Below are positions 1 through 64,000 of a stretch of 64,000 bases of DNA, piece by piece. Position 1 is the stretch's first letter. The number at the start of each line of letters is the position of its first letter. The translations under genes were made by a program, and so were the position numbers. The stretch is from Bacteroidota bacterium (GTDB taxonomy: Bacteria; Bacteroidota; Bacteroidia; UKL13-3), in the NCBI GenBank assembly GCA_027488905.1, contig JAIYAT010000035.1:62001-126000 (forward strand). Direction: 5' to 3'. Under the pieces are notes generated by a model, which was not told the origin of the DNA, did not search any database, and saw only the letters and a program-made list of their open reading frames with translations.

Positions 1-18
1 GTGAATAGCATTCGGTAA

Positions 19-309
19 TTATTTTATCCATTTTTTAGGATTGGTTGAGGTGTGTAAAATCGCAATTATCAAAATTTGATTTTCTTTAACTATGTAATGT
101 ATTCCAAAAGGGAATTTACTCAGAAATGCTACTCTAATTTGCTTATATCTTATTTGAATTAAGTTAGGATTTGATTGTATTAAATCTAAAACACTTATTA
201 GGTTTTGTTCAAATTTATTTCCGAGACCTTCATTTTGACTTTCATACCATAAAAAAGTCTCACGGATTTCAAATTCAGCCTTATTTGAAATAAATAACTC
301 AAAAATCAT
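19..309 (-). CDS. RelE/ParE-family toxin of a type II toxin-antitoxin pair
   Basis: A 96-residue basic protein with the size and layout of the RelE/ParE toxin superfamily. Family hallmarks are an early helical stretch containing the aromatic pair in FLWYESQ, a middle strand with basic residues (RYKQIRVAFL), a strand reading FPFGIHYIV, and the typical ending LHTSTNPKKW. Family members either cleave ribosome-bound mRNA (RelE) or poison gyrase (ParE); which applies here cannot be told from sequence. Its start codon overlaps the stop of the upstream gene at 306-512 by 4 bases, the usual antitoxin-then-toxin order with translational coupling. The family call is fairly safe and the target is unknown. 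Confidence 0.8.
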   Translation of the reverse strand: MIFELFISNKAEFEIRETFLWYESQNEGLGNKFEQNLISVLDLIQSNPNLIQIRYKQIRVAFLSKFPFGIHYIVKENQILIIAILHTSTNPKKWIK

Positions 310-512
310 TTTTTGAATATATCATTTTTAACATCTTTCCAAGGTCTTACTTCCATTTCGCCCGACTCAATCTCATTTAAGCGATATTCTACCTCAGTTA
401 TTTGCCAATCAGGAATATCCTCATTAAAAACTGACACATAATTTAAGGTCTTAATTATTTCCATAAAGGAGTTGAGTTTGTCATCTTCAACATTTAAGAT
501 TATTTGCGTCAT
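306..512 (-). CDS. Putative antitoxin partner (addiction-module type)
   Basis: A 68-residue acidic protein directly upstream of the RelE/ParE-like toxin, sharing 4 bases with it. It has no recognisable DNA-binding fold at the N-terminus (MTQIILNVEDDKLNSF). The C-terminal half, with RLNEIESGEME followed by RPWKDV, resembles the short unstable antitoxins of addiction modules, in which this segment wraps around the toxin. The assignment rests on size, charge, gene order and overlap more than on strong similarity. An AT-rich palindrome at 544-557 upstream could be an operator. Confidence 0.65.
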   Translation of the reverse strand: MTQIILNVEDDKLNSFMEIIKTLNYVSVFNEDIPDWQITEVEYRLNEIESGEMEVRPWKDVKNDIFKK

Positions 513-543
513 AATAAATTAATGAATAGTGTTTATTTAAAAA

Positions 544-557
544 TAAATTCGAATTTA
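544..557. promoter_or_regulatory. 14-bp perfect palindrome upstream of the antitoxin gene
   Basis: TAAATTCGAATTTA is a perfect 14-base palindrome lying about 32 bases upstream of the antitoxin start codon at 512. Type II modules are often autoregulated at such sites, so it is a candidate operator. In DNA this AT-rich, palindromes of this length also arise by chance. Confidence 0.25.
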
Positions 558-636
558 CTAAAAATATTGATTAGCAGTTTCAGTTTTAATAAATTAGTAA
601 TTCATATTCTTCAACCTAAATAGCGCTTTTTAATCA

Positions 637-3600
637 TTAAGCCACTATTTGTATTCTTGAGTACCCATTACCACTTGGAATAACTTCTACATGCGTGGCA
701 ATCCGTTCCTTAAGTTCTGATAAATGTGAGATTACGCCAATTATTTTACCTTCACTTTGCAAGTTAGACAAGGCAGAAAGCGCTACATCTAAATAATCCG
801 AGTCTAAGGTTCCAAAACCTTCATCAATAAAAAGGGTGTCTATACGCATGTTTTTACTCGCCATGTTAGATAGTCCCAATGCCAAGGATAAGGAAACAAT
901 AAACTTCTCTCCGCCCGAAAGATTCTGGGCAGTTCGCTCTTCATTGTTTTGAAATTTATCTACCACAGATAATTCAAAGGGATTGCTAATTTCTCCAGTT
1001 CTTTTGAGTAAGTATCTTTCCGACATTTTCTGCAACTGTTTGTTGGCCAAAGCTATCAAATGTTCAAACGTTAAGGCTTGCGCAAAATTGCGATATTTTC
1101 TGCCATCACTTGCGCCAATGAGCTTATCTAAATTACTCCATTTATTGCAGATTTCTTGTTGTTTTACTTTCTCTTTAAGTTTAATTCCACTTTCCTTTAA
1201 AGCTATTGCATTAGCATCTAAAGCTTGTTGGTTCGCACCCATTTTTTGCGAAACAAAATCTGAGTTTTGTTTCTTTTCTTTAAGTGTTATTTCAATTTCT
1301 TCAATGGCTTTCTCACTTAGTTTTTGCGATTGCTTTGCTATAAGTTCCTTTTCTTTTTCTTTAATAATTGCCTCAATTTTGGTTAACTCTATACTCGCAG
1401 TTTGATTTGATTTGTCTGCTTCATCCCTAACAAATTCAGCTTCTTTAAGTTGACTTTTGAGCATGCTTTCTTCTTTATCAACATGTTTTTCTCCAAATAT
1501 TTCAAGGCGTGCTAGGGTTAAATCTGACTTTTCAATTTCAAGCTTTTCTCTTTCTTTTTCTTTCTCTTTAAGTTGTGATAGGCCATTGTTAAAATTACTT
1601 TCAAAAATCGTTAGTTGGTTGTTTATCGCTTGTTTATCTTTGGTTAATTCTTCAATACTTTTTTGATTGAAGGTCCAATCTTCAAGGCATTTTTTGAGTG
1701 ATTCGATGGTATCAACCTCATAATATTTTAGCTCATTTAAAAAGGCATTGGTTGCTTGGTTATGCTTTTCATCTAGCGTTTTTGCAATTTCATTTTTACT
1801 GACAATATCTTGTTCAATTAAACTCAACTGCATCTTTACATCAATCATTCCTTGCTCTGCTTTTTGCCTTTCTTTTATTAAGATAGGTAGTTGTTGATCG
1901 CGCAAGTCAGTTATTTCTTTTTCAATTTCTGTGGCTTTATCAAGGTTGCTTTTTATGTTTTTGAAGTCGATTTGTTTGCTAGTTAAAAGAGTTTGAAGAA
2001 CTTCAATTTTATTTGACGCTTCAGGATAAATAAAACCATGATTTAAGGCTACTAAGGCTTCCTTATGTGTTAGAATATTTTCAATTAACGCTTGCAATTG
2101 CTTTTCGGCTTTGGCTTTTGAGGCTATGTTGTTTTTTCGGTTTGAACCTACTTCGGCAAGTTTAATTTCTTGAGTGGATTTAACTTTTGCTTTTTGGTCG
2201 AGTTCCAATTTTAGATTAAACAATGCTTGTTCTTGATTTCCGATTGAGGGAATATTTCCTATAGCATATGGGTGTTCAATTGCTCCGCAAAGCGGACAGG
2301 CTTCACCATCTTTTAGGTGTTGTCTATGTTCTGCCAAACTTAAAATGGTTCTATTTAAAAGTATATTTTCTTCTAAGAGTTTAATTTGTAAATTTAGGTT
2401 GGTTATGCTTGCAATTTCCGTTTCAATCTGTCCTTTAAGCAAGTAAGTTTCCTTGTCGAACAAAAGCAAATTCTGGTCATATTCTGCTGTTTCACCTTGG
2501 CTTTTAAGAATTGCCATTTCTGTTTCTATTAAGCCTTTGAGTTGCGTTCCAAAGTTTGTTATTTTCTCCTTTTCTGATTGTAATTCAGAAAGTTCTTTTC
2601 CTGCTAAAACGTTTAGTAATTCTTGTTTTCTTTCCTCAAGCTCCTTGTTCTTTAGGGTTAACTTTTGGTCACTTGTATGATACGAATCATTTGCTAAGGA
2701 TGCCTCAACTTTCTTTTGAGTAAAGGTTTGGTTCAACCCAACAATTTCATTGTTTAATTTTGTTAACAATTGGTTTTCTGCTTGCAGGGAAAGATGTTCT
2801 TTTTCAATTGCAGCAAATTGTGAAAGTAATGTTTCATATTTTAAATGATTTGCTTTCCAATGCTCTTTCTCTATAAGTTTTTTATTGGTTAACAGTAGTT
2901 GTTCTTTCTCCTTTTCAATTTTATGATGAAGGCTTTTCGATTCAATTTCTAAGGATGCAAGCGTATCCAAAATTGGTTTTAGTAAATTTTGCCTAATAGT
3001 TATTTTAGTATCTAGTTCTCTTACTTGCTTAAAAATTGGTTCATGCTTGCTTAATGTTTCTTTCGAAATCAATACAATGCTTTCTGCTTGGTCTACCTTA
3101 CTTTTTGTTATTTTTGCAATTTCTTGTAGCGCTGGTAAGTTTTGTTTTGCATCTTGAATTTGCTTTTGTAAAATGCTTAAGTCTAACAGCCATTTTCTTA
3201 CAGTTTCTAAGTCTTGCAACTCTTTGTCTAAATACTTTTTCTCCTTTTCTAAAAAACTAATTTCGTTTTCTAATGTCTTAGTTTCTTCATCAGAAAGCAC
3301 TTTAATTGCTTCTACGGCAAGTGAAATTTTTTCAAGTTTTTCTTTTTCAATTCTGTTGCGTTCAAACACTTTCTTAGAAATTTCTCCATAAATTTCTGTC
3401 CCAGTTATTTGCTCTAATAACTCACCTTTGTCGTTTTTATCTGCTTGTAGAAAGGCGGCAAAACTTCCTTGGGCAAGCATAATTACTTTGGTAAACTGCT
3501 CAAAACTCAATCCAATAATTTCTTCAATTTTCGTATCACAAGCACGAACTTGGTCGGCAATAATTATTCCATCAGCATCTGAAATAATGCGGTTAACTGG

Positions 3601-3918
3601 TTTTAAGTTTCCTGTTTTTGTTCTCTCTTGCTTCCAAGCGCTTTTCCAGATTTTACCTGCAACTTCAAAAGTAATTTCTGCATAACAATCCTTCTCACCT
3701 CTTGTCATTACAGCATTTTCATTGCCCGAAATTTCTACTCTTGGAGTTTTGCCATAAAATGCCAAAGCAATAGCATCTAATATAGAACTCTTGCCAGCAC
3801 CTGTTTTACCCGTAATGGCAAACAAGCCATCATTGGTAAACACGGAATTTGTAAAATCAATTTCGTTTTCTCCAGCAAGGGAATTGATGTTTTTAAATTT
3901 TAGTTTTAAAATTCTCAT
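637..3918 (-). CDS. sbcC: Exonuclease subunit SbcC (SMC-like ATPase)
   Basis: A 1093-residue SMC/Rad50-type ATPase, the motor subunit of the SbcCD nuclease that opens hairpins and processes double-strand ends. Visible features are a Walker A loop GKTGAGKS (residues 37-44), long heptad-rich coiled coils on both sides of a zinc-hook CPLC (Cys541 and Cys544), an ABC signature NLSGGEKF, and Walker B ending in Asp1032-Glu1033 (FIDEGFGTLD). Length is normal for the family. Its start overlaps the stop of sbcD by one base, so the two subunits are translationally coupled. The lysine- and glutamate-rich coiled coil produces many spurious open frames on the opposite strand. Confidence 0.97.
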   Translation of the reverse strand: MRILKLKFKNINSLAGENEIDFTNSVFTNDGLFAITGKTGAGKSSILDAIALAFYGKTPRVEISGNENAVMTRGEKDCYAEITFEVAGKIWKSAWKQERTKTGNLKPVNRIISDADGIIIADQVRACDTKIEEIIGLSFEQFTKVIMLAQGSFAAFLQADKNDKGELLEQITGTEIYGEISKKVFERNRIEKEKLEKISLAVEAIKVLSDEETKTLENEISFLEKEKKYLDKELQDLETVRKWLLDLSILQKQIQDAKQNLPALQEIAKITKSKVDQAESIVLISKETLSKHEPIFKQVRELDTKITIRQNLLKPILDTLASLEIESKSLHHKIEKEKEQLLLTNKKLIEKEHWKANHLKYETLLSQFAAIEKEHLSLQAENQLLTKLNNEIVGLNQTFTQKKVEASLANDSYHTSDQKLTLKNKELEERKQELLNVLAGKELSELQSEKEKITNFGTQLKGLIETEMAILKSQGETAEYDQNLLLFDKETYLLKGQIETEIASITNLNLQIKLLEENILLNRTILSLAEHRQHLKDGEACPLCGAIEHPYAIGNIPSIGNQEQALFNLKLELDQKAKVKSTQEIKLAEVGSNRKNNIASKAKAEKQLQALIENILTHKEALVALNHGFIYPEASNKIEVLQTLLTSKQIDFKNIKSNLDKATEIEKEITDLRDQQLPILIKERQKAEQGMIDVKMQLSLIEQDIVSKNEIAKTLDEKHNQATNAFLNELKYYEVDTIESLKKCLEDWTFNQKSIEELTKDKQAINNQLTIFESNFNNGLSQLKEKEKEREKLEIEKSDLTLARLEIFGEKHVDKEESMLKSQLKEAEFVRDEADKSNQTASIELTKIEAIIKEKEKELIAKQSQKLSEKAIEEIEITLKEKKQNSDFVSQKMGANQQALDANAIALKESGIKLKEKVKQQEICNKWSNLDKLIGASDGRKYRNFAQALTFEHLIALANKQLQKMSERYLLKRTGEISNPFELSVVDKFQNNEERTAQNLSGGEKFIVSLSLALGLSNMASKNMRIDTLFIDEGFGTLDSDYLDVALSALSNLQSEGKIIGVISHLSELKERIATHVEVIPSGNGYSRIQIVA

Positions 3919-5135
3919 TAATCAGCACTCCCCACTTTTAAACTGTCTACAATTTCTCGGTAAGATTCTATCAAAGTAGTTTTCTGTTCTTCATTTATGT
4001 TGGATTTTTCCAAAAGTTTATTAAATACTTCAGTAGTGTTAAGTTCTTCTAAGGAAAGGGTAGCGTCTTCTAATGATAATTCTTCATTCAAAAATTGTCT
4101 GTTTTGAAGTTTTAATACTTCAATATTGCTGTCTTTTTTTTGTTCATTTACCCATGTATGAAAATCTGGAAAAAGTTCATCGCCTTTGTAAATAATTTCT
4201 ACCCAAACGTTACTTTTTTCTTGTTTCAATTTTTGGAGGCTTTCCAAAATATTAGCTTTGTTACCCGAAATTGATGCAAGTTTTTGAAAGACAGGGATCT
4301 CAATGGTTTCAATAGTTCTTCCATTGTTAAAATCAATTATATAAACGCATTTGCTTTGTTTTGCCTCTCCAAAACCCATTGGAATTGGGGAGCCGCAATA
4401 CCTTATATGCTCCTTAATAGCTGAAGGAACATGGTAATGTCCTAGTGCGACATAATCAAAAGTATCAGGAAAAATATCGCTACCAACAGCTTCTATATTG
4501 CCAATGTAAGTTTCGCGCACGCCATCATCTTCGTTTCTTTTCCCTCCAGCAACAGACAAATGTCCTGTAGCAATTATGGGTAGGTTTGAACCAATCTCTA
4601 TCCGTTTTTGAAAAGCCAAGGCTGCAATTGCCTCGTAATGTTTTTTGATGTTTTCATTAATGCGTTTAGACCTATCACTATAACTTTCTCCTTCTGCAAA
4701 CCTACTAATATCTCGTTCTCTTAAAAATGGAACACCACAAACAATTGCAATTGGATTTTCTAGTTGGTCCTTTATCACAAGAATTTCATCTTCAATATTC
4801 TCTGTAGCATTGCCTATTACGCTAACGTTCAGCGCTGCAAGTATTGCTTTAGGAGCATTCAAAAAACTTGGAGAATCATGATTTCCGCCTACCACAACCA
4901 CATTTTTACAATCAGTATGTTTGATGTTTATCAAAAAGTCGTAATACATTTTTTGTGAAGTACTACTAGGAGATGCTGTATCAAAAATATCACCAGCTAC
5001 CAATAATAAATCTATCTTTTGTGCTTGAATGGTGGTGATAAGCCAACTTAAAAATGCTTTGTGTTCCTCTGTGCGCTCTTTTTTAGCATAGAGTGTTCTG
5101 CCTAGGTGCCAATCGGAGGTATGAAGTATTCTCAT
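3918..5135 (-). CDS. sbcD: Exonuclease subunit SbcD (Mre11-like nuclease)
   Basis: A 405-residue calcineurin-like metallophosphoesterase, the nuclease subunit of SbcCD. The metal-binding motifs are in order: TSDWHLGR (Asp8, His10), GDIFD (Asp49), GGNHDS (Asn85, His86), then GHLSVAG and ALGHYHVP. It is the promoter-proximal gene of the pair and overlaps sbcC by one base. Family length and motif set are complete, so an active Mn-dependent 3'-5' exonuclease and endonuclease is expected. Confidence 0.97.
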   Translation of the reverse strand: MRILHTSDWHLGRTLYAKKERTEEHKAFLSWLITTIQAQKIDLLLVAGDIFDTASPSSTSQKMYYDFLINIKHTDCKNVVVVGGNHDSPSFLNAPKAILAALNVSVIGNATENIEDEILVIKDQLENPIAIVCGVPFLRERDISRFAEGESYSDRSKRINENIKKHYEAIAALAFQKRIEIGSNLPIIATGHLSVAGGKRNEDDGVRETYIGNIEAVGSDIFPDTFDYVALGHYHVPSAIKEHIRYCGSPIPMGFGEAKQSKCVYIIDFNNGRTIETIEIPVFQKLASISGNKANILESLQKLKQEKSNVWVEIIYKGDELFPDFHTWVNEQKKDSNIEVLKLQNRQFLNEELSLEDATLSLEELNTTEVFNKLLEKSNINEEQKTTLIESYREIVDSLKVGSAD

Positions 5136-5186
5136 GTACCCGCAAATTGCGCAAAAAAATTAGCTACTCAAATTTTAGTTTTGAAC

Positions 5187-5879
5187 CTATAATACATATA
5201 GTTTCCAATCAATGGGTTCTAGGTTTTTGCTGACTAACCATTCATTTGTTGTACTAAAATGTTTACAATCAAAAAAGCCTTTGTGCGCTGAAAGTGGAGA
5301 AGGATGTGGTGCTTTTAAGATTAGATGTTTATGTGCATCTATTAAACTTGCTTTACTTTGAGCAAATGCACCCCAAAGCATAAAAATTACATTGACTTTT
5401 TGCTCACTGATGGTTTTGATTACTGTATCAGTAAACTCTTCCCATCCTTTCTTTTGGTGACTGCCCGCATTGCCGGCTTCTACAGTTAAGGTTGCATTCA
5501 ATAGCAACACCCCTCGTTCTGCCCATTTACTTAAATTGCCACTAGCTGGAATCATAAATCCCGGAACATCTGCCATACAAGCTTTAAGGATATTTAACAA
5601 AGAGGGAGGATAAGGCACGCCATCATTCACAGAAAAACTTAAGCCATGCGCTTGGTTAGGCCCATGGTAGGGGTCTTGACCTAAAATAACAACTTTTACA
5701 TCTTCAAACTTGGTTCTGTTAAACGCCTCGAAAATCAAGGGTCCTGGAGGGTAAATAATCTTACCAGCTGCCTTTTCTGTTTTTAAGAACTGACTTAAAT
5801 TTTTAAAAGAAGGAGCCTCAAAAGCTGGTGCTAGTTTTTCTTTCCAAGAATCCTCTATTTTGACTGAAACATTTGTCAT
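5187..5879 (-). CDS. ung: Uracil-DNA glycosylase, family 1
   Basis: A 230-residue family 1 uracil-DNA glycosylase, which removes uracil from DNA as the first step of base excision repair. The water-activating loop GQDPYHG (residues 67-73, catalytic Asp69) and the leucine loop HPSPLS (His192 to Ser197) are intact. I chose the ATG at 5879; a TTG three codons upstream is in frame but less likely. A good Bacteroidota-type promoter (5911-5942) would give a leader of about 28 bases. It is a separate unit from sbcDC and divergent from dapD. Confidence 0.97.
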
Positions 5880-5910
5880 AAGTGCCAAACCTTTTTTATA
5901 TGAAGCCTTC

Positions 5911-5942
5911 CAAATTTAATATAAAACAAGGGTTAAATTCAA
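5911..5942 (-). promoter_or_regulatory. Bacteroidota-type promoter for ung
   Basis: On the minus strand, TTG (5940-5942), 21 bases, then TAAATTTG (5911-5918) matches the consensus TTG-N19-21-TAnnTTTG exactly. Transcription would start near 5907, about 28 bases before the ATG. Confidence 0.6.
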
Positions 5943-5947
5943 ATACC

Positions 5948-5978
5948 TTGCATTTGTCGCGTTTGCACTTCACTTTTG
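5948..5978 (+). promoter_or_regulatory. Candidate promoter for dapD
   Basis: TTG (5948-5950), a 20-base spacer and CACTTTTG (5971-5978), one mismatch from TAnnTTTG. The box ends only 4 bases before the dapD ATG at 5983, so if used it would give an essentially leaderless mRNA. Confidence 0.4.
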
Positions 5979-5982
5979 CCAT

Positions 5983-6795
5983 ATGGAATTGCAAACACTA
6001 ATTGAAAATGCTTGGGATAACAGAGCATTGTTAAAAGAAGAAAATACTCGATTTGCTATTGAGCAGGTTATTGAACAACTAGATAAAGGAACCTTGCGTG
6101 TTGCAGAGCCTATAAATGATGGCTGGCAGGTTAATGATTGGATCAAGAAGGCAGTAATTCTTTATTTTCCAATTCGCCAAATGGAAACTATAGAAGTTGG
6201 ACCAATGGAGTTTCATGATAAAATGGCACTCAAAAAGAATTATGCAGAACTTGGTGTGCGTGTGGTTCCTCATGGAATTGCACGTTATGGTGCCTTTTTA
6301 GCAAAAGGTGTTATCATGATGCCGAGTTATGTAAATATTGGTGCTTATGTTGATGAAGGCACTATGGTAGATACTTGGGCAACCGTTGGTTCTTGTGCAC
6401 AAATTGGAAAAAACGTTCACTTAAGTGGTGGGGTTGGAATTGGTGGTGTTTTAGAACCTGTTCAAGCCGCACCTGTAATCATTGAAGATAATTGCTTTAT
6501 TGGATCAAGATGCATTGTTGTAGAAGGAGTGAAGGTAGAAAAGGAAGCAGTGCTTGGTGCAGGTGTTACCTTAACCAGGAGCACCAAAATTATTGATGTT
6601 ACTGGCAACGAACCTCTCGAGTATAAAGGTATTGTTCCAGCTCGCTCTGTTGTAATTCCAGGATCTTATACTAAAACGTTTGCTGCTGGAGATTTTCAGG
6701 TGCCTTGTGCTTTAATTATAGGAAAACGTAAACCAAGCACAGATTTAAAAACATCTTTAAACAATGCCCTTAGAGAGTATAATGTAGCAGTTTAA
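5983..6795 (+). CDS. dapD: Tetrahydrodipicolinate N-succinyltransferase
   Basis: A 270-residue enzyme of the succinylase branch of lysine and diaminopimelate synthesis; it transfers succinyl from succinyl-CoA to tetrahydrodipicolinate. The N-terminal part is helical. The middle carries the hexapeptide repeats of a left-handed beta-helix (VNIGAYVDEGTMVD, VGSCAQIGKNVHL, then DNCFIGSRCIVVEGV). The C-terminal strand region KTFAAGDFQVPCALIIGKR is typical. Diaminopimelate also feeds peptidoglycan cross-linking. It stands alone on the plus strand and abuts the convergent TonB-dependent receptor gene with no spacer. Confidence 0.96.
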   Translation: MELQTLIENAWDNRALLKEENTRFAIEQVIEQLDKGTLRVAEPINDGWQVNDWIKKAVILYFPIRQMETIEVGPMEFHDKMALKKNYAELGVRVVPHGIARYGAFLAKGVIMMPSYVNIGAYVDEGTMVDTWATVGSCAQIGKNVHLSGGVGIGGVLEPVQAAPVIIEDNCFIGSRCIVVEGVKVEKEAVLGAGVTLTRSTKIIDVTGNEPLEYKGIVPARSVVIPGSYTKTFAAGDFQVPCALIIGKRKPSTDLKTSLNNALREYNVAV

Positions 6796-8982
6796 TCATA
6801 ACCTTAAACGTACACTTAATACTATAGTTCTGCCTGCAGCACTGATACCAGAACGGTAGGTTCTATATCTTTCATCTAGCAAGTTCTCAACTGCTACTTG
6901 AAAGTCATAATACTTTTTAAAGGTATAAGAGATTCTAAAATTCAAGGTTTGCCATGCTGGGGAATAAGGCAAGCCGTTTGCATCTTTTGCATATAAAAAA
7001 GCACTGCCTTTGGCCTCTTGAGATAAATCATCGTTTTGCATACTAGCTGCCCAGTTTAGGTAGAAGCTTGTTTCCCATTGCTTCGCAGAGTGGCTTAAAA
7101 CAATGTTGCCAAAACTCGGACTTAAATGCACCATCGGACTTTGGGTACCATCCTCTGTTTCTTCAATTCCATTTTGAAAATTATATGTTCCTCTTAAACT
7201 AAATTGAAAAGGCAAAGAAATCCTTGCAATTGCCTGAAAGCCGTAAACCCTTGCAAATGCAGCATTTTGTAAGGTTTGAATCTTACTCATCACGCCATCA
7301 TATAACAAACTATCCAAGCCATTTACTGTGCTACTTCTTCTAACCATAGCGCCATTTAAGTAAGTATAATATCCGCAAAAGTCTAAAGCCAAATACTTCC
7401 ATATAAGTAGGTTCAAACCGCTTTCTGCTTGCCAAGCCTGTTCCGCATTTAAATTATTATTTGGTAACAATACCGCTCCTGGTTCCGAGTCAAATACTTT
7501 GCCTAAATCATCTACATTTGGTGCTCTAAACCCACTTGATAAATTAAATCTAAAACTGTTTGTGGCTGTTGCATTATAAACCCATCCTAAGGCTCCTGTA
7601 AAGGCAGGTTTAAAACTATTTGTATTTTCAAATTGGATGGGGAAGTAATTTGCATTGTTTGAAAAATCAGCATTTACAGCAAAGTAATTTGCCCTAATAC
7701 CAGCATTTAAATGATGTTTTTGGGCAGGCGTATAATGAAAGGCTGCATATAAAGAACCAGTTTGCCAAAAGGAATTTGGATAACGTGATGGTCCGTTTTC
7801 TAACTGCTGAGTATAAATATTTTGGTTGGTGCCCGTTGATTTCACTTGGTTACCAACCCATTCTGCTCCATATCTTAAATTGGTTTTGATTCCAAAGTGT
7901 TTTTCAAAATCTAGGTTCAAATTATAAGCATTTACCTTTTCCATTCTGTTTTTCAAGATAGGTTCATTGAAATTTCTATCGTGTCTACTTTCTTGAAATT
8001 GTTGGAAAGCCAAATGAATTTTGGCATTATCAAACCAAAAGTTCGCCTTTTTTAAATCGGCTTCTAATAAGTTCATCAACCAAATTTGAGGGCCATAATA
8101 CCACTCAGCACTATAAGGATTTCCATTAGCTCGCAACCTATTGAGTCGATCGTAACGTGGGTTATTGCTCGATTTTGAATAGTTAGTTGTCCATTCTATT
8201 TCCAAATGTTTGTTTGGTTCAAACCGAAACTTTTGCAAAATATTGAATTGCGTGTAGGCTGTTGGCGATTGCAATAACGGCTCATTGATTTGTACTTTTC
8301 TATCAAGGGTGTCAAATTTTTGCACAACAAAGGTTTGCAAATAATCATTTGGGCCGTTTGAACCCATTTTTAAATCTCCAAATTGATTGGCTGTGAATGC
8401 AGTAAGGGAGGCAAAGTGGGTTGATCCAAGATTGATTCGTCCATGATAAGTGAACTCATTATTGGCTGACGAGAAACGCGTGGCTACTTGTGCTGATGAT
8501 TTAAATCCATCCTTCTCAAATTTTGGTTGTATGGTTTTAAAACTAATTACACCTCCAATGGCATCGCTTCCATACATTACCGAACCTGGGCCATAACAAA
8601 TCTCTGCCTTTTCTATAACAAATGGGTCTAATACTATTACTTGTTGAAGGTTTCCTGCTCTAAAAATGGCGGTGTTCATTCTAACTCCGTCAATGGCTAA
8701 TAACAATCTGTTGGTACCAAAGCCTCTTATCATTGGGCTTCCGCCGCTTTGTTGACTTTTCTGAATAAATACTTCCCCGCCTAATCCAAGTAAATCTGCC
8801 GCTGTTTGGGGTTGAAACTGTTTAATTTGTTTTTGAGAAATTACACCTGTTTTGAGTGTTAAAGTTTTAAATGCTGTTGGTAATCTAAACGCATTTATTA
8901 CTAGCGAATCTAATATATTGGCTTGACCCAATAGTTGAAAAGAAAGTAAACCATAAACAAAAATTAGGAAAAGCCTTTTCAT
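6796..8982 (-). CDS. TonB-dependent outer-membrane receptor
   Basis: A 728-residue outer-membrane receptor that imports a ligand using energy from TonB. It has a signal peptide (MKRLFLIFVYGLLSFQLLGQ), a plug domain with PMIRGFGTNRLLLAIDGVRM and YGPGSVMYGSDAIGGVI, then a beta-barrel ending in FQVAVENLLDERYRTY and a terminal arginine/leucine strand. The plug wording resembles the haemin/haemoglobin or vitamin receptor group more than SusC, but the substrate cannot be assigned. I chose the ATG at 8982 because it opens the signal peptide; longer in-frame starts would run through the DUF4290 gene. It lies 10 bases behind DUF4290 and probably shares the recN transcript. Confidence 0.92.
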   Translation of the reverse strand: MKRLFLIFVYGLLSFQLLGQANILDSLVINAFRLPTAFKTLTLKTGVISQKQIKQFQPQTAADLLGLGGEVFIQKSQQSGGSPMIRGFGTNRLLLAIDGVRMNTAIFRAGNLQQVIVLDPFVIEKAEICYGPGSVMYGSDAIGGVISFKTIQPKFEKDGFKSSAQVATRFSSANNEFTYHGRINLGSTHFASLTAFTANQFGDLKMGSNGPNDYLQTFVVQKFDTLDRKVQINEPLLQSPTAYTQFNILQKFRFEPNKHLEIEWTTNYSKSSNNPRYDRLNRLRANGNPYSAEWYYGPQIWLMNLLEADLKKANFWFDNAKIHLAFQQFQESRHDRNFNEPILKNRMEKVNAYNLNLDFEKHFGIKTNLRYGAEWVGNQVKSTGTNQNIYTQQLENGPSRYPNSFWQTGSLYAAFHYTPAQKHHLNAGIRANYFAVNADFSNNANYFPIQFENTNSFKPAFTGALGWVYNATATNSFRFNLSSGFRAPNVDDLGKVFDSEPGAVLLPNNNLNAEQAWQAESGLNLLIWKYLALDFCGYYTYLNGAMVRRSSTVNGLDSLLYDGVMSKIQTLQNAAFARVYGFQAIARISLPFQFSLRGTYNFQNGIEETEDGTQSPMVHLSPSFGNIVLSHSAKQWETSFYLNWAASMQNDDLSQEAKGSAFLYAKDANGLPYSPAWQTLNFRISYTFKKYYDFQVAVENLLDERYRTYRSGISAAGRTIVLSVRLRL

Positions 8983-8992
8983 GGCTGACGCG

Positions 8993-9679
8993 TTAATTCC
9001 CTCTGTTCTTGTAATTCTTAAAATTGCGATTCTTTTTAAAATTGCGATTTTTATTATTATTGTTGTTATTGTTGCGTTGGCCACCAAAATTATCAGAGCC
9101 AATGTTTTGAACTTTTCTTTGTTGCATGTATTTAAACTGCAAATCTTCACTTTCTTCTAACCTAATTTTTCCTTGACTAAGTTCTGTAAGGTGATGCATT
9201 ACTTCATCATCCTGAAGCATTTCTAAGTTCCAAGCTTTACTGCTCATTTTCATGAATGATCCAATAGCATTGATATAAGCAGTGCGCTGTGGACCTTCTT
9301 CCATCTCAGCCAATTTTTCAATCATTTTTGCAACGGTCTTGCCATAAAATCTATACTTAATTCTCGATTGAGGGTAAGCCATTGGTTCAGGCCGAGTTGA
9401 AATTGTTTCTTTGGTTGGAATTGGATATGGAGAATCTACATCCAATTTAAAATCGCTCATAATAAACAAGTGGTCCCAAAGTTTAATTTTATAGTCTGCA
9501 ACATCCTTAAGTTGAGGATTGAATTGGTTCAAGAGTCGAATAATTTCTTCTGCAATTTTCTGTCTTCTGTCTCTGTTGGGCTCTCCAATGGCTACTTCAA
9601 TCATGTTTTGAATGATTCTGCCATGTTCTGAAATCCTTAATTTACCTCTTTCGGTATTGTATTGTAAGCTTAAAGTCAT
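8993..9679 (-). CDS. DUF4290 family protein
   Basis: A 228-residue cytoplasmic protein of a family that, to my knowledge, is restricted to Bacteroidota and has no assigned function. The conserved body (SLQYNTERGKLRISEHGR, IKLWDHLFIMSDF, RIKYRFYGKTV) ends about residue 195. An asparagine-, lysine- and arginine-rich low-complexity tail follows, including seven Asn in a row and KNRNFKKNRNFKNYKN. Such a basic disordered tail suggests nucleic-acid contact, which is inference only. The ATG at 9679 is preferred over a TTG four codons upstream. It sits 31 bases after recN. Confidence 0.85.
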   Translation of the reverse strand: MTLSLQYNTERGKLRISEHGRIIQNMIEVAIGEPNRDRRQKIAEEIIRLLNQFNPQLKDVADYKIKLWDHLFIMSDFKLDVDSPYPIPTKETISTRPEPMAYPQSRIKYRFYGKTVAKMIEKLAEMEEGPQRTAYINAIGSFMKMSSKAWNLEMLQDDEVMHHLTELSQGKIRLEESEDLQFKYMQQRKVQNIGSDNFGGQRNNNNNNNKNRNFKKNRNFKNYKNRGN

Positions 9680-9710
9680 GTATGATTGCAATATAAGTTT
9701 TTTTTTAAGT

Positions 9711-11369
9711 TTAATTCATTAATTCTCTTGCTGCGGCTTTCACATTTTCAGATGGATTTTCGCCACTTAACATTCTAGCAATTTCTGTAACTCGTTCTTC
9801 GTAACTGAGTGATTTTATATTGGTTTGGGTGATTTCTCCTTCCGAATCTTTGTAAACATACAAATGCTGTTGGGCTTTTCCAGCAATTTGAGGCAAATGG
9901 GTAATGGCAATTACTTGATGATTTTTTGCATGTTGTTGCATTACTTGTGCTACTTTTTGCGCTGCTTCCCCAGATATTCCAGTGTCTATTTCATCAAATA
10001 CAATACTTGGTAGTTGTACCTTATCGGCAATCAAAGATTTAATGCAGAGCATCAACCTACTTAGTTCGCCTCCACTAGCTACTTTGTTGATGGGTTGTGG
10101 TTCAAAGCCTTTATTCGCACTAAACAGAAAACTAATCTCTTCTGCACCTTCTGTGGTGTATTTCTCAATTGGTAGCGCTTGCAAATCTATGGCAAAAACT
10201 GCATTTGGCAGGGCTACCTGACTTAATAATTCATTTACTTGTTCGCAAGCGTTAGTAAGGGCTGCTTTCCTCGTATTTCTTAAGTTTAACGCAAATTCAA
10301 CCATATTAGATTTAGACTTCTCCACCAAAGCCTTTGCATCCTCTATTTCGTTTTCTAAACTTCCTAATGCCTCAAACCTTGCCTCAAATGTTTTCATTAA
10401 AGCAATAAGCTCAGAGGTGTCTTTAACCTTGTGTTTCTTTTGCAAATGAAAGAGTTGTTGCAACCTGCTTTCTGCTGCTTGAAGCCCTTCGGGGTCAAGT
10501 TGCGTTTTGTCTGCCACAGTTTGTAATTCCCTCGAAAGGTCTTTTAAATCCTCTAGATTGGAATCTAATCTTTCTAATAATGACTTTAAAATGGAATGGT
10601 GTTTAGCTGCGGCCGCAAGCTGGGAGCGACCTTCACGCAATTGATCTAAAATAGCATGTTCTCCGCCTTCCAATAATCCACTCACAAAACTTGCTGCCAC
10701 TTGTATGCCTTCTGCGTTGCTTAGCTCATCTAATCGTGTTTCTAGAACTTCTTGTTCACCTTCTTTAGGATTTAACTCCTGTAATTCATTTAATACAAAT
10801 CTAAGGTAATCTTCATCTTGTCTTGAATTTGCTTCTTTATGTTGCAATTCTTGTAAGGCTAAGAGCGCCTTTTTATAAGATTTAAAAGCGTATTTATAAT
10901 CAACCAAAACCTCTTGATTATTGGCAATAGCATCTAAAACTTGAAGCTGAAAACTACTTTCATTTAATTCTAGGGTTTGATGCTGTGAAACAATATCAAT
11001 TAATTGAAGGCCAAATGCTCTTAATACTTGCAATGTAACTGGAGTATCGTTAATAAATGCCCTCGATTTGCCATTTGATGTAAGTTCCCTGCGCACAAGA
11101 CATGGATTAATTTCATCCAATTCATTTGCTTCAAAGAAATTTTGAAGTTGATAACCCTCAATGGAAAAAGCAGCTTCAATGATGCACTTGTCTTTCCCTT
11201 GCATCACGTCTTTTGTATCTGCACGATTGCCTAAAATAAGCCCTAAGGCTCCCATTAAAATGGATTTACCAGCGCCAGTTTCGCCTGTAATAATATTTAG
11301 TCCTCTATCAAACTGAATTTGAGAGGCACTGATAATTGCAAAATTTTGAATGCTGAGTGATAATAGCAT
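9711..11369 (-). CDS. recN: DNA repair protein RecN
   Basis: A 552-residue SMC-like ATPase that acts in double-strand-break repair. Walker A is GETGAGKS (residues 29-36); a coiled-coil middle follows; the C-terminal half has the SGGELSRLML signature and Walker B with the RecN-typical IVFDEIDTGISG. No zinc hook is present, as expected for RecN and unlike SbcC. First gene of a probable recN-DUF4290-TonB receptor operon with its own promoter at 11379-11407. In many Bacteroidota recN follows coaBC and DUF4835, but here those genes lie about 34 kb away. Confidence 0.96.
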   Translation of the reverse strand: MLLSLSIQNFAIISASQIQFDRGLNIITGETGAGKSILMGALGLILGNRADTKDVMQGKDKCIIEAAFSIEGYQLQNFFEANELDEINPCLVRRELTSNGKSRAFINDTPVTLQVLRAFGLQLIDIVSQHQTLELNESSFQLQVLDAIANNQEVLVDYKYAFKSYKKALLALQELQHKEANSRQDEDYLRFVLNELQELNPKEGEQEVLETRLDELSNAEGIQVAASFVSGLLEGGEHAILDQLREGRSQLAAAAKHHSILKSLLERLDSNLEDLKDLSRELQTVADKTQLDPEGLQAAESRLQQLFHLQKKHKVKDTSELIALMKTFEARFEALGSLENEIEDAKALVEKSKSNMVEFALNLRNTRKAALTNACEQVNELLSQVALPNAVFAIDLQALPIEKYTTEGAEEISFLFSANKGFEPQPINKVASGGELSRLMLCIKSLIADKVQLPSIVFDEIDTGISGEAAQKVAQVMQQHAKNHQVIAITHLPQIAGKAQQHLYVYKDSEGEITQTNIKSLSYEERVTEIARMLSGENPSENVKAAARELMN

Positions 11370-11378
11370 AATTCCCTA

Positions 11379-11407
11379 CAAATATATCTACTCAAGGATA
11401 AGGTCAA
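11379..11407 (-). promoter_or_regulatory. Probable promoter of the recN operon
   Basis: On the minus strand TTG (11405-11407), an 18-base spacer, then TATATTTG (11379-11386), a perfect -7 box with a spacer one base shorter than usual. It ends 9 bases before the recN ATG at 11369. Confidence 0.5.
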
Positions 11408-11427
11408 TGCAGTCTTTTCAACAATAC

Positions 11428-13002
11428 TTATTCAATAATCAATTTTTGTAACACACGTTGTTCGCCCAAAGTACTTTCTATCAAATAGATTCCAGCAGGT
11501 ATGGTTTGAACCAAAACTTTTGAAGCGGCTCTTTGCGCTAGTGTTTCTTGATATATTTCCTCGCCAAGTAGGTTCAAAATTTTTACTTGAATAGTTTGGT
11601 TAAAACCGTTTTCTAATTGAAAATAATCTTTTGCAGGATTTGGGAAAAATTTAACGCCTGTGTAAGTTTGTGCTGTGGTAAACAATCCTGTGGGCCAAAC
11701 CTGAATGTAATTTTCCTTCGTGAGTGACACAGATCCTGCTGCATTTGTTGCTCGCAGCCTAACAGTAAAATTACCCTTACTAGAAAATTTTACTTTAGGA
11801 TTTTGACTAAATGCATTTGTACTTTCCACAAATTGAACCCCAGTATTTGGGATAAATGTCCATTGCCAAGCCACTGGATTTCCTGTTGTTTTATCTGTGA
11901 TTGTAACCGTTTCTGCCATGCTTGGAAGCAGTTTATCTGCTTCAAAATCAACTTCTAATCCTTGTGAAACCGAAATGTAATCTATTCTTGTTGTATCATC
12001 AAATCCACCATTGTAATTAACAGCCAGTCTAATAGAATATTTTCCTAAAGCGTCAAAAAGGATTCTAGGGCTTTCACTTTTATTATTTGTACTGGCAACA
12101 TACTTAAAAGTATTTGGTGTAATTGTCCACGTATATCCCGTTGGAAGACCTAAAGATTGATTATTAAGTGAAATGGTATCTTTTGTTGTGCAAGTAGTTC
12201 TATTTGCAGTAAACCTCGCATTGGTTTTATATAATTCTGGTCTATTTATATCCTTATACCTGATTTTTGTTTCTTGAGTAAAGTTATTTACGACAACCTC
12301 CATTAATGGGAATTTTTGGTTTTTGCCAAACCAATAATATTCTGTTCGGCTATTTGGAATAGGAATTCCAAAACCATTAATTGAAATCGAATCAAATCCA
12401 ACAACTTCCGACTTCACTCTGATACAATTAAAGGTGCCATAAGGAGTTGTAATGCTTCCCCAACCGTCCACTTCCGTTTTTCTGGTTCCGGTTTGAACCA
12501 AACCGCCTAATCCCAAAAGACTTGCACTACCTTCATAATTTCCTTCTTTGATATAGCCAAAATTGAGTGGAAATTTAAAGATGGTGTCACGTTTAGTATA
12601 AACAATGCCAAGTGGTAAGTTTTGCACTGTAGCGCCTTTTCCAACATTTACCAATGCTGAATTATTACTTCTGTAAAATCCAAAAACATTAGAAGCAAAC
12701 CCTAAGCCTCCAATTGGCACTAAATCCAATTGCTCTGGTAAACCATAATTAGCTGTAAAGAATTGTATAAAATACGGAGTGGCAGTAGGGGAATAGTACC
12801 TTTGAATGTCTTGGGTAATAGGTACAATTTTGCTGAAATCCCAAGTTTGGTTGGCTCCAGAATTAGTATAATTGCTAATAGAGTTTGCAACAGAATATCT
12901 TAAAGTATCGCCAGCCGCAGGCATGTCCGAATTTTGAATGGTAATTTGGGCTTTTACCTCAACTAGAAATAAAATCGATAGAATTAAAACTTTGATTCTC
13001 AT
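11428..13002 (-). CDS. Secreted T9SS cargo protein with PKD-like domains
   Basis: A 524-residue exported protein. A signal peptide (MRIKVLILSILFLVEVKA) is followed by a large N-terminal region of unknown fold rich in beta strands. Two PKD/Ig-like modules come next (one around YTWTITPNTFKYV, one around VAWQWTFIPNTGVQFV, each closing with a KVKFSSKGNFTVRLRATN-type strand). A T9SS type A sorting domain ends the protein (FFPNPAKDYFQLE, ILNLLGEEIY, PAGIYLIES, LQKLIIE). The family exports such proteins across the outer membrane, where they are often anchored to surface polysaccharide. No catalytic motif was recognised, so an adhesive or structural role is possible. Confidence 0.85.
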   Translation of the reverse strand: MRIKVLILSILFLVEVKAQITIQNSDMPAAGDTLRYSVANSISNYTNSGANQTWDFSKIVPITQDIQRYYSPTATPYFIQFFTANYGLPEQLDLVPIGGLGFASNVFGFYRSNNSALVNVGKGATVQNLPLGIVYTKRDTIFKFPLNFGYIKEGNYEGSASLLGLGGLVQTGTRKTEVDGWGSITTPYGTFNCIRVKSEVVGFDSISINGFGIPIPNSRTEYYWFGKNQKFPLMEVVVNNFTQETKIRYKDINRPELYKTNARFTANRTTCTTKDTISLNNQSLGLPTGYTWTITPNTFKYVASTNNKSESPRILFDALGKYSIRLAVNYNGGFDDTTRIDYISVSQGLEVDFEADKLLPSMAETVTITDKTTGNPVAWQWTFIPNTGVQFVESTNAFSQNPKVKFSSKGNFTVRLRATNAAGSVSLTKENYIQVWPTGLFTTAQTYTGVKFFPNPAKDYFQLENGFNQTIQVKILNLLGEEIYQETLAQRAASKVLVQTIPAGIYLIESTLGEQRVLQKLIIE

Positions 13003-13095
13003 TCACAATGTTACATAAATTTAGCAATTTACGTAAATGTAAAAAACGTATTCCTACTTTTATAATAAATTGACTATTGATAAAGCTTAACCATC

Positions 13096-13695
13096 TTAAT
13101 TCATTTTAAATAAAACCAAAGGTTCAGCATATTCAGCTAATAGTAAGAGCTCTCTATTAATTTTTGAATTCCATTTCATTTGGTTTGTGAAATTCAATGA
13201 ATGATTTGTTTCTTCATCATATTGTAGTTGAACTTTTTCACATTCTTTTTTATAAGAATCAAAAATAGCTGCTACTTCTTTGTTTAATTTGGTTGTGTTT
13301 ATATTTTTATTCTCAAGAAGTTTTTTACGCATTTTTCTGCAATATATTTCAACTATATCAAAGTGTCTGCGTTCATGGTCCAATGCTGTATCTGAAGCTG
13401 TTTTTGTCCATGCATCATTACACAAGAAAACAGCTACTATTTTTACTCCTAAACTATCTTTTGAAATCTGTACCGAATTTAACTTAATAGCGTATGCTAT
13501 TTCTGCCGCATGTTTTGAATAGATCTTGGGTTTCCCTTTAAAATCAGACCAAATAATGTCTCGCTCACCCCATGTGATTTCAGATTCAGCAGGTTTAAAA
13601 CCGCCAAAAACAAGGATGAGTAAAAAAGCTAAACTGGACAATTGCCAAAACTTAAACTTTCTTAATCCATAAAAAATGCTATCAAGTTTGTACAT
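13096..13695 (-). CDS. DUF922-like putative secreted Zn-dependent protease
   Basis: A 199-residue protein with an N-terminal hydrophobic segment (about residues 18-32: WQLSSLAFLLILVFGG), acting as signal anchor or signal peptide. The soluble domain contains LDHERRHFDI, an HExxH zinc-site motif at His107, Glu108 and His111. It matches the DUF922 family of predicted periplasmic metalloproteases as I remember it. The C-terminal third is lysine-rich and helical. A third zinc ligand could not be identified by eye and activity is unproven. It stands alone between the T9SS cargo gene and tRNA-Ser. Confidence 0.7.
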   Translation of the reverse strand: MYKLDSIFYGLRKFKFWQLSSLAFLLILVFGGFKPAESEITWGERDIIWSDFKGKPKIYSKHAAEIAYAIKLNSVQISKDSLGVKIVAVFLCNDAWTKTASDTALDHERRHFDIVEIYCRKMRKKLLENKNINTTKLNKEVAAIFDSYKKECEKVQLQYDEETNHSLNFTNQMKWNSKINRELLLLAEYAEPLVLFKMN

Positions 13696-13761
13696 CTATG
13701 TGAATATAATAGTTTTTCAAGAATGTTGCTTGAACAATATTTCACTTAAACGTATTTGAAT

Positions 13762-13798
13762 AAAAAAACCGATTAGATGTTTCTAATCGGTTTTTTTA
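13762..13798. terminator. Bidirectional intrinsic terminator
   Basis: A hairpin with arms CCGATTAGA / TCTAATCGG flanked by a run of A on the left and T on the right. It lies between tRNA-Ser and the DUF922 gene, both on the minus strand, and would end the tRNA transcript. Confidence 0.85.
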
Positions 13799-13833
13799 TT
13801 CTTGGCATTCGCTAAAGCCTTAACAAACTATGG

Positions 13834-13918
13834 CGGAGAGTGAGGGATTCGAACCCCCGGACCTACTACAGTCAACAGTTTTCAAGACTGCCGCAATCGA
13901 CCACTCTGCCAACTCTCC
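13834..13918 (-). tRNA. tRNA-Ser (anticodon UGA)
   Basis: The minus strand folds as a class II tRNA with a long variable arm. The acceptor stem pairs GGAGAGT with ACTCTCC, the anticodon loop CTTGAAA gives UGA, and a GGTTCGAATCC T-arm is present. The three bases that follow (13831-13833) read CCA, so the 3' end may be encoded. A consensus promoter box ends only 4 bases before the mature 5' end. Confidence 0.96.
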
Positions 13919-13922
13919 GGTG

Positions 13923-13953
13923 CAAAAGTAAGCTTCTGAGTTTTTTCTGCCAA
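13923..13953 (-). promoter_or_regulatory. Bacteroidota-type promoter for tRNA-Ser
   Basis: On the minus strand TTG (13951-13953), 20 bases, then TACTTTTG (13923-13930): an exact match to TTG-N19-21-TAnnTTTG. It fits in the 47-base window between the upstream terminator and the tRNA, so it is the only promoter available there. Confidence 0.8.
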
Positions 13954-13965
13954 ATAAAAATCAAA

Positions 13966-14000
13966 AAAAAACCCGATAAGCTAAGCCTATCGGGTTTTTC
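13966..14000. terminator. Intrinsic terminator of the M43 metalloprotease gene
   Basis: A-rich tract, arms ACCCGATA / TATCGGGT around a 9-base loop, and a T-tract. It lies 16 bases past the protease stop codon on the minus strand and separates it from tRNA-Ser. Confidence 0.85.
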
Positions 14001-14015
14001 TATATTATCTTACTG

Positions 14016-16277
14016 TTACTCAACCACTATTTTATGTGATAATTTGTTGCCTCCAACATTTAATTCAACAAAATATAGCCCTGAACGAAGATTCATGGTG
14101 TTTCTATCTAGCTCCAATTTCTGAATTCCAGCATTTTGGGTGCCACTAAATACGGTTCCCATTTCTTTGCCGGTAATATCATAAACCTTAATCAATACCT
14201 CTTCTTTGCTCATTAATTCATAGCTTATTTGTGTAGTATTGTTAAATGGGTTTGGCTGCGTAGTGAATTTTAAATTCTCAGCCAATAATTCTTGGCTCAA
14301 ACCTGTTGTTAAACCAACACGTACATTGTCAATATAAAAGTTATTACCACCAGCATATTCAAATTCAACTTTGAAAAGAACATTATCTGTTTTCGGTATA
14401 GCATTTCCATTAATTCTTACCAATTTCCATTTCGATTTATCAGATGGTATAAAATCTATGGTACTAGCCAAAGTTCCAGCTGTTCCTGTGCCTATTGTCG
14501 AAATAGCGCTGCTTCCAACTGTTGACCTAGTTTGCCATGTTTTACCGCAATCTATAGAAGAATAAACTCTTAATTGTTCCTGTGTGTTGCCACCACCAAC
14601 ATTTGCGCTCAAAGTGCCTTGGGCAAATGCATAATAAAATTCAAAGTAAGGATTTGTAATGCCTGTAAAATCAAAACTAGGCGAAATTAATGAAGAAACT
14701 GTTCCTACAGATGACAAAGCATTAAAAGGATCTCTCAACAATCGCATACTAGCATTGTTTTCATACGAAATTGGAAAACGTGTAAATTGATTTTTTGGGT
14801 TTTCATGAACAAATTTCCATCCTTTTTCTTTCCAATTATTTTGATACCACCAATCGGCCGTGTAATTATCCTTTGGTAAATTAGCCGATTTTGGTTGTAT
14901 AGTTACATAATCATTTAATACAGTTAATGTAGTTCCGTTCGGTCCTGTTACTTTCAAGGTTACATCATAAGTTCCTGGTGCGTCATACTGAATTTGAGGT
15001 GGGTTCAAACCAGTAAATGTTGAAGGTGTGCCACCTTCAAAAGTCCATTCATGAGTGCTAATAGTGCCTCCATAAGAAAAATTTAGGAAACTAATTTTCT
15101 GACCAGCACAAGTAACAGGAGTTTGAGTATTAAAAGCTGCTACTGGCGGACAAGTTGCAGGTCCATCAATTATACCTGTAAATCGTAAGTTTTCTTCTGA
15201 CCAAAGTGTCTTGCGAATATCATTCAAAACCTTGTGCATACGTGCCTTTTGTTCTAAAGTAAACATGTTACTTGCACAATTTCCAATAAAATAATCCATG
15301 TAAGCTTCTTGTAAATCTGGTCTATCTGGCTTTTCAGTTGAACAAGTATTGAAACTTTTATTGTTACAACGATTGCGTAATGGCTCGGTAGAACTTGGAT
15401 TAAAGTATGTAGGAGGAGTATCCATTAAACCATCTCCATCTAACCCGCAACTGTCTGTTGAAATCTGGAAAGGATGATATAAACCTAACCAATGGCCAAC
15501 TTCATGGGTTGAGGTTGTTACATTAGGCGTTTGTCCTGGTTGAGAAGTTCCTGTGTTTCCAAACTCATTATGAATAACCATGATACCATCTGTTGAAGCT
15601 CCGCCTCCAAATCCAAATGGAAATTGAGCATACCCAGCTATACCGATAGAATTTCCTCTATTAATGGTTCTAACAACCCAAATATTAAAATAACGCTTAG
15701 TGTCCCAAACACTAGTTTTCTTTAAATCATCATTACCTTTATTTGTTAAAGGAGTATGAATTCTAACTATACCATTAGTACAATTCCCTTGTGGATCTTT
15801 TTTTGCTAATCTAAATTCAATTTCTGCATCAGCAGCTAAGTTTTTATAATCATAATAAAAACTATCAGTACTTTCAGGGCTTGCCTTGAACCAACCTGCT
15901 CTGCGATTTACTGTATCATTAACATTATTTCTAAATGACTTATTTAAAAAATTAATTTCACTTAAAACTTGAGCCTCACTAATGTTTTCACTACCATTAT
16001 TATGGAAAACATGCACTACAACAGGAATAATGTACTTTGGAGCCGCTTTTTTACCAAGTTGTTGATTTGTTTTGTAATCCTCTGGTTTATAAGTTGCCTG
16101 AAACTGTCTGTAATCAGCTTCAAATTTAGCTTTGGCATCTTTAATTGAAGGATTCTGTTTGATAAGCGTTTCTAAATGTTCGTCTGTACCGCAGCGGTGT
16201 TGCTGGGCCATCACTACGTGGCCACTTATTGCCAGCGCACCAATCAGTAATAGTTTTTTCATATTTAGCCTTTTCAT
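14016..16277 (-). CDS. Secreted M43 (pappalysin-like) metalloprotease, T9SS cargo
   Basis: A 753-residue exported protease. Order: signal peptide (MKKLLLIGALAISGHVVMAQ, from the second Met), propeptide-like region, then a zinc metalloprotease domain. Its motif HEVGHWLGLYH has the metzincin form HExxHxxGxxH (His258, Glu259, His262, His268). A PKD-like module follows (EWTFEGGTPSTFTG), then a jelly-roll-like region (YTADWWYQNNWKEKGW), then a T9SS sorting domain (TQPNPFNNTTQISYEL to SHKIVVE). It probably degrades extracellular proteins. The ATG at 16262 is an alternative start; the candidate promoter at 16286-16314 would leave a 20-base leader for it but only about 5 bases for 16277. Confidence 0.9.
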   Translation of the reverse strand: MKRLNMKKLLLIGALAISGHVVMAQQHRCGTDEHLETLIKQNPSIKDAKAKFEADYRQFQATYKPEDYKTNQQLGKKAAPKYIIPVVVHVFHNNGSENISEAQVLSEINFLNKSFRNNVNDTVNRRAGWFKASPESTDSFYYDYKNLAADAEIEFRLAKKDPQGNCTNGIVRIHTPLTNKGNDDLKKTSVWDTKRYFNIWVVRTINRGNSIGIAGYAQFPFGFGGGASTDGIMVIHNEFGNTGTSQPGQTPNVTTSTHEVGHWLGLYHPFQISTDSCGLDGDGLMDTPPTYFNPSSTEPLRNRCNNKSFNTCSTEKPDRPDLQEAYMDYFIGNCASNMFTLEQKARMHKVLNDIRKTLWSEENLRFTGIIDGPATCPPVAAFNTQTPVTCAGQKISFLNFSYGGTISTHEWTFEGGTPSTFTGLNPPQIQYDAPGTYDVTLKVTGPNGTTLTVLNDYVTIQPKSANLPKDNYTADWWYQNNWKEKGWKFVHENPKNQFTRFPISYENNASMRLLRDPFNALSSVGTVSSLISPSFDFTGITNPYFEFYYAFAQGTLSANVGGGNTQEQLRVYSSIDCGKTWQTRSTVGSSAISTIGTGTAGTLASTIDFIPSDKSKWKLVRINGNAIPKTDNVLFKVEFEYAGGNNFYIDNVRVGLTTGLSQELLAENLKFTTQPNPFNNTTQISYELMSKEEVLIKVYDITGKEMGTVFSGTQNAGIQKLELDRNTMNLRSGLYFVELNVGGNKLSHKIVVE

Positions 16278-16285
16278 TTGACGGG

Positions 16286-16314
16286 CAAATTAATAATTTA
16301 TTTATATAAGTCAA
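16286..16314 (-). promoter_or_regulatory. Candidate promoter of the M43 protease gene
   Basis: On the minus strand TTG (16312-16314), 18 bases, TTAATTTG (16286-16293): one mismatch from TAnnTTTG and a slightly short spacer. Confidence 0.35.
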
Positions 16315-16341
16315 CCCCATAGGTTGGTTGGTTGCGTCAAA

Positions 16342-16833
16342 TTATGCTCTTTTTTGTTCCCAAACCTCCAAATTAGTCATTTTTCCATCAGCAAAAATTA
16401 ATCGCACTGCGGTATTTACTTTCTGGAAGCCATGATTTCCGCAAGCTCCAGGGTTTATCAACAACCAATTGTTTATTGGGTCTTTCATAATACGTAAAAT
16501 GTGAGAATGACCGCAAATCAATAAATCTGGTTTATAATCTTTAATTATTTTCCTAAAACTTGGTGCATAATACTTTGGATATCCTGCAATATGTATAATA
16601 AAAACTTTTACTCCTTCTATTTCAAAGAATAAAAATTCTGGATACTTTTTCCTTATAGTTTGCCCATCAATATTTCCATAAACCCCCCTTATAGGTTTCA
16701 ACTTTTCTATTTTTTCGTCTACTTCAGTACCCCAATCTCCAGCGTGCCAAATCTCATCGCACTCTGCAAAAAAACTTTCTAAAGCCGAATTGAAAAATCC
16801 ATGTGTGTCGCTTAGAATTCCTATTCGTTTCAT
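16342..16833 (-). CDS. YfcE/MJ0936-type metallophosphoesterase
   Basis: A 163-residue single-domain phosphoesterase with the complete calcineurin-like metal site: LSDTHG (residues 7-12), HAGDWG, GNIDG and GHSH, then NPGACGNHG. Family enzymes hydrolyse phosphodiesters with Mn or Ni; the natural substrate is often unknown. It is divergent from the rhomboid gene, with only 24 bases between start codons, so the promoters of both genes must overlap coding sequence. Confidence 0.9.
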   Translation of the reverse strand: MKRIGILSDTHGFFNSALESFFAECDEIWHAGDWGTEVDEKIEKLKPIRGVYGNIDGQTIRKKYPEFLFFEIEGVKVFIIHIAGYPKYYAPSFRKIIKDYKPDLLICGHSHILRIMKDPINNWLLINPGACGNHGFQKVNTAVRLIFADGKMTNLEVWEQKRA

Positions 16834-16857
16834 AATTTTTTATTCATCTTTGAACCT

Positions 16858-17463
16858 ATGATTAACTTAACAATTATAATAATCGCTGTAACTGCAATAA
16901 TAAGTATTCAAGCTTTTAGTAATCACAACATGATGAATCGGTTTATTTTGTATCCTTATCAAATGGAGCGAGAAAAGCAGTGGTTTAGGTTTTTATCAAG
17001 TGGTTTTTTACATGCAGATTGGATGCATTTAATCATCAATATGTTTGTTTTATATAGCTTCGGCTCAATTGTAGAAACCTATTATGATTACTTTTTTGGT
17101 TCAGCCTCAAAAATTATTTTTCTGCTCTTATATCTAAGCAGCATTATAGCTGCCTCTGCAAGTAGTTTTTATAAAAATAAAGACAACCCAAGTTATCGAT
17201 CTTTAGGAGCTTCAGGGGCTGTTTCTGCAATTACTACAACTAGTATTCTATTCGCGCCTATGGCTAAAATTTACCTTTATGGTATCATTGGTTTACCAAA
17301 CATTCTAGCTGGTGTTTTATATTTGATTTATTCTCAATATGCTTCGCGAAATTCAAACGATAACATTAATCATGAAGCTCATTTTTATGGTGCTGTATAT
17401 GGAGTATTATTTACGCTTGTTGCAAAACCTAGAATCTTTTTATATTTCTTGAACCAATTTTAA
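16858..17463 (+). CDS. Rhomboid-family intramembrane serine protease
   Basis: A 201-residue protein with about six membrane helices. The catalytic pair is visible: Ser119 in GASG and His175 in the motif AHFYGAVYG near the C-terminus. The typical first-loop segment FLHADWMHLIINMFVLYSFG (residues 50-69) is present. Rhomboids cut membrane proteins within or near their transmembrane segments; the substrate is unknown. It is convergent with the next gene and overlaps its 3' end by 4 bases. Confidence 0.92.
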   Translation: MINLTIIIIAVTAIISIQAFSNHNMMNRFILYPYQMEREKQWFRFLSSGFLHADWMHLIINMFVLYSFGSIVETYYDYFFGSASKIIFLLLYLSSIIAASASSFYKNKDNPSYRSLGASGAVSAITTTSILFAPMAKIYLYGIIGLPNILAGVLYLIYSQYASRNSNDNINHEAHFYGAVYGVLFTLVAKPRIFLYFLNQF

Positions 17464-18041
17464 AACATAAATCCAACTCTTATCATTAATGGATTAGCAT
17501 AAAAGCTATTTTCATCATGCAAAACATCGTATAGGGCAAATATAAAAACCCCTGTTTTTCCTCCATATCCACCACCTAATAGTAGTTGATTGCTCCAAAA
17601 ACGTTCATAATTATTTTTTGTTAAATTATAACGTTCATAATTAATGGGTTGCCATTCTCCATGCGCAAAAATTGAGGGCAAAACTTGCTGTCTTGCAAAA
17701 ATTATGGGTCCATAAATATTGGTAGAATATTTTTGACCTAAATTGTTTTTAACTTGGTAATAAATATAGGTTGCTCCAACACCTGCCATGGTTTTTGGTA
17801 GGAAATAATAACCAACCATCGGTTGAAGCATTAAAAAACTAACACCATTTGAAAGAGTACCACCTACATTTCCACCAAACGTTAACTTATCTTTATCAAA
17901 TCCCTTCTTATCTTTTTCATAAGTTTTTAGTTCTTCTCTCTTCTTAGCCTCCTCTTCATCTAACTGTTGCACTTTTCTTTGGGCTGAACCAAAAGAGCTA
18001 AAACCTATTAATAGACCTAATAAGATGACAACTTTTTTCAT
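17460..18041 (-). CDS. Secreted beta-rich protein, probable small outer-membrane protein
   Basis: A 193-residue protein starting with a clear signal peptide (MKKVVILLGLLIGFSSFGSA). A charged, lysine/glutamate-rich segment follows (about residues 22-50). The rest alternates hydrophobic and polar residues with many glycines and aromatics (GGNVGGTLSNGVSFLML, MAGVGATYIYYQV) and ends in IRVGFMF. A terminal phenylalanine after an amphipathic strand is typical of outer-membrane beta-barrels. I do not recognise a named family. I chose the ATG at 18041 for its signal peptide; a longer frame exists to 18107. Confidence 0.7.
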   Translation of the reverse strand: MKKVVILLGLLIGFSSFGSAQRKVQQLDEEEAKKREELKTYEKDKKGFDKDKLTFGGNVGGTLSNGVSFLMLQPMVGYYFLPKTMAGVGATYIYYQVKNNLGQKYSTNIYGPIIFARQQVLPSIFAHGEWQPINYERYNLTKNNYERFWSNQLLLGGGYGGKTGVFIFALYDVLHDENSFYANPLMIRVGFMF

Positions 18042-18122
18042 ATTGGGCAAAAATAAATGAATTAAATCAATAAAATTAAGCATATGTTTTATTAATTCGC
18101 ACTGCATTCAACGCTTAAAAAC

Positions 18123-19193
18123 ATGAATAAAGTACACAATTTCTCTGCTGGTCCGGCAATTTTACCCCAATCAGCTATTGATGCTAGTATCCAAGCGCTT
18201 CAAAACTTTGGAGGAACTGGTTTATCATTAATCGAAGTTTCTCACAGAGGCAAGGAGTTTGAAGCAGTAGTTGCAGAAGCCTGCAACCTTGTGAAGGAAA
18301 TCCTTAATCTTGGAGCAGATTATGAAGTGATTTTTCTACAAGGTGGTGCAAGTTTGCAGTTTGATATGATTCCAATGAACTTCCTTGCTCCAGGCAAAAC
18401 CGCTGCTTACGTTAATACTGGTGTTTGGGCAAGCAGAGCCATAAAAGAGGCAAAAATGTTTGGCGATGTTAATGTTTTGGCTTCAAGTGAAGACAATAAT
18501 TTCTCATATATACCAAAAGATTATAGTATTCCTGCTGATTCAGCCTATTATCATTGCACTAGTAATAACACCATTTATGGAACTGAAATGTTTGCATTTC
18601 CAGAAACCAATGTGCCAATGATTTGTGACATGAGTTCTGATATCTTTAGCAGACCTTTTGATGCTTCAAAATTTGATATGATTTATGCTGGTGCACAAAA
18701 AAATATGGGTCCTGCTGGTACTACTTTGGTTATTCTGAAAAAATCGTTTTTGGAGAAGGCAAATGCTAAAGTACCAACCATGCTTAATTATAAAATTCAT
18801 GTTGAAAACGGAAGTATGTATAACACACCTAGCGTTTTTGCCATTTTTGTTTGCATGCATACTTTGCGCTGGATAAAAGAGATTGGTTTAGAAGCAATGG
18901 GAGTTAGAAACAAAGCAAAAGCAGATTTGCTTTATGCAGAAATTGATAGAAATTCTATGTTTACAGGAACTGTTGCAACTGAAGATAGAAGTAGAATGAA
19001 CGTTAATTTTGTTCTAACCGATAAATCTCATGAAGAGCCTTTTTTAAAGTTCTGTGCAGAAAGAAATTTGAGCGGACTTAAAGGACATCGTTCTGTAGGC
19101 GGATTGAGAGCTTCATTATATAATGCCCTAGAAATTGAAAGTGTTCAGGCATTGGTTGATGCAATGCAAACCTATGAAAAATTACAGGCCTAA
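18123..19193 (+). CDS. serC: Phosphoserine aminotransferase
   Basis: A 356-residue class V PLP aminotransferase that makes O-phosphoserine from 3-phosphohydroxypyruvate and glutamate. Family features are NFSAGPAILP at the start, the FLQGGASLQFDM loop, and the PLP lysine in AGAQKNMGPAG (Lys193). The C-terminal GHRSVGGLRASLYNA binds substrate phosphate. First gene of serC-serA-DUF1015-mazG, with 20 bases before serA. Length is standard. Confidence 0.97.
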   Translation: MNKVHNFSAGPAILPQSAIDASIQALQNFGGTGLSLIEVSHRGKEFEAVVAEACNLVKEILNLGADYEVIFLQGGASLQFDMIPMNFLAPGKTAAYVNTGVWASRAIKEAKMFGDVNVLASSEDNNFSYIPKDYSIPADSAYYHCTSNNTIYGTEMFAFPETNVPMICDMSSDIFSRPFDASKFDMIYAGAQKNMGPAGTTLVILKKSFLEKANAKVPTMLNYKIHVENGSMYNTPSVFAIFVCMHTLRWIKEIGLEAMGVRNKAKADLLYAEIDRNSMFTGTVATEDRSRMNVNFVLTDKSHEEPFLKFCAERNLSGLKGHRSVGGLRASLYNALEIESVQALVDAMQTYEKLQA

Positions 19194-19213
19194 AACTTAA
19201 ATTATAAAATCGT

Positions 19214-20182
19214 ATGATAAGAATATTAGCAAATGATGGTATCGACCAAAGCGGAAAGTTTTTGTTAGAAGCAGCAGGATATGAAGTTATAACACAAAAA
19301 ATTGCACAGGAAGACTTGATTAAAGAATTAAACAACTTTGATGCAATTTTAGTTAGATCAGCAACTAAGGTTCGAAAAGATTTAATGGATGCTTGTCCAA
19401 ATCTAAAGTTAATTGGAAGAGGTGGGGTAGGAATGGATAATATAGACATTGATTATGCTAAAAACAAAGGAATCAAAGTTGTAAATACACCTGCTTCATC
19501 TTCTGTTAGTGTGGCTGAATTAGTATTTGCTCATTTATTTAGTGGAATAAGATTTCTCCAAATTACCAATAGAATAATGCCAAATGAAGGCAATACGAAA
19601 TTTGGAGACCTTAAAAAGTTATCAAGCAATGGAACTGAGTTGCAAGGTAAAACCATGGGTATTTATGGTTTTGGAAGAATTGGGCAAGAGGTTGCAAAAA
19701 TGGCAATAGGTTTAGGAATGAAAGTTCTTGCATTTGATCCATATGTAGAGCATGTTGAAATTGCTTTAAACTTGCCAATGCTTGGTTCAAACCAAAGAAT
19801 AAAAGTACAGTTGAATACTGTAAGCGAACAGTCTGTAGTTGCACAAAGTGATTTTATTACTTTTCATATTCCTTTTAATGAAGGTTCAAAAGCTCCTATA
19901 GACAAAGATGTTATTGCTAGAATGAAAAAGGGTGTTGGTTTAATTAATTGTTCTAGAGGAGGTGTTATTTCAGAAAGTGATTTATTAGAAGCGCTTAATT
20001 CTGGGCAAGTTGCCTTTGCTGGTTTAGATGTTTTTGAGAAAGAACCTCCAGTTAACATGGCAATCCTACAACACCCGCATGTGAGTTTAAGTCCGCATAT
20101 TGGAGGTAGTACCAAGGAAGCCCAAAATAGAATCAGTATTGAGTTAGCTGAAAAGGTTATTGAGTTTTTTAAAAATAATTAA
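19214..20182 (+). CDS. serA: D-3-phosphoglycerate dehydrogenase (short form)
   Basis: A 322-residue NAD-dependent 2-hydroxyacid dehydrogenase. The Rossmann motif is GFGRIGQEV (from Gly152), with the catalytic Arg in NCSRGGVISE, Glu in EKEPP and His in SPHIGGST. It lacks the C-terminal ACT regulatory domain of longer SerA proteins, so classic serine feedback through ACT is not expected. Position directly after serC supports oxidation of 3-phosphoglycerate in serine synthesis. Its stop overlaps the next start by one base. Confidence 0.92.
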   Translation: MIRILANDGIDQSGKFLLEAAGYEVITQKIAQEDLIKELNNFDAILVRSATKVRKDLMDACPNLKLIGRGGVGMDNIDIDYAKNKGIKVVNTPASSSVSVAELVFAHLFSGIRFLQITNRIMPNEGNTKFGDLKKLSSNGTELQGKTMGIYGFGRIGQEVAKMAIGLGMKVLAFDPYVEHVEIALNLPMLGSNQRIKVQLNTVSEQSVVAQSDFITFHIPFNEGSKAPIDKDVIARMKKGVGLINCSRGGVISESDLLEALNSGQVAFAGLDVFEKEPPVNMAILQHPHVSLSPHIGGSTKEAQNRISIELAEKVIEFFKNN

Positions 20183-21453
20183 TGCAATTACAAATGGCAA
20201 TAGTTAAACCCTTTGCAGCATTGCGTCCAAATAAGGACAAGGCAAAAGATGTTTCATCGCCACCATTTGATGCAGGAGCCAAGGATTTGGCCTTTCATGA
20301 AATCATGAATAATCCGTATTCTTATTTAAATGTAGTAAAACCTTATTTACATTTTAAAGGAGAAAAAAAGAATCCAGAAAAGCATTTTCCTTCAGGTTTA
20401 GCCTTTTTGAAAAAGCTTATTCAAGAAGGAATCATGATTAAAGAAGATGCACCTGCCTTTTATATTTATAGATTAATTAAGGGAAGTCAGGCTTATGCGG
20501 GAATAATTGCCGCTGCATCAGTTGATGATTATTTAGAAAACCGAATCCTAAAACATGAAAACACGCTAACTGAAAAGCAACTTGAAATTGCAGAACACAT
20601 TAGCTTTTTTAATAATTTAGGTAATCCTGTTTTGCTTACTTATCCGGATGATCAATCCATTGATATGCTAATTGATCAATACATCATGAAGCATGTTCCT
20701 GAATATAATTTTATTAGCCAAGACCAAATAAAACATAATTTATGGGTGGTAAGTGAACGAGCTGATATTGAATTATTAGAAGGTAGGTTTGCTGAAATTG
20801 AAAAGCTATATATTGCTGATGGGCATCATAGGTCTGCTGGCTCTGCAGAGTTTTGTTTGCAAAAGAGAAAGGGGAACGAAAACTATACAGGATTGGAAAG
20901 TTTCAATTTTTTCCCAGTTTGTTTAATTCCTTTTAGTCGACTTACCATTTTTGAATACCATAGGCTAGTAAAGGATAAGGAAAAAGTTGATGATAACAAT
21001 TTTCTAGAAAAAATAAGGGAATTTTTTAACGCAACTCCAAGTGGACATTTGCCAGTTCAACCTTTACACAAGAAAGAATTTGGGATTTACTTTCACAATA
21101 AAGCTTATTTACTTCAATTAAAACCTGAAATTGAAGAAAGCTTAAAAGGCACCTTAGATAACCTTGATGTTAGTATTGTTGAACAATTTATTTTAAACAA
21201 TATTTTCGGTATTTTAGATAGCAAAACAGACCATCGCCTTTCTTTTATGGATGGCGGAAAAGGAATTGGACATTTGCAGGAAGCAGTTGATTCTGGAGAG
21301 TTTGACTTGGCCATCACATTATATCCTACAAGTATTGAAGAAGTAAAAAAGGTTGCTGAAGAAAATCTTATCATGCCGCCTAAATCAACTTGGATTGAAC
21401 CCAAAATAAGGACTGGTTTAATTGTATTAGACCATTCAGACGATAATGAATAG
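20182..21453 (+). CDS. DUF1015 family protein
   Basis: A 423-residue cytoplasmic protein of the DUF1015 family, seen by the N-terminal IVKPFAALRPNKDKAKDVSSPPFDA and the central IADGHHRSAGSAEF block. No experimentally proven function is known to me. Its gene overlaps serA by one base and mazG by 8 bases. This arrangement after serC-serA recurs in Bacteroidota as I remember it and suggests a link to phosphoserine metabolism, which is inference. An in-frame ATG at 20194 is an alternative start. Confidence 0.85.
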   Translation: MQLQMAIVKPFAALRPNKDKAKDVSSPPFDAGAKDLAFHEIMNNPYSYLNVVKPYLHFKGEKKNPEKHFPSGLAFLKKLIQEGIMIKEDAPAFYIYRLIKGSQAYAGIIAAASVDDYLENRILKHENTLTEKQLEIAEHISFFNNLGNPVLLTYPDDQSIDMLIDQYIMKHVPEYNFISQDQIKHNLWVVSERADIELLEGRFAEIEKLYIADGHHRSAGSAEFCLQKRKGNENYTGLESFNFFPVCLIPFSRLTIFEYHRLVKDKEKVDDNNFLEKIREFFNATPSGHLPVQPLHKKEFGIYFHNKAYLLQLKPEIEESLKGTLDNLDVSIVEQFILNNIFGILDSKTDHRLSFMDGGKGIGHLQEAVDSGEFDLAITLYPTSIEEVKKVAEENLIMPPKSTWIEPKIRTGLIVLDHSDDNE

Positions 21454-22228
21454 CAAAGAACAAAAATTAGCTGCATTTGGTCGCTTGTTAGACATCATGG
21501 ACGAACTTCGAGAAAAATGTCCATGGGATAAAAAGCAAACTAATGAAACACTTCGGCATTTAACTATCGAAGAGACCTATGAATTATCAGATGCCTTGCT
21601 TAAAAATGATACCCAAGAAATAAAAAAGGAACTTGGAGATGTTATGTTGCACATAGTGTTTTATGCGCGCATAGCAAGCGAACAAAATCACTTTGATATT
21701 GCAGATGTTTTAAATGTATTGTGCGAAAAACTCATCGTAAGACATCCGCATATTTATGGAAATGTGGTTGCAGAAACTGAAGAACAGGTAAAGGAAAATT
21801 GGGAACAAATAAAGCTTAAAGAAGGAAATAAGTCCGTTTTAAGTGGAGTTTCAAAGGGCACTCCTTCAATTGTAAAAGCCTATCGCATGCAAGAAAAAGC
21901 TGCGCAAGTTGGTTTCGACTGGAACACTGCAGATCAAGTTTGGGATAAAGTGGAAGAGGAATTAATTGAACTGAAAAACGAGTTGGTTCAACCCGAAAAC
22001 CAAAGGAAAAGCCAAGAAGAATTTGGTGATTTATTATTTGCCTTAATCAACCTCGCACGTAAATCTGGTTTGAACCCAGACGATGCATTAGAATTTACCA
22101 ACACAAAATTCTTGAATCGATTTATGTTTATTGAGTCTAGGGCAAAGGATATTGGCAAAAGTTTAACAGAAATGAGCCTCGAGGAAATGGATGAGATTTG
22201 GAATGAAGCCAAACTAAACCAACTTTGA
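21446..22228 (+). CDS. mazG: MazG nucleoside triphosphate pyrophosphohydrolase
   Basis: A 260-residue protein with two tandem MazG domains. Domain 1 has CPWDKKQTNETL, the metal-binding EETYE (from Glu42) and KKELGDVMLHIVFYA; domain 2 has VEEELIELKNEL and EEFGDLLFALINLAR. MazG hydrolyses (d)NTPs, including aberrant ones, to the monophosphate and pyrophosphate, and can lower ppGpp. It is the last gene of the serC cluster. Length and motif set match the bacterial housekeeping form. Confidence 0.95.
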   Translation: MNSKEQKLAAFGRLLDIMDELREKCPWDKKQTNETLRHLTIEETYELSDALLKNDTQEIKKELGDVMLHIVFYARIASEQNHFDIADVLNVLCEKLIVRHPHIYGNVVAETEEQVKENWEQIKLKEGNKSVLSGVSKGTPSIVKAYRMQEKAAQVGFDWNTADQVWDKVEEELIELKNELVQPENQRKSQEEFGDLLFALINLARKSGLNPDDALEFTNTKFLNRFMFIESRAKDIGKSLTEMSLEEMDEIWNEAKLNQL

Positions 22229-22293
22229 GTTTACCCATTTTTAAGGGCAAATGAACTTTTGAATGAAATTAGTGTTAATTAAAAAAAGAAACT

Positions 22294-22608
22294 ATGGTAG
22301 TCAAAGTTAATGATGTTGAATTCGCAGAAAAATTAAAATCAGAAGAAAAGCTTATTGTTAAATTTTATGCTGATTGGTGCGGCAGTTGCAGATTGTTTGC
22401 GCCTAAATTTACAAAGTTAAGTAACAATGAAGCATATACTGGAATAACTTTTCTAGATATCAATGCTGAAGAAAACCCAGAAGCTAGAAAGCTTGCAGGG
22501 GTAAATAACTTGCCATTTTTTGCTACTTTCAAAAATGGACAAATTGTAAAGGCTGATAACACTTCGAAAGAGGAAAATGTTGATGCCATGATTAAAGAAC
22601 TACTTTAA
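22294..22608 (+). CDS. Thioredoxin-family protein with WCGSC active site
   Basis: A 104-residue single thioredoxin fold with active site WCGSC (Cys29 and Cys32) in FYADWCGSCRLFAPKF and the cis-proline region NNLPFFATFKNGQ. Serine replaces the usual proline of WCGPC, which in model proteins alters redox potential. No signal peptide, so it is cytoplasmic. The next gene starts one base after its stop, suggesting a functional pair. Electron donor and target are unknown. Confidence 0.88.
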   Translation: MVVKVNDVEFAEKLKSEEKLIVKFYADWCGSCRLFAPKFTKLSNNEAYTGITFLDINAEENPEARKLAGVNNLPFFATFKNGQIVKADNTSKEENVDAMIKELL

Positions 22609-22609
22609 T

Positions 22610-22852
22610 ATGAAATTACCTGTAATAAAGAATTTAGCAGAAACCCAAAACCTTGAAGCCTTGAAGCAAGCTGAAGAACTTTTGCTCAATGGTGAAAATT
22701 TGCCGTTTGAAGTTGGGGGAGAGGATGAAGGCGAACAACTCACGCATATTTTGGGGGCAATTGATATTTTGGAAAGAGTGAAAAATGAAGGAATTGACCT
22801 CAGAACTGCAATTCGTGGCTTTTCTGAACGTGTAAGAAACTCAATTTCATAG
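22610..22852 (+). CDS. Small conserved protein paired with the thioredoxin gene (DUF6952-like)
   Basis: An 80-residue acidic, helical protein. The start MKLPVIKNLAET and the end AIRGFSERVRNSIS resemble a small Bacteroidota family (DUF6952, from memory) found beside thioredoxin-like genes. It has no cysteine, so it is not itself redox-active. Almost zero spacing to the thioredoxin gene implies co-translation. Function unknown. Confidence 0.65.
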   Translation: MKLPVIKNLAETQNLEALKQAEELLLNGENLPFEVGGEDEGEQLTHILGAIDILERVKNEGIDLRTAIRGFSERVRNSIS

Positions 22853-22919
22853 TCTTAAAAATGTTGAAATGTTTTATATAAATTTATTAGAATCTGAAAC
22901 CAATTATACCTCAAAAGGC

Positions 22920-22927
22920 TATTTTTG
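22920..22927 (+). promoter_or_regulatory. -7 box upstream of the nuo operon
   Basis: TATTTTTG matches TAnnTTTG exactly and ends 18 bases before the nuoA ATG. No clear TTG is found at the -33 position, so the promoter is tentative. Confidence 0.4.
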
Positions 22928-22945
22928 CGAGGTTTAAAGAAGAAT

Positions 22946-23308
22946 ATGTCATCAGCAATTGATTATACAGCGATTTTTATACAATTTATTGTAGCAATGG
23001 GCTTTGTGGTTACCACAATGGTGGTTTCTCATATGGCTGGACCTAAAAGGAAAACTTCTGATAAATTGGCCGTGTTTGAATGTGGTATTGATTCGGAAGG
23101 AAATGCGAGAATGCCTTTTTCCATTCGTTATTTTTTAACCGCCATTTTGTTTGTAATGTTTGATGTGGAAGTAATTTTTATGTATCCATGGGCTGTTAAT
23201 TTTAAGGCTTTAGGTCCAATTGGTTTTTATGAAATGTTATTATTTACAGGAACTTTGCTATTAGGATTTATTTATATTTGGAAAAAAGGTGCCCTTAAGT
23301 GGGAATAA
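22946..23308 (+). CDS. nuoA: NADH-quinone oxidoreductase subunit A
   Basis: A 120-residue membrane subunit of respiratory complex I with three helices. The conserved loop FECGID and FSIRYFLTAILFVMFDVEVIF are diagnostic. I chose the ATG at 22946; an in-frame TTG at 22925 lies within the promoter box. First gene of a nuoA-to-nuoN cluster in canonical order, all plus strand. Confidence 0.96.
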   Translation: MSSAIDYTAIFIQFIVAMGFVVTTMVVSHMAGPKRKTSDKLAVFECGIDSEGNARMPFSIRYFLTAILFVMFDVEVIFMYPWAVNFKALGPIGFYEMLLFTGTLLLGFIYIWKKGALKWE

Positions 23309-23330
23309 ACAATAAACAACAAACCGTTAT

Positions 23331-23873
23331 ATGTCAACCATACAACTAACTGATGCACCTGCCGGAATTGAAGGGCAAGGCTTTTTTGCCACTAGCTTTG
23401 AAAAAGCAGTAGGTTTAGCGAGAGCCAACTCGATATGGCCTTTACCTTTTGCAACTAGCTGCTGCGGTATTGAATTTATGGCTACCATGGCCTCTAATTA
23501 CGATTTAGCACGTTTTGGTTCAGAAAGAATCTCTTTCTCGCCACGACAAGCAGATTTATTAATGGTTATGGGAACTATTGCTAAGAAAATGGGGCCGGTT
23601 TTAAGACAGGTTTATTTGCAAATGGCTGAACCAAGATGGGTTATCGCTGTAGGAGCATGTGCTTCTAGCGGTGGTATATTTGATACATACTCTGTATTGC
23701 AAGGCATTGATAAGGTTATTCCTGTTGATGTTTATGTTCCAGGTTGCCCGCCGCGTCCAGAACAAATTATTGATGGTATTACTAAAATTCAAGAGTTGGT
23801 GAAAAATGAGCCTATCAGAAGAAGAAATTCACCTGAGTACAAAGCTTTACTAGCCAGTTATGGTATACAATAA
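23331..23873 (+). CDS. nuoB: NADH-quinone oxidoreductase subunit B
   Basis: A 180-residue subunit carrying the last iron-sulfur cluster (N2) before quinone. Cluster ligands are visible as the tandem Cys44-Cys45 in ATSCCGIEF, a third in VGACASSGG and a fourth in VPGCPPRPEQ. Its stop overlaps nuoC by one base. Peripheral arm, next to NuoD at the quinone site. Confidence 0.97.
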   Translation: MSTIQLTDAPAGIEGQGFFATSFEKAVGLARANSIWPLPFATSCCGIEFMATMASNYDLARFGSERISFSPRQADLLMVMGTIAKKMGPVLRQVYLQMAEPRWVIAVGACASSGGIFDTYSVLQGIDKVIPVDVYVPGCPPRPEQIIDGITKIQELVKNEPIRRRNSPEYKALLASYGIQ

Positions 23874-24379
23874 TGAGCACAATAAGTAACGGATATATCT
23901 TAAACGAAGTTTCTGAGCAATTTCCTGATTCAGTGATTGACTCATTAGAATCTTACGGTATGCAAAGTATCGAAGTAAAAGCAAATGATATTGTAGCCAT
24001 ACTTAGTTTCCTTAAATCTCATCCTCAAATTCAAATGAATTTTTTGACTGATGTATGCGGTATTCATTATCCAGACCAAATAGGCAAAGAATTAGGTGCT
24101 GTGTATCATTTACACAGTTTTACCAATAATGTTCGGTTGAGATTGAAATGTTTTGTTCCAGCTGAAAAACCAGAAGTGCCTAGTATTACAAGTGTTTTTG
24201 AAGCTGCAAACTGGCAAGAACGTGAAACATTTGATTTTTATGGCATTGAATTCGTTGGCCATCCAAATTTAACACGTATCTTAAATGTGGATGAAATGGA
24301 TTATTTCCCACTTAGAAAGGAATATCCTTTAGAAGATCAAACAAGAACAGATAAAGACGATTCATATTTTGGAAGGTAA
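23873..24379 (+). CDS. nuoC: NADH-quinone oxidoreductase subunit C
   Basis: A 168-residue peripheral-arm subunit of the 30-kDa family. The signature ERETFDFYGIEFVGHPNL and the following RKEYPLEDQ are intact. It contains no cofactor and bridges NuoB, NuoD and NuoI. Separate from NuoD, unlike the fused nuoCD of enterobacteria. Confidence 0.95.
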   Translation: MSTISNGYILNEVSEQFPDSVIDSLESYGMQSIEVKANDIVAILSFLKSHPQIQMNFLTDVCGIHYPDQIGKELGAVYHLHSFTNNVRLRLKCFVPAEKPEVPSITSVFEAANWQERETFDFYGIEFVGHPNLTRILNVDEMDYFPLRKEYPLEDQTRTDKDDSYFGR

Positions 24380-24383
24380 ACAC

Positions 24384-25580
24384 ATGGAAACAATCGAGAC
24401 TAGCTATGATTATAAACCCGAGTTTACCCAATTAAACCTCGGCCCAACGCATCCTGCAACGCATGGAATTTTTCAAAACATCCTAACAATGGATGGAGAG
24501 ATTATTGTTAATGCAGAACAAACAGTTGGATACATTCATCGTGCGTTTGAAAAGATAGCAGAGAAAAGACCCTACTACCAAGTAACCCCGCTAACAGACA
24601 GGTTAAATTACTGTTCTTCGCCCATTAATAATATGGGATGGCACATGACAGTTGAAAAACTGTTGGGTGTTGAAACACCAAAGCGTGTGGATTATATGCG
24701 TATTATTATTATGGAATTTGCGCGTATTGCCGACCATCTAATTTGCAATTCTGTAATTGGAGTGGATGTAGGTGCACTCACCGGTTTTACCTATGTGTTT
24801 CAATGGCGCGAAAAGATTTATGATATTTACGAAGAAATCTGCGGTGCCAGGTTAACTACAAATATTGGAAGAATCGGAGGGCTGGAAAGAGATTTTTCTC
24901 CAGCATGCCTTAAGAAAATAAAAGAATTTATAGCTGAATTTCCTGCCGCTTTAACTGAATTTACCAATTTATTAGAGCGCAACAGAATTTTTATGGACAG
25001 AACCATTGGTGCTGGTCCTATTTCTGTGGACAGAGCTTTAGCTTATGGCTTTACAGGTCCAAACTTACGTGCTGCAGGATTAGATTATGATGTTAGGGTC
25101 ATGAATCCTTATTGCAGTTATCAGGATTTTGATTTTGTTATTCCAATTGGAACTCAGGGTGACACCTATGATAGATTTATGGTTCGTCAACAAGAAATGT
25201 GGGAGAGTTTAAAAATTGTAAAACAAGCCTTTGAAAACCTTCCAGAAGGTAAGTTTTTTGCTGATGTTCCTGATTTCTTCCTGCCTCCTAAAGAAGAAGT
25301 TTATCAAAACATGGAAGCTTTAATCTTCCATTTTAAAATTGTGATGGGAGAAGCTGATGTTCCAGTAGGAGAGGTTTACCATGCAGTGGAAGGTGGTAAT
25401 GGTGAATTAGGTTATTATTTAGTAAGTGATGGCGGCAGAGCAGCATATAGGTTACACTTTAGAAGGCCATGTTTTATTTATTATCAGGCATATCCTGAAA
25501 TGATAAAAGGCTCTACTTTAAGTGATGCCATAGTTACCATGAGTAGTATGAATGTAATTGCTGGTGAATTAGATGCTTAA
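24384..25580 (+). CDS. nuoD: NADH-quinone oxidoreductase subunit D
   Basis: A 398-residue 49-kDa-family subunit that forms the quinone pocket with NuoB. Typical segments are LGPTHPATHG near the N-terminus, GYIHRAFEK, RIGGLERDF and the C-terminal IKGSTLSDAIVTMSSMNVIAG. I chose the ATG at 24384, 4 bases past the nuoC stop; a TTG at 24369 is in frame but would overlap nuoC. Confidence 0.96.
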   Translation: METIETSYDYKPEFTQLNLGPTHPATHGIFQNILTMDGEIIVNAEQTVGYIHRAFEKIAEKRPYYQVTPLTDRLNYCSSPINNMGWHMTVEKLLGVETPKRVDYMRIIIMEFARIADHLICNSVIGVDVGALTGFTYVFQWREKIYDIYEEICGARLTTNIGRIGGLERDFSPACLKKIKEFIAEFPAALTEFTNLLERNRIFMDRTIGAGPISVDRALAYGFTGPNLRAAGLDYDVRVMNPYCSYQDFDFVIPIGTQGDTYDRFMVRQQEMWESLKIVKQAFENLPEGKFFADVPDFFLPPKEEVYQNMEALIFHFKIVMGEADVPVGEVYHAVEGGNGELGYYLVSDGGRAAYRLHFRRPCFIYYQAYPEMIKGSTLSDAIVTMSSMNVIAGELDA

Positions 25581-26130
25581 GATTGAACCAATGGAGAACG
25601 AAGTAAAATTTAATAGTGAATCGCTTGCAGTTATCGAAAAGATAGTAGCAAGATACCCTGAAGGAAAACATAAATCAGCCTTAATACCTGTCTTACATTT
25701 GGCTCAAGCCGAATTTGAAGGATGGTTAAGTCCTGCTGCCATGGATGAAGTTGCACGTGTGTTGAACCTAAAACCAATTGAAGTATATGAGGTTGCTAGT
25801 TTTTATACAATGTTTAACCTTAGTCCAGTTGGGAAATGTTTAATCGAAGTTTGCAGAACTAGCAGTTGTTGGTTAAGAGGTGCTAATGAAATTGTTGAGC
25901 ACATCGAAAAGAAACTAAATATTAAAGATGGTGAAACTACTGCCGACGGAATGTTCACTTTGAAAACTGTTGAATGCCTTGGTAGTTGTGGCACAGCACC
26001 GATGATGATGATTGGTGCCCAATTTCATGAGAACCTCACTTATGAAAAGGTAGATACTATCTTGGATTCTTGTAAAACAGAAAACAAGCGTAAAACTTAT
26101 TTCGATAACGTAAATATAGAGCATTATTAA
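25573..26130 (+). CDS. nuoE: NADH-quinone oxidoreductase subunit E
   Basis: A 185-residue 24-kDa-family subunit with a thioredoxin-like [2Fe-2S] site. Ligands lie in EVCRTSSCWLRGA and VECLGSCGTAPMM. It sits beside NuoF in the NADH-oxidising module. The ATG at 25573 overlaps nuoD by 8 bases; an in-frame ATG at 25591, past the nuoD stop, is equally plausible and would remove six residues. Confidence 0.95.
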   Translation: MLKIEPMENEVKFNSESLAVIEKIVARYPEGKHKSALIPVLHLAQAEFEGWLSPAAMDEVARVLNLKPIEVYEVASFYTMFNLSPVGKCLIEVCRTSSCWLRGANEIVEHIEKKLNIKDGETTADGMFTLKTVECLGSCGTAPMMMIGAQFHENLTYEKVDTILDSCKTENKRKTYFDNVNIEHY

Positions 26131-26136
26131 TCTGGT

Positions 26137-27480
26137 ATGGGAAAGAAGTTATTATTAGCAAATGATCACGTTCCTGGTATCAAGGGATTTGAAGTATACC
26201 GTGCAAATGGTGGATATAAGTCTGTAGAAAAGGCTGTTAAAACTATGAGTCCAGATGCAGTTGTAGAAGAAGTTAAAAAGTCTGGCTTAAGAGGTAGAGG
26301 TGGGGCAGGTTTTCCTACTGGAATGAAATGGAGCTTTTTGGCAAAACCAGAAGGTGTTGCACGTTACTTGGTTTGTAATGCAGACGAATCTGAGCCGGGT
26401 ACTTTTAAAGACCGCTATTTAATGTCTCGTATTCCGCATATTTTAGTGGAAGGCATGATTACTTCTGGATTTGCCTTAGGAGCAACAGCAGGTTATATTT
26501 ACATAAGAGGAGAGTATTTTTATATCGTTTCCATTTTAGAAAAAGCGATTGAAGAAGCTTATGCCAATGGATTTTTAGGCAAAAATATTTTAGGTTCAGG
26601 CTTTAATTATGACCTTTATGTGCATGTAGGCGCTGGTGCTTATATCTGTGGGGAAGAAACCGCATTATTGGAAAGTTTAGAAGGTAAACGAGGCAACCCA
26701 AGAATTAAGCCGCCATTTCCAGCGATTGCAGGTTTGTATGGCTGCCCAACGGTGGTGAACAATGTTGAAACAATCGCTGCGGTTGTTCCAATTATCAATG
26801 ATGGAGGAGAGGCTTATGCTGCAGTGGGTATTGGAAAATCGGCTGGAACAAAATTAATTTCCGCTTCAGGACACATCAATAAACCGGGTGTGTATGAAAT
26901 TGAAATGGGCATTACAGTAGAAGATTTCATTTATAGTGATGAATATTGTGGAGGAATTAAGAACGGTAAAAAATTGAAGGCTGTTGTTGCTGGAGGTTCA
27001 TCTGTACCTATTCTTCCTGCAGATAAAATATTAACTACACCATCTGGCGAAAAACGATTAATGAGTTACGAAAGCCTTGCGGATGGCGGATTTGCAAGTG
27101 GTACTATGCTTGGATCTGGTGGTTTTATTGTAATGGATGAAACCGCATCTGTGGTAGAAAACCTGCATACTTTTGCTAGGTTTTACCATCATGAAAGCTG
27201 CGGACAATGCAGTCCATGCCGCGAAGGAACAGGTTGGATGGAGAAAATTTTACATAAGATTTTGGATGGACATGGAACCGTGGAAGACATCGAATTACTT
27301 TGGGAAATTCAGTCAAAAATTGAAGGAAATACCATTTGCCCATTAGGCGATGCAGCTGCTTGGCCTGTGGCTAGTGCCATCAGACATTTCAGAAGCGAGT
27401 TTGAGGAATATGTGAAAAATCCAAACAATCTAAAAAAAGTACGTCACTACGATTCTGTAAACCAATTGGTAAGCGCATAA
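26137..27480 (+). CDS. nuoF: NADH-quinone oxidoreductase subunit F
   Basis: A 447-residue 51-kDa-family subunit that binds NADH and FMN. GLRGRGGAGFPTGMKW is the nucleotide loop, YICGEETALLESLEG the FMN region, and SCGQCSPCREGTGW with a distant ICPLGDAA the [4Fe-4S] ligands. It follows nuoE by 6 bases and precedes nuoG by 12. Together these genes form the electron-input module. Confidence 0.97.
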   Translation: MGKKLLLANDHVPGIKGFEVYRANGGYKSVEKAVKTMSPDAVVEEVKKSGLRGRGGAGFPTGMKWSFLAKPEGVARYLVCNADESEPGTFKDRYLMSRIPHILVEGMITSGFALGATAGYIYIRGEYFYIVSILEKAIEEAYANGFLGKNILGSGFNYDLYVHVGAGAYICGEETALLESLEGKRGNPRIKPPFPAIAGLYGCPTVVNNVETIAAVVPIINDGGEAYAAVGIGKSAGTKLISASGHINKPGVYEIEMGITVEDFIYSDEYCGGIKNGKKLKAVVAGGSSVPILPADKILTTPSGEKRLMSYESLADGGFASGTMLGSGGFIVMDETASVVENLHTFARFYHHESCGQCSPCREGTGWMEKILHKILDGHGTVEDIELLWEIQSKIEGNTICPLGDAAAWPVASAIRHFRSEFEEYVKNPNNLKKVRHYDSVNQLVSA

Positions 27481-27492
27481 AATTGATTATAA

Positions 27493-28476
27493 ATGGCTAA
27501 AGTAACAATAGACGGAAAAACAATAGAGGTAGCAGATGGTACAACCATTTTGCAAGCTGCAAGAATGATTGGTCCGGATGTGGCACCACCCACCATGTGC
27601 TACCATAGCAAGTTAAAAACAAGTGGTGGCTATTGTCGCACCTGTTTGGTTGAGGTAACCAAAGGTTCTGAGAAAGATCCTCGTCCTATGCCTAAGTTGG
27701 TGGCTTCTTGCCGAACCAATGTAATGGACGGAATGGAAGTTGGTAACCTAACTTCTCCAAAAGTAATTGAAGCTAGAAAAGGTGTAGTTGAATTCTTATT
27801 GTTGAACCACCCTTTAGATTGCCCTATTTGCGATCAAGCTGGTGAATGCCATTTGCAAGATTTAGGATACGAGCACGGTTCAGCAAAAACCAGAACTGAT
27901 TTTGAAAGAAGAACTTTTGAGAAGATTAGTCTTGGAGATAAGATTCAATTACACATGACACGTTGCATACTTTGCTACCGTTGTGTTAAGGTTGCTGACC
28001 AAATCACAGACAATAGGGTTCATGGCGTTTTGAACCGAGGAGACCATTCAGAAATATCTACCTATATTGAAAATGTAATTGACAATGATTTCTCTGGAAA
28101 TGTCATTGATGTTTGTCCAGTTGGCGCATTAACAGATAAAACCTTTAGATTTAAAAGTCGTGTTTGGTTCACAAAACCAGTATGTGCGCACAGAAACTGT
28201 GATAAATGCAGTGGGAAGGTTCATCTTTGGTACAAAGGAGAAGAAGTATTAAGAGTAACAGGTAGAAAAGACCAATGGGGTGAAGTGGAAGAGTTCATCT
28301 GCAATACTTGTAGGTTCGATAAAAAGAAAACCAGTGATTGGGAAATAGATGGTCCAGCGCCAGTAAACAGACATTCTGTTATCTCTGCAAACCATTATCA
28401 AGTTTTGAAAAAAGGTTCAGAGTTTAAATTAAATGATGTTAAACCATTATCAATTACAGAAGGAGAAGGCTCATGA
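27493..28476 (+). CDS. nuoG: NADH-quinone oxidoreductase subunit G, short form
   Basis: A 327-residue NuoG that keeps only the iron-sulfur part. [2Fe-2S] ligands are Cys36, Cys48, Cys51 and Cys73. The His-plus-three-Cys site is in LNHPLDCPICDQAGEC (His106, Cys110, Cys113, Cys119). A further [4Fe-4S] site has Cys158, Cys161, Cys164 and Cys208, and extra cysteines follow at 231, 236 and 239. The large molybdopterin-oxidoreductase-like domain of E. coli NuoG (about 900 residues) is absent. The stop overlaps the nuoH start by 4 bases, so this is a genuine short gene and not a frameshift. I recall short NuoG as usual in Bacteroidota. Confidence 0.94.
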   Translation: MAKVTIDGKTIEVADGTTILQAARMIGPDVAPPTMCYHSKLKTSGGYCRTCLVEVTKGSEKDPRPMPKLVASCRTNVMDGMEVGNLTSPKVIEARKGVVEFLLLNHPLDCPICDQAGECHLQDLGYEHGSAKTRTDFERRTFEKISLGDKIQLHMTRCILCYRCVKVADQITDNRVHGVLNRGDHSEISTYIENVIDNDFSGNVIDVCPVGALTDKTFRFKSRVWFTKPVCAHRNCDKCSGKVHLWYKGEEVLRVTGRKDQWGEVEEFICNTCRFDKKKTSDWEIDGPAPVNRHSVISANHYQVLKKGSEFKLNDVKPLSITEGEGS

Positions 28477-29504
28477 GTGTTTTATTGTTTAAAGTGATTT
28501 TGATCGTCCTTATTTTCCTAATAAGTTTAGGACTTGCAGCATACGCTACCTATGGTGAAAGAAAGGTTGCGGCTTTCTTGCAAGATAGGATTGGTCCAGA
28601 TAGAGCAGGTCCATTTGGTTTATTACAACCAATAGCGGATGGCGTTAAGATGTTCTTGAAGGAAGAGATTATTCCAACTGTTTCTGATAAATTTCTATTC
28701 ATTTTAGGGCCAAGTTTATTTATGGTTACAGCCTTAATGACTTCTGCTGTTATTCCTTGGGGAACCCCAATGGAGTTTGGAGGAGTTAGTTATCCATTGC
28801 AGGTTGCCGATATTAATATCGGAATTTTGTATGTATTAGGGGTTGTTTCTTTAGGTATTTATGGCATTATGTTAGGAGGTTGGTCCTCCAATAATAAATA
28901 CGCATTATTAGGGGCTATTCGCGCTAGTAGTCAAATGATTAGCTATGAGTTGGCAATGGGAATGAGTGTAATCGCAGTTTTATTAATGACTGATGGTTCT
29001 TTAAGCCTAAATGTCATTGTAGAAGGGCAAAAAGGTTTGAATTGGAATGTTTTTTACCAACCTGTTGCTGCCTTAATTTTTATCATTACAGCTTTTGCAG
29101 AATGTAATAGAACACCTTTTGATTTACCTGAATCAGAATCTGAATTAATTGGAGGATATCATACGGAGTATTCTTCAATGAAATTAGGGTTATACCTTTT
29201 TGCGGAATATGTAAATATGTTTATTTCATCTGCAGTTATTTCTTCCTTGTTTTTTGGAGGTTACAACTTCCCAGGACTAGAATATTTGCAAACTGTTCTA
29301 CCTACTAATTTGGTAAGCTTAATAAGTTTTGGAGTGTTTTTTGGTAAAATTCTCTTTTTTATATTTTTCTTCATGTGGGTTAGGTGGACAATCCCAAGGT
29401 TCCGTTATGATCAATTAATGCGTTTAGGTTGGCAGGTATTAATGCCATTAGCCATTATTAATGTATTAATTACAGGCGCTGTAATTACTTTTTTTGGAAA
29501 TTAA
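28473..29504 (+). CDS. nuoH: NADH-quinone oxidoreductase subunit H
   Basis: A 343-residue membrane subunit with eight predicted helices that joins the membrane arm to the quinone site. Hallmarks are GERKVAAFLQDRIGPDRAGP, LQPIADGVKMFLKE, and ECNRTPFDLPESESELIGGY. It overlaps nuoG by 4 bases. Confidence 0.96.
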   Translation: MSVLLFKVILIVLIFLISLGLAAYATYGERKVAAFLQDRIGPDRAGPFGLLQPIADGVKMFLKEEIIPTVSDKFLFILGPSLFMVTALMTSAVIPWGTPMEFGGVSYPLQVADINIGILYVLGVVSLGIYGIMLGGWSSNNKYALLGAIRASSQMISYELAMGMSVIAVLLMTDGSLSLNVIVEGQKGLNWNVFYQPVAALIFIITAFAECNRTPFDLPESESELIGGYHTEYSSMKLGLYLFAEYVNMFISSAVISSLFFGGYNFPGLEYLQTVLPTNLVSLISFGVFFGKILFFIFFFMWVRWTIPRFRYDQLMRLGWQVLMPLAIINVLITGAVITFFGN

Positions 29505-29528
29505 TAGCCTAAATAAAGTTCAAAAATT

Positions 29529-30062
29529 ATGCAATTAACTAATCGTTCGAAAGTAGTGGTGAAAAAGGAGATGAGCTTTGTTGAAAAGCTTTATCTGCCT
29601 GCAATCTTCAGTGGATTAGCCATCACAATAAAACATCTCTTTAGGAAAAAGGCAACTTTACGGTATCCTGAGGTAACAAGAGAATTTGCACCTGTTTATA
29701 GAGGAATGCATGTCTTAAAAAGAGATGAGCAAGGAAGAGAAAATTGCACAGCCTGCGGATTATGTGCTGTTGCATGCCCTGCAGAAGCAATTACTATGGA
29801 TGCTGCCGAGCGAAACAAAGGGGAAGAGAACTTGTATAGGGAAGAAAAATATGCAGCCAAATATGAAATTAATATGTTACGCTGCATATATTGCGGACTC
29901 TGCGAGGAAGCCTGTCCTAAAGATGCAATTTATCTAACGGATAGAATTGTTCATTCAGAATATACCCGCGGAAAATTTGTATTTGGAAAGGATGTTTTGG
30001 TAGAAAAAGTAGATGAGCGGATAGATATTTCCAAAAGAAAAAAATCTTATAAAATCGATTAA
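29529..30062 (+). CDS. nuoI: NADH-quinone oxidoreductase subunit I
   Basis: A 177-residue subunit with two [4Fe-4S] clusters of ferredoxin type, seen in CTACGLCAVACP and CIYCGLCEEACP. It relays electrons to NuoB. The N-terminal part (IFSGLAITIKHLFRKKATLRYPE) is the expected membrane-facing helix. Confidence 0.95.
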   Translation: MQLTNRSKVVVKKEMSFVEKLYLPAIFSGLAITIKHLFRKKATLRYPEVTREFAPVYRGMHVLKRDEQGRENCTACGLCAVACPAEAITMDAAERNKGEENLYREEKYAAKYEINMLRCIYCGLCEEACPKDAIYLTDRIVHSEYTRGKFVFGKDVLVEKVDERIDISKRKKSYKID

Positions 30063-30084
30063 CCAATTAAGCTAACCCTGACAG

Positions 30085-30588
30085 ATGACAAGTGATATTG
30101 TATTTTTTTTATTAGCTGCCGTTTCGGTTTTTACAGCATTGATGGTGGTTTTCTCTAAAAGCCCAATCTATAGTGTAATGTGGCTAATTGCATGTTTTTT
30201 TTCGATAGCTGGACATTATGTTATGTTGAATGCGCAATTCCTTGCAATCGTTCATATTATTGTATATGCAGGAGCTATTATGGTTTTAATGCTATTTACA
30301 GTAATGCTATTGAACCTAAACAAAGAATCAGAACCTCATAAATCAATTTTTACAAAAGCAACAGCAGTTATTACTGGAGGTATGTTGTTTTTAGTATTAT
30401 TGGCTGCAATGCGTTCAACCCAACTTGGCGCATATGAAGCACCAGTTACTACCGATGTTGGATTTGTGCAAAAAGTAGGTATGAAATTATTTACAGATTA
30501 CATGCTGCCTTTTGAAATGACCTCTGTGCTGTTTATTGCAGCAATGATTGGTTCTGTAGTATTAGCAAAAAAGGAGAGAAATTTATGA
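30085..30588 (+). CDS. nuoJ: NADH-quinone oxidoreductase subunit J
   Basis: A 167-residue membrane subunit with five helices. [24 protein letters not shown] is the conserved third helix. Its stop overlaps nuoK by 4 bases. NuoJ, K, A and H form the base of the membrane arm. Confidence 0.95.
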
Positions 30589-30908
30589 AAGAAGTAATTA
30601 CAAATACGCCACCACAGAATTGGTATCTTGTGCTAAGCACTTTGCTTTTTTCTATTGGTGTGATGGGGGTGCTATTAAGAAGAAATGCAATTATTATTTT
30701 AATGTGCATTGAATTGATGCTTAATTCAGTAAACCTCCTACTCGTTAGCTTTTCGGCTTACGCAGGCAACACAGATGGACAAGTTTTTGTGTTTTTTATT
30801 ATGGTGGTAGCTGCAGCAGAAGTTGCGGTTGGCTTAGCTTTACTTGTGAGTATTTATAGAAATCTTGGAAGCACAGATATTGATGTGTTGAGCAAATTAA
30901 AGGGATAG
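30585..30908 (+). CDS. nuoK: NADH-quinone oxidoreductase subunit K
   Basis: A 107-residue membrane subunit with three helices and the conserved in-membrane glutamates in [11 protein letters not shown] and [13 protein letters not shown]. Overlaps nuoJ by 4 bases. Standard size for the family. Confidence 0.96.
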
Positions 30909-30912
30909 GAGG
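30907..30912 (+). promoter_or_regulatory. Perfect Shine-Dalgarno sequence before nuoL
   Basis: AGGAGG lies 8 bases upstream of the nuoL ATG at 30921 and overlaps the nuoK stop. Such strong sites are uncommon in Bacteroidota, where most genes here have only A-rich leaders. It may boost expression of the large antiporter-like subunit. Confidence 0.6.
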
Positions 30913-30920
30913 AAAAAGTA

Positions 30921-32840
30921 ATGGAACAATTTATTCAACCAATAAATCTAATAGGACCTTCTTTATTAGTGCCACTTTTGCCCTTATTGGGCTTTATTCT
31001 CCTAACCTTTTTTGGGAAACAATTAAAAACTTTTGGACCTTGGATTGCTAGCCTTTTGGTGCTAGGGTCATTTGTTTTATCAGTTTATATTTTTAGTAGC
31101 TTAGGAAACGAAAATAACCTTGATTACGACTTGTTTACTTGGTTAAGATGGGGCGACGTAAGCTTAAACTTTGGAATTTTGATTGATCCTTTAAGTTTAA
31201 TTATGTTATTAGTCGTTACAGGAATAGGCTTTTTGATTCATCTCTATTCCATTGGTTACATGCATCATGATGAAGGTTTTGTAAGATTTTTCGCTTATTT
31301 AAATCTGTTTATATTTTTCATGCTGTTGCTTGTAATGGGTAATAGCTATTTAGTCATGTTTATTGGTTGGGAAGGGGTAGGATTATGTTCTTACCTATTA
31401 ATAGGTTTTTGGTTCACCAATGATGCTTATAACGATGCTGCAAAAAAGGCATTTATCATGAATAGAATTGGCGACTTAGGTTTCCTTTTAGGAATGTTTT
31501 TAATGCTGTTTTACCTTGGTGGTTTAGATTATGCAACTGTTTTAGGAAGTGCATCTTCAATGGAAAAAGGAGCACCAATACTTGTGGCCATTACTCTTTT
31601 AATGTTTGTAGGTGCAATGGGTAAAAGTGCTCAGATTCCACTTTACACCTGGTTGCCCGATGCAATGGCTGGCCCAACTCCAGTTTCAGCTTTAATTCAC
31701 GCTGCAACAATGGTTACTGCGGGTATTTACATGATAGTGCGTTCAAATATTCTATACAGTTTAGCCCCATTCACCCTTGAAATTGTAATGTGGGTGGGTG
31801 TCGCAACTTCCTTGTTTGCAGCAATTATTGGAATCAAACAAAACGATATTAAGAAAGTCTTGGCCTATTCTACAGTTTCTCAATTAGGTTTAATGTTCGC
31901 TGCACTAGGATTAGGTGCCTATACTTCGGGCATGTTTCATGTTGTTACGCATGCTTTCTTTAAAGCATTATTGTTTTTAGGAGCAGGAAGTGTAATTCAT
32001 GCGATGGGCGGAGAACAAGACATGCGCAGAATGGGAGGTTTATGGAAATATATTAGGCTAACAGCAATTACCTTTCTAATTGGAACATTAGCGATATCCG
32101 GAATTTTCCCTTTTGCTGGTTTCTTCTCAAAAGATGAAATTCTTGCCGCTGCATTTCACCATAAAATAGTTTGGGTTTTGTTGAGTGTGAGTTCAATGAT
32201 TACAGCATTTTATATGTTTAGACTTTTCTTCTTAACCTTCTTTACAACGTTTAGAGGTACTGAAGAAGAAAAACATCATTTACACGAATCTCCTTGGACG
32301 ATGACATTGCCATTGGCTGTTTTAGCTTTATTTGCTATTGGTGCTGGGTTTTTAGGAATGCCTTCTGTTATGCATATGCCACATTGGTTTAATGGCTTTC
32401 TTGCCCCAGTGGTTGAAACCTCAAAAACAATTTTAGGAGAATCACATCATGTAGATCATAGCACTGAAATTATGCTCATGTTGGTTGCAACGGCATTAGC
32501 TATTTCTAGTATCGTCATTGCTTATGTGTTCTATATTAGTAAGAAATCTATTCCAGAATCAGATGAAGAAACAAAAGGTTTTGCCAAATGGGTTTCAAAT
32601 AAATTTTATATTGATGAATTATATGATAGGGTAATCGTAAAGCCCGTAATGGTATTGAGCGATATCTTTCATGTTGTAGTGGATAAGCTAATAATCGACT
32701 TATTTGTGAACGCAAGTGCATGGATGGTTGGCTTTACTGGCAGAACGCTTCGTTTGGTTCAAACCGGAAACACTGGATTTTATATTTTTGTAATGGTGAT
32801 TGCAATGATGGTTTTACTTTTAATTCAATTGGTACAATAA
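30921..32840 (+). CDS. nuoL: NADH-quinone oxidoreductase subunit L
   Basis: A 639-residue Mrp-antiporter-like proton channel subunit. WEGVGLCSYLLIGFW, AMGKSAQIPLYTWLPDAMAG and PTPVSALIHAATMVTAGIYM are diagnostic; a long C-terminal lateral-helix region follows. Its stop overlaps the nuoM start by one base. Confidence 0.97.
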   Translation: MEQFIQPINLIGPSLLVPLLPLLGFILLTFFGKQLKTFGPWIASLLVLGSFVLSVYIFSSLGNENNLDYDLFTWLRWGDVSLNFGILIDPLSLIMLLVVTGIGFLIHLYSIGYMHHDEGFVRFFAYLNLFIFFMLLLVMGNSYLVMFIGWEGVGLCSYLLIGFWFTNDAYNDAAKKAFIMNRIGDLGFLLGMFLMLFYLGGLDYATVLGSASSMEKGAPILVAITLLMFVGAMGKSAQIPLYTWLPDAMAGPTPVSALIHAATMVTAGIYMIVRSNILYSLAPFTLEIVMWVGVATSLFAAIIGIKQNDIKKVLAYSTVSQLGLMFAALGLGAYTSGMFHVVTHAFFKALLFLGAGSVIHAMGGEQDMRRMGGLWKYIRLTAITFLIGTLAISGIFPFAGFFSKDEILAAAFHHKIVWVLLSVSSMITAFYMFRLFFLTFFTTFRGTEEEKHHLHESPWTMTLPLAVLALFAIGAGFLGMPSVMHMPHWFNGFLAPVVETSKTILGESHHVDHSTEIMLMLVATALAISSIVIAYVFYISKKSIPESDEETKGFAKWVSNKFYIDELYDRVIVKPVMVLSDIFHVVVDKLIIDLFVNASAWMVGFTGRTLRLVQTGNTGFYIFVMVIAMMVLLLIQLVQ

Positions 32841-34273
32841 TGCTAAGCCTACTTTTACTTTTAATTCCGCTTACTTTCTCCATTGTAATTTGGTTTACAA
32901 AAGGGATGGTAAGCCGCGCTGCTGCGCTTGTAGGAACTATTATTCAACTTGCCTTTACTGCCTACTGTTATAATGTATTTCTTGAAGCAGGAAATAAACC
33001 TTTTGAGTACATTTATCAAATGGCTGTGAAACCTAATTTGGTGTTCCATTTTTCAATGGATGGTATCAGTATGTTAATGGTTTTATTAACCAATTTATTG
33101 CTGCCATTGATTGTTTTAGCTGGATTCTCAAGGTACACTGATAAGGCTAATGTTTTTTATAGCTTAATGTTGCTCATGCAAATGGCTTTAAATGGAGTCT
33201 TTATCTCATTTGATGCCTTCGGATATTATATTTTTTGGGAGTTGGCTTTAATTCCGATATACTTCATTGCATTTATTTGGGGAGGGCAGGATAGGGCTGC
33301 TGTTACCTTGAAATTCTTTATTTATACCCTAGCTGGAAGTTTGTTAATGCTATTTGGATTTATCTACCTATACACTTATTCTCCTCAAAATTCTTTGGAT
33401 TGGGAAGTATTAAGGGCTAATCCAATTTGCAGTTGCGAGCAAGGTTGGATTTTTTGGATGCTTTTTGCAGCATTTGCAATTAAAATTCCAATTGTGCCAT
33501 TTCATACTTGGCAACCTGATACCTATAAAACGGCTCCAACCCAAGGTACTATGTTGTTATCAGGTATTATGCTTAAAATGGGTACTTACAGTTTAATAAG
33601 ATGGTTGCTCCCAATTGTTCCAGACGGATTTAAAGAATGGCAATATGTTGCAATTACGCTATCTGTGATTGGAGTAGTTTATGCTTCTGTTATTGCCATC
33701 ATGCAACGCGACATAAAAAAGTTATTGGCCTATTCTTCTATTGCTCACGTTGGATTAATATCGGCAGGTGTGTTTACTATGAGCAGAGTAGGATTACAAG
33801 GTAGTTTAGTGCAAATGTTCGCTCATGGTGTAAATGTAGTTGGATTGTTTTTCTGTGCCGAAATAATTATGAACAGAACCGGAAGCAATCAAGTTGAAGG
33901 AATTGGAGGCATTAGAAAGATTGCTCCTAGGTTTGCTGGTTGGTTTTTGGTAATAGTTTTAGCCTCTGTTGCCTTGCCGCTTACCAATGGTTTTGTTGGA
34001 GAGTTCATGCTATTATATAGCGTATATGGATACAATACATGGCTAAGTGTGTTTGCAGGTCTGACCATTATTTTGGGTGCAGTTTATATGTTTAGGATGT
34101 ATCAAAAGGTAGTCTTGGGTGAACCAATGCTAGAAAATATGCAGTTTGAAGACCTAAAATGGAATGAGCAATTAGTCCTTGGCATTATTGGAATTTTAAT
34201 TTTTGCTTTGGGTGTTTATCCTGAACCAATTTTTGAGCTTACCGAACCCGTTTTAAAAACATTAACTCCTTAA
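32840..34273 (+). CDS. nuoM: NADH-quinone oxidoreductase subunit M
   Basis: A 477-residue antiporter-like proton channel subunit. Key segments are FWELALIPIYFIAFIWGG, KIPIVPFHTWQPDTYKTAP and KLLAYSSIAHVGLISAGVF. I chose the ATG at 32840, which overlaps the nuoL stop by one base; a longer frame from 32720 only shadows the end of nuoL. Confidence 0.96.
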   Translation: MLSLLLLLIPLTFSIVIWFTKGMVSRAAALVGTIIQLAFTAYCYNVFLEAGNKPFEYIYQMAVKPNLVFHFSMDGISMLMVLLTNLLLPLIVLAGFSRYTDKANVFYSLMLLMQMALNGVFISFDAFGYYIFWELALIPIYFIAFIWGGQDRAAVTLKFFIYTLAGSLLMLFGFIYLYTYSPQNSLDWEVLRANPICSCEQGWIFWMLFAAFAIKIPIVPFHTWQPDTYKTAPTQGTMLLSGIMLKMGTYSLIRWLLPIVPDGFKEWQYVAITLSVIGVVYASVIAIMQRDIKKLLAYSSIAHVGLISAGVFTMSRVGLQGSLVQMFAHGVNVVGLFFCAEIIMNRTGSNQVEGIGGIRKIAPRFAGWFLVIVLASVALPLTNGFVGEFMLLYSVYGYNTWLSVFAGLTIILGAVYMFRMYQKVVLGEPMLENMQFEDLKWNEQLVLGIIGILIFALGVYPEPIFELTEPVLKTLTP

Positions 34274-34292
34274 GAAACCAAAGTAAATTCAA

Positions 34293-35669
34293 GTGAATAC
34301 ATTAATATATACCTCTGTTTTGGGATTCTTTTGCATGGTTGCAGAAATTCTCAATTTACGAAAGCTAATTGTTCCAATTGTTGTTTTGGGTTTAGCTATT
34401 ATTTTTGGTTTGAACCTATTGGACTGGAACCTTAACAAGTCGTTTTTTAATGATATGTTAAGGGTAGACAATTTTTCTGTTGCCTTTAGTGGGTTAGCAA
34501 TTTTTACTAGTTTATTGGTTTTAATTATGTCTGGTGATTATTATCAAAAAGAACAAGGCTATATCAGTGATTTTACTGCAATTCTAGTTTTTATCCTTGT
34601 GGGTGGATTAATGATGTTGTCTTTTGCAAATCTTACCATGCTATTTTTAGGGGTTGAAACACTTTCAATTGCTTTGTACGTAATGGCTGGAAGCAGAAGA
34701 TTTGATATTCGTTCCAATGAAGCTGGTTTTAAGTATTTTCTAATGGGATCATTCGCCTCTGCCTTTTTGTTATTTGGAATTGCACTCATTTTTGGAACAA
34801 GCGGCAGTTTTAATATTTACACCATTGCAGAATATACAGCAAATTCCCAAGGAAACATATCTCCTTTGTTTTATACTGGAATGGTTATGGTAATCTTTGC
34901 AATGTTGTTTAAAGTTTCTGCTGCACCTTTTCATTTTTGGGCACCTGATGTTTACGAAGGTGCTCCTGCTTTGATTACAGCCTACATGAGCACCCTTGTT
35001 AAGGTTGTTGGCTTTGCTGCTTTATATAAATTACTTACAGTTGTTTTTTATTACACCTCTGTTAAAACAGGTTTAATCTTAAATTTTGTAGCTATTGCAA
35101 CGCTAATTGTTGGCAATTTAATGGCCTTGGCACAAGATAATTTCAAAAGGCTTTTAGCTTATTCAGGTATTTCTCATGCAGGATACCTAATGCTATTAAT
35201 GATGGCTTCACATGAACTGCCTACAGGTTCACTTTTATTTTATGGTTTAGGATACGTATTAAGCACATTAGCTGCTTTTGCTATTGCAATACCAGTTTTT
35301 GAAGCTGAAGGCTCAGAAAATATTAGTGCCTTTAATGGTTTAGGAAAGAAAAATCCAATACTTGCCGCAGCATTATCCATGGCTATGCTTGGACTAGCTG
35401 GCATACCTCCATTTATAGGATTTTTGGGTAAGTACTATATCTTTACTGAATCTTTACAAGCTGGATTTTTTTATACGACACTTATTGCAATAATATGCTC
35501 AATAATAGGCGTTTACTATTATTTCAAAGTAATAATAGCCATGTATGGTAAACCTGGAAATGACCAAAAAGTAAGTGTTTCTTTTACTTATGCACTGGTT
35601 TTAGGGTTAACATTGGCTTTAAGTCTTTATTTAGGGATTAGACCAGGTGCTATTATTAACATATTTTAA
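34293..35669 (+). CDS. nuoN: NADH-quinone oxidoreductase subunit N
   Basis: A 458-residue antiporter-like proton channel subunit and last gene of the operon. Typical segments are FKVSAAPFHFWAPDVYEGAP, KRLLAYSGISHAGYLMLL and LGLAGIPPFIGFLGKYYIF. Start is a GTG at 34293; no nearby in-frame ATG would keep the first helix. Confidence 0.95.
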   Translation: MNTLIYTSVLGFFCMVAEILNLRKLIVPIVVLGLAIIFGLNLLDWNLNKSFFNDMLRVDNFSVAFSGLAIFTSLLVLIMSGDYYQKEQGYISDFTAILVFILVGGLMMLSFANLTMLFLGVETLSIALYVMAGSRRFDIRSNEAGFKYFLMGSFASAFLLFGIALIFGTSGSFNIYTIAEYTANSQGNISPLFYTGMVMVIFAMLFKVSAAPFHFWAPDVYEGAPALITAYMSTLVKVVGFAALYKLLTVVFYYTSVKTGLILNFVAIATLIVGNLMALAQDNFKRLLAYSGISHAGYLMLLMMASHELPTGSLLFYGLGYVLSTLAAFAIAIPVFEAEGSENISAFNGLGKKNPILAAALSMAMLGLAGIPPFIGFLGKYYIFTESLQAGFFYTTLIAIICSIIGVYYYFKVIIAMYGKPGNDQKVSVSFTYALVLGLTLALSLYLGIRPGAIINIF

Positions 35670-35732
35670 GCCTAATAGCGTTAAGTTTGGTATCTATTAA
35701 AATGGTAACATTAAATTAATGGTATATGCAAC

Positions 35733-35762
35733 TTGTATATTCATAAAATATGACTTTTTTTG
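35733..35762 (+). promoter_or_regulatory. Candidate promoter of the exbB-exbD-tonB operon
   Basis: TTG (35733-35735), 19 bases, then TTTTTTTG (35755-35762), one mismatch from TAnnTTTG. It gives a leader of about 27 bases before the exbB ATG at 35794. Confidence 0.45.
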
Positions 35763-35793
35763 TAACAATCTAAACATATAAATAGTTAAACAC

Positions 35794-36621
35794 ATGAACA
35801 AGGTAGCTTCACCTAAACAAGAAAGCGGATTTAAGAAAAACTTTGCCGCATTCACTATTCCAATCCTAGTACTTACAGGTATTCTTATTTACAAATTTGT
35901 ATTGGGTAATCCGTCAAATTTTGAAGGAAACGATTCTAACAATCACCCAGTAGCAGAGGGTGTACAACATGTACTTGGCTTAATTTACAAAGGAGGATTT
36001 ATTGTACCTATTCTTTTATCTTTAGTTTTAATGAGTATCACTTTTTCGATTGAGCGTTTTTTAACCATTGGTAAAGCTCAAGGAAAAGGTAGTGCTGAAC
36101 AATTTGTGCGCAGAGTAATGGGTCATTTAAATACCAATAACACAGACGCAGCAATTGCTGAGTGTGACAAGCAACAAGGTTCAGTAGCAAATATTGTTAG
36201 AAGTGCTTTAACAAAATACAAAGCTATGGAAACAGCTGAAGGAATGGATAAAGACCAAAAAATTCTAGCCATCCAAAAAGAAATAGAAGAAGCAACAACA
36301 TTAGAATTGCCAATGCTTGAGAAAAACTTAGTAATTATCGCTACAATGGCTTCTGTTTCAACTTTGATTGCACTTTTAGGAACGGTAATCGGTATGATCA
36401 AGGCGTTTTCGGCCTTAGGTACTGGTGGTGCACCAGATTCAGTTGGTTTGGCAAATGGTATTTCTGAGGCGCTTATTAATACAGCCCTTGGTATCGGTAA
36501 TTCGGCTGTAGCAATTATTATGTATAATGTTTTCACCACTAAAATTGATAAAATTACTTTTACAATTGATGAGGCTGGTTATAGCATTATCCAAACTTTT
36601 GCAGAAAAGCATTCAAAATAG
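35794..36621 (+). CDS. exbB: MotA/TolQ/ExbB proton channel protein
   Basis: A 275-residue inner-membrane protein. An extra N-terminal helix (about residues 17-35) precedes the family core. That core is VPILLSLVLMSITFSIERFLTIG, a cytoplasmic helical domain, then two helices with STLIALLGTVIGMIKAF and ISEALINTALGIGNSAVAI. It forms the proton channel that powers TonB. The next three genes encode its partners. Confidence 0.93.
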   Translation: MNKVASPKQESGFKKNFAAFTIPILVLTGILIYKFVLGNPSNFEGNDSNNHPVAEGVQHVLGLIYKGGFIVPILLSLVLMSITFSIERFLTIGKAQGKGSAEQFVRRVMGHLNTNNTDAAIAECDKQQGSVANIVRSALTKYKAMETAEGMDKDQKILAIQKEIEEATTLELPMLEKNLVIIATMASVSTLIALLGTVIGMIKAFSALGTGGAPDSVGLANGISEALINTALGIGNSAVAIIMYNVFTTKIDKITFTIDEAGYSIIQTFAEKHSK

Positions 36622-36678
36622 TTTAGTTTCGGTTTGAACCGATCCATAATATCAATCAGGTTTTAAAAATAAAGCAAT

Positions 36679-37281
36679 ATGCCTAAAGTAAAAGTACCAC
36701 GCAAAAGTACGTCAGTAGATATGACAGCCATGACAGATGTGGCTTTCCTTCTGCTAACGTTCTTTATGTTGGCAACTCAGTTCAAGCCTGATGAACCCGT
36801 AAGTGTTAATGCTCCTTCTTCTGTGGCAGAAGTGCCACTCCCAGAAACAGACATCATGACCATCACCATTAGTGAAGATGGCCGAGTGTTCTTTTCTATG
36901 GAAGGTCAGCAATACAAAGCAACATTACTTGAGAAAATGAGTACAGTAAAAGGTGTAAAATTTACACCAGAAGAAATACAAAATTTCTCTTTAATGTCAA
37001 GTTTTGGGGTTCCATTCAATGAACTGCGTTCCGTAATAAATACAAAGGTAGAAGATAGGGGTAAGCTTAACCAAAGCGGCATTCCTAGTGATTCTACAAA
37101 CAATGAACTGGCCGACTGGATATGGCAAGCACGTTTAACCAATAACATGGTACGTGTAGCTATTAAAGGAGATCAGAATGCCAACTTCCCTGTAGTGAAG
37201 CAAGTAATTGCCACCTTACAAGAAAAGAAGGTTAACAGATTTAATTTTATTACCAACCTAACAACCGAATCGGCTGAATAA
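36679..37281 (+). CDS. exbD: ExbD/TolR-type protein, first copy
   Basis: A 200-residue protein with a short basic N-terminus, then the signature DMTAMTDVAFLLLTFFMLATQF containing the membrane Asp that carries protons. A periplasmic domain follows that is longer than in E. coli ExbD (141 residues). The 57-base gap from exbB holds an intergenic copy of GGTTTGAACC (36631-36640). Confidence 0.92.
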   Translation: MPKVKVPRKSTSVDMTAMTDVAFLLLTFFMLATQFKPDEPVSVNAPSSVAEVPLPETDIMTITISEDGRVFFSMEGQQYKATLLEKMSTVKGVKFTPEEIQNFSLMSSFGVPFNELRSVINTKVEDRGKLNQSGIPSDSTNNELADWIWQARLTNNMVRVAIKGDQNANFPVVKQVIATLQEKKVNRFNFITNLTTESAE

Positions 37282-37293
37282 TTATATAAGAAT

Positions 37294-37959
37294 ATGGCAG
37301 AAATAGAAGGCGGCGGTGGCGGTGGTCATAAAAAAGGAGGAAAAAAACCAAAAGGTAAAAAAATGTCCACTCGTGTGGATTTTACCCCAATGGTAGATTT
37401 AGGATTTTTGTTAATCACCTTCTTTATGTTAACCACCTCCATGAATAAGCCCAAAACCATGGAAATTAACATGCCTGTTAAAACTGATAATCAGGAAGAA
37501 ATTACAAAGGTTAAAGCTTCTCAAGCAATCACTTTGCTGCTTGCTGAGAACGATAAAATTGTATATTATTTTATCAATGACAAAACTGGCGAACCAGAAA
37601 CCCCAGTGATAACTGATTTTAGTAAAGGCGGGATTAGAGCAACAATTCTCAATAAGAATAAAGAGTTACTTGACAGAGCAAATGCTAATAACTATGATTC
37701 TATTCCAATCTTGAAAGAGATGTATAGACTCAATCAAATTCCTGAGGATGAAATGAAGAAAAGAATATCAGGGATTAAGGCAAATAAGGAAGCTTTAATT
37801 GTTGTAATTAAAGCTGATGATAAAGCTAAATTTAAAAACTTAGTCGATATCCTTGATGAAATGCTAATCTGTAATATTGGTAGGTATGCTATTGTAGAAA
37901 TTACGCCAATTGAGCAAGATTTAATTAAGACCGCAATGAATACCATTAATGCAAATTAA
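37294..37959 (+). CDS. exbD: ExbD/TolR-type protein, second copy
   Basis: A 221-residue ExbD paralogue. It starts with an unusual glycine/lysine-rich cytoplasmic tail (about residues 5-25), then RVDFTPMVDLGFLLITFFML with the conserved membrane Asp. The periplasmic part is longer than that of the first copy and differs from it, so the two may form heteromers. Tandem exbD genes before tonB are common in Bacteroidota as I recall. Confidence 0.92.
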   Translation: MAEIEGGGGGGHKKGGKKPKGKKMSTRVDFTPMVDLGFLLITFFMLTTSMNKPKTMEINMPVKTDNQEEITKVKASQAITLLLAENDKIVYYFINDKTGEPETPVITDFSKGGIRATILNKNKELLDRANANNYDSIPILKEMYRLNQIPEDEMKKRISGIKANKEALIVVIKADDKAKFKNLVDILDEMLICNIGRYAIVEITPIEQDLIKTAMNTINAN

Positions 37960-37961
37960 CT

Positions 37962-38765
37962 ATGGCAGCTAAAACAGATATATTTGATAGCAAATGGGTT
38001 GACCTTGTTTTCACTGGCAGAAATCAGAAGTATGGAGCTTATGAGCTCCGCAAAAATGGTGATGGAAATACAATTAAAGGAATTGTTTTATCAATCGTGC
38101 TTTTTACTGCAGCTATTTCAGCGCCTGTAGTTCTGAATTACTTGAAATCACAATTGCCTGAAGAAAATGTTGTAAAAGTAGATGATGTTACAACATTGGA
38201 AGAGCCACCACCAATTGATAAAAACGAACCACCACCTCCTCCAACAGAACCACCACCACCTTTAAAGAGTACTGTGAAATTTACACCACCTGAAATTAAA
38301 CCTGATGAAGAGGTTCCAGAAGACGAAGAACCGCCAATTCAAGAAGAAATGAAGGATAAAGATGCTGGTGTAACTACTGTAGAAGGTGACCCAAATGGTG
38401 TTGATGCCTCACTTACTGAAGGTGGAGACGGAGATGGCGAAGCTCCAGAAATTTTAACCTTTGCAGAGCAAATGCCAGAATTCCCAGGAGGTGTTGAAGA
38501 ACTTTACAAATACTTGGGTAAAAATATACAGTATCCTCAAATGGCTAGAGAAAATAGCATTGAAGGTAAGGTAGTTCTAACCTTTGTAGTTGATAAAGAT
38601 GGAAAAATCTCTAGCATTGAATCTGCTGGAAAAAAATTAGGCTGGGGTTGTGATGAAGAAGCTGTGCGTGTTGTAAAAAGCATGCCAGCATGGACGCCTG
38701 GAAAACAAAATGGAAAAGCTGTAATTGTTAAATATACTTTACCGATTCGCTTCCAATTAAATTAA
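37962..38765 (+). CDS. tonB: TonB energy transducer
   Basis: A 267-residue protein. The cytoplasmic N-terminus has the Bacteroidota motif KYGAYELRKN, followed by one membrane helix (about residues 43-60). Next come a proline-rich periplasmic spacer (EPPPPPTEPPPPLK region), an acidic stretch and a C-terminal TonB domain (FPGGVEELYKYL, YPQMARENSIEGKVVLTFVV, to PIRFQLN). It couples the ExbB/ExbD motor to receptors such as the one at 6.8-9.0 kb. Confidence 0.94.
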   Translation: MAAKTDIFDSKWVDLVFTGRNQKYGAYELRKNGDGNTIKGIVLSIVLFTAAISAPVVLNYLKSQLPEENVVKVDDVTTLEEPPPIDKNEPPPPPTEPPPPLKSTVKFTPPEIKPDEEVPEDEEPPIQEEMKDKDAGVTTVEGDPNGVDASLTEGGDGDGEAPEILTFAEQMPEFPGGVEELYKYLGKNIQYPQMARENSIEGKVVLTFVVDKDGKISSIESAGKKLGWGCDEEAVRVVKSMPAWTPGKQNGKAVIVKYTLPIRFQLN

Positions 38766-38771
38766 TAATAG

Positions 38772-38829
38772 GCCTGAATCAATTGTATTTTTGAATAATC
38801 TATTCAAAACCAATTGGTTCAGGCTTTTG
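38772..38829 (+). terminator. Probable terminator after tonB
   Basis: Long arms GCCTGAATCAATTG and CAATTGGTTCAGGC with one G-T pair; inner repeat TGAAT/ATTCA; then TTTTG. It ends just before the next gene, so it may only attenuate read-through into the downstream genes. Confidence 0.65.
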
Positions 38830-38841
38830 CTTGCTTTGAAT

Positions 38842-39063
38842 ATGAATAATGAAACTAATAGTTCGGAGGATTTAAGACAAAATAAGATTAATGGTTTTAT
38901 GAAGTATTTTCATATTGCCATGGGAATTCTATACATGATTCTAGGAGTGGTTTTTTATTTTTATCCCTTTATTGAAGGTGCAGATAAATGGGTTACTATT
39001 GGAATATCACTATTATTAATAGCTTATGGCTTTATAAGATTATGGCGCGTTACTACTCGTTAA
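38842..39063 (+). CDS. Small membrane protein
   Basis: A 73-residue protein with a polar N-terminus and two hydrophobic helices (YFHIAMGILYMILGVVFYFY and WVTIGISLLLIAYGFIRLW) joined by a short acidic loop. I chose the ATG at 38842; a TTG at 38791 would start inside the terminator hairpin. It overlaps the next gene by 22 bases. The family is not recognised; the position suggests a membrane partner of the PstS-like lipoprotein or of the TonB motor. Confidence 0.65.
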   Translation: MNNETNSSEDLRQNKINGFMKYFHIAMGILYMILGVVFYFYPFIEGADKWVTIGISLLLIAYGFIRLWRVTTR

Positions 39064-39977
39064 TAGCATTTTTATTTTTGTTATCGGCTTGTGCTGAATC
39101 TCCGGTAAAAACAACTCTAGATACACCAACTTCTGGAAAAATAACTGTAAGTTGTGACGAAAGCTTAAAGCCTATTGTTGAGGCTGAAATTGCTGTATTT
39201 CAAATGCAACATCCTAATGCCAAAGTGAATGCCATTTATACCAGTGAGTTCGATGCCATTCAGTTAATGCTAAAGGATAGCGCAAGATTGGCTATTGTTA
39301 CTAGAGAATTGAATACGCAAGAATTAGATGTTCTTAAATCCCAAAATATTAGTAAGGCTAGGGTTTTTAAGATTGGTTATGATGCTATTGCTTTTATTCT
39401 TAACAACCAAAACAAGGATACAAGTTTTTCTTTAGCCCAAATAAAAGGTCTTTTAACTGGAGAGTTGAAAAATTGGAAGCAAATTTCAACTAATAGCAAG
39501 CTGGGAGAAATTAAGGTGGTTTTTGACCACGCCAAATCTGGTGCAATTAGATTATTAGAAGACTCTGTCTTATTTGGGTCAAAATTGGGAAGTAATTGTT
39601 TCGCTTTAAATACTAATCCAGAAGTAATTAAATATGTCCAAGATAATCCTAATGCCATTGGTATTATTGGCGTTAGCTGGATTAGTGATTTAGATGATGC
39701 CCAATCAAAATTTTTCTTGGATAATATTAAGGTTGCTGAGATTGAGCCCATTTTATTGAGGGTTTCAGGTATTACAAATAAACCAATCCAAGGAAATATA
39801 GCTTTAAAGCAATATCCTTATTGGCGCCCAATTAAGGTTTTAAGCAGGGAGCTTAGAACAGGACTTGGCACAGGGTTTGCCAGTTTTTTAGAAAGTGAGC
39901 CTGGACAAAAAATTATTTTAAAAGGAGGTTTAGTGCCTCACCGTTCTTCAATTAGAACTATTAACATTACAAATTAA
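39042..39977 (+). CDS. PstS-like phosphate-binding lipoprotein
   Basis: A 311-residue protein beginning with a lipoprotein signal (MARYYSLIAFLFLLSAC, lipobox LSAC). It then has a type II periplasmic-binding fold like PstS (TSGKITVSCDESLKPIVEAE, LAIVTRELNTQELD, GLLTGELKNWKQI, and a FASFLESEPGQKIILKGGLVP ending). No pstCAB genes are nearby, so it is probably not a transport component. Its place after exbBD-tonB recurs in Bacteroidota as I remember it. The ATG at 39042 is chosen for the signal peptide. Confidence 0.82.
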   Translation: MARYYSLIAFLFLLSACAESPVKTTLDTPTSGKITVSCDESLKPIVEAEIAVFQMQHPNAKVNAIYTSEFDAIQLMLKDSARLAIVTRELNTQELDVLKSQNISKARVFKIGYDAIAFILNNQNKDTSFSLAQIKGLLTGELKNWKQISTNSKLGEIKVVFDHAKSGAIRLLEDSVLFGSKLGSNCFALNTNPEVIKYVQDNPNAIGIIGVSWISDLDDAQSKFFLDNIKVAEIEPILLRVSGITNKPIQGNIALKQYPYWRPIKVLSRELRTGLGTGFASFLESEPGQKIILKGGLVPHRSSIRTINITN

Positions 39978-39978
39978 T

Positions 39979-41616
39979 ATGAAAAGAAGTATTTTAAGCT
40001 TAGTGTTTGTTTCTCTTGCTTTTTTTAATGCAATGAGTCAGAGTCTCGAACAAGGTATGAGAGATCTCGATTTTGAAAAGTATGAATCAGCTAGAACTGT
40101 ATTTAAAAGTTTGGTTTTTAAAGAACCTACTAACGGTGATTACTGGTACTATTTGGGTCAAACCTATACCAACCTTTTAAATTTGGATTCTGCAGCTTTT
40201 TGCTATAAGCAAGGTTCAATGATTGCACCAACAAATCCTTCAAATTATGCAGGATTAGGTGAATTGGAGCTTATGTCTGATGATAAAGTAAAAGCAAAAG
40301 AGTTTTTTGATAAAGCCCTTTCTTTCAGTAAAAATAGGGCCGGCATTTATACAGACATTCGTGCTATAACTTTGGTTGCTGCTAGCATGGTTAATAATGC
40401 AAATTCAAAGTTAATCGATGATGCCGAGAAGTTAATTTTGATGGGATATGAACAAGATAAAAAGAATTATGATTTATTAGTAGCTGGAGGAGACGTTTAT
40501 CTAGAAAGAAATGATGGAGGAAACTCTGCAACCTTTTATGAGCGTGCCATCAACATCAACCCTAAAAACCCAAAAGCGTATACCCGTGTTTCTGAAATTT
40601 GGAAACGAGTTAAAAACTTCGAACAAGCTCAAACTGATTTAAACAGAGCATTTGATAAAGATCAAAATTATGCACCAGCTTGGAAACTTCAGGCAGAGGT
40701 ATTCTACTCGCAAAGAAAATTTGAAGATGCAAAAAAGGCCTATAGCAGCTATTTGAATAATTCTGAACCAAGTATTGCAAATCAGATTCGTTTCGCAAGA
40801 ATTCTCTTCTTAAGCAAAGAATTCCAAGAAGCATTAGTTAAAATAGATGAAATCCAAAAGACCGATAAAACCAACTTGTTACTTTATCGTTTAAGAGGAT
40901 TTTCTGTATGTGAGGTTACGGATGCCAAAGCAGATATAGAATTAGCAAAAAGTGGACTTGCATCTTTAGAGTTCTACATCAGTAAGACAGAAGAAAAGAA
41001 ATTAACTGTTACTGATTATGAGTATTTGGCCAAACTTGAAGCCAAAGTTGGAGGTAAGGATTCTATTGCTATTATTCATATGAATAAAGCCATTGAAATG
41101 AATCCTTACAATACAGACCTTATTGCAGATTTGGCAAAGTTGTACAATAAAATGAAGCGATTCTCGGAGGCTACTTCAACCTTTGAATTGTATTTATCAA
41201 AAGCAAAAAAGGTTAATGCTGCAGATTATTTCCTTTATGGTAAGGCAGCCTATTTTGCAAAAGACTTTAGAAAAGCAGATTCAGCATTTACCAAGGTTTC
41301 AGAAATGAAAGCGGATTATCCAGATGCATATTTGTGGAGAGGAAATAGCAATTCGTCTTTAGATCCAGATTTTGAATCTGATTTGCCTAAGCAGTTTTAT
41401 GAGAAATACATTAGCTTGTTAACAGCCGACCCAGAAAAATATGAATCTACTTTAAAAATGAAAAATAAAGCAGGTTTGATAAATGCTTACGGTTACCTCG
41501 GGTTTTATTATTATAACCTTGATAAGAAAGCCGAGGCAAAGAATTATTACAAGTTAGTAATAGAGCTTGATCCTAATAACACAAAGGCCCAAACTGTATT
41601 GGCAGAACTTAAATAG
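39979..41616 (+). CDS. Tetratricopeptide-repeat exported protein
   Basis: A 545-residue protein with a signal peptide (MKRSILSLVFVSLAFFNAMS) followed by tandem TPR helical pairs along its whole length, for example FESARTVFKSLVFKEPTNG-like and NPKNPKAYTRVSEIWKR units. It ends with YYKLVIELDPNNTKAQTVLAE. TPR arrays bind other proteins, so a periplasmic scaffold for the TonB/ExbBD or PstS-like neighbours is plausible. It starts one base after the previous stop. Confidence 0.85.
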   Translation: MKRSILSLVFVSLAFFNAMSQSLEQGMRDLDFEKYESARTVFKSLVFKEPTNGDYWYYLGQTYTNLLNLDSAAFCYKQGSMIAPTNPSNYAGLGELELMSDDKVKAKEFFDKALSFSKNRAGIYTDIRAITLVAASMVNNANSKLIDDAEKLILMGYEQDKKNYDLLVAGGDVYLERNDGGNSATFYERAININPKNPKAYTRVSEIWKRVKNFEQAQTDLNRAFDKDQNYAPAWKLQAEVFYSQRKFEDAKKAYSSYLNNSEPSIANQIRFARILFLSKEFQEALVKIDEIQKTDKTNLLLYRLRGFSVCEVTDAKADIELAKSGLASLEFYISKTEEKKLTVTDYEYLAKLEAKVGGKDSIAIIHMNKAIEMNPYNTDLIADLAKLYNKMKRFSEATSTFELYLSKAKKVNAADYFLYGKAAYFAKDFRKADSAFTKVSEMKADYPDAYLWRGNSNSSLDPDFESDLPKQFYEKYISLLTADPEKYESTLKMKNKAGLINAYGYLGFYYYNLDKKAEAKNYYKLVIELDPNNTKAQTVLAELK

Positions 41617-41618
41617 TC

Positions 41619-42170
41619 TTATGGTTTAAGAGGCCTTACTCTTACTGCCTTCACATAACGGTTTTTATAATAGGGAGAATCCAAATAGTCAACTCTTACA
41701 CCGCTACTGGTGCTTGAGTGAATAAACTGAATGGGTTCTCCCTTTTTTGATATCACAATTCCAACATGTCCTATTCCTTTTCGGCGGCTATTTCTGCCTC
41801 TAAAAAGTATTAAATCTCCTTTTTCAATTTGCTTTTTAGGTATAATAATACCAATTAATCCTTGAGCTGCTGAAGAATGCGGTAATTTAACTCCAAATTT
41901 CTTGTAAACAATCATCGTAAACCCGCTGCAATCAAAACCATTCACAGTTGTGCCACCTCTTTTGTATCTTTTTCCTTTAAATGAAAAGGCGAAGTTAATA
42001 ACTGAATCTACCGAGAATGGAACGCTGCTTACAGTTAATGAATCACGGTAGGTTTCTGTTTGAACCAATTGATTTTGCAAGTTAATTATCGAGTCAACTT
42101 GAGCCAATGAAGGGATGTAAGTTGCTAAATAGCAAACAATCAATGCGATATGTTTTGATAGCCTTGACAA
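41619..42170 (-). CDS. NlpC/P60 peptidoglycan hydrolase
   Basis: A 183-residue exported cysteine peptidase. A signal-type N-terminus (to about residue 23) precedes the NlpC/P60 domain with catalytic Cys81 in NGFDCSGF, His135 in GIGHVGIVIS and a third polar residue near His151 (FIHSSTSSG). Family enzymes cut the D-Glu-to-diaminopimelate bond in peptidoglycan peptides. It is divergent from bamD, and its 3' end lies 3 bases from the TPR gene. Confidence 0.92.
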   Translation of the reverse strand: MSRLSKHIALIVCYLATYIPSLAQVDSIINLQNQLVQTETYRDSLTVSSVPFSVDSVINFAFSFKGKRYKRGGTTVNGFDCSGFTMIVYKKFGVKLPHSSAAQGLIGIIIPKKQIEKGDLILFRGRNSRRKGIGHVGIVISKKGEPIQFIHSSTSSGVRVDYLDSPYYKNRYVKAVRVRPLKP

Positions 42171-42186
42171 TGAAGCGTGAAAATAG

Positions 42187-42218
42187 TTGAAATTGCTGAA
42201 ATAAAAATTGTATGTTTG
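42187..42218 (+). promoter_or_regulatory. Bacteroidota-type promoter for bamD
   Basis: TTG (42187-42189), 21 bases, TATGTTTG (42211-42218): exact match to TTG-N19-21-TAnnTTTG. Start of transcription near 42222, about 10 bases before the ATG at 42232. Confidence 0.65.
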
Positions 42219-42231
42219 CAGTTAGCTAGGT

Positions 42232-43047
42232 ATGAGGAATATTACTTTTTTAATAGTTATGCTGCTTCTATTTGGAGCATGTGCCAATTCTTATCAAAAG
42301 GCACTTAAAAATCCTGATAATAGAGCGAAGCTAGAAATGGCTGATACCTATTATAAAAAAAAGGATTTTGCTAGAGCTATTAGTTTATATGAAATGGTAG
42401 AGGATGCCTTTAATGGAACACCCTCGGCAGAGAAAATTTTATACAACAGTGCGCAATGTAATTTCGCTTTAAAACAATATGCTTTAGCTGGATTTCAGTT
42501 TAAAACATATTTTGAAAACTTCCCTTCCGCCGAACATGCTGAGGAAGGGCTCTACATGAATGCATATTGTTCCTATTTAGAATCCTATGAATCAGAGTTG
42601 GATCAAGCTGATACTTACAAAGCGATTGAGACATTTAAAATATTTTTGAATGTTTATCCAGAAAGTAAGTACATCTCTGAATGTAATAACTATTTGGACA
42701 AATTAAGGGGTAAACTAAGCTTAAAAGCATACAATACCGCTAAACTGTACTTCAACATGGGTGAATATAAAAGTGCTATCATTTCCTTAAAAAATGCCTC
42801 TAATGATTTCCCAGAAATGGTTCAAAAGGAAGAAGTTGATTTTTTAATTGTTAAATCCAATTTTTTATTAGCTAAAAATAGCATAGAAACCAAGCAGGAA
42901 GAACGCTTTCAAAATACTTTAAGAGCTTTTGAAGATTTTTCAGAGCAATATTTAGAATCCTCAAAATACATGCGAGAGGCAAGAGATATTCAAGTTAAAT
43001 CTCTTGCAGCATTGAAGAAAATTGAGTCTAATAAAATAAAAAGCTAA
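42232..43047 (+). CDS. bamD: Outer-membrane assembly lipoprotein BamD
   Basis: A 271-residue lipoprotein with lipobox FGAC (Cys17) followed by TPR-like repeats (KLEMADTYYKKKDFARAISLYEMV, ILYNSAQCNFALKQYALAGF). It resembles YfiO/BamD, the partner of BamA that inserts beta-barrel proteins in the outer membrane. First gene of a likely operon through the porD-like gene at 44995-45900. Confidence 0.9.
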   Translation: MRNITFLIVMLLLFGACANSYQKALKNPDNRAKLEMADTYYKKKDFARAISLYEMVEDAFNGTPSAEKILYNSAQCNFALKQYALAGFQFKTYFENFPSAEHAEEGLYMNAYCSYLESYESELDQADTYKAIETFKIFLNVYPESKYISECNNYLDKLRGKLSLKAYNTAKLYFNMGEYKSAIISLKNASNDFPEMVQKEEVDFLIVKSNFLLAKNSIETKQEERFQNTLRAFEDFSEQYLESSKYMREARDIQVKSLAALKKIESNKIKS

Positions 43048-43431
43048 ATGAAGAATATACTTTGGATTTTATTGGGGGTAGTTGGGTTAGTAATTTTAAT
43101 ATTACTTACAAGGGAAGACAATGTTGTTCCACACTCAACTACATCTATTGATACGATTGATTATAAAGCTGGTATTCCAGTTGAAGAAAGCGGAGAAGTT
43201 GGATTCCCAGAGTATATTCCACAAAGTTATACCCGTAAACCAAGTGAAGATTTCTTAGGAAAGCCTTTTGTGAAATGTTTAGAAATGGTTTATGAATGGT
43301 CAGACGGCCAATTATATGAGGCCAATGATGGAGACGGAAGTATTGCAAATATGGAATTCGTTGTAAACGGTCGCCACCACCACTTGTTTTTTTTAGATGA
43401 TAAATGTGTAGAAGACAATATAATAAAGTAA
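43048..43431 (+). CDS. Uncharacterised membrane-anchored protein between bamD and rpoZ
   Basis: A 127-residue protein with one N-terminal hydrophobic helix (ILWILLGVVGLVILILL) and then a soluble, presumably periplasmic domain. That domain has KPFVKCLEMVYEW, a run of three histidines, and two cysteines. The start codon follows the bamD stop directly with no spacer. I do not recognise a family. Location and anchor suggest an accessory envelope role, which is inference. Confidence 0.65.
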   Translation: MKNILWILLGVVGLVILILLTREDNVVPHSTTSIDTIDYKAGIPVEESGEVGFPEYIPQSYTRKPSEDFLGKPFVKCLEMVYEWSDGQLYEANDGDGSIANMEFVVNGRHHHLFFLDDKCVEDNIIK

Positions 43432-43440
43432 TAATAAACC

Positions 43441-43782
43441 ATGGCAAATAATTATCAGAACATCACCAACACAACTATTGCAAGAGATTTTAATGCCCTT
43501 GAAAAAGGAACAGATAATATCTACGAGTCAATTGCAATTATTTCAAAGCGTGCTAATCAAATTTCTGCTCAACTTAAAGAAGAATTGCATGCTAAACTTG
43601 ATGAGTTTAACAATGACAGCGATACTTTAGAGGAAGTATTTGAAAACCGTGAACAAATAGAAATTAGTATGGCCTACGAGCGTTTGCCAAAGCCTACTCT
43701 TATTGCAACCGAAGAATTTTTGGCTGGAAAAGTATACCATCGCAATCCTGAAAGGGAAAAACGTTTGGCAGAAGGAAACTAA
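43441..43782 (+). CDS. rpoZ: RNA polymerase omega subunit, Bacteroidota type
   Basis: A 113-residue protein of the Rpb6/omega group. The conserved stretch GTDNIYESIAIISKRANQISAQ matches the omega helix that clamps the beta-prime C-terminus, and the tail ATEEFLAGKVYHRNPE is typical of Bacteroidota forms. It lies 9 bases after the unknown gene and 17 before coaBC. Confidence 0.9.
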   Translation: MANNYQNITNTTIARDFNALEKGTDNIYESIAIISKRANQISAQLKEELHAKLDEFNNDSDTLEEVFENREQIEISMAYERLPKPTLIATEEFLAGKVYHRNPEREKRLAEGN

Positions 43783-43799
43783 TTTGTAATTTGCCTCCA

Positions 43800-45002
43800 A
43801 TGTTGGAAGGTAAAAAAATAATAATTGGAATAAGCGGGAGTATTGCAGCATATAAAACAGCTGCTTTAACCCGCTTATTTGTTAAAGCTGGCGCAGAAGT
43901 CAAAATCATAATGACACGCGCTGCCATGGATTTTGTAACACCTATTACACTAGCCACTTTAAGTAAAAATCCTGTTTATTCAGATTTTGTAAAGAATGCA
44001 ATGGGTGAATGGGTAAATCATGTTGAATTAGGGCTGTGGGCTGATGCAATGCTTATCGCACCAGCTTCTGCAAATACCATTGCAAAAATGGCAAACGGCA
44101 TTTGTGACAACCTGCTTTTAGCTACCTATCTTAGCGCTAGATGTCCAGTATTTATAGCTCCTGCCATGGATTTAGATATGCTGGCTCACCCTTCTACTCA
44201 GGCTAACCTGAAGAAATTAGGTGATTTTGGTAATTATATTATTGATGCTAAAGATGGAGAATTAGCGAGTGGTTTAGAAGGCAAAGGCAGAATGGCTGAA
44301 CCAACTGAACTGCATTCTGAAATTGAAGTGTTTTTTAGTAAATCTAAGCCTCTCTCTGGTAAAAGGGTTTTGGTTACAGCCGGACCAACCTATGAACACA
44401 TTGACCCTGTTAGGTTTATTGGAAACCATAGTAGCGGCAAAATGGGTTATGCTATCGCTAATGAGCTTGATGCTCAAGGTGCAGAAGTGGTTTTAATTTC
44501 AGGGCCAACATTCTTAAATGTTGGTTCAAACCGAATTAAAAGAATAAGTGTAACAAGTGCTGCTGAAATGTTTGAGGCAACGGTTTCTGAATTTGGAAGG
44601 ATGGATATTGCTGTTTTAAGTGCTGCTGTTGCTGATTATGCGCCTCAACATAGAAGTGAACAAAAGATTAAAAAGGCAGGTGATGAACTAACTATACAGC
44701 TTGCTAAAACTAAGGATATTCTTAAAAAATTGGGAGAGCTCAAAACCGATGATCAACTTTTGCTTGGTTTTGCTTTGGAAACTGAGAATGAGGTATCAAA
44801 TGCCCTAAAAAAATTAAAAGAAAAAAATCTTGATGCAATAGTGCTCAATTCATTACAAGACAAAGGTGCTGGTTTTGGTCATGATACCAATAAAATTGAC
44901 ATGCTATTTAAAGATGGGAGACATCAAAAATTTGGATTGAAAACTAAACAAGAAGTTGCCAAAGATATCGTTGAGGAAATAATAAAATTAATACATGCCT
45001 AA
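43800..45002 (+). CDS. coaBC: Bifunctional phosphopantothenoylcysteine decarboxylase/synthetase
   Basis: A 400-residue coenzyme A biosynthesis enzyme. The N-terminal CoaC flavoprotein domain has GISGSIAAYK, the active-site His in WVNHVELGLWADAMLIAPAS and the PAMDLDM motif. The C-terminal CoaB domain has VTAGPTYEHIDPVRFIGNHS and SGKMGYAIA. I chose the ATG at 43800; a TTG three codons upstream is in frame. It overlaps the next gene by 8 bases. Confidence 0.95.
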   Translation: MLEGKKIIIGISGSIAAYKTAALTRLFVKAGAEVKIIMTRAAMDFVTPITLATLSKNPVYSDFVKNAMGEWVNHVELGLWADAMLIAPASANTIAKMANGICDNLLLATYLSARCPVFIAPAMDLDMLAHPSTQANLKKLGDFGNYIIDAKDGELASGLEGKGRMAEPTELHSEIEVFFSKSKPLSGKRVLVTAGPTYEHIDPVRFIGNHSSGKMGYAIANELDAQGAEVVLISGPTFLNVGSNRIKRISVTSAAEMFEATVSEFGRMDIAVLSAAVADYAPQHRSEQKIKKAGDELTIQLAKTKDILKKLGELKTDDQLLLGFALETENEVSNALKKLKEKNLDAIVLNSLQDKGAGFGHDTNKIDMLFKDGRHQKFGLKTKQEVAKDIVEEIIKLIHA

Positions 45003-45900
45003 ATTAGTCGTTTTATGGTTTGTGCTCTTTGTAGTACAACAATTACCTGCACAGGAGCTAAGTTGCAAGGTTAGAATCAATGATGTTCAGGTTCAAATTT
45101 CTGATAAAAGTATATTTCGAAGTTTAGAGCAACGCTTAACTGAGTTTGTAAATAACACCAAATGGACAACTGAAACTTTTTCCAACCAAGAAAAAATTGA
45201 CTTAAACATCGAAATTATCCTAGGTGGATATGATCAAAACACTTATGAATACAAAGCTTCTGCAATTATTCAAAGCAGGAGACCTGTATTTGGTAGTAGT
45301 TACAATACCACTTTGTTTTCATTCAATGATGATAATTTCGACTTTAAATACCAAGACCAGGATAGAATGGATTATCAGGAAGGGGTGTTTACCAATGATG
45401 TAGTTTCTTATCTATCATTTTACGTGAATTTTGTGTTAGGAATGGACTTCGATTCCTTTGGGCAAGAAGGTGGAACTATATTTTTTAATAGAGCTTTTCA
45501 AATTGCGAACATTGCTCAACAAACAAGTGTTAGAGCAGGGTGGAAGCCATTTGAACGAACTTTAAGGACAAGATATAACCTGATAGATAATATGCTAAAT
45601 CCTCGTTTTGCACCTATGAGACAGGCTATTTATTTGTATCATCGTAAAGGTTTAGACCAAATGGTAAAAGACCCATTTGCTGCCAGAAAGCAAATAATGC
45701 TTTCTTTAACAGAGGTTAAAAAAGTATTCAAGATTGCGCCAAATACTGTTGGACTGCTTATTTTCTTTGAAGCCAAAAGTGATGAATTAGTTAGTATTTA
45801 TAAAGGTGCTGATGATATTGAAAAACCCAAAGCTGTTGAAATATTAAGTGAAATCAACGTAGGTAACCTAAACAAATACGAAAAAATTAGAGGTGGCTAG
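44995..45900 (+). CDS. porD: DUF4835 (PorD-like) secreted protein
   Basis: A 301-residue exported protein with a signal peptide (MPKLVVLWFVLFVVQQLPAQ) and the DUF4835 pattern (ELSCKVRINDVQVQ, NTKWTTETF, MDYQEGVFTNDVVSYLSFY). I recall this family being named T9SS component PorD, usually downstream of coaBC. That fits a genome with T9SS cargo proteins. The gene overlaps coaBC by 8 bases and the convergent PorE-like gene by 4. The function name is less certain than the family. Confidence 0.82.
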   Translation: MPKLVVLWFVLFVVQQLPAQELSCKVRINDVQVQISDKSIFRSLEQRLTEFVNNTKWTTETFSNQEKIDLNIEIILGGYDQNTYEYKASAIIQSRRPVFGSSYNTTLFSFNDDNFDFKYQDQDRMDYQEGVFTNDVVSYLSFYVNFVLGMDFDSFGQEGGTIFFNRAFQIANIAQQTSVRAGWKPFERTLRTRYNLIDNMLNPRFAPMRQAIYLYHRKGLDQMVKDPFAARKQIMLSLTEVKKVFKIAPNTVGLLIFFEAKSDELVSIYKGADDIEKPKAVEILSEINVGNLNKYEKIRGG

Positions 45901-47795
45901 TTAGTTGATATCAACTTAATCTCTGTTCGTCTATTTTGAGCTTTTCCTTCAGCCGTTTGATTATCTGCTAATGGTTGGGTTGCTGCATATCCTTTAGAAG
46001 TTAAGCGTTCTGCCTTAATGCCATTTGTTACTAAATAACTTAAAACGGCTTTTGCTCTATTGGTTGATAAGGTTGTGTTTTTACTAGCATCGCCTGAATT
46101 ATCAGTATGTCCGCCAATTTCAATCTTTACAGTTGGGTTAATTGTTAAAAACTGAATTAACTTTTTCAACTCAACCTTAGATTCTTCTTTTAACTCAAAT
46201 TTATCTACATCAAAAAAGATGTTTTTCAATACAATTTTGGCTCCATTCGTTAATGGTTGTAATGGAACATCCAATTGCAATGGTTTTAAGGCAGATTCTG
46301 TTTTTATCTCGAAGTTCTCTGAATAAAATAAATATCCTTTTTGGTCTACATTTAAGGCATAATTCTTATTGGCTTGTAAACAAACTAGGAATTCACCAGA
46401 AGTTTTATTGCTAAATGCTTCTACCACAACTTTGCCAGTGGCTAAGTCTATCAATTCTATTTTTGCTGTAATTTTTTTACGTGTTGTTGCATCATAAACT
46501 ATTCCTTTAACATAAGCCGTTTTCTGAGGTCTAGCTTTCTCATATAGTTCAAATTTATAAATGTCTAATCCTCCTTTGGAGTCAATTCCATCTCTAGCAA
46601 TGTAAGCATCTATACCATTTGAAGCGATTACCAAGCAGGTTTCATCCTTCATGCTATTTATTGGATAACCTAAGTTTTCTGGTTTGATCCAACGCCCGCT
46701 TACTTTCCTCGAAATATATAGGTCAACTCCTCCCATGCCTGGATGCCCATTGCTATTAAAATAAAGCGTTTGATCATCCTTAGCGATATGTGGTGATTGC
46801 TCATCTCCACTGGTATTAACATCAGGCCCCATATTGATAGGCGGTGTCCAACGGCCTTCTTTATAGGTAGTATACCAGATATCACTTTTGCCATAACCTC
46901 CTGGTCGGTTGCTACTAAAATACAGTGTTTTGCCATCGTAACTTAGGCTAGGTTGACTTTCCCAAGCTATTGTGTTAATTGGTGGACCGAGGTTTATAGG
47001 TTCAGCCCAAGTGTTACCATCTAATCTAGATAGGTAAATATCGCAACTGCCATAAGCACCTTCGCGATTACAAGCAGTATAAAAAATGTATTGACCATCT
47101 GCTGATAAAGAAATGGTACCTTCATTGCCATCTGTGTTAATAGGGAAACCCATATTGGCCGCAAATGAATACTTATCTCCTTGTTTTTTACTAATGTAGA
47201 AATCTTCATTTCTGCCATTAATGAGTCTCGTGAAAATTAAGGTTTGGTCATCTGCTGGAATCCCAGGGAAATATTCATTGTCTGGGGAGTTTATCATGTT
47301 TCCTAGGTTAATAGGATTAAATGGAACAGGAGTCTTTATTGCATTTCTTCCAAACTCAGCATTTTGTTTAATTTTATTGATAATGTCTTTTTTACCGTAG
47401 TAATCTGGGTAGGTCAGAAATTTTTCTGCAGCTGCTAAGCTTGCTTCATAATTTCCATTCGCATAATAAACTTTGGAAATTCCATAATAGCTCATAGGAA
47501 AATCTGGGTTAATACCTTTTATTTTCTCATAAATTGCGATGGCTTCTGGATAATTTTCATCCATGGATTTCATTTCTGCTTTCAACATCCAAGCGTCAAT
47601 AAAATTAGGGTCTAACACAACTGCCTTGTCTATCCATTGAGAGGCTCTTTGGAAGTCTTGCATTTGAAATGTCTTTAAGGCTTCACCAAAATAGTAATCA
47701 GCTTTTTTATCCTTTGTACCACTAAATGGTAATTCTTGACCAAAGCCAAGCGTTGAAATTAAGCAAATTAGAAGTACTAATATTGTTCTTATCAT
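45897..47795 (-). CDS. PorE-like OmpA-family protein (TPR, PD40 propeller, Cna-like, OmpA)
   Basis: A 632-residue exported protein. Order: signal peptide (MIRTILVLLICLISTLGFGQ), TPR repeats (about residues 30-140), PD40/WD40-like beta-propeller strands (LIFTRLINGRNEDFYIS, IFYTACNREGAYGSCDIY, LYFSSNRPGGYGKSDIWY), a carboxypeptidase-regulatory-like domain (AYVKGIVYDATTRKKI), and a C-terminal OmpA domain that binds peptidoglycan (IEIGGHTDNSGDASKN). This exact order is that of PorE, which tethers the T9SS to peptidoglycan. The signal lacks a lipobox, unlike described PorE, so a paralogue is possible. Confidence 0.85.
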   Translation of the reverse strand: MIRTILVLLICLISTLGFGQELPFSGTKDKKADYYFGEALKTFQMQDFQRASQWIDKAVVLDPNFIDAWMLKAEMKSMDENYPEAIAIYEKIKGINPDFPMSYYGISKVYYANGNYEASLAAAEKFLTYPDYYGKKDIINKIKQNAEFGRNAIKTPVPFNPINLGNMINSPDNEYFPGIPADDQTLIFTRLINGRNEDFYISKKQGDKYSFAANMGFPINTDGNEGTISLSADGQYIFYTACNREGAYGSCDIYLSRLDGNTWAEPINLGPPINTIAWESQPSLSYDGKTLYFSSNRPGGYGKSDIWYTTYKEGRWTPPINMGPDVNTSGDEQSPHIAKDDQTLYFNSNGHPGMGGVDLYISRKVSGRWIKPENLGYPINSMKDETCLVIASNGIDAYIARDGIDSKGGLDIYKFELYEKARPQKTAYVKGIVYDATTRKKITAKIELIDLATGKVVVEAFSNKTSGEFLVCLQANKNYALNVDQKGYLFYSENFEIKTESALKPLQLDVPLQPLTNGAKIVLKNIFFDVDKFELKEESKVELKKLIQFLTINPTVKIEIGGHTDNSGDASKNTTLSTNRAKAVLSYLVTNGIKAERLTSKGYAATQPLADNQTAEGKAQNRRTEIKLISTN

Positions 47796-47861
47796 AATTA
47801 AAAATGGTATCCTGCAAACTTTGCAAGCAGTTTATAATGTTTAAGTAGGCAATGATTATGC

Positions 47862-48362
47862 CTAAATGATTGATTTGTGTTTTGGACTTATGGTTAGTTC
47901 TAATTTACCTTTTTGTTGTTGCACCAATTGCCAAGTATCGACTTTAAGCGAAATAACTGATAAACCAGAGGTTGGTGTATGTTCTATAAAACTTGGAGTT
48001 AACATTCCAACAAGGCTTGTAATAGATGGATTATGGCCAATCAAAAGAACAGTTTTGTAATGATCATCTAATTCTCTAATTACATGCATTAAATCCTTAA
48101 TTTGAGCTTCATAAATAGAAGATTCAAAAAGTAATTTGTCCTTTTTAAGTTTTAGTTCTAATAACGCAATTTCTGCTGTTTTAAGGGTTCTTTTTGCAGG
48201 ACTTGCAACAATAAGTTCTGGAATAAATTTGGTTTTACTTAAGGTTTGAATTACCTCTCCTACATCGGTTTTGCCTCTTTCTTCAAGGCCTCTATCATAA
48301 TCTACGCCACTTGCAACTTCTTTTATGGCTTTGCCATGTCGCATCAAAATTATTGTCTTCAC
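47862..48362 (-). CDS. sixA: SixA-type phosphohistidine phosphatase
   Basis: A 166-residue histidine-phosphatase-superfamily protein with the catalytic LMRHGKA (His9) at the N-terminus and LIGHNPSITSL for the second His. Small size matches SixA, which removes phosphate from histidine in phosphorelay proteins. The natural target here is unknown. Confidence 0.85.
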   Translation of the reverse strand: MKTIILMRHGKAIKEVASGVDYDRGLEERGKTDVGEVIQTLSKTKFIPELIVASPAKRTLKTAEIALLELKLKKDKLLFESSIYEAQIKDLMHVIRELDDHYKTVLLIGHNPSITSLVGMLTPSFIEHTPTSGLSVISLKVDTWQLVQQQKGKLELTISPKHKSII

Positions 48363-48657
48363 TTATTTAGAATTCAGTAGGGTTAAACATTAGCCAAAAT
48401 AGCCTTTAAAAATATACAAAACTTAGTGTATTCAAATCAAATTTCTTAAATATTAGCCTAATTGTTTAATCTTCTACCAATTTAGAATAAAAATGAATAA
48501 ATACTTAAATTTATTATGAAGGATTTCGCATGATGCTTTTTTAAATAGAAATTTAGTTTTGCTGAAATTTTAGATAAAATCTTCGAAAATATTTTTTCAT
48601 GTTTTGTAATAAAAGATTTTCTTTATACCATTGTTATAGAAGTTAAGCACTTCAATT
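48363..48657. other. AT-rich intergenic region, 295 bases
   Basis: Lies between divergent sixA and the glycosyltransferase gene. Very AT-rich with several TTTAAAT-like stretches. Apart from the promoter-like site at 48604-48633 I see no gene, RNA or repeat. Confidence 0.6.
48604..48633 (+). promoter_or_regulatory. Candidate promoter of the glycosyltransferase gene
   Basis: TTG (48604-48606), 19 bases, TACCATTG (48626-48633), one mismatch from TAnnTTTG. About 24 bases upstream of the ATG at 48658. Confidence 0.45.
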
Positions 48658-49833
48658 ATGTTAAAAGGTGAAGATATCATTTGCATTACAAATACCAGCT
48701 TGTTTGGTAATTACATAAAAGCAGTTGTTCAGATAATGGAGCGTCTCGCAAATGATAATCGTGTTTTGTTTGTAGAATATCCTTACACTATTAAAGATGT
48801 TTTTGCAACTTCAAAAGGAAAACAAAAAGCTCCAGTTGCAAGAATGTTAGGTTTTGAGAAGCGCTTACAAGAAGTACAATGCAGCAACGGTTCAAAAATA
48901 TTTCATTTGGTGATGCCTCCAGGTTTGCCTTTGCGTTTTCTAAAAAGTGAGTTCTTGTTTAATTTGTTGTTACCGATTAATGTATTGATTTATAAATTAA
49001 CACTTAAGCGTGCAATGAAGCAATTAGGCTTCACTAACCCGATAGTTGTTAATGCCTATAATCCAATTTATGGAGTTGCTTTGCTTAGAAAATTGAATGA
49101 AAAGAAGCACATCTATTTTTGTTATGATGGATATGATGTAAATTACTATGGAAAGCGTATTCTTTCATTTGATAAAACCTTTTCAGAAAATGTAGATGCA
49201 GTTATAACCACTTCAGATTTTTTAAGAAATGAGAAATTAGTGTTTAATAAAGCGAGTTTTGTGGTAAAAAATGGCGTAGATTTTCCAATATTTTCACCAT
49301 TTTCTAAAAAAGAAGTTGCGAGTAGAGACAGAAAAATAGTAGGCTATATAGGTAGTTTAGATTCTCGCATTGACATTGATATCGTTGTTTTTGCCATTAA
49401 GAGTTTACCTCAATTTGATTTTGAATTTACTGGTGAATTAAGAAATACCCAGATAAAAGAAACGCTTGAAAAATTCCCCAATGTGAAGTTTTATAGTCCA
49501 ATAAAGTCAAGTGATGTTCCAGCAAAATTAGCTACATATGATGTAGGTATTATTCCTTACCTCGCCATTGACATTAACAAGAATATATATCCTTTAAAGA
49601 TTAATGAATACTTGGCAGTTGGCGTTCCTATTGTAATGAATAATTTCGCCTTTTTACCAGAATTCAATGGTGTTGTTTCTGTTGCAAGTACAAAAGAGGA
49701 ATTCGCTCAAATGCTAGTTTCGGAGTTAGAATCAGATACAATTGAAAAGATAAATGCAAGAATTTTATATGCTTCTAAAAATTCGTGGGAAGCCAGAAGC
49801 GAAGAATTTGGAAACATTATTAGTAATGTTTAA
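48658..49833 (+). CDS. GT4-like glycosyltransferase
   Basis: A 391-residue cytoplasmic enzyme with two Rossmann-like halves in the GT-B style. The C-terminal part has IVGYIGSLDSRIDIDIVVFA, a donor-binding YDVGIIPYLAID and the classic KINEYLAVGVPIV with its glutamate. The acceptor and the sugar cannot be told. It is a single-gene unit, not part of a polysaccharide cluster, so it could modify an envelope glycan, or protein O-glycans that occur in this phylum. Confidence 0.85.
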   Translation: MLKGEDIICITNTSLFGNYIKAVVQIMERLANDNRVLFVEYPYTIKDVFATSKGKQKAPVARMLGFEKRLQEVQCSNGSKIFHLVMPPGLPLRFLKSEFLFNLLLPINVLIYKLTLKRAMKQLGFTNPIVVNAYNPIYGVALLRKLNEKKHIYFCYDGYDVNYYGKRILSFDKTFSENVDAVITTSDFLRNEKLVFNKASFVVKNGVDFPIFSPFSKKEVASRDRKIVGYIGSLDSRIDIDIVVFAIKSLPQFDFEFTGELRNTQIKETLEKFPNVKFYSPIKSSDVPAKLATYDVGIIPYLAIDINKNIYPLKINEYLAVGVPIVMNNFAFLPEFNGVVSVASTKEEFAQMLVSELESDTIEKINARILYASKNSWEARSEEFGNIISNV

Positions 49834-49895
49834 TGGTATTTATTTTATAAATTAAGGACAAACTGATCCTGCCATTATCTTTCTTAGACTTTTAC

Positions 49896-50906
49896 TTAGA
49901 ATCTAGCCAAAGGAGCTGTATCTAAATCTTCAAATTGATTGGCTAAATATTTATAATGTGCCGTGATACCAACCATTGCTGCATTATCTGTGCAAAATTC
50001 AAAAGGAGGTATAAATGCGCTCCATTGGCTCTTTATTCCCTCTGTTTCAATTGCATTTCTTAGTCCACTATTTGCAGAAACACCTCCAGCTAAGGCTATA
50101 TTTTTTATTCCGGTTTGAACCGACGCCAGTTTCAGTTTTTTCATGAGATGATTGATAATTGCGTCTTGAATTGAGGCACAAATATCATTAAGGTTATCCT
50201 TTATAAAATCTTCATTTTCTTTAACCTGTTTTTGCAAAAAATAAAGAATGTTTGTTTTTAAGCCACTAAAGCTAAAGTCTAGTTCTGGAATTTGAGGTTG
50301 AGAAAACTTGAAAACCACTTTTCCTTCTTTAGCATATTTGTCAATTAAGGGCCCTCCAGGATATGGTAATCCTAAGAGTTTAGCAGATTTATCAAAAGCT
50401 TCACCGGCAGCATCATCAATGGTTTTTCCAATTACCTCAAATGAGAAATAGTCGTCCATTCTTACAATTTGCGTATGTCCGCCACTAACAGTTAGGCATA
50501 AAAAAGGAAAGTTTGGTTTTCTTTCAGGAATAAAATGTGCCAAAACATGTGCTTCCATATGGTGCACGCCAATTAAAGGAAGACTTAAGGCATAGGCAAG
50601 AGACTTCGCAAAGCTGCTGCCAACCATTAATGAACCAATCAACCCTGGACCTTTAGTAAAAGCAATTGCACTTAAATCTGTTAGGTTCAAACCGGATTTT
50701 TTAATTGCTAAATCTACTACTGGCACAATGCTCTGTTGATGCGCTCTGCTGGCTAATTCTGGTACAACACCACCATATAATTCATGAATATGCTGGGAGG
50801 AAACAACATTACTTAATACCTTACCATTACTTAAAACAGAAGCTGCCGTATCATCGCAAGAAGATTCAATGGCAAGAATATTGATTGACTGAGTTTGATT
50901 GGACAA
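49896..50906 (-). CDS. tsaD: tRNA threonylcarbamoyladenosine transferase TsaD
   Basis: A 336-residue ASKHA-fold enzyme that transfers the threonylcarbamoyl group to A37 of ANN-decoding tRNAs. AIESSCDDTAASV opens the ATP fold, HMEAHVLAHF holds the metal histidines, VSGGHTQIV and IALAGGVSANSGLR bind nucleotide, and CTDNAAMV closes the site. Divergent from tamB with a consensus promoter at 50929-50958. Confidence 0.96.
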   Translation of the reverse strand: MSNQTQSINILAIESSCDDTAASVLSNGKVLSNVVSSQHIHELYGGVVPELASRAHQQSIVPVVDLAIKKSGLNLTDLSAIAFTKGPGLIGSLMVGSSFAKSLAYALSLPLIGVHHMEAHVLAHFIPERKPNFPFLCLTVSGGHTQIVRMDDYFSFEVIGKTIDDAAGEAFDKSAKLLGLPYPGGPLIDKYAKEGKVVFKFSQPQIPELDFSFSGLKTNILYFLQKQVKENEDFIKDNLNDICASIQDAIINHLMKKLKLASVQTGIKNIALAGGVSANSGLRNAIETEGIKSQWSAFIPPFEFCTDNAAMVGITAHYKYLANQFEDLDTAPLARF

Positions 50907-50928
50907 TTTTATTTATTTATCTTCCCCG

Positions 50929-50958
50929 CAAAACTACATTGCTTAAAAGGTTTATCAA
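50929..50958 (-). promoter_or_regulatory. Bacteroidota-type promoter for tsaD
   Basis: On the minus strand TTG (50956-50958), 19 bases, TAGTTTTG (50929-50936): exact consensus. Transcription would start near 50925, giving a 19-base leader. It overlaps the likely TTG start codon of tamB at 50939. Confidence 0.7.
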
Positions 50959-53900
50959 AATATCCTATGTATTATTAGCCAGTTTTATTGGCTTATTAAT
51001 GCTCCTATATTTACTTTTTAGTAGTTATAGATTTCAGAATTATTTAGTTAATAAGACTTGTGAGTATGTTAATGAAACATACAAGACCCGCATTAGCATT
51101 GGAGAAATTAGCTATGATGGTTGGACTTATTTCAGTTTGAGACGAGTTTTTTTAGGTGATCAAAAGCTAGATACAATGGCCTACGTTGGCAGGTTGCAAT
51201 TTAATATTGCGGGTATTTCTACCGATTCGGGTAAATTTACAATAAGAGATGTTACCCTTGATGAAGGTGTTTGTAAAGTAACTACTTATAAAGACGGAAC
51301 ATATTCACTGGATGTTGTAAATCTATTTTCCAACCCAAATGATACGATAAAAGACACTACAGCTCAGCCTTTTTGGCTAGAACTCAAAAATCTTGAAGTT
51401 ATGAGTACTCGATTTTTATTGATTGATAGTACTTCAAAATTTGTTACAGAAGGATTTGACCCTTCAAATATGAATTTTAATGAGGTTAATTTTAGATCTA
51501 AAAAGTTTACCTTAATTGAGGATTCCCTCATTTTTGACGTTAAAAATTTTAGTTGTAAAGAAAAATGTGGCTTTGAAATAACCCGAATGAAAACTTTCGC
51601 TACGGTTTCGGCAAGTATTATTGAACTTAAAGACCTAGAGTTGGTAACGCCAAATAGTAAACTTAGAAACTATTTTAGCCTTAAATCTAAAGGTTGGGAG
51701 GCTTATGGAGATTTTATTTCAGACGTTAAGCTATCTGCTAAGCTTCGTCAAAGTGAGTTGGATATGCGTGACATTGCATTTTTTGCCCCTCAGGTTAAAG
51801 AATATGACTATAAAGCAAGAATAAGTGCAGATATAAATGGGTCTGTGGATAGACTTTCTGCTAAAAATGTGCTTGCATTAGTAGGCAAGGAAACTAAGTT
51901 TACAGGAAATGTTATGTTGAATGGCTTACCCAACATTGAGGAGACCTTTATGGAAATTGGTGTTGATTACGCTTCATCAAACAAAGAAGAATTGTCTAAG
52001 ATCATTGCAATGGAATTGCCAGATAAAATTGCTGATTTAGGTACAATGGTTTATAAGGGAAAATTCACAGGATTTTATAAAGATTTTGTTACCTATGGGA
52101 ATTTTGAAACTGCTTTCGGAAATGCCGAAACAGATTTAAACATGAAGCTTTCAGAAGAAACTATGCAATCTGCTTATTCTGGTAAACTTAAATTGATTGG
52201 ATTTAATTTAGGTGATTTACTAGACATAAATCAAATGGGAAAAGTTAGCCTAACCGCTGAAATGATTGGAGAGGGCTTTGATTTGAACAGTGTTCAAACA
52301 AAGCTAACCGCCAACCTACAAAGCCTAGAACTTAATCATTACAATTATCATAATGCAGAATTAGTTGGAAACATTAGTAAAGGTGATGTGAACATGAACC
52401 TTAACCTAAATGATACCAATTTAGTCTTAAATAGTTCTTTTCATTTAAACCTAAATAAGCCCTTTACGCAAATACAAGGTGCTGGTTCATTTAAACAAGC
52501 CAATTTAAAAGCATTAGGTTTTACGGATACTAATATAAAAATGCAGACTGACTTTAATATTGATTTTAATTTCAAAGATTTAGATAATCATTATGGAGAG
52601 ATGTCTTTAGATAATTTTCAATATGAAAAATCAGGATACACCTTTAGGGTAAATCAAATAAAATTAGAAAGTGAGAATGAGGACGGTGAGGTGATTAAGA
52701 TAAACAGCGATTTTTTAAAAGCTGTGGTAAAGGGACAGGTTAATTTATCTGAGCTGCCAACTCAAATTAGTAATTGGTCAAAAACATTCCTGTCCGATTT
52801 TATAAAACCCGAATTATATTTAAACAAAGAACAAGAATTTGAATTTAGCTTGAGCCTATTAAGCACAGCTAGCTTGTCTCCCTTGTTTTTTCCAGGATAT
52901 AACTTAAGTAATTTAGAATTAGAAGGTAGTGTTAGCAGTAAAAATAAATCCTTTGAATTGGCAGGTTATGCTGGAAATATAAATATAGAAGGTTACGTTT
53001 TGAACCAACTCACCTTTAGTTTAAATGAGGAATCTTTAACCAAAGGTGAAATGTTGCTTGGGTTTAATAGTTTTGGTAAACCTGATACCTTATTAATTGG
53101 TGATTTTGGTTTAAAGGCTGTGGCTTCGCCAAATCATTGGGATTTGCAATACTACATAAGAGATAGTTTAAGTTTACTGCAAGGTGAATTTAAGCATCAA
53201 ATAGATTTCGAAAATGGAAGTGCCAACATTAATTTTATGGATTGTTGGGTTGGTTCAAACCAAAAAAAATGGGATATAAAAGAAGGCAAACACCTAAATG
53301 TACAATTGGATAAAATCGAGGCCCAAAACTTAGTCATATCAAAAGGTAGACAAAGTTTGACATTAGACGGCTTTTATGATTATTCAGGAAATAACAAAAA
53401 CTTAAGCTGTAAACTAAATGATTTTAATCTAAACTCTTTGAATGATTTTATAAAAGAGCTAGGTGTAGAATTTGGCGGAAATGCTGATGGTTATGTGGTT
53501 TATAAAAATTTTGGTGCACGTGATGTTGTTATCAGCGACCTTGATTTAAAAAACTTGTCGCTTGATAAGGATACCTTGGGAGATTACAAACTAAGCATTG
53601 CATACAAAGAAGATGGTGAGGATTTATTGATAGACTTAAAAGGCCTAAGTGGAAAAATTGCAAATCTAAAAGCCGTTGGTACCTATGATATTCCTGGAAA
53701 TTACCTAAACCTAAAATGTGAATTTGACCAATCTAAAATTGTGGCATTCCAAGCTTTTGTAAAGGATTATGTAAAACTATATAATGGTGAGGCTAGTTTA
53801 AATGCAATTTTAGAGGGCCCACTTGATGATTTAAAACTAAATGGTTCTTTAGACTTAAAAAATGTTGGGTTTAGGGTAGAATATTTAATGACCCAGTACA

Positions 53901-55288
53901 AATTTGATATTGCAAAATTAATTCTGGATAACAATCAGATAAAGATTTTACCTTTTAATATTACTGATGAAAAAGGTTCGGTTGCAAAGACTTCTGGTAC
54001 AATTTCGCATGTTGGATTTAGTGATATAAAATACCAAATTAAAGTTGGACAGTTTAAAAACTTTCAGGTATTGAACACTACTCCAAAAGACAATGAATTA
54101 TTTCATGGTTCGGCTTATGCAAGTGGAAGTTTTGAACTAAAGGGCGCTGATGAGGATGTATCCATGTACATTAAAGCAAGTGCAGAAAAAGGCACCAAGA
54201 TTATCATAAATCCTTTTGGTGCAAGCACAGAAACAGGTGAGTCTTATTTGCATTTTGTTTCTTATGATACTATTCAAGCATTCACGGGAAGAAGTATTTC
54301 TCAAAAATATGGTGTGGGTGTTTATATGGATATTACTGCAAATACGAATGCTGAAATTCAAGTAATTTTTGATGCGCAATCAGATGATAAAATTCGCGCA
54401 AAAGGAATTGGAAACATTAAAATGGATTACCTTCCTGATGGCAATTTTACTATGAAAGGTGAATATACTTTAACAGAAGGAGAATATAGGTTTAGTGCTT
54501 TAAATGTAGTAGCCAAAAAATTTGACCTTCAAACGGGAAGTTCTATCCTTTGGACTGGCGATCCTTTAAAAGGACGATTAAACATAACAGGGATTTATAA
54601 ACTAAAGGCTACAGTTAATACTATTATTAATATGAACTCGGCTTCTGACCCAAATGTTAGGGTGCCAGTAGATTGTTTGATTAAAATTAAGGGTCTTGTT
54701 GAGAAACCTGAAATAACCTTTGATATGGCCTTCCCTGAATTGCAAAGTAATATTACTGGGGCAGCCGCCTCCGAGTTAAATGCAGTTGTGGCTAGTTTTA
54801 GAAAAGAGCCTGAAATGATGAACCAGCAAATGTTATTCTTGCTGATATCAGGAAGCTTTGTTCCCATCAATAACTCAAACAACTCAAATGCTTCGAGTCT
54901 AGGCAATCAAACTCTTTCTGATTTGATAAGCAAGCAAGCTGCAAATTTATTGGGTAAAGCAATTCCTAATTTAGATGTTAGTATGGATGTTTTAACTGCT
55001 AGTGACCCTTCTAGAGGTCGAACCTATGTGCTTTCTGCCACTAAAAGATTTTTAGATAATAGACTAGAATTGCAAACTAGTCATGCATTAGACAATACCC
55101 AATACAATTATAGTTTAACCTACCAAGTGAAGAAAACAAGTCCAACCCGATTGAAATTATTTAATAAAACAGGATTTGACGCTATCTATAATCGAAATGT
55201 TGTTACTTCTGGATTTGGTCTTTATTACAGAAGAGAATTTGATACCTTTCATGATTTTTTAAAACCAAGAAGTAGATTTATTTATTAA
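50939..55288 (+). CDS. tamB: TamB-like translocation and assembly protein
   Basis: A roughly 1449-residue protein with one N-terminal membrane anchor (ISYVLLASFIGLLMLLYLLF), a very long beta-helical, repeat-poor middle and the conserved C-terminal DUF490/TamB domain. The latter has GNIKMDYLPDGNFTMKGEYT, PVDCLIKIKGLVEKPEITFD and FLLISGSF. TamB bridges inner and outer membranes and helps insert outer-membrane proteins and move lipids. No ATG fits, so I chose the TTG at 50939 just before the anchor; a TTG at 50885 would overlap tsaD. Adjacent to tsaD as often seen in this phylum. Confidence 0.9.
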   Translation: MLKRFIKISYVLLASFIGLLMLLYLLFSSYRFQNYLVNKTCEYVNETYKTRISIGEISYDGWTYFSLRRVFLGDQKLDTMAYVGRLQFNIAGISTDSGKFTIRDVTLDEGVCKVTTYKDGTYSLDVVNLFSNPNDTIKDTTAQPFWLELKNLEVMSTRFLLIDSTSKFVTEGFDPSNMNFNEVNFRSKKFTLIEDSLIFDVKNFSCKEKCGFEITRMKTFATVSASIIELKDLELVTPNSKLRNYFSLKSKGWEAYGDFISDVKLSAKLRQSELDMRDIAFFAPQVKEYDYKARISADINGSVDRLSAKNVLALVGKETKFTGNVMLNGLPNIEETFMEIGVDYASSNKEELSKIIAMELPDKIADLGTMVYKGKFTGFYKDFVTYGNFETAFGNAETDLNMKLSEETMQSAYSGKLKLIGFNLGDLLDINQMGKVSLTAEMIGEGFDLNSVQTKLTANLQSLELNHYNYHNAELVGNISKGDVNMNLNLNDTNLVLNSSFHLNLNKPFTQIQGAGSFKQANLKALGFTDTNIKMQTDFNIDFNFKDLDNHYGEMSLDNFQYEKSGYTFRVNQIKLESENEDGEVIKINSDFLKAVVKGQVNLSELPTQISNWSKTFLSDFIKPELYLNKEQEFEFSLSLLSTASLSPLFFPGYNLSNLELEGSVSSKNKSFELAGYAGNINIEGYVLNQLTFSLNEESLTKGEMLLGFNSFGKPDTLLIGDFGLKAVASPNHWDLQYYIRDSLSLLQGEFKHQIDFENGSANINFMDCWVGSNQKKWDIKEGKHLNVQLDKIEAQNLVISKGRQSLTLDGFYDYSGNNKNLSCKLNDFNLNSLNDFIKELGVEFGGNADGYVVYKNFGARDVVISDLDLKNLSLDKDTLGDYKLSIAYKEDGEDLLIDLKGLSGKIANLKAVGTYDIPGNYLNLKCEFDQSKIVAFQAFVKDYVKLYNGEASLNAILEGPLDDLKLNGSLDLKNVGFRVEYLMTQYKFDIAKLILDNNQIKILPFNITDEKGSVAKTSGTISHVGFSDIKYQIKVGQFKNFQVLNTTPKDNELFHGSAYASGSFELKGADEDVSMYIKASAEKGTKIIINPFGASTETGESYLHFVSYDTIQAFTGRSISQKYGVGVYMDITANTNAEIQVIFDAQSDDKIRAKGIGNIKMDYLPDGNFTMKGEYTLTEGEYRFSALNVVAKKFDLQTGSSILWTGDPLKGRLNITGIYKLKATVNTIINMNSASDPNVRVPVDCLIKIKGLVEKPEITFDMAFPELQSNITGAAASELNAVVASFRKEPEMMNQQMLFLLISGSFVPINNSNNSNASSLGNQTLSDLISKQAANLLGKAIPNLDVSMDVLTASDPSRGRTYVLSATKRFLDNRLELQTSHALDNTQYNYSLTYQVKKTSPTRLKLFNKTGFDAIYNRNVVTSGFGLYYRREFDTFHDFLKPRSRFIY

Positions 55289-55305
55289 ATTTAATCCTTT
55301 TACGT

Positions 55306-56247
55306 ATGATACCATCAGTAGATTTAGCCGACTTTTTAAGCAATGATCCAATAAGGAAAAATGCCTTTGTAAATGCCTTAGGCGCTGCCTATTCGGATAT
55401 AGGATTTGTAGCTGTAAAAGGACATTTGTTGGCAGAAGAAACGAATGAAGAGTTATATTCTGCTTGTCAAGCTTTCTTTGCCTTACCTATTGATACGAAG
55501 TTAAAATATGAAATTCCAGGATTAGCCGGCCAAAGGGGTTACACCAGCTTTGGAAAAGAACATGCAAAAGGAAGAAATGAAGGCGATTTAAAAGAGTTTT
55601 GGCATTTTGGTCAAACCGTTACAGATAAAGATCCAATAGGAGAGGAGTATCCTCAAAATGTGTTTGCAGATGAGGTTCCTTCCTTTAATGAATTTGGTTT
55701 AAAAGCTTACCAACAATTAGAAGAAACTGGAAGGTATATGTTAAGAGCAATTGCCTTGCATTTGGGTTTAGATGAATTTTTCTTTGATGATAAAATAAAG
55801 AATGGAAATAGCATCTTACGTCCAATTCATTATCCGCCAATTACTGCTGAACCTAAAAGCGCCGTAAGGGCAGCAGAGCACGAGGATATAAACTTAATCA
55901 CTTTATTGATGGGTGCAAGTGCTGAAGGATTGCAGGTGCTGAATAAACAAAATGAATGGGTTAATATAACTGCCTTGCCAGATCAATTGGTGGTAAATGT
56001 AGGAGATATGCTACAGCGCCTTACAAACAATGTTTTAAAAAGCACCACCCATAGAGTAATTAATCCTCCTCGCGAAAAATGGCAAAGTTCTAGGTTTTCA
56101 ATTCCATTCTTTTTGCATCCACGCAGTGATATGAAATTAAATGTTTTGCCTAGTTGTGTTAGCGAAACCAATCCACCCCAATATTTAGATATTACTGCTG
56201 GAGAATATTTGCAAGAAAGATTAAGAGAGATTGGTTTAAGCAAATAA
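55306..56247 (+). CDS. Isopenicillin-N-synthase-like 2-oxoglutarate/Fe(II) oxygenase
   Basis: A 313-residue oxygenase of the IPNS/plant-2OG type. The iron triad is His192 and Asp194 in HEDINLITLL and His249 in STTHRVINPP, with the co-substrate motif RFS (Arg263, Ser265). The N-terminal DIGFVAVKGHLL matches the non-haem dioxygenase N domain. Substrate unknown; no biosynthetic cluster surrounds it. It starts 17 bases after tamB. Confidence 0.9.
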   Translation: MIPSVDLADFLSNDPIRKNAFVNALGAAYSDIGFVAVKGHLLAEETNEELYSACQAFFALPIDTKLKYEIPGLAGQRGYTSFGKEHAKGRNEGDLKEFWHFGQTVTDKDPIGEEYPQNVFADEVPSFNEFGLKAYQQLEETGRYMLRAIALHLGLDEFFFDDKIKNGNSILRPIHYPPITAEPKSAVRAAEHEDINLITLLMGASAEGLQVLNKQNEWVNITALPDQLVVNVGDMLQRLTNNVLKSTTHRVINPPREKWQSSRFSIPFFLHPRSDMKLNVLPSCVSETNPPQYLDITAGEYLQERLREIGLSK

Positions 56248-56253
56248 TAAATC

Positions 56254-57687
56254 ATGCGTTTCATACATTTACTTTTTTTCCTATTGTATGGAATGGTGTC
56301 TATTCTAAATCACTACTTTTTACGAAGTGCAGGTCTAGATTATGGATTATCAAATCAGGCCATATACTTATATGCACATGCAAAAGCTCCAATGGTTACC
56401 ATGCTTTTGGGAGAACAGCAAGTTTACCATTACATGGGATTGCATGTAAGTATTTGGGTGCCCTTATTGTCTCCATTCTATTGTATCTTTGGCTCCTATA
56501 CCTTGTTAATTTTCCAAAATATATTCTTGATTTTTGGAGCTGTAGGGTTGGGTAAAACAGCTGCCTTATTTAAGTATAATTCTATTGAACAAACCTTGGT
56601 TCAAATCCATTACTATGTTTTTTTTGGTATTTATGCCGCACTTGCAAACGATTATCACGACAATGTGATTGCTGCAAGCTTTTTGCCTTGGTTAATTTTT
56701 GGGTATTTAAAACCCAATAAACTCATTTTTTGGATGGCCTTTTTTGCCATGCTTTTCTCCAAAGAGAACATATCCATTTGGCTAATTGCCATAGCTTTTG
56801 GATTACTCATTTTACGAATTGATAAAGATAGATTTCAAAAGTTTTTACCGGTTTGGATGATTGCGATTAGCGTAATTTGGTTCATAACTTGTTCCTATTG
56901 GATAATGCCGCACTTTAGCCATACGGGTAAATTTGAGCAATTGAACCGTTTTTCGCATCTAGGAAAAAGTCTGCCAGAAATAGTTAAACATGTTTTTACC
57001 AATCCTGTAAAAATGTTGAGCATGTTTTTTAAGAGTCATGTTTCTCCTGATGCTGAAGAGGTTATTAAGCAAGAATTTCTATGGGCTTTATTGATTTCTG
57101 GCGCTTGGTTATGCATAATAAAACCTGCTTTTCTAGTTATGGCTTTACCTTTATTGATGCAAAAACTTTGGAATAAAGAAACTGCATTTTGGGGAGTAAC
57201 CTACCATTATCAAGTAGAGTTTGCAGCACTTATTTCATTGGCATTGATTATTTCTTTAAAGGCAGTAACACCAAAATACAGAGTTTGGTTAATCGTATTT
57301 ATTTGCAGTTGTGCTTTGGGTCAAACCATAACCTTAATGCAAAAAAGAATGGCTTTTTTTGAACCCAAAAAAGAGAATTTGTTTGACCCAAACCATTATA
57401 AAGCTGAAAATAATACCCACGAGGTAAGAGCATTTTTAACCCAAATAGATGAGAAGGAAAAGGTTTGTGCTCAAGCCAACTTCTTGCCACATTTAGCCAA
57501 CAGAGAAGCAGCCTATCATTTTCCTTATTTCGAGAACGCAAATCTCATTATTATGAGTAAAAATACAGGTAGTTATTATCCCTGTTCACCTGAAAAGGGA
57601 ATGCAGCTATTAGATTCTTTGAGAGATTCAAAAGGATGGGAGATTATTCCCAATCCTAATGCGTTAATTATCTTAAGAAGGAAGTGA
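56254..57687 (+). CDS. DUF2079 family polytopic membrane protein
   Basis: A 477-residue membrane protein with about ten helices. The start FFLLYGMVSILNHYFLRSAG with LDYGLSNQAIYLYAH, and the loop LANDYHDNVIAASFLPWLIF, match the DUF2079 family. Such proteins resemble GT-C glycosyltransferases in layout, but no activity is established. It follows the oxygenase by 6 bases and overlaps the convergent kinase gene by 15 bases. Confidence 0.82.
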   Translation: MRFIHLLFFLLYGMVSILNHYFLRSAGLDYGLSNQAIYLYAHAKAPMVTMLLGEQQVYHYMGLHVSIWVPLLSPFYCIFGSYTLLIFQNIFLIFGAVGLGKTAALFKYNSIEQTLVQIHYYVFFGIYAALANDYHDNVIAASFLPWLIFGYLKPNKLIFWMAFFAMLFSKENISIWLIAIAFGLLILRIDKDRFQKFLPVWMIAISVIWFITCSYWIMPHFSHTGKFEQLNRFSHLGKSLPEIVKHVFTNPVKMLSMFFKSHVSPDAEEVIKQEFLWALLISGAWLCIIKPAFLVMALPLLMQKLWNKETAFWGVTYHYQVEFAALISLALIISLKAVTPKYRVWLIVFICSCALGQTITLMQKRMAFFEPKKENLFDPNHYKAENNTHEVRAFLTQIDEKEKVCAQANFLPHLANREAAYHFPYFENANLIIMSKNTGSYYPCSPEKGMQLLDSLRDSKGWEIIPNPNALIILRRK

Positions 57688-58542
57688 ATTTGATTCTTTA
57701 AGATGAAAGTTTACCAAATCTTCAAGTGGAGACTTAATAACCTTGCCCACATGCATATCATAGCTTAGCGCTACTTCTTCCAATATTTCCTTGAAAATAA
57801 AGCCAACTGAGCCTACACAATTAAATTTATAACTTTTATAATCAGGGTATTTAATCACCAAGTTTTTAAAGAAATCCCTAAAAGAATCTCTTACCTTATT
57901 TTTGATATAAGGATGGGTTACATATTCATCTGCGAATTTGCAAAAATTGGCTAGATAACGATTTGGAAATTGAGTGGTATAAAGGGTGTGAAATATTTGT
58001 TCGTTATCAATAATTTGAAAACGCTCACTAAACCTTGCAGCTAATTCTGGCTCTAATCTGCCGCGCATAAAATCACGCACAATTTTTTTTCCTATGTATG
58101 AACCCGAACCTTCATCACCTAATAGATAGCCTAATGAATCTATGTTTAAAGAAACATCATTCCCGTCATACAAACAAGTATTTGTGCCTGTTCCAAGAAT
58201 GGCAGCAAAGCCAGTAGAATTGCCTAATAAGGCACGGGCAGAAGCCAATAAATCATGACCTACAAATAGGATATCAGTTTTTGGGAATGAACGCAAAAGT
58301 GCCTTTCTCACAATTTCTTTCTTTTCTGGTGTGCTGCAACCTGCGCCATAAAAATGAACCTCACTTACCGCACTTGCGTCTAAATCTTTTAACAAATTTT
58401 CTGATAATGAATAATAGATTGCTTCTGTATCTATGAAATAGGGATTATATCCAATGGTGTGAAATATTTTTTTATCAGACCCATCTTTATGCACCAAGCA
58501 CCAATCAGTTTTCGTTGAACCACTATCTGCAATTAATAACAT
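57673..58542 (-). CDS. BadF/N-acetylglucosamine-kinase-like ATPase
   Basis: A 289-residue ASKHA-fold protein. LLIADSGSTKTDWCLV is the phosphate-1 loop, ILGTGTNTCLYDG the phosphate-2 loop, LLGDEGSGSYIGKKIV the family block, and NCVGSVGFIF the adenosine motif. Best fit is N-acetylglucosamine kinase, which would recycle amino sugar from cell-wall turnover. The BadF/BcrA reductase-activating subgroup is less likely because no cysteine-ligated cluster motif is seen. Confidence 0.82.
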   Translation of the reverse strand: MLLIADSGSTKTDWCLVHKDGSDKKIFHTIGYNPYFIDTEAIYYSLSENLLKDLDASAVSEVHFYGAGCSTPEKKEIVRKALLRSFPKTDILFVGHDLLASARALLGNSTGFAAILGTGTNTCLYDGNDVSLNIDSLGYLLGDEGSGSYIGKKIVRDFMRGRLEPELAARFSERFQIIDNEQIFHTLYTTQFPNRYLANFCKFADEYVTHPYIKNKVRDSFRDFFKNLVIKYPDYKSYKFNCVGSVGFIFKEILEEVALSYDMHVGKVIKSPLEDLVNFHLKESNSLPS

Positions 58543-58710
58543 ATTGTATTTTTATTTATACGAGTATATTAAAATGGTTTTGATTGCCCAAATGATAAAT
58601 GTATTCAAATTAAAAAAAAGATTAAAAGTCACGAAGTCAAAGTATTATAAAAATGTCATTGAAATTAGATTTTTCAATACTTATCATTGATTTTCGTAAG
58701 CCTACACACT

Positions 58711-59865
58711 ATGATTTTTTCCGGAACAGTTAAGAGCAAATTACCCAATACAGGAACTACTATTTTCTCTGTTATGACTGCACTTGCTCAAGAACACAAT
58801 TCTATTAATTTAGCTCAAGGTTTCCCTGACTTTGCATGCAGTAAAGAATTGATTTCACTTGTTAATAAGTATATGGTTAAAGGTTTGAACCAATATGCTC
58901 CAATGCCAGGTGTTATGAAACTGCGTGAAAGAATTGCAGAGAAAACAGAAAAGCTTTATGGTGCCAAATTTGACCCAGACAAAGAAATTACCATTACTCC
59001 AGGAGGAACTCATGCAATTTATGCTGCTATCAGCGCAGTAGTAGGAGAGGGTGATGAAGTAGTTGTTTTAGAACCATGTTATGATAGCTATGTGCCTGCT
59101 ATTTCCTTAAATGGTGCAAAAGCAGTTTTCTATGAACTTAAATATCCGGATTATAAAGTGGATTGGGAAGAGGTTAAAAAGTTGATTAATTTCAAAACCC
59201 GCATGATTATGATAAATACACCGCATAATCCTACAGGTGCCATTTTAACGGATCAAGATATGCTAAAGCTTCAAAAAATATTAGACAATACAGATGTAAT
59301 TGTGCTAAGTGATGAGGTTTATGAACATATTATTTTTGATAAACAAATCCATCAAAGTGTGGCTAGGTTTCCTAAATTGTCTGAGAGAAGCATCATCATT
59401 AGCAGTTTTGGTAAAACTTACCACACCACAGGCTGGAAAATGGGATATGTGTTAGCGCCAGAAAATATTACCAAAGAAATAAGAAAGGTGCATCAATTTA
59501 TGGCCTTTAGTGCGAATACGCCTATTCAATATGCTTTGGCAGATTATTTAGAAAATGAATCAGCCTATTTATCTCTTGGGCAGTTTTATGAAGAAAAGCG
59601 CAATTACTTTCAAAAGTTGGTTCGAGGCTCAAATTTTAAAATTTTACCTTGCCATGGAAGTTATTTTCAATTGCTTAATTATGCTAAAATTACCCAAGAA
59701 CGGGATATAGAATTTGCCGCACGCTTAACCAAAGAACATAAAATTGCCAGTATTCCTACCTCGGTTTTTTACCATAAAAACAATGACAATAATGTTTTGA
59801 GGTTTTGTTTTGCTAAAGAAAACGAAACTTTGGAAAAGGCTGCAGAACAATTAATGAAAGTTTAG
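58711..59865 (+). CDS. Class I/II PLP aminotransferase (methionine/kynurenine type)
   Basis: A 384-residue fold-type I aminotransferase. The PLP lysine is Lys235 in SSFGKTYHTTGW; NTPHNPTGA and SDEVYEHI are cofactor contacts, and LRFCFAK holds the carboxylate-binding arginine. NLAQGFPDF at the N-terminus points to the YbdL/kynurenine aminotransferase subgroup, which uses methionine or aromatic amino acids. I chose the ATG at 58711; a TTG 24 bases upstream is in frame. Confidence 0.92.
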   Translation: MIFSGTVKSKLPNTGTTIFSVMTALAQEHNSINLAQGFPDFACSKELISLVNKYMVKGLNQYAPMPGVMKLRERIAEKTEKLYGAKFDPDKEITITPGGTHAIYAAISAVVGEGDEVVVLEPCYDSYVPAISLNGAKAVFYELKYPDYKVDWEEVKKLINFKTRMIMINTPHNPTGAILTDQDMLKLQKILDNTDVIVLSDEVYEHIIFDKQIHQSVARFPKLSERSIIISSFGKTYHTTGWKMGYVLAPENITKEIRKVHQFMAFSANTPIQYALADYLENESAYLSLGQFYEEKRNYFQKLVRGSNFKILPCHGSYFQLLNYAKITQERDIEFAARLTKEHKIASIPTSVFYHKNNDNNVLRFCFAKENETLEKAAEQLMKV

Positions 59866-59927
59866 CTTGCTGATTTTATTCAGTTATTTAATTGACTGTC
59901 ATCATAGAATTTTGTATTAGCCTGGTT

Positions 59928-59935
59928 TAAGTTTG
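59928..59935 (+). promoter_or_regulatory. -7 box upstream of the CBS-domain gene
   Basis: TAAGTTTG matches TAnnTTTG exactly, 17 bases before the ATG at 59953. No TTG at the proper distance. Confidence 0.35.
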
Positions 59936-59952
59936 AGTATAAATTTCAAACC

Positions 59953-60417
59953 ATGAGCCAAGTACAAGTTAAATCAATTATGACTGACGAAAACATAATT
60001 GTTGCATCAGTTAACAACACAATCAGTGAAGCAATTCATTTTTTTGCAAACAAACATTTACAACATCTTCCAGTTTTAGATGGAGAAAATTTGATTGGAA
60101 TCATTAGTGTTAATGATGTTGTTCACCTTACTGCCCAAATGTTGGCAAATGGCGAATCTATCAGCAAGGAGATACTCAATAACAAGTATGCTTTAAAAGA
60201 TATTATGACGCCTAATCCGGTTTGGGTTGCGCCAGAAACAAGTATTGCAGAGGCCTTAAGTATTTTGGTTAAAGGAAACATCCAATGCTTGCCAATTTGT
60301 ATTGAGAACAAATTAGTTGGAATACTAAGCAGCAAAGATTTAATCAAATTATATTCAAGAGAAGAGAATCCTCCTCATACAAATTTTGAAATTAGTACAC
60401 CCGGCTTTGGGATATAA
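59953..60417 (+). CDS. Tandem CBS-domain protein
   Basis: A 154-residue protein made only of two CBS domains (first around VKSIMTDENIIVASVNNTIS and LQHLPVLDGENLIGIIS, second around LKDIMTPNPVWVAPETSIAE and LPICIENKLVGILSS). Such stand-alone pairs bind adenine nucleotides and act as sensors. Partner unknown. Convergent with accA. Confidence 0.9.
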   Translation: MSQVQVKSIMTDENIIVASVNNTISEAIHFFANKHLQHLPVLDGENLIGIISVNDVVHLTAQMLANGESISKEILNNKYALKDIMTPNPVWVAPETSIAEALSILVKGNIQCLPICIENKLVGILSSKDLIKLYSREENPPHTNFEISTPGFGI

Positions 60418-60453
60418 GCTGAATGTACCAGTTCCTTTAAAAGTTTGTTTAAT

Positions 60454-61407
60454 TTAACCTTCAATAAATTCTCCCATTTGGGCGAATTTATTGATGCGTT
60501 CAGCAATTAAGGTTTCAATAGGTTTAGCCTTTAATACTTCAAGCTCTTTAACCAATGTATCCTTTATGGTTTGATAAGTGCTACTTGTATCAAAATGCGC
60601 ACCACCTAGCGGTTCAGGAATTACACCATCAATAAGTTTATTGGCCAACATATCTGTAGCAGTTAGTTTTAAGGCCTCTGCTGCCTTTTCTTTATTCTCC
60701 CAAGTTCTCCATAGAATAGAAGAACAAGACTCAGGAGAGATAACAGAATACCAAGTGTTCTCCATCATTAGAACCCTGTCGCCAACGCCAATTCCTAAAG
60801 CACCACCGCTGGCACCTTCGCCTATAATGATGCAAATAATTGGAACTTTTAAAACACTCATCTCATAAAGGTTCCTAGCAATTGCCTCTCCTTGGCCTCT
60901 TTCTTCGGCTTCCAAACCAGGTGAAGCGCCAGGCGTATCAATCATGCAAATTACAGGAATTTCAAAGCGTTCTGCCATTTTCATAAGGCGTAAAGCTTTT
61001 CTGTAACCTTCAGGGTTTGGCATTCCAAAATTTCTAAACTGACGTTGTTTGGTGTTTCTTCCTTTTTGTTGACCGATAATCATAACACTTTGGCCATTGA
61101 AAGTTGCCAAACCACCCACCATGGCTTTATCATCCTTCACAGTTCTATCCCCATGCAATTCAATAAAGTTTTCGAAGCAATTCTCTACATAATCTAAGGT
61201 ATAAGGACGGTCTGGATGCCTGCTAATTTGAACCCTTTGCCAACCATTTAAATTACTATAAATACCTTTTTTTGTTTCAAGTATTTTTTGTTCGAGTTCA
61301 GCTATTTTAGCACTCATATCTACCTTACCTTTTTCGTGAACTTTGGCAAGTTCAGACAATTGCTCTTCTAGGTCTTGTATAGGTTTTTCAAAGTCGAAAT
61401 ATGACAT
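60454..61407 (-). CDS. accA: Acetyl-CoA carboxylase carboxyltransferase subunit alpha
   Basis: A 317-residue subunit of acetyl-CoA carboxylase, first step of fatty acid synthesis. [40 protein letters not shown] and [16 protein letters not shown] are typical, and [14 protein letters not shown] completes the site. The partner accD is not in this window. Standard length. Confidence 0.96.
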
Positions 61408-61487
61408 AATATATAATTGTAATTTTGCTTTAAAGCAGTCGCAAGTTTAATAAAATGCTGGCTTTTTCAAAATTTTTAAAAAAGGAC

Positions 61488-61517
61488 TTGATTTCTTTAA
61501 ATAGATTTCTATATTTG
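61488..61517 (+). promoter_or_regulatory. Bacteroidota-type promoter for tRNA-Asp
   Basis: TTG (61488-61490), 19 bases, TATATTTG (61510-61517): exact consensus, with a 20-base leader before the tRNA. Confidence 0.8.
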
Positions 61518-61537
61518 CACTCCCCAAAAGGAACACT

Positions 61538-61611
61538 GGTGTGGTAGTTCAGCTGGTTAGAATACCTGCCTGTCACGCAGGGGGTCGCGGGTTCGAGTCC
61601 CGTCCGCACCG
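61538..61611 (+). tRNA. tRNA-Asp (anticodon GUC)
   Basis: Cloverleaf with acceptor GGTGTGG pairing CCGCACC (one G-U), anticodon stem CCTGC/GCAGG around loop CTGTCAC (anticodon GTC at 61572-61574), T-arm GGGTTCGAGTCCC and discriminator G. CCA is not encoded. Confidence 0.97.
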
Positions 61612-61612
61612 C

Positions 61613-61641
61613 AAAAGCCTCAGAGAAATCTGGGGCTTTTT
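61613..61641 (+). terminator. Intrinsic terminator of tRNA-Asp
   Basis: Arms AGCCTCAGA / TCTGGGGCT around a GAAA loop, then TTTTT; begins two bases after the tRNA. Confidence 0.8.
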
Positions 61642-61687
61642 CATTTCGACAAGCTCAATGACCGCATTTCGGCAAGCTCAATGACCG
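61642..61687. repeat. Tandem pair of 23-bp repeats
   Basis: Two adjacent copies of a 23-base unit (61642-61664 and 61665-61687), each holding CAAGCTCAATGACCG and differing only at one base (CGAC versus CGGC). The unit resembles an intergenic repeat I recall from many Bacteroidota genomes. Confidence 0.75.
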
Positions 61688-61798
61688 GGTGGTACTTTTT
61701 GAGTTTACACAATTTTCTTTACACTACCGAGACGTTATCAGACTCACACTCACACTCACCCTCTTTCTCTTCACTCTTGCTCTATACCTTTTATAGAG

Positions 61799-62222
61799 TA
61801 GCTTCGCACCTCTTATAGAGTAGCTTCGCACCTCTTATGGAGTAGCTTCGCACCTCTTATGGAGTAGCTTCGCACCTCTTATGGAGTAGCTTCGCACCTC
61901 TTATGGAGTAGCTCCGCACCTCTTATAGAGTAGCTCCCCACCTCTTATGGAGTAGCTTCCCACCATTTGGGTAGTAGCTTCCCACCATTTGTATAGTAGC
62001 TTCCCACCATTTGTATAGTAGCTTCCCACCATTTGTATAGTAGCTTCCCACCATTTGTATAGTAGCTCCCCACCACTTGGGTAGTAGCTTCCCACCATTT
62101 GTATAGTAGCTTCCCACCACTTGGGTAGTAGCTTCCCACCATTTGGGTAGTAGCTTCCCACCTCTTATAGAGTAGCTCCCCACCATTTGGGTAGTAGCTT
62201 CCCACCATTTGGGTAGTAGCTT
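61799..62222. repeat. 22-bp tandem repeat array, about 20 units
   Basis: Nineteen full units of exactly 22 bases plus the start of a twentieth, with TAGCT at 61799 and every 22 bases to 62217 and no insertion or deletion. Units 1-6 read TAGCTTCGCACCTCTTATGG plus AG, with small changes. Units 8-19 are mostly TAGCTTCCCACCATTTG followed by TATAG or GGTAG. Unit 17 reverts to the first type's ending, and unit 7 is a mix. No spacers, so this is not CRISPR. The open frames on the minus strand here are by-products of the period. Confidence 0.95.
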
Positions 62223-62227
62223 CTCAA

Positions 62228-62292
62228 TCTGTGAAAATCTGTGGCATCTGTGAGAAATAAGGTGGCTCACAGATAGCACAGATTAACACAGA
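62228..62292. repeat. Interrupted inverted repeat made of CTGTG units
   Basis: Two 27-base arms (62228-62254 and 62266-62292) pair at 23 of 27 positions around an 11-base loop. Each arm contains ATCTGTG-type words at regular spacing, and only the two-base spacers between words differ. It could form a long hairpin in DNA or RNA. Confidence 0.85.
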
Positions 62293-62367
62293 AGCACCTC
62301 AGCTATCGCTCCATTTTTGGCTGTTGGTTTTTAGCATTTGGCAGTTAGCCATGCCAATGGCCAAAAG

Positions 62368-62382
62368 CCAACTGCTAAAAGC
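62368..62382. repeat. 15-bp dispersed repeat, copy 1
   Basis: CCAACTGCTAAAAGC; an identical copy lies at 63156-63170. The surrounding sequence is itself rich in related GGCTTTTGGC and GCAGTTAGCC words in both directions. Confidence 0.75.
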
Positions 62383-62387
62383 CGTTC

Positions 62388-62418
62388 TTGCTTTCCAACA
62401 ATATTTTATTAACCTTTG
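62388..62418 (+). promoter_or_regulatory. Candidate promoter of the orphan lipoprotein gene
   Basis: TTG (62388-62390), 20 bases, AACCTTTG (62411-62418), one mismatch from TAnnTTTG; 22 bases before the ATG at 62441. Confidence 0.4.
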
Positions 62419-62440
62419 ATAAGCCCAATTTTTATAGCTT

Positions 62441-63103
62441 ATGAATCCTAAACTCATTTTTAAACCTTTTTACACAAGTCTAAAATTACTTTTGCTTTTG
62501 TCTATATTTTTTGGAATTAGCAATTGTAAAAGAGACATTGATGGCCCTTGTGATAAGTCGAATATATACTATGATACCTCTTATTTTGAAAAGAATGAAA
62601 GAGACCTACTACCAGATTGGGAAGGAGATTCCCTCTTTTTTTATTCTGATGCAGGCGATACAGCCTATCTGTTTTGCAAATCACAATATTTAGGGATTAC
62701 TTATGATTACCCTGGTCGTAATGGTTCCACTTGGTGCAGTTGGACCGAAACTTATCCCTATGAATCATTTGGTGCAACTTATAGTTCAAACAATTCAGAA
62801 TTGAATAATATAAGTATCCAAATTTACAAAGAATCCTATTCAAAATATGACCAAAGCAATCCACCTTTTAGGCAGGCTAAAATTGATATTTCAAAATATG
62901 GGATATATGACTTATTAATTTTTGACGGAAAAATTCAACCAGATGATTCCGTTTTGTTAACTAATGGAAAATACGAAGTTGGGATTTTGGATGATGATTC
63001 GAAGATAATTAGAACCACAATGAATCTGAATGTTGGTTTAATGATAATGGAGACCAAAAATGTAAAAAAATGGACCTTATTTAGATATACTTTAGTTAAT
63101 TAA
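62441..63103 (+). CDS. Orphan lipoprotein of unknown function
   Basis: A 220-residue protein with an N-terminal hydrophobic signal (LKLLLLLSIFFGISNC) whose lipobox ISNC marks a lipoprotein. The mature part is acidic, tyrosine- and serine-rich and probably beta-structured (SLFFYSDAGDTAYLFC, YSSNNSELNNISIQIYKESY). I recognise no family. It lies alone in a repeat-rich stretch with identical 15-bp repeats on both sides, suggesting accessory content. Confidence 0.75.
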   Translation: MNPKLIFKPFYTSLKLLLLLSIFFGISNCKRDIDGPCDKSNIYYDTSYFEKNERDLLPDWEGDSLFFYSDAGDTAYLFCKSQYLGITYDYPGRNGSTWCSWTETYPYESFGATYSSNNSELNNISIQIYKESYSKYDQSNPPFRQAKIDISKYGIYDLLIFDGKIQPDDSVLLTNGKYEVGILDDDSKIIRTTMNLNVGLMIMETKNVKKWTLFRYTLVN

Positions 63104-63155
63104 TCTTACAAACCTTGTTGGCCTGATGGCTTAATTCTTTGCCAACCGCCAACCA

Positions 63156-63170
63156 CCAACTGCTAAAAGC
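63156..63170. repeat. 15-bp dispersed repeat, copy 2
   Basis: Same CCAACTGCTAAAAGC as at 62368-62382, same orientation, on the other side of the lipoprotein gene. Confidence 0.75.
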
Positions 63171-63257
63171 TAACTTCCAGCAGCCTTTTTTAAATGATAT
63201 TTTGATAACTTGTAAATATATTGCAAAGGAAAGCCCTGAATAATTTATCGTTTTAAA

Positions 63258-63857
63258 ATGACTTCTCCTTCAGTTTTTACTTCCTTAGATGCCTATGTTG
63301 CCAGGTGCATTTCGCTCTCCGAGGCAGACTTTGCTTACTTTCATGCTCAATTAATGGTTAAGCATTACAAAAAGAAAAGTCGATTACTTAGTGCAGGTGA
63401 AATTTGCTCCTTCGAAGGGTTTATTACCAAGGGTTGTTGTAGAGTTTACTATTTAAATGAAAAAGGAAACGAAGTTGATTTATATTTTGGAATAGAAGAG
63501 TGGTGGGTGAGCGACATGGCCAGTTTTACCCAACAGAAACCATCTAATTTATTTATTGAAACCTTAGAGGATACTGAGTTAATCATCATTAGTTATGAAG
63601 CAAAGGAGCGTTTATTCATTAGAATTCCGGCCTTCGAACGTATGTTTCGGTTAATGGTTCAACGTACCCATGAAACCCTCATGAAACGATTAATTTCTTC
63701 GTTCAGTGAACCTGCAGAAGAGCGTTACTTAAGCTTTGTCGCCAAATATCCTTCCATTGTTCAGCGTGTGCCTCAACACCTTATTGCAGCCTATTTAGGC
63801 ATTACCCCAGAGTTCCTATCGAAAATCAGGTCTAAGTTAAAGGCTAAAAATCTTTGA
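63258..63857 (+). CDS. Crp/Fnr-family transcriptional regulator
   Basis: A 199-residue regulator with an N-terminal cyclic-nucleotide-binding-like barrel (LLSAGEICSFEGFITKGCCR, VDLYFGIEEWWVSDMASF) and a C-terminal helix-turn-helix (VPQHLIAAYLGITPEFLSKI). The barrel lacks the conserved cAMP arginine motif, so the ligand may differ. It precedes a pirin gene on the same strand, which it may control. Confidence 0.88.
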   Translation: MTSPSVFTSLDAYVARCISLSEADFAYFHAQLMVKHYKKKSRLLSAGEICSFEGFITKGCCRVYYLNEKGNEVDLYFGIEEWWVSDMASFTQQKPSNLFIETLEDTELIIISYEAKERLFIRIPAFERMFRLMVQRTHETLMKRLISSFSEPAEERYLSFVAKYPSIVQRVPQHLIAAYLGITPEFLSKIRSKLKAKNL

Positions 63858-63901
63858 TGTTTTTCTTAATCTATTTCAATGTTTAGGTTTTATTCTTGCT
63901 T

Positions 63902-63909
63902 TAATTTTG
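63902..63909 (+). promoter_or_regulatory. -7 box upstream of the pirin gene
   Basis: TAATTTTG is an exact TAnnTTTG match 18 bases before the pirin ATG at 63928. No TTG at the expected distance. Confidence 0.35.
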
Positions 63910-63927
63910 AACCAAATTTAAATCACC

Positions 63928-64000
63928 ATGAATACTATCATCCATAAAGCTGAAACTCGCGGAAAAGCAGATTTCGGTTGGTTAAAATCCTTTCACACTT
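63928..64000 (+). CDS. Pirin-family protein, N-terminal fragment (cut by window end)
   Basis: Only the first 24 residues are in the window: MNTIIHKAETRGKADFGWLK then SFHT. This is the standard pirin opening, in which the early His residues and the GWLKSFHTF-type segment lead into the metal-binding cupin. Pirins bind Fe(II) and some act as quercetinases. The gene continues past position 64000. Confidence 0.8.
   Translation, partial: MNTIIHKAETRGKADFGWLKSFHT

Follow-up and report, generated by a model that had tools for sequence, protein, structure and literature searches.

What is the 5' end of the primary transcript of tRNA-Ser(UGA) in this bacterium? In bacteria, the 5' ends of tRNAs are generally attributed to RNase P, which removes a leader. 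In the 64,000-nucleotide stretch of DNA that we analysed (the window), the promoter stands so close to the tRNA-Ser(UGA) gene that there may be no leader to remove.

Promoter and surroundings of tRNA-Ser(UGA)

The sequence-only reading of the locus had described a perfect promoter whose -7 box ends 4 bases before the tRNA 5' end, and a terminator just upstream. Both are present as described. With ARAGORN boundaries for the tRNA, the minus strand reads exactly TTG (13953-13951), 20 bases of spacer, TACTTTTG (13930-13923), CACC (13922-13919) and then G1 of the tRNA (13918). The last base of the box is thus 4 bases ahead of G1, an arrangement that we call gap 4. The features of the locus are as follows.

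13831..13918, minus strand: tRNA-Ser(UGA), from ARAGORN and the sequence; G1 is 13918 and the encoded CCA is 13833-13831
13923..13930, minus strand: -7 box TACTTTTG of the Bacteroidota primary sigma factor, an exact and conserved match to TAnnTTTG
13951..13953, minus strand: -33 element TTG (inside TTTG), a sequence match with a 20-base spacer to the -7 box
13919..13922, minus strand: discriminator CACC, the 4 bases between box and tRNA, from the sequence
13918, minus strand: predicted transcription start (+1), identical with mature G1, from the published box position and the RNase P RNA calibration
13965..14001, minus strand: terminator-like hairpin and U tract that belong to the upstream gene and directly precede the promoter, from the hairpin scan
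14016..16277, minus strand: upstream codirectional ORF of 753 aa, read by eye without a family search
13762..13797, no strand: palindrome with flanking A and T runs downstream of the tRNA, read directly and absent from the hairpin scan listing

The hairpin with its U tract at 14001-13965 is one found against a mean of 0.3 in shuffled sequences. The 753-aa ORF upstream of it resembles a secreted metalloprotease that carries a PKD-like domain and ends in a type IX secretion tail, and the palindrome downstream of the tRNA is likely a bidirectional terminator. The two elements expected of a Bacteroidota primary sigma promoter, -7 TAnnTTTG and -33 TTG at about 20 bases, are both present. However, chance would yield about as many copies of the full pattern TTG-N20-TAnnTTTG: the window has 3, and shuffled sequences have 2.8 on average. 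We therefore rejected the promoter pattern by itself as evidence, and the case rests on the position of the box and on the conservation of that position.

Comparison with a sister species (G009, locus L357) over 13666-13900 shows full identity through the 5' half of the tRNA and for about 130 bases ahead of it, while the neighbouring 2.8 kb are about 94% identical. The 3' half of the G009 tRNA-Ser(UGA) has several differences, and no alignment is obtained for the intergenic DNA that follows directly. The comparison may reflect recombination or integration at the 3' end of the tRNA gene.

Box position across relatives and across tRNAs

Two homologue searches covered 60 and 148 genomes, some common to both. 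We read 117 loci (L027-L143), 57 of them best matches taken first and 60 picked to spread over families, and counted 104 tRNA-Ser(UGA) genes at 103 loci; the 14 other loci were other tRNAs. Given this best-match and then hand-picked sampling, the fractions describe the sample and not the class. Among 80 tRNA-Ser(UGA) genes of the same class, 54 have a relaxed box (TAnnTT[TC]G) at gap 4 (24 genes) or gap 5 (30 genes), and none of the 80 has one at gaps 0-3 or 6-9. A near-consensus box occupies one of these first two positions (gap 4 or 5) in three further genes. Boxes at other positions were found at 10, 11 or 17 bases in 6 genes and at 31-36 bases in 15 (two boxes per gene are possible). The relaxed box occurs 129 times in 128,000 window positions, a rate that predicts about 0.16 boxes at gap 4 or 5 among 80 genes, where 54 are seen; this comparison gives no P-value since related genes are not independent. 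The placement of the box is far from chance.

The arrangement was found in 16 of 22 sampled families. Both gaps occur within one family in three cases: f1 (16 genes with gap 4 and 17 with gap 5), f25 (1 and 4) and f26 (2 and 1). It is absent in 23 of the 80 genes, namely all 15 of f27, all 3 of f21, one each of f2, f14, f15 and f30, and a same-genus gene with a degraded box (L041); the genes read from families f27 and f21 thus include no case. Outside the class, a consensus box at gap 4-5 was found in 0 of 24 genes and a near-consensus box in one (L137). Hence, the arrangement is not needed for tRNA function. In Chryseobacterium and one other large family, gaps are mostly 10-36 bases.

A further set from named organisms was fetched by tRNA sequence alone, blind to the promoter, and comprised at least 119 loci with 120 genes counted. 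Among the matches listed in this set, gap 4 or 5 was found in 46 of 120 genes, gap 12 in one, and no box within 12 bases in 73. The gap 4/5 records among the matches listed come from Mucilaginibacter, Pedobacter, Desertivirga, Sphingobacterium, Chitinophagaceae MAGs and two of three Flavobacteriales MAGs. The 73 boxless genes among them come from Chryseobacterium, Elizabethkingia, Epilithonimonas, Amniculibacterium, one Weeksellaceae MAG and one Flavobacteriales MAG, and have a longer leader in common. We take all these genera to belong to the class Bacteroidia. Gap 4 is also seen in two MAGs labelled Chryseobacterium gleum (L162, L202), but in no other Chryseobacterium record that was counted; the two may be mislabelled.

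Three side observations concern the same comparison. In L030, L084, L144 and other Chryseobacterium loci, the leader of tRNA-Ser(UGA) is some 30 bases long and conserved, and a small inverted repeat can be made out in it by eye. A Pseudopedobacter MAG carries two copies of tRNA-Ser(UGA), one with gap 4 and one with gap 12 (L181, L246), which makes a natural comparison pair. In two genomes outside the class (L122, L140), a serine tRNA with anticodon CGA has a TAnnTTCG box at gap 5 and gap 4, respectively; these are perhaps independent cases.

We then characterized the promoter itself. Of 224 genes, 100 have the arrangement; two with fewer than 50 upstream bases were dropped, and the other 98 were dereplicated to 64 sequences (<75% identity over 45 bases), with two ARAGORN calls that started one base early (L166, L190) shifted. 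Gap 4 is found in 33 of the 64 and gap 5 in 31. The letters of the box are fixed by how this set was selected, but those of the -33 element and the spacer are not. TTG at a spacer of 19-21 bases is present in 43/64 sequences versus 5/64 for spacers of 5-7 and 4/64 for spacers of 11-13, and TTG stands directly before the box in 14/64. The -7 box and a T/G-rich element some 20 bases ahead of it hold most of the information, and the remaining spacer is poorly conserved. Primary sigma promoters of Bacteroidota are described as TTTG / TAnnTTTG in two papers (PMC9723704, PMC7366714). Both boxes and their spacing are alike here: the promoter is an ordinary one, and only its placement on the tRNA is unusual. 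The base at -1 is C or T in 64/64 dereplicated tRNA-Ser(UGA) genes versus 96/142 other tRNAs. Since other serine tRNAs also favour C at -1 (19/28), this pyrimidine is not diagnostic and was dropped as an initiator signature.

Is the placement particular to this tRNA? ARAGORN called 31 tRNAs around 32 Rfam hits in the genome of the window, leaving one hit (L024) uncalled. Among these 31, only tRNA-Ser(UGA) has a gap-4 box. The next nearest box is 11 bases from its tRNA (TAnnTTTG) or 10 bases (relaxed form), and 14 of the 31 have no relaxed box within 70 bases. We widened the survey to four genomes by adding one of the same family (G019) and two of other families of the class (G061 and G091). 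The comparison set comprised 142 other tRNAs, that is, ARAGORN calls on stretches around Rfam hits with identical repeats removed. Across these four genomes, a relaxed box within 5 bases of the tRNA was found in 0 of the 142. The nearest relaxed box lies at 6-9 bases in 7, at 10-20 in 43 and beyond 20 in 38; there is none in 54, a group that takes in tRNAs within tandem clusters. With one mismatch allowed, one of the 142 has a box at gap 4 or 5 (a tRNA-Ala, L322). In G061, two tRNA-Ser(UGA) copies with diverged upstream DNA both have gap 4.

Some of the other tRNAs deserve mention on their own account. Arg-CCU, Arg-CCG and Leu-CAG have boxes 6-7 bases from the tRNA, each in a single genome (L311, L299, L341), and leaders of about 2-3 bases are predicted for them. 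Among other tRNAs, a small hairpin close to the predicted 5' end is a frequent feature of the leader (e.g. CCC..GGG). For leaders of 12-40 bases, the hairpin was matched by at most 5 of 100 composition shuffles in 7/10 cases in the genome of the window and in 20/41 in the three others. tRNA-Ser(UGA) is predicted to have no leader, hence no place for such a hairpin. In tRNA-Asp of the same window, the sequence-only reading had seen a 20-base leader; 20 is in fact the distance from box to G1, and the same rule predicts a leader of about 16 bases.

Predicted start of transcription and alternative readings

Two calibrations bear on where transcription starts. For Flavobacterium psychrophilum, TAnnTTTG is placed at -12 to -5 in one study (PMC9723704). 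This position makes the start the fifth base after the G of the box, which is G1 at gap 4. The second calibration comes from RNase P RNA genes, which were matched in 37 of 41 genomes; we read the best 30 loci, from the genome of the window and its relatives. This calibration assumes that in bacteria the transcript of the RNase P RNA gene begins with the first base of the RNA itself. A box was present in the searched zone at 27 of these best 30 loci and missing at 3. In 24 of the 27, a purine (21 G, 3 A) occupies the fifth position after the box, and the conserved RNase P RNA sequence (GCAAAA-like) begins, by eye, at the fifth base in 20. The distance from the box to a conserved anchor in the RNA, again among the best 30 loci, is 14 in 19/27, 15 in 3 and 16-20 in 5. 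These figures measure sequence conservation, not mapped starts. The published box position and the RNase P RNA genes agree on the fifth base, and each of them predicts that transcription starts at G1.

At gap 5, G1 is the sixth base after the box, as the corresponding base is in a few RNase P RNA genes (L384, L387). In gap-5 relatives, the modal start would fall on the pyrimidine at -1, which is a point against a start at G1. On the other hand, the distance is limited to two neighbouring values, 4 and 5, while the leaders of other tRNAs vary in length. A leader that RNase P removes may have many lengths, and a restriction to 4 or 5 is as expected if the start must fall on G1. The earlier proposal of a start at G1 or one base from it thus gains backing from the conserved gap, the published box position and the box distance of RNase P RNA genes.

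An alternative is a very short leader: transcription would start 1-4 bases upstream of G1, for example at A13921 or, in gap-5 relatives, at -1, and RNase P would trim the extra bases. In the window, no purine other than A13921 stands between box and G1; among gap-4 relatives, G is frequent at -2 (23/33); and RNase P-processed precursors with short leaders are indicated for E. coli (Bowden et al. 2017, going by the title). However, A13921 is the second base after the box and not the fifth, as published, and a cleaved leader should tolerate many lengths, while near the gene only gaps 4 and 5 occur. We consider this reading unlikely, though it deserves to be kept in view.

It is far less probable that the distance is irrelevant to 5' maturation and was simply inherited by descent, or is kept because the C-rich discriminator serves to regulate the promoter. 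The sequences are indeed related, and C-rich stretches after the box are also seen in many tRNAs with leaders. Yet gaps 4 and 5 both occur within f1, f25 and f26 and gaps of 3 or 6-9 are unseen, a pattern that points to coupling between the start and G1. We give equally little credence to the idea that the close box is minor and that RNase P releases most tRNA-Ser from longer transcripts, made by polymerase that passes the upstream terminator. The gene upstream does run in the same direction, but a terminator-like hairpin separates it from the tRNA, and the close promoter is conserved over families with differing upstream DNA.

Overall, we suggest that tRNA-Ser(UGA) is probably a conserved, isoacceptor-specific leaderless tRNA, started at G1, in bacteria that possess RNase P. 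The original observation was right apart from small corrections, and its interpretation, a start at or near G1 with perhaps no need for RNase P, is supported by the comparisons and enlarged by them.

RNase P, a possible 5'-triphosphate and known leaderless tRNAs

Genome-wide loss of RNase P could be rejected, as genes for both the RNase P RNA and the RNase P protein were found in the genome. Any bypass would therefore be confined to tRNA-Ser(UGA). In the scheme that we favour, tRNA-Ser(UGA) would form a transcription unit by itself, with a promoter positioned to make RNA polymerase start at G1. The primary transcript would have no 5' leader, or at most about one base in gap-5 relatives, and its 5' end would not need RNase P; the other tRNAs would have leaders or sit in clusters. 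The 5'-triphosphate would be either kept or removed by another enzyme.

In such a transcript, pppG1 would be paired with C72. Enzymes of the RppH type require the 5' bases to be unpaired, and seryl-tRNA synthetase depends on the long variable arm, not on the 5' phosphate. For these two reasons, the triphosphate might persist and be tolerated. In tRNA-His, a 5'-triphosphate lowers charging (PMC10100707). Removal may also be possible, as a Nudix search of the same genome gave 5 matches. We set these aside as evidence for an RppH-like enzyme: five matches cannot show which of them acts on RNA. A broader proposal, which we put forward tentatively and hold to be somewhat doubtful, is that much of the Bacteroidia, although equipped with a normal RNase P, has kept tRNA-Ser(UGA) independent of it through a start at G1. 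The functional tRNA would then carry a 5'-triphosphate because the paired G1 is poorly accessible to pyrophosphohydrolases, making this a lineage-wide, isoacceptor-specific bypass.

The closest parallel is Nanoarchaeum equitans, in which, as one paper describes (PMC10100707), RNase P is absent, all tRNAs are leaderless with 5'-triphosphates, and promoters are strictly placed at 26 or 27 nt. Alike are the two promoter distances one base apart (26/27 there, 4/5 here), the predicted start at the first tRNA base and, with such a start, the lack of a leader. In contrast, the bacterial case concerns one tRNA and a bacterial promoter, with the start predicted from sequence, in a genome that encodes RNase P. 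A fixed promoter distance is thus common to both, but RNase P is present here and the other tRNAs do not have the arrangement (0/142 with a box at 5 bases or less). With RNase P RNA and protein both encoded, tRNA-Ser(UGA) does not belong to an RNase P-free system, although the way of working would be alike.

Two further systems invite comparison. E. coli reportedly has precursor tRNAs with short leaders that RNase P matures; a very short distance from start to mature 5' end in a bacterium is the likeness, but the leader predicted here has 0-1 bases, and its conservation extends over many families of a class for a single isoacceptor. Eukaryotic selenocysteine tRNA is transcribed from +1 by RNA polymerase III, carries a 5'-triphosphate and has a special tRNA structure. 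It resembles the present case in being serine-acylated and leaderless in cells that have RNase P; it differs in its polymerase and special structure, and we claim no relation by descent.

Among the matches listed in our search of the open literature, we found no report of a conserved leaderless bacterial tRNA; subscription papers were mostly outside its scope, so absence from print is not established. The tRNA 5' ends of P. acnes are ascribed to RNase P (PMC3848588), and processing sites are recorded at tRNA 5' ends of E. coli (PMC4681348).

If the proposed start at G1 is true, a single tRNA would be leaderless across many families, and bacteria would be able to bypass RNase P gene by gene. 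This would raise the question of why serine(UGA) was chosen. It would also make tRNA-Ser(UGA) a native internal control for RNase P depletion.
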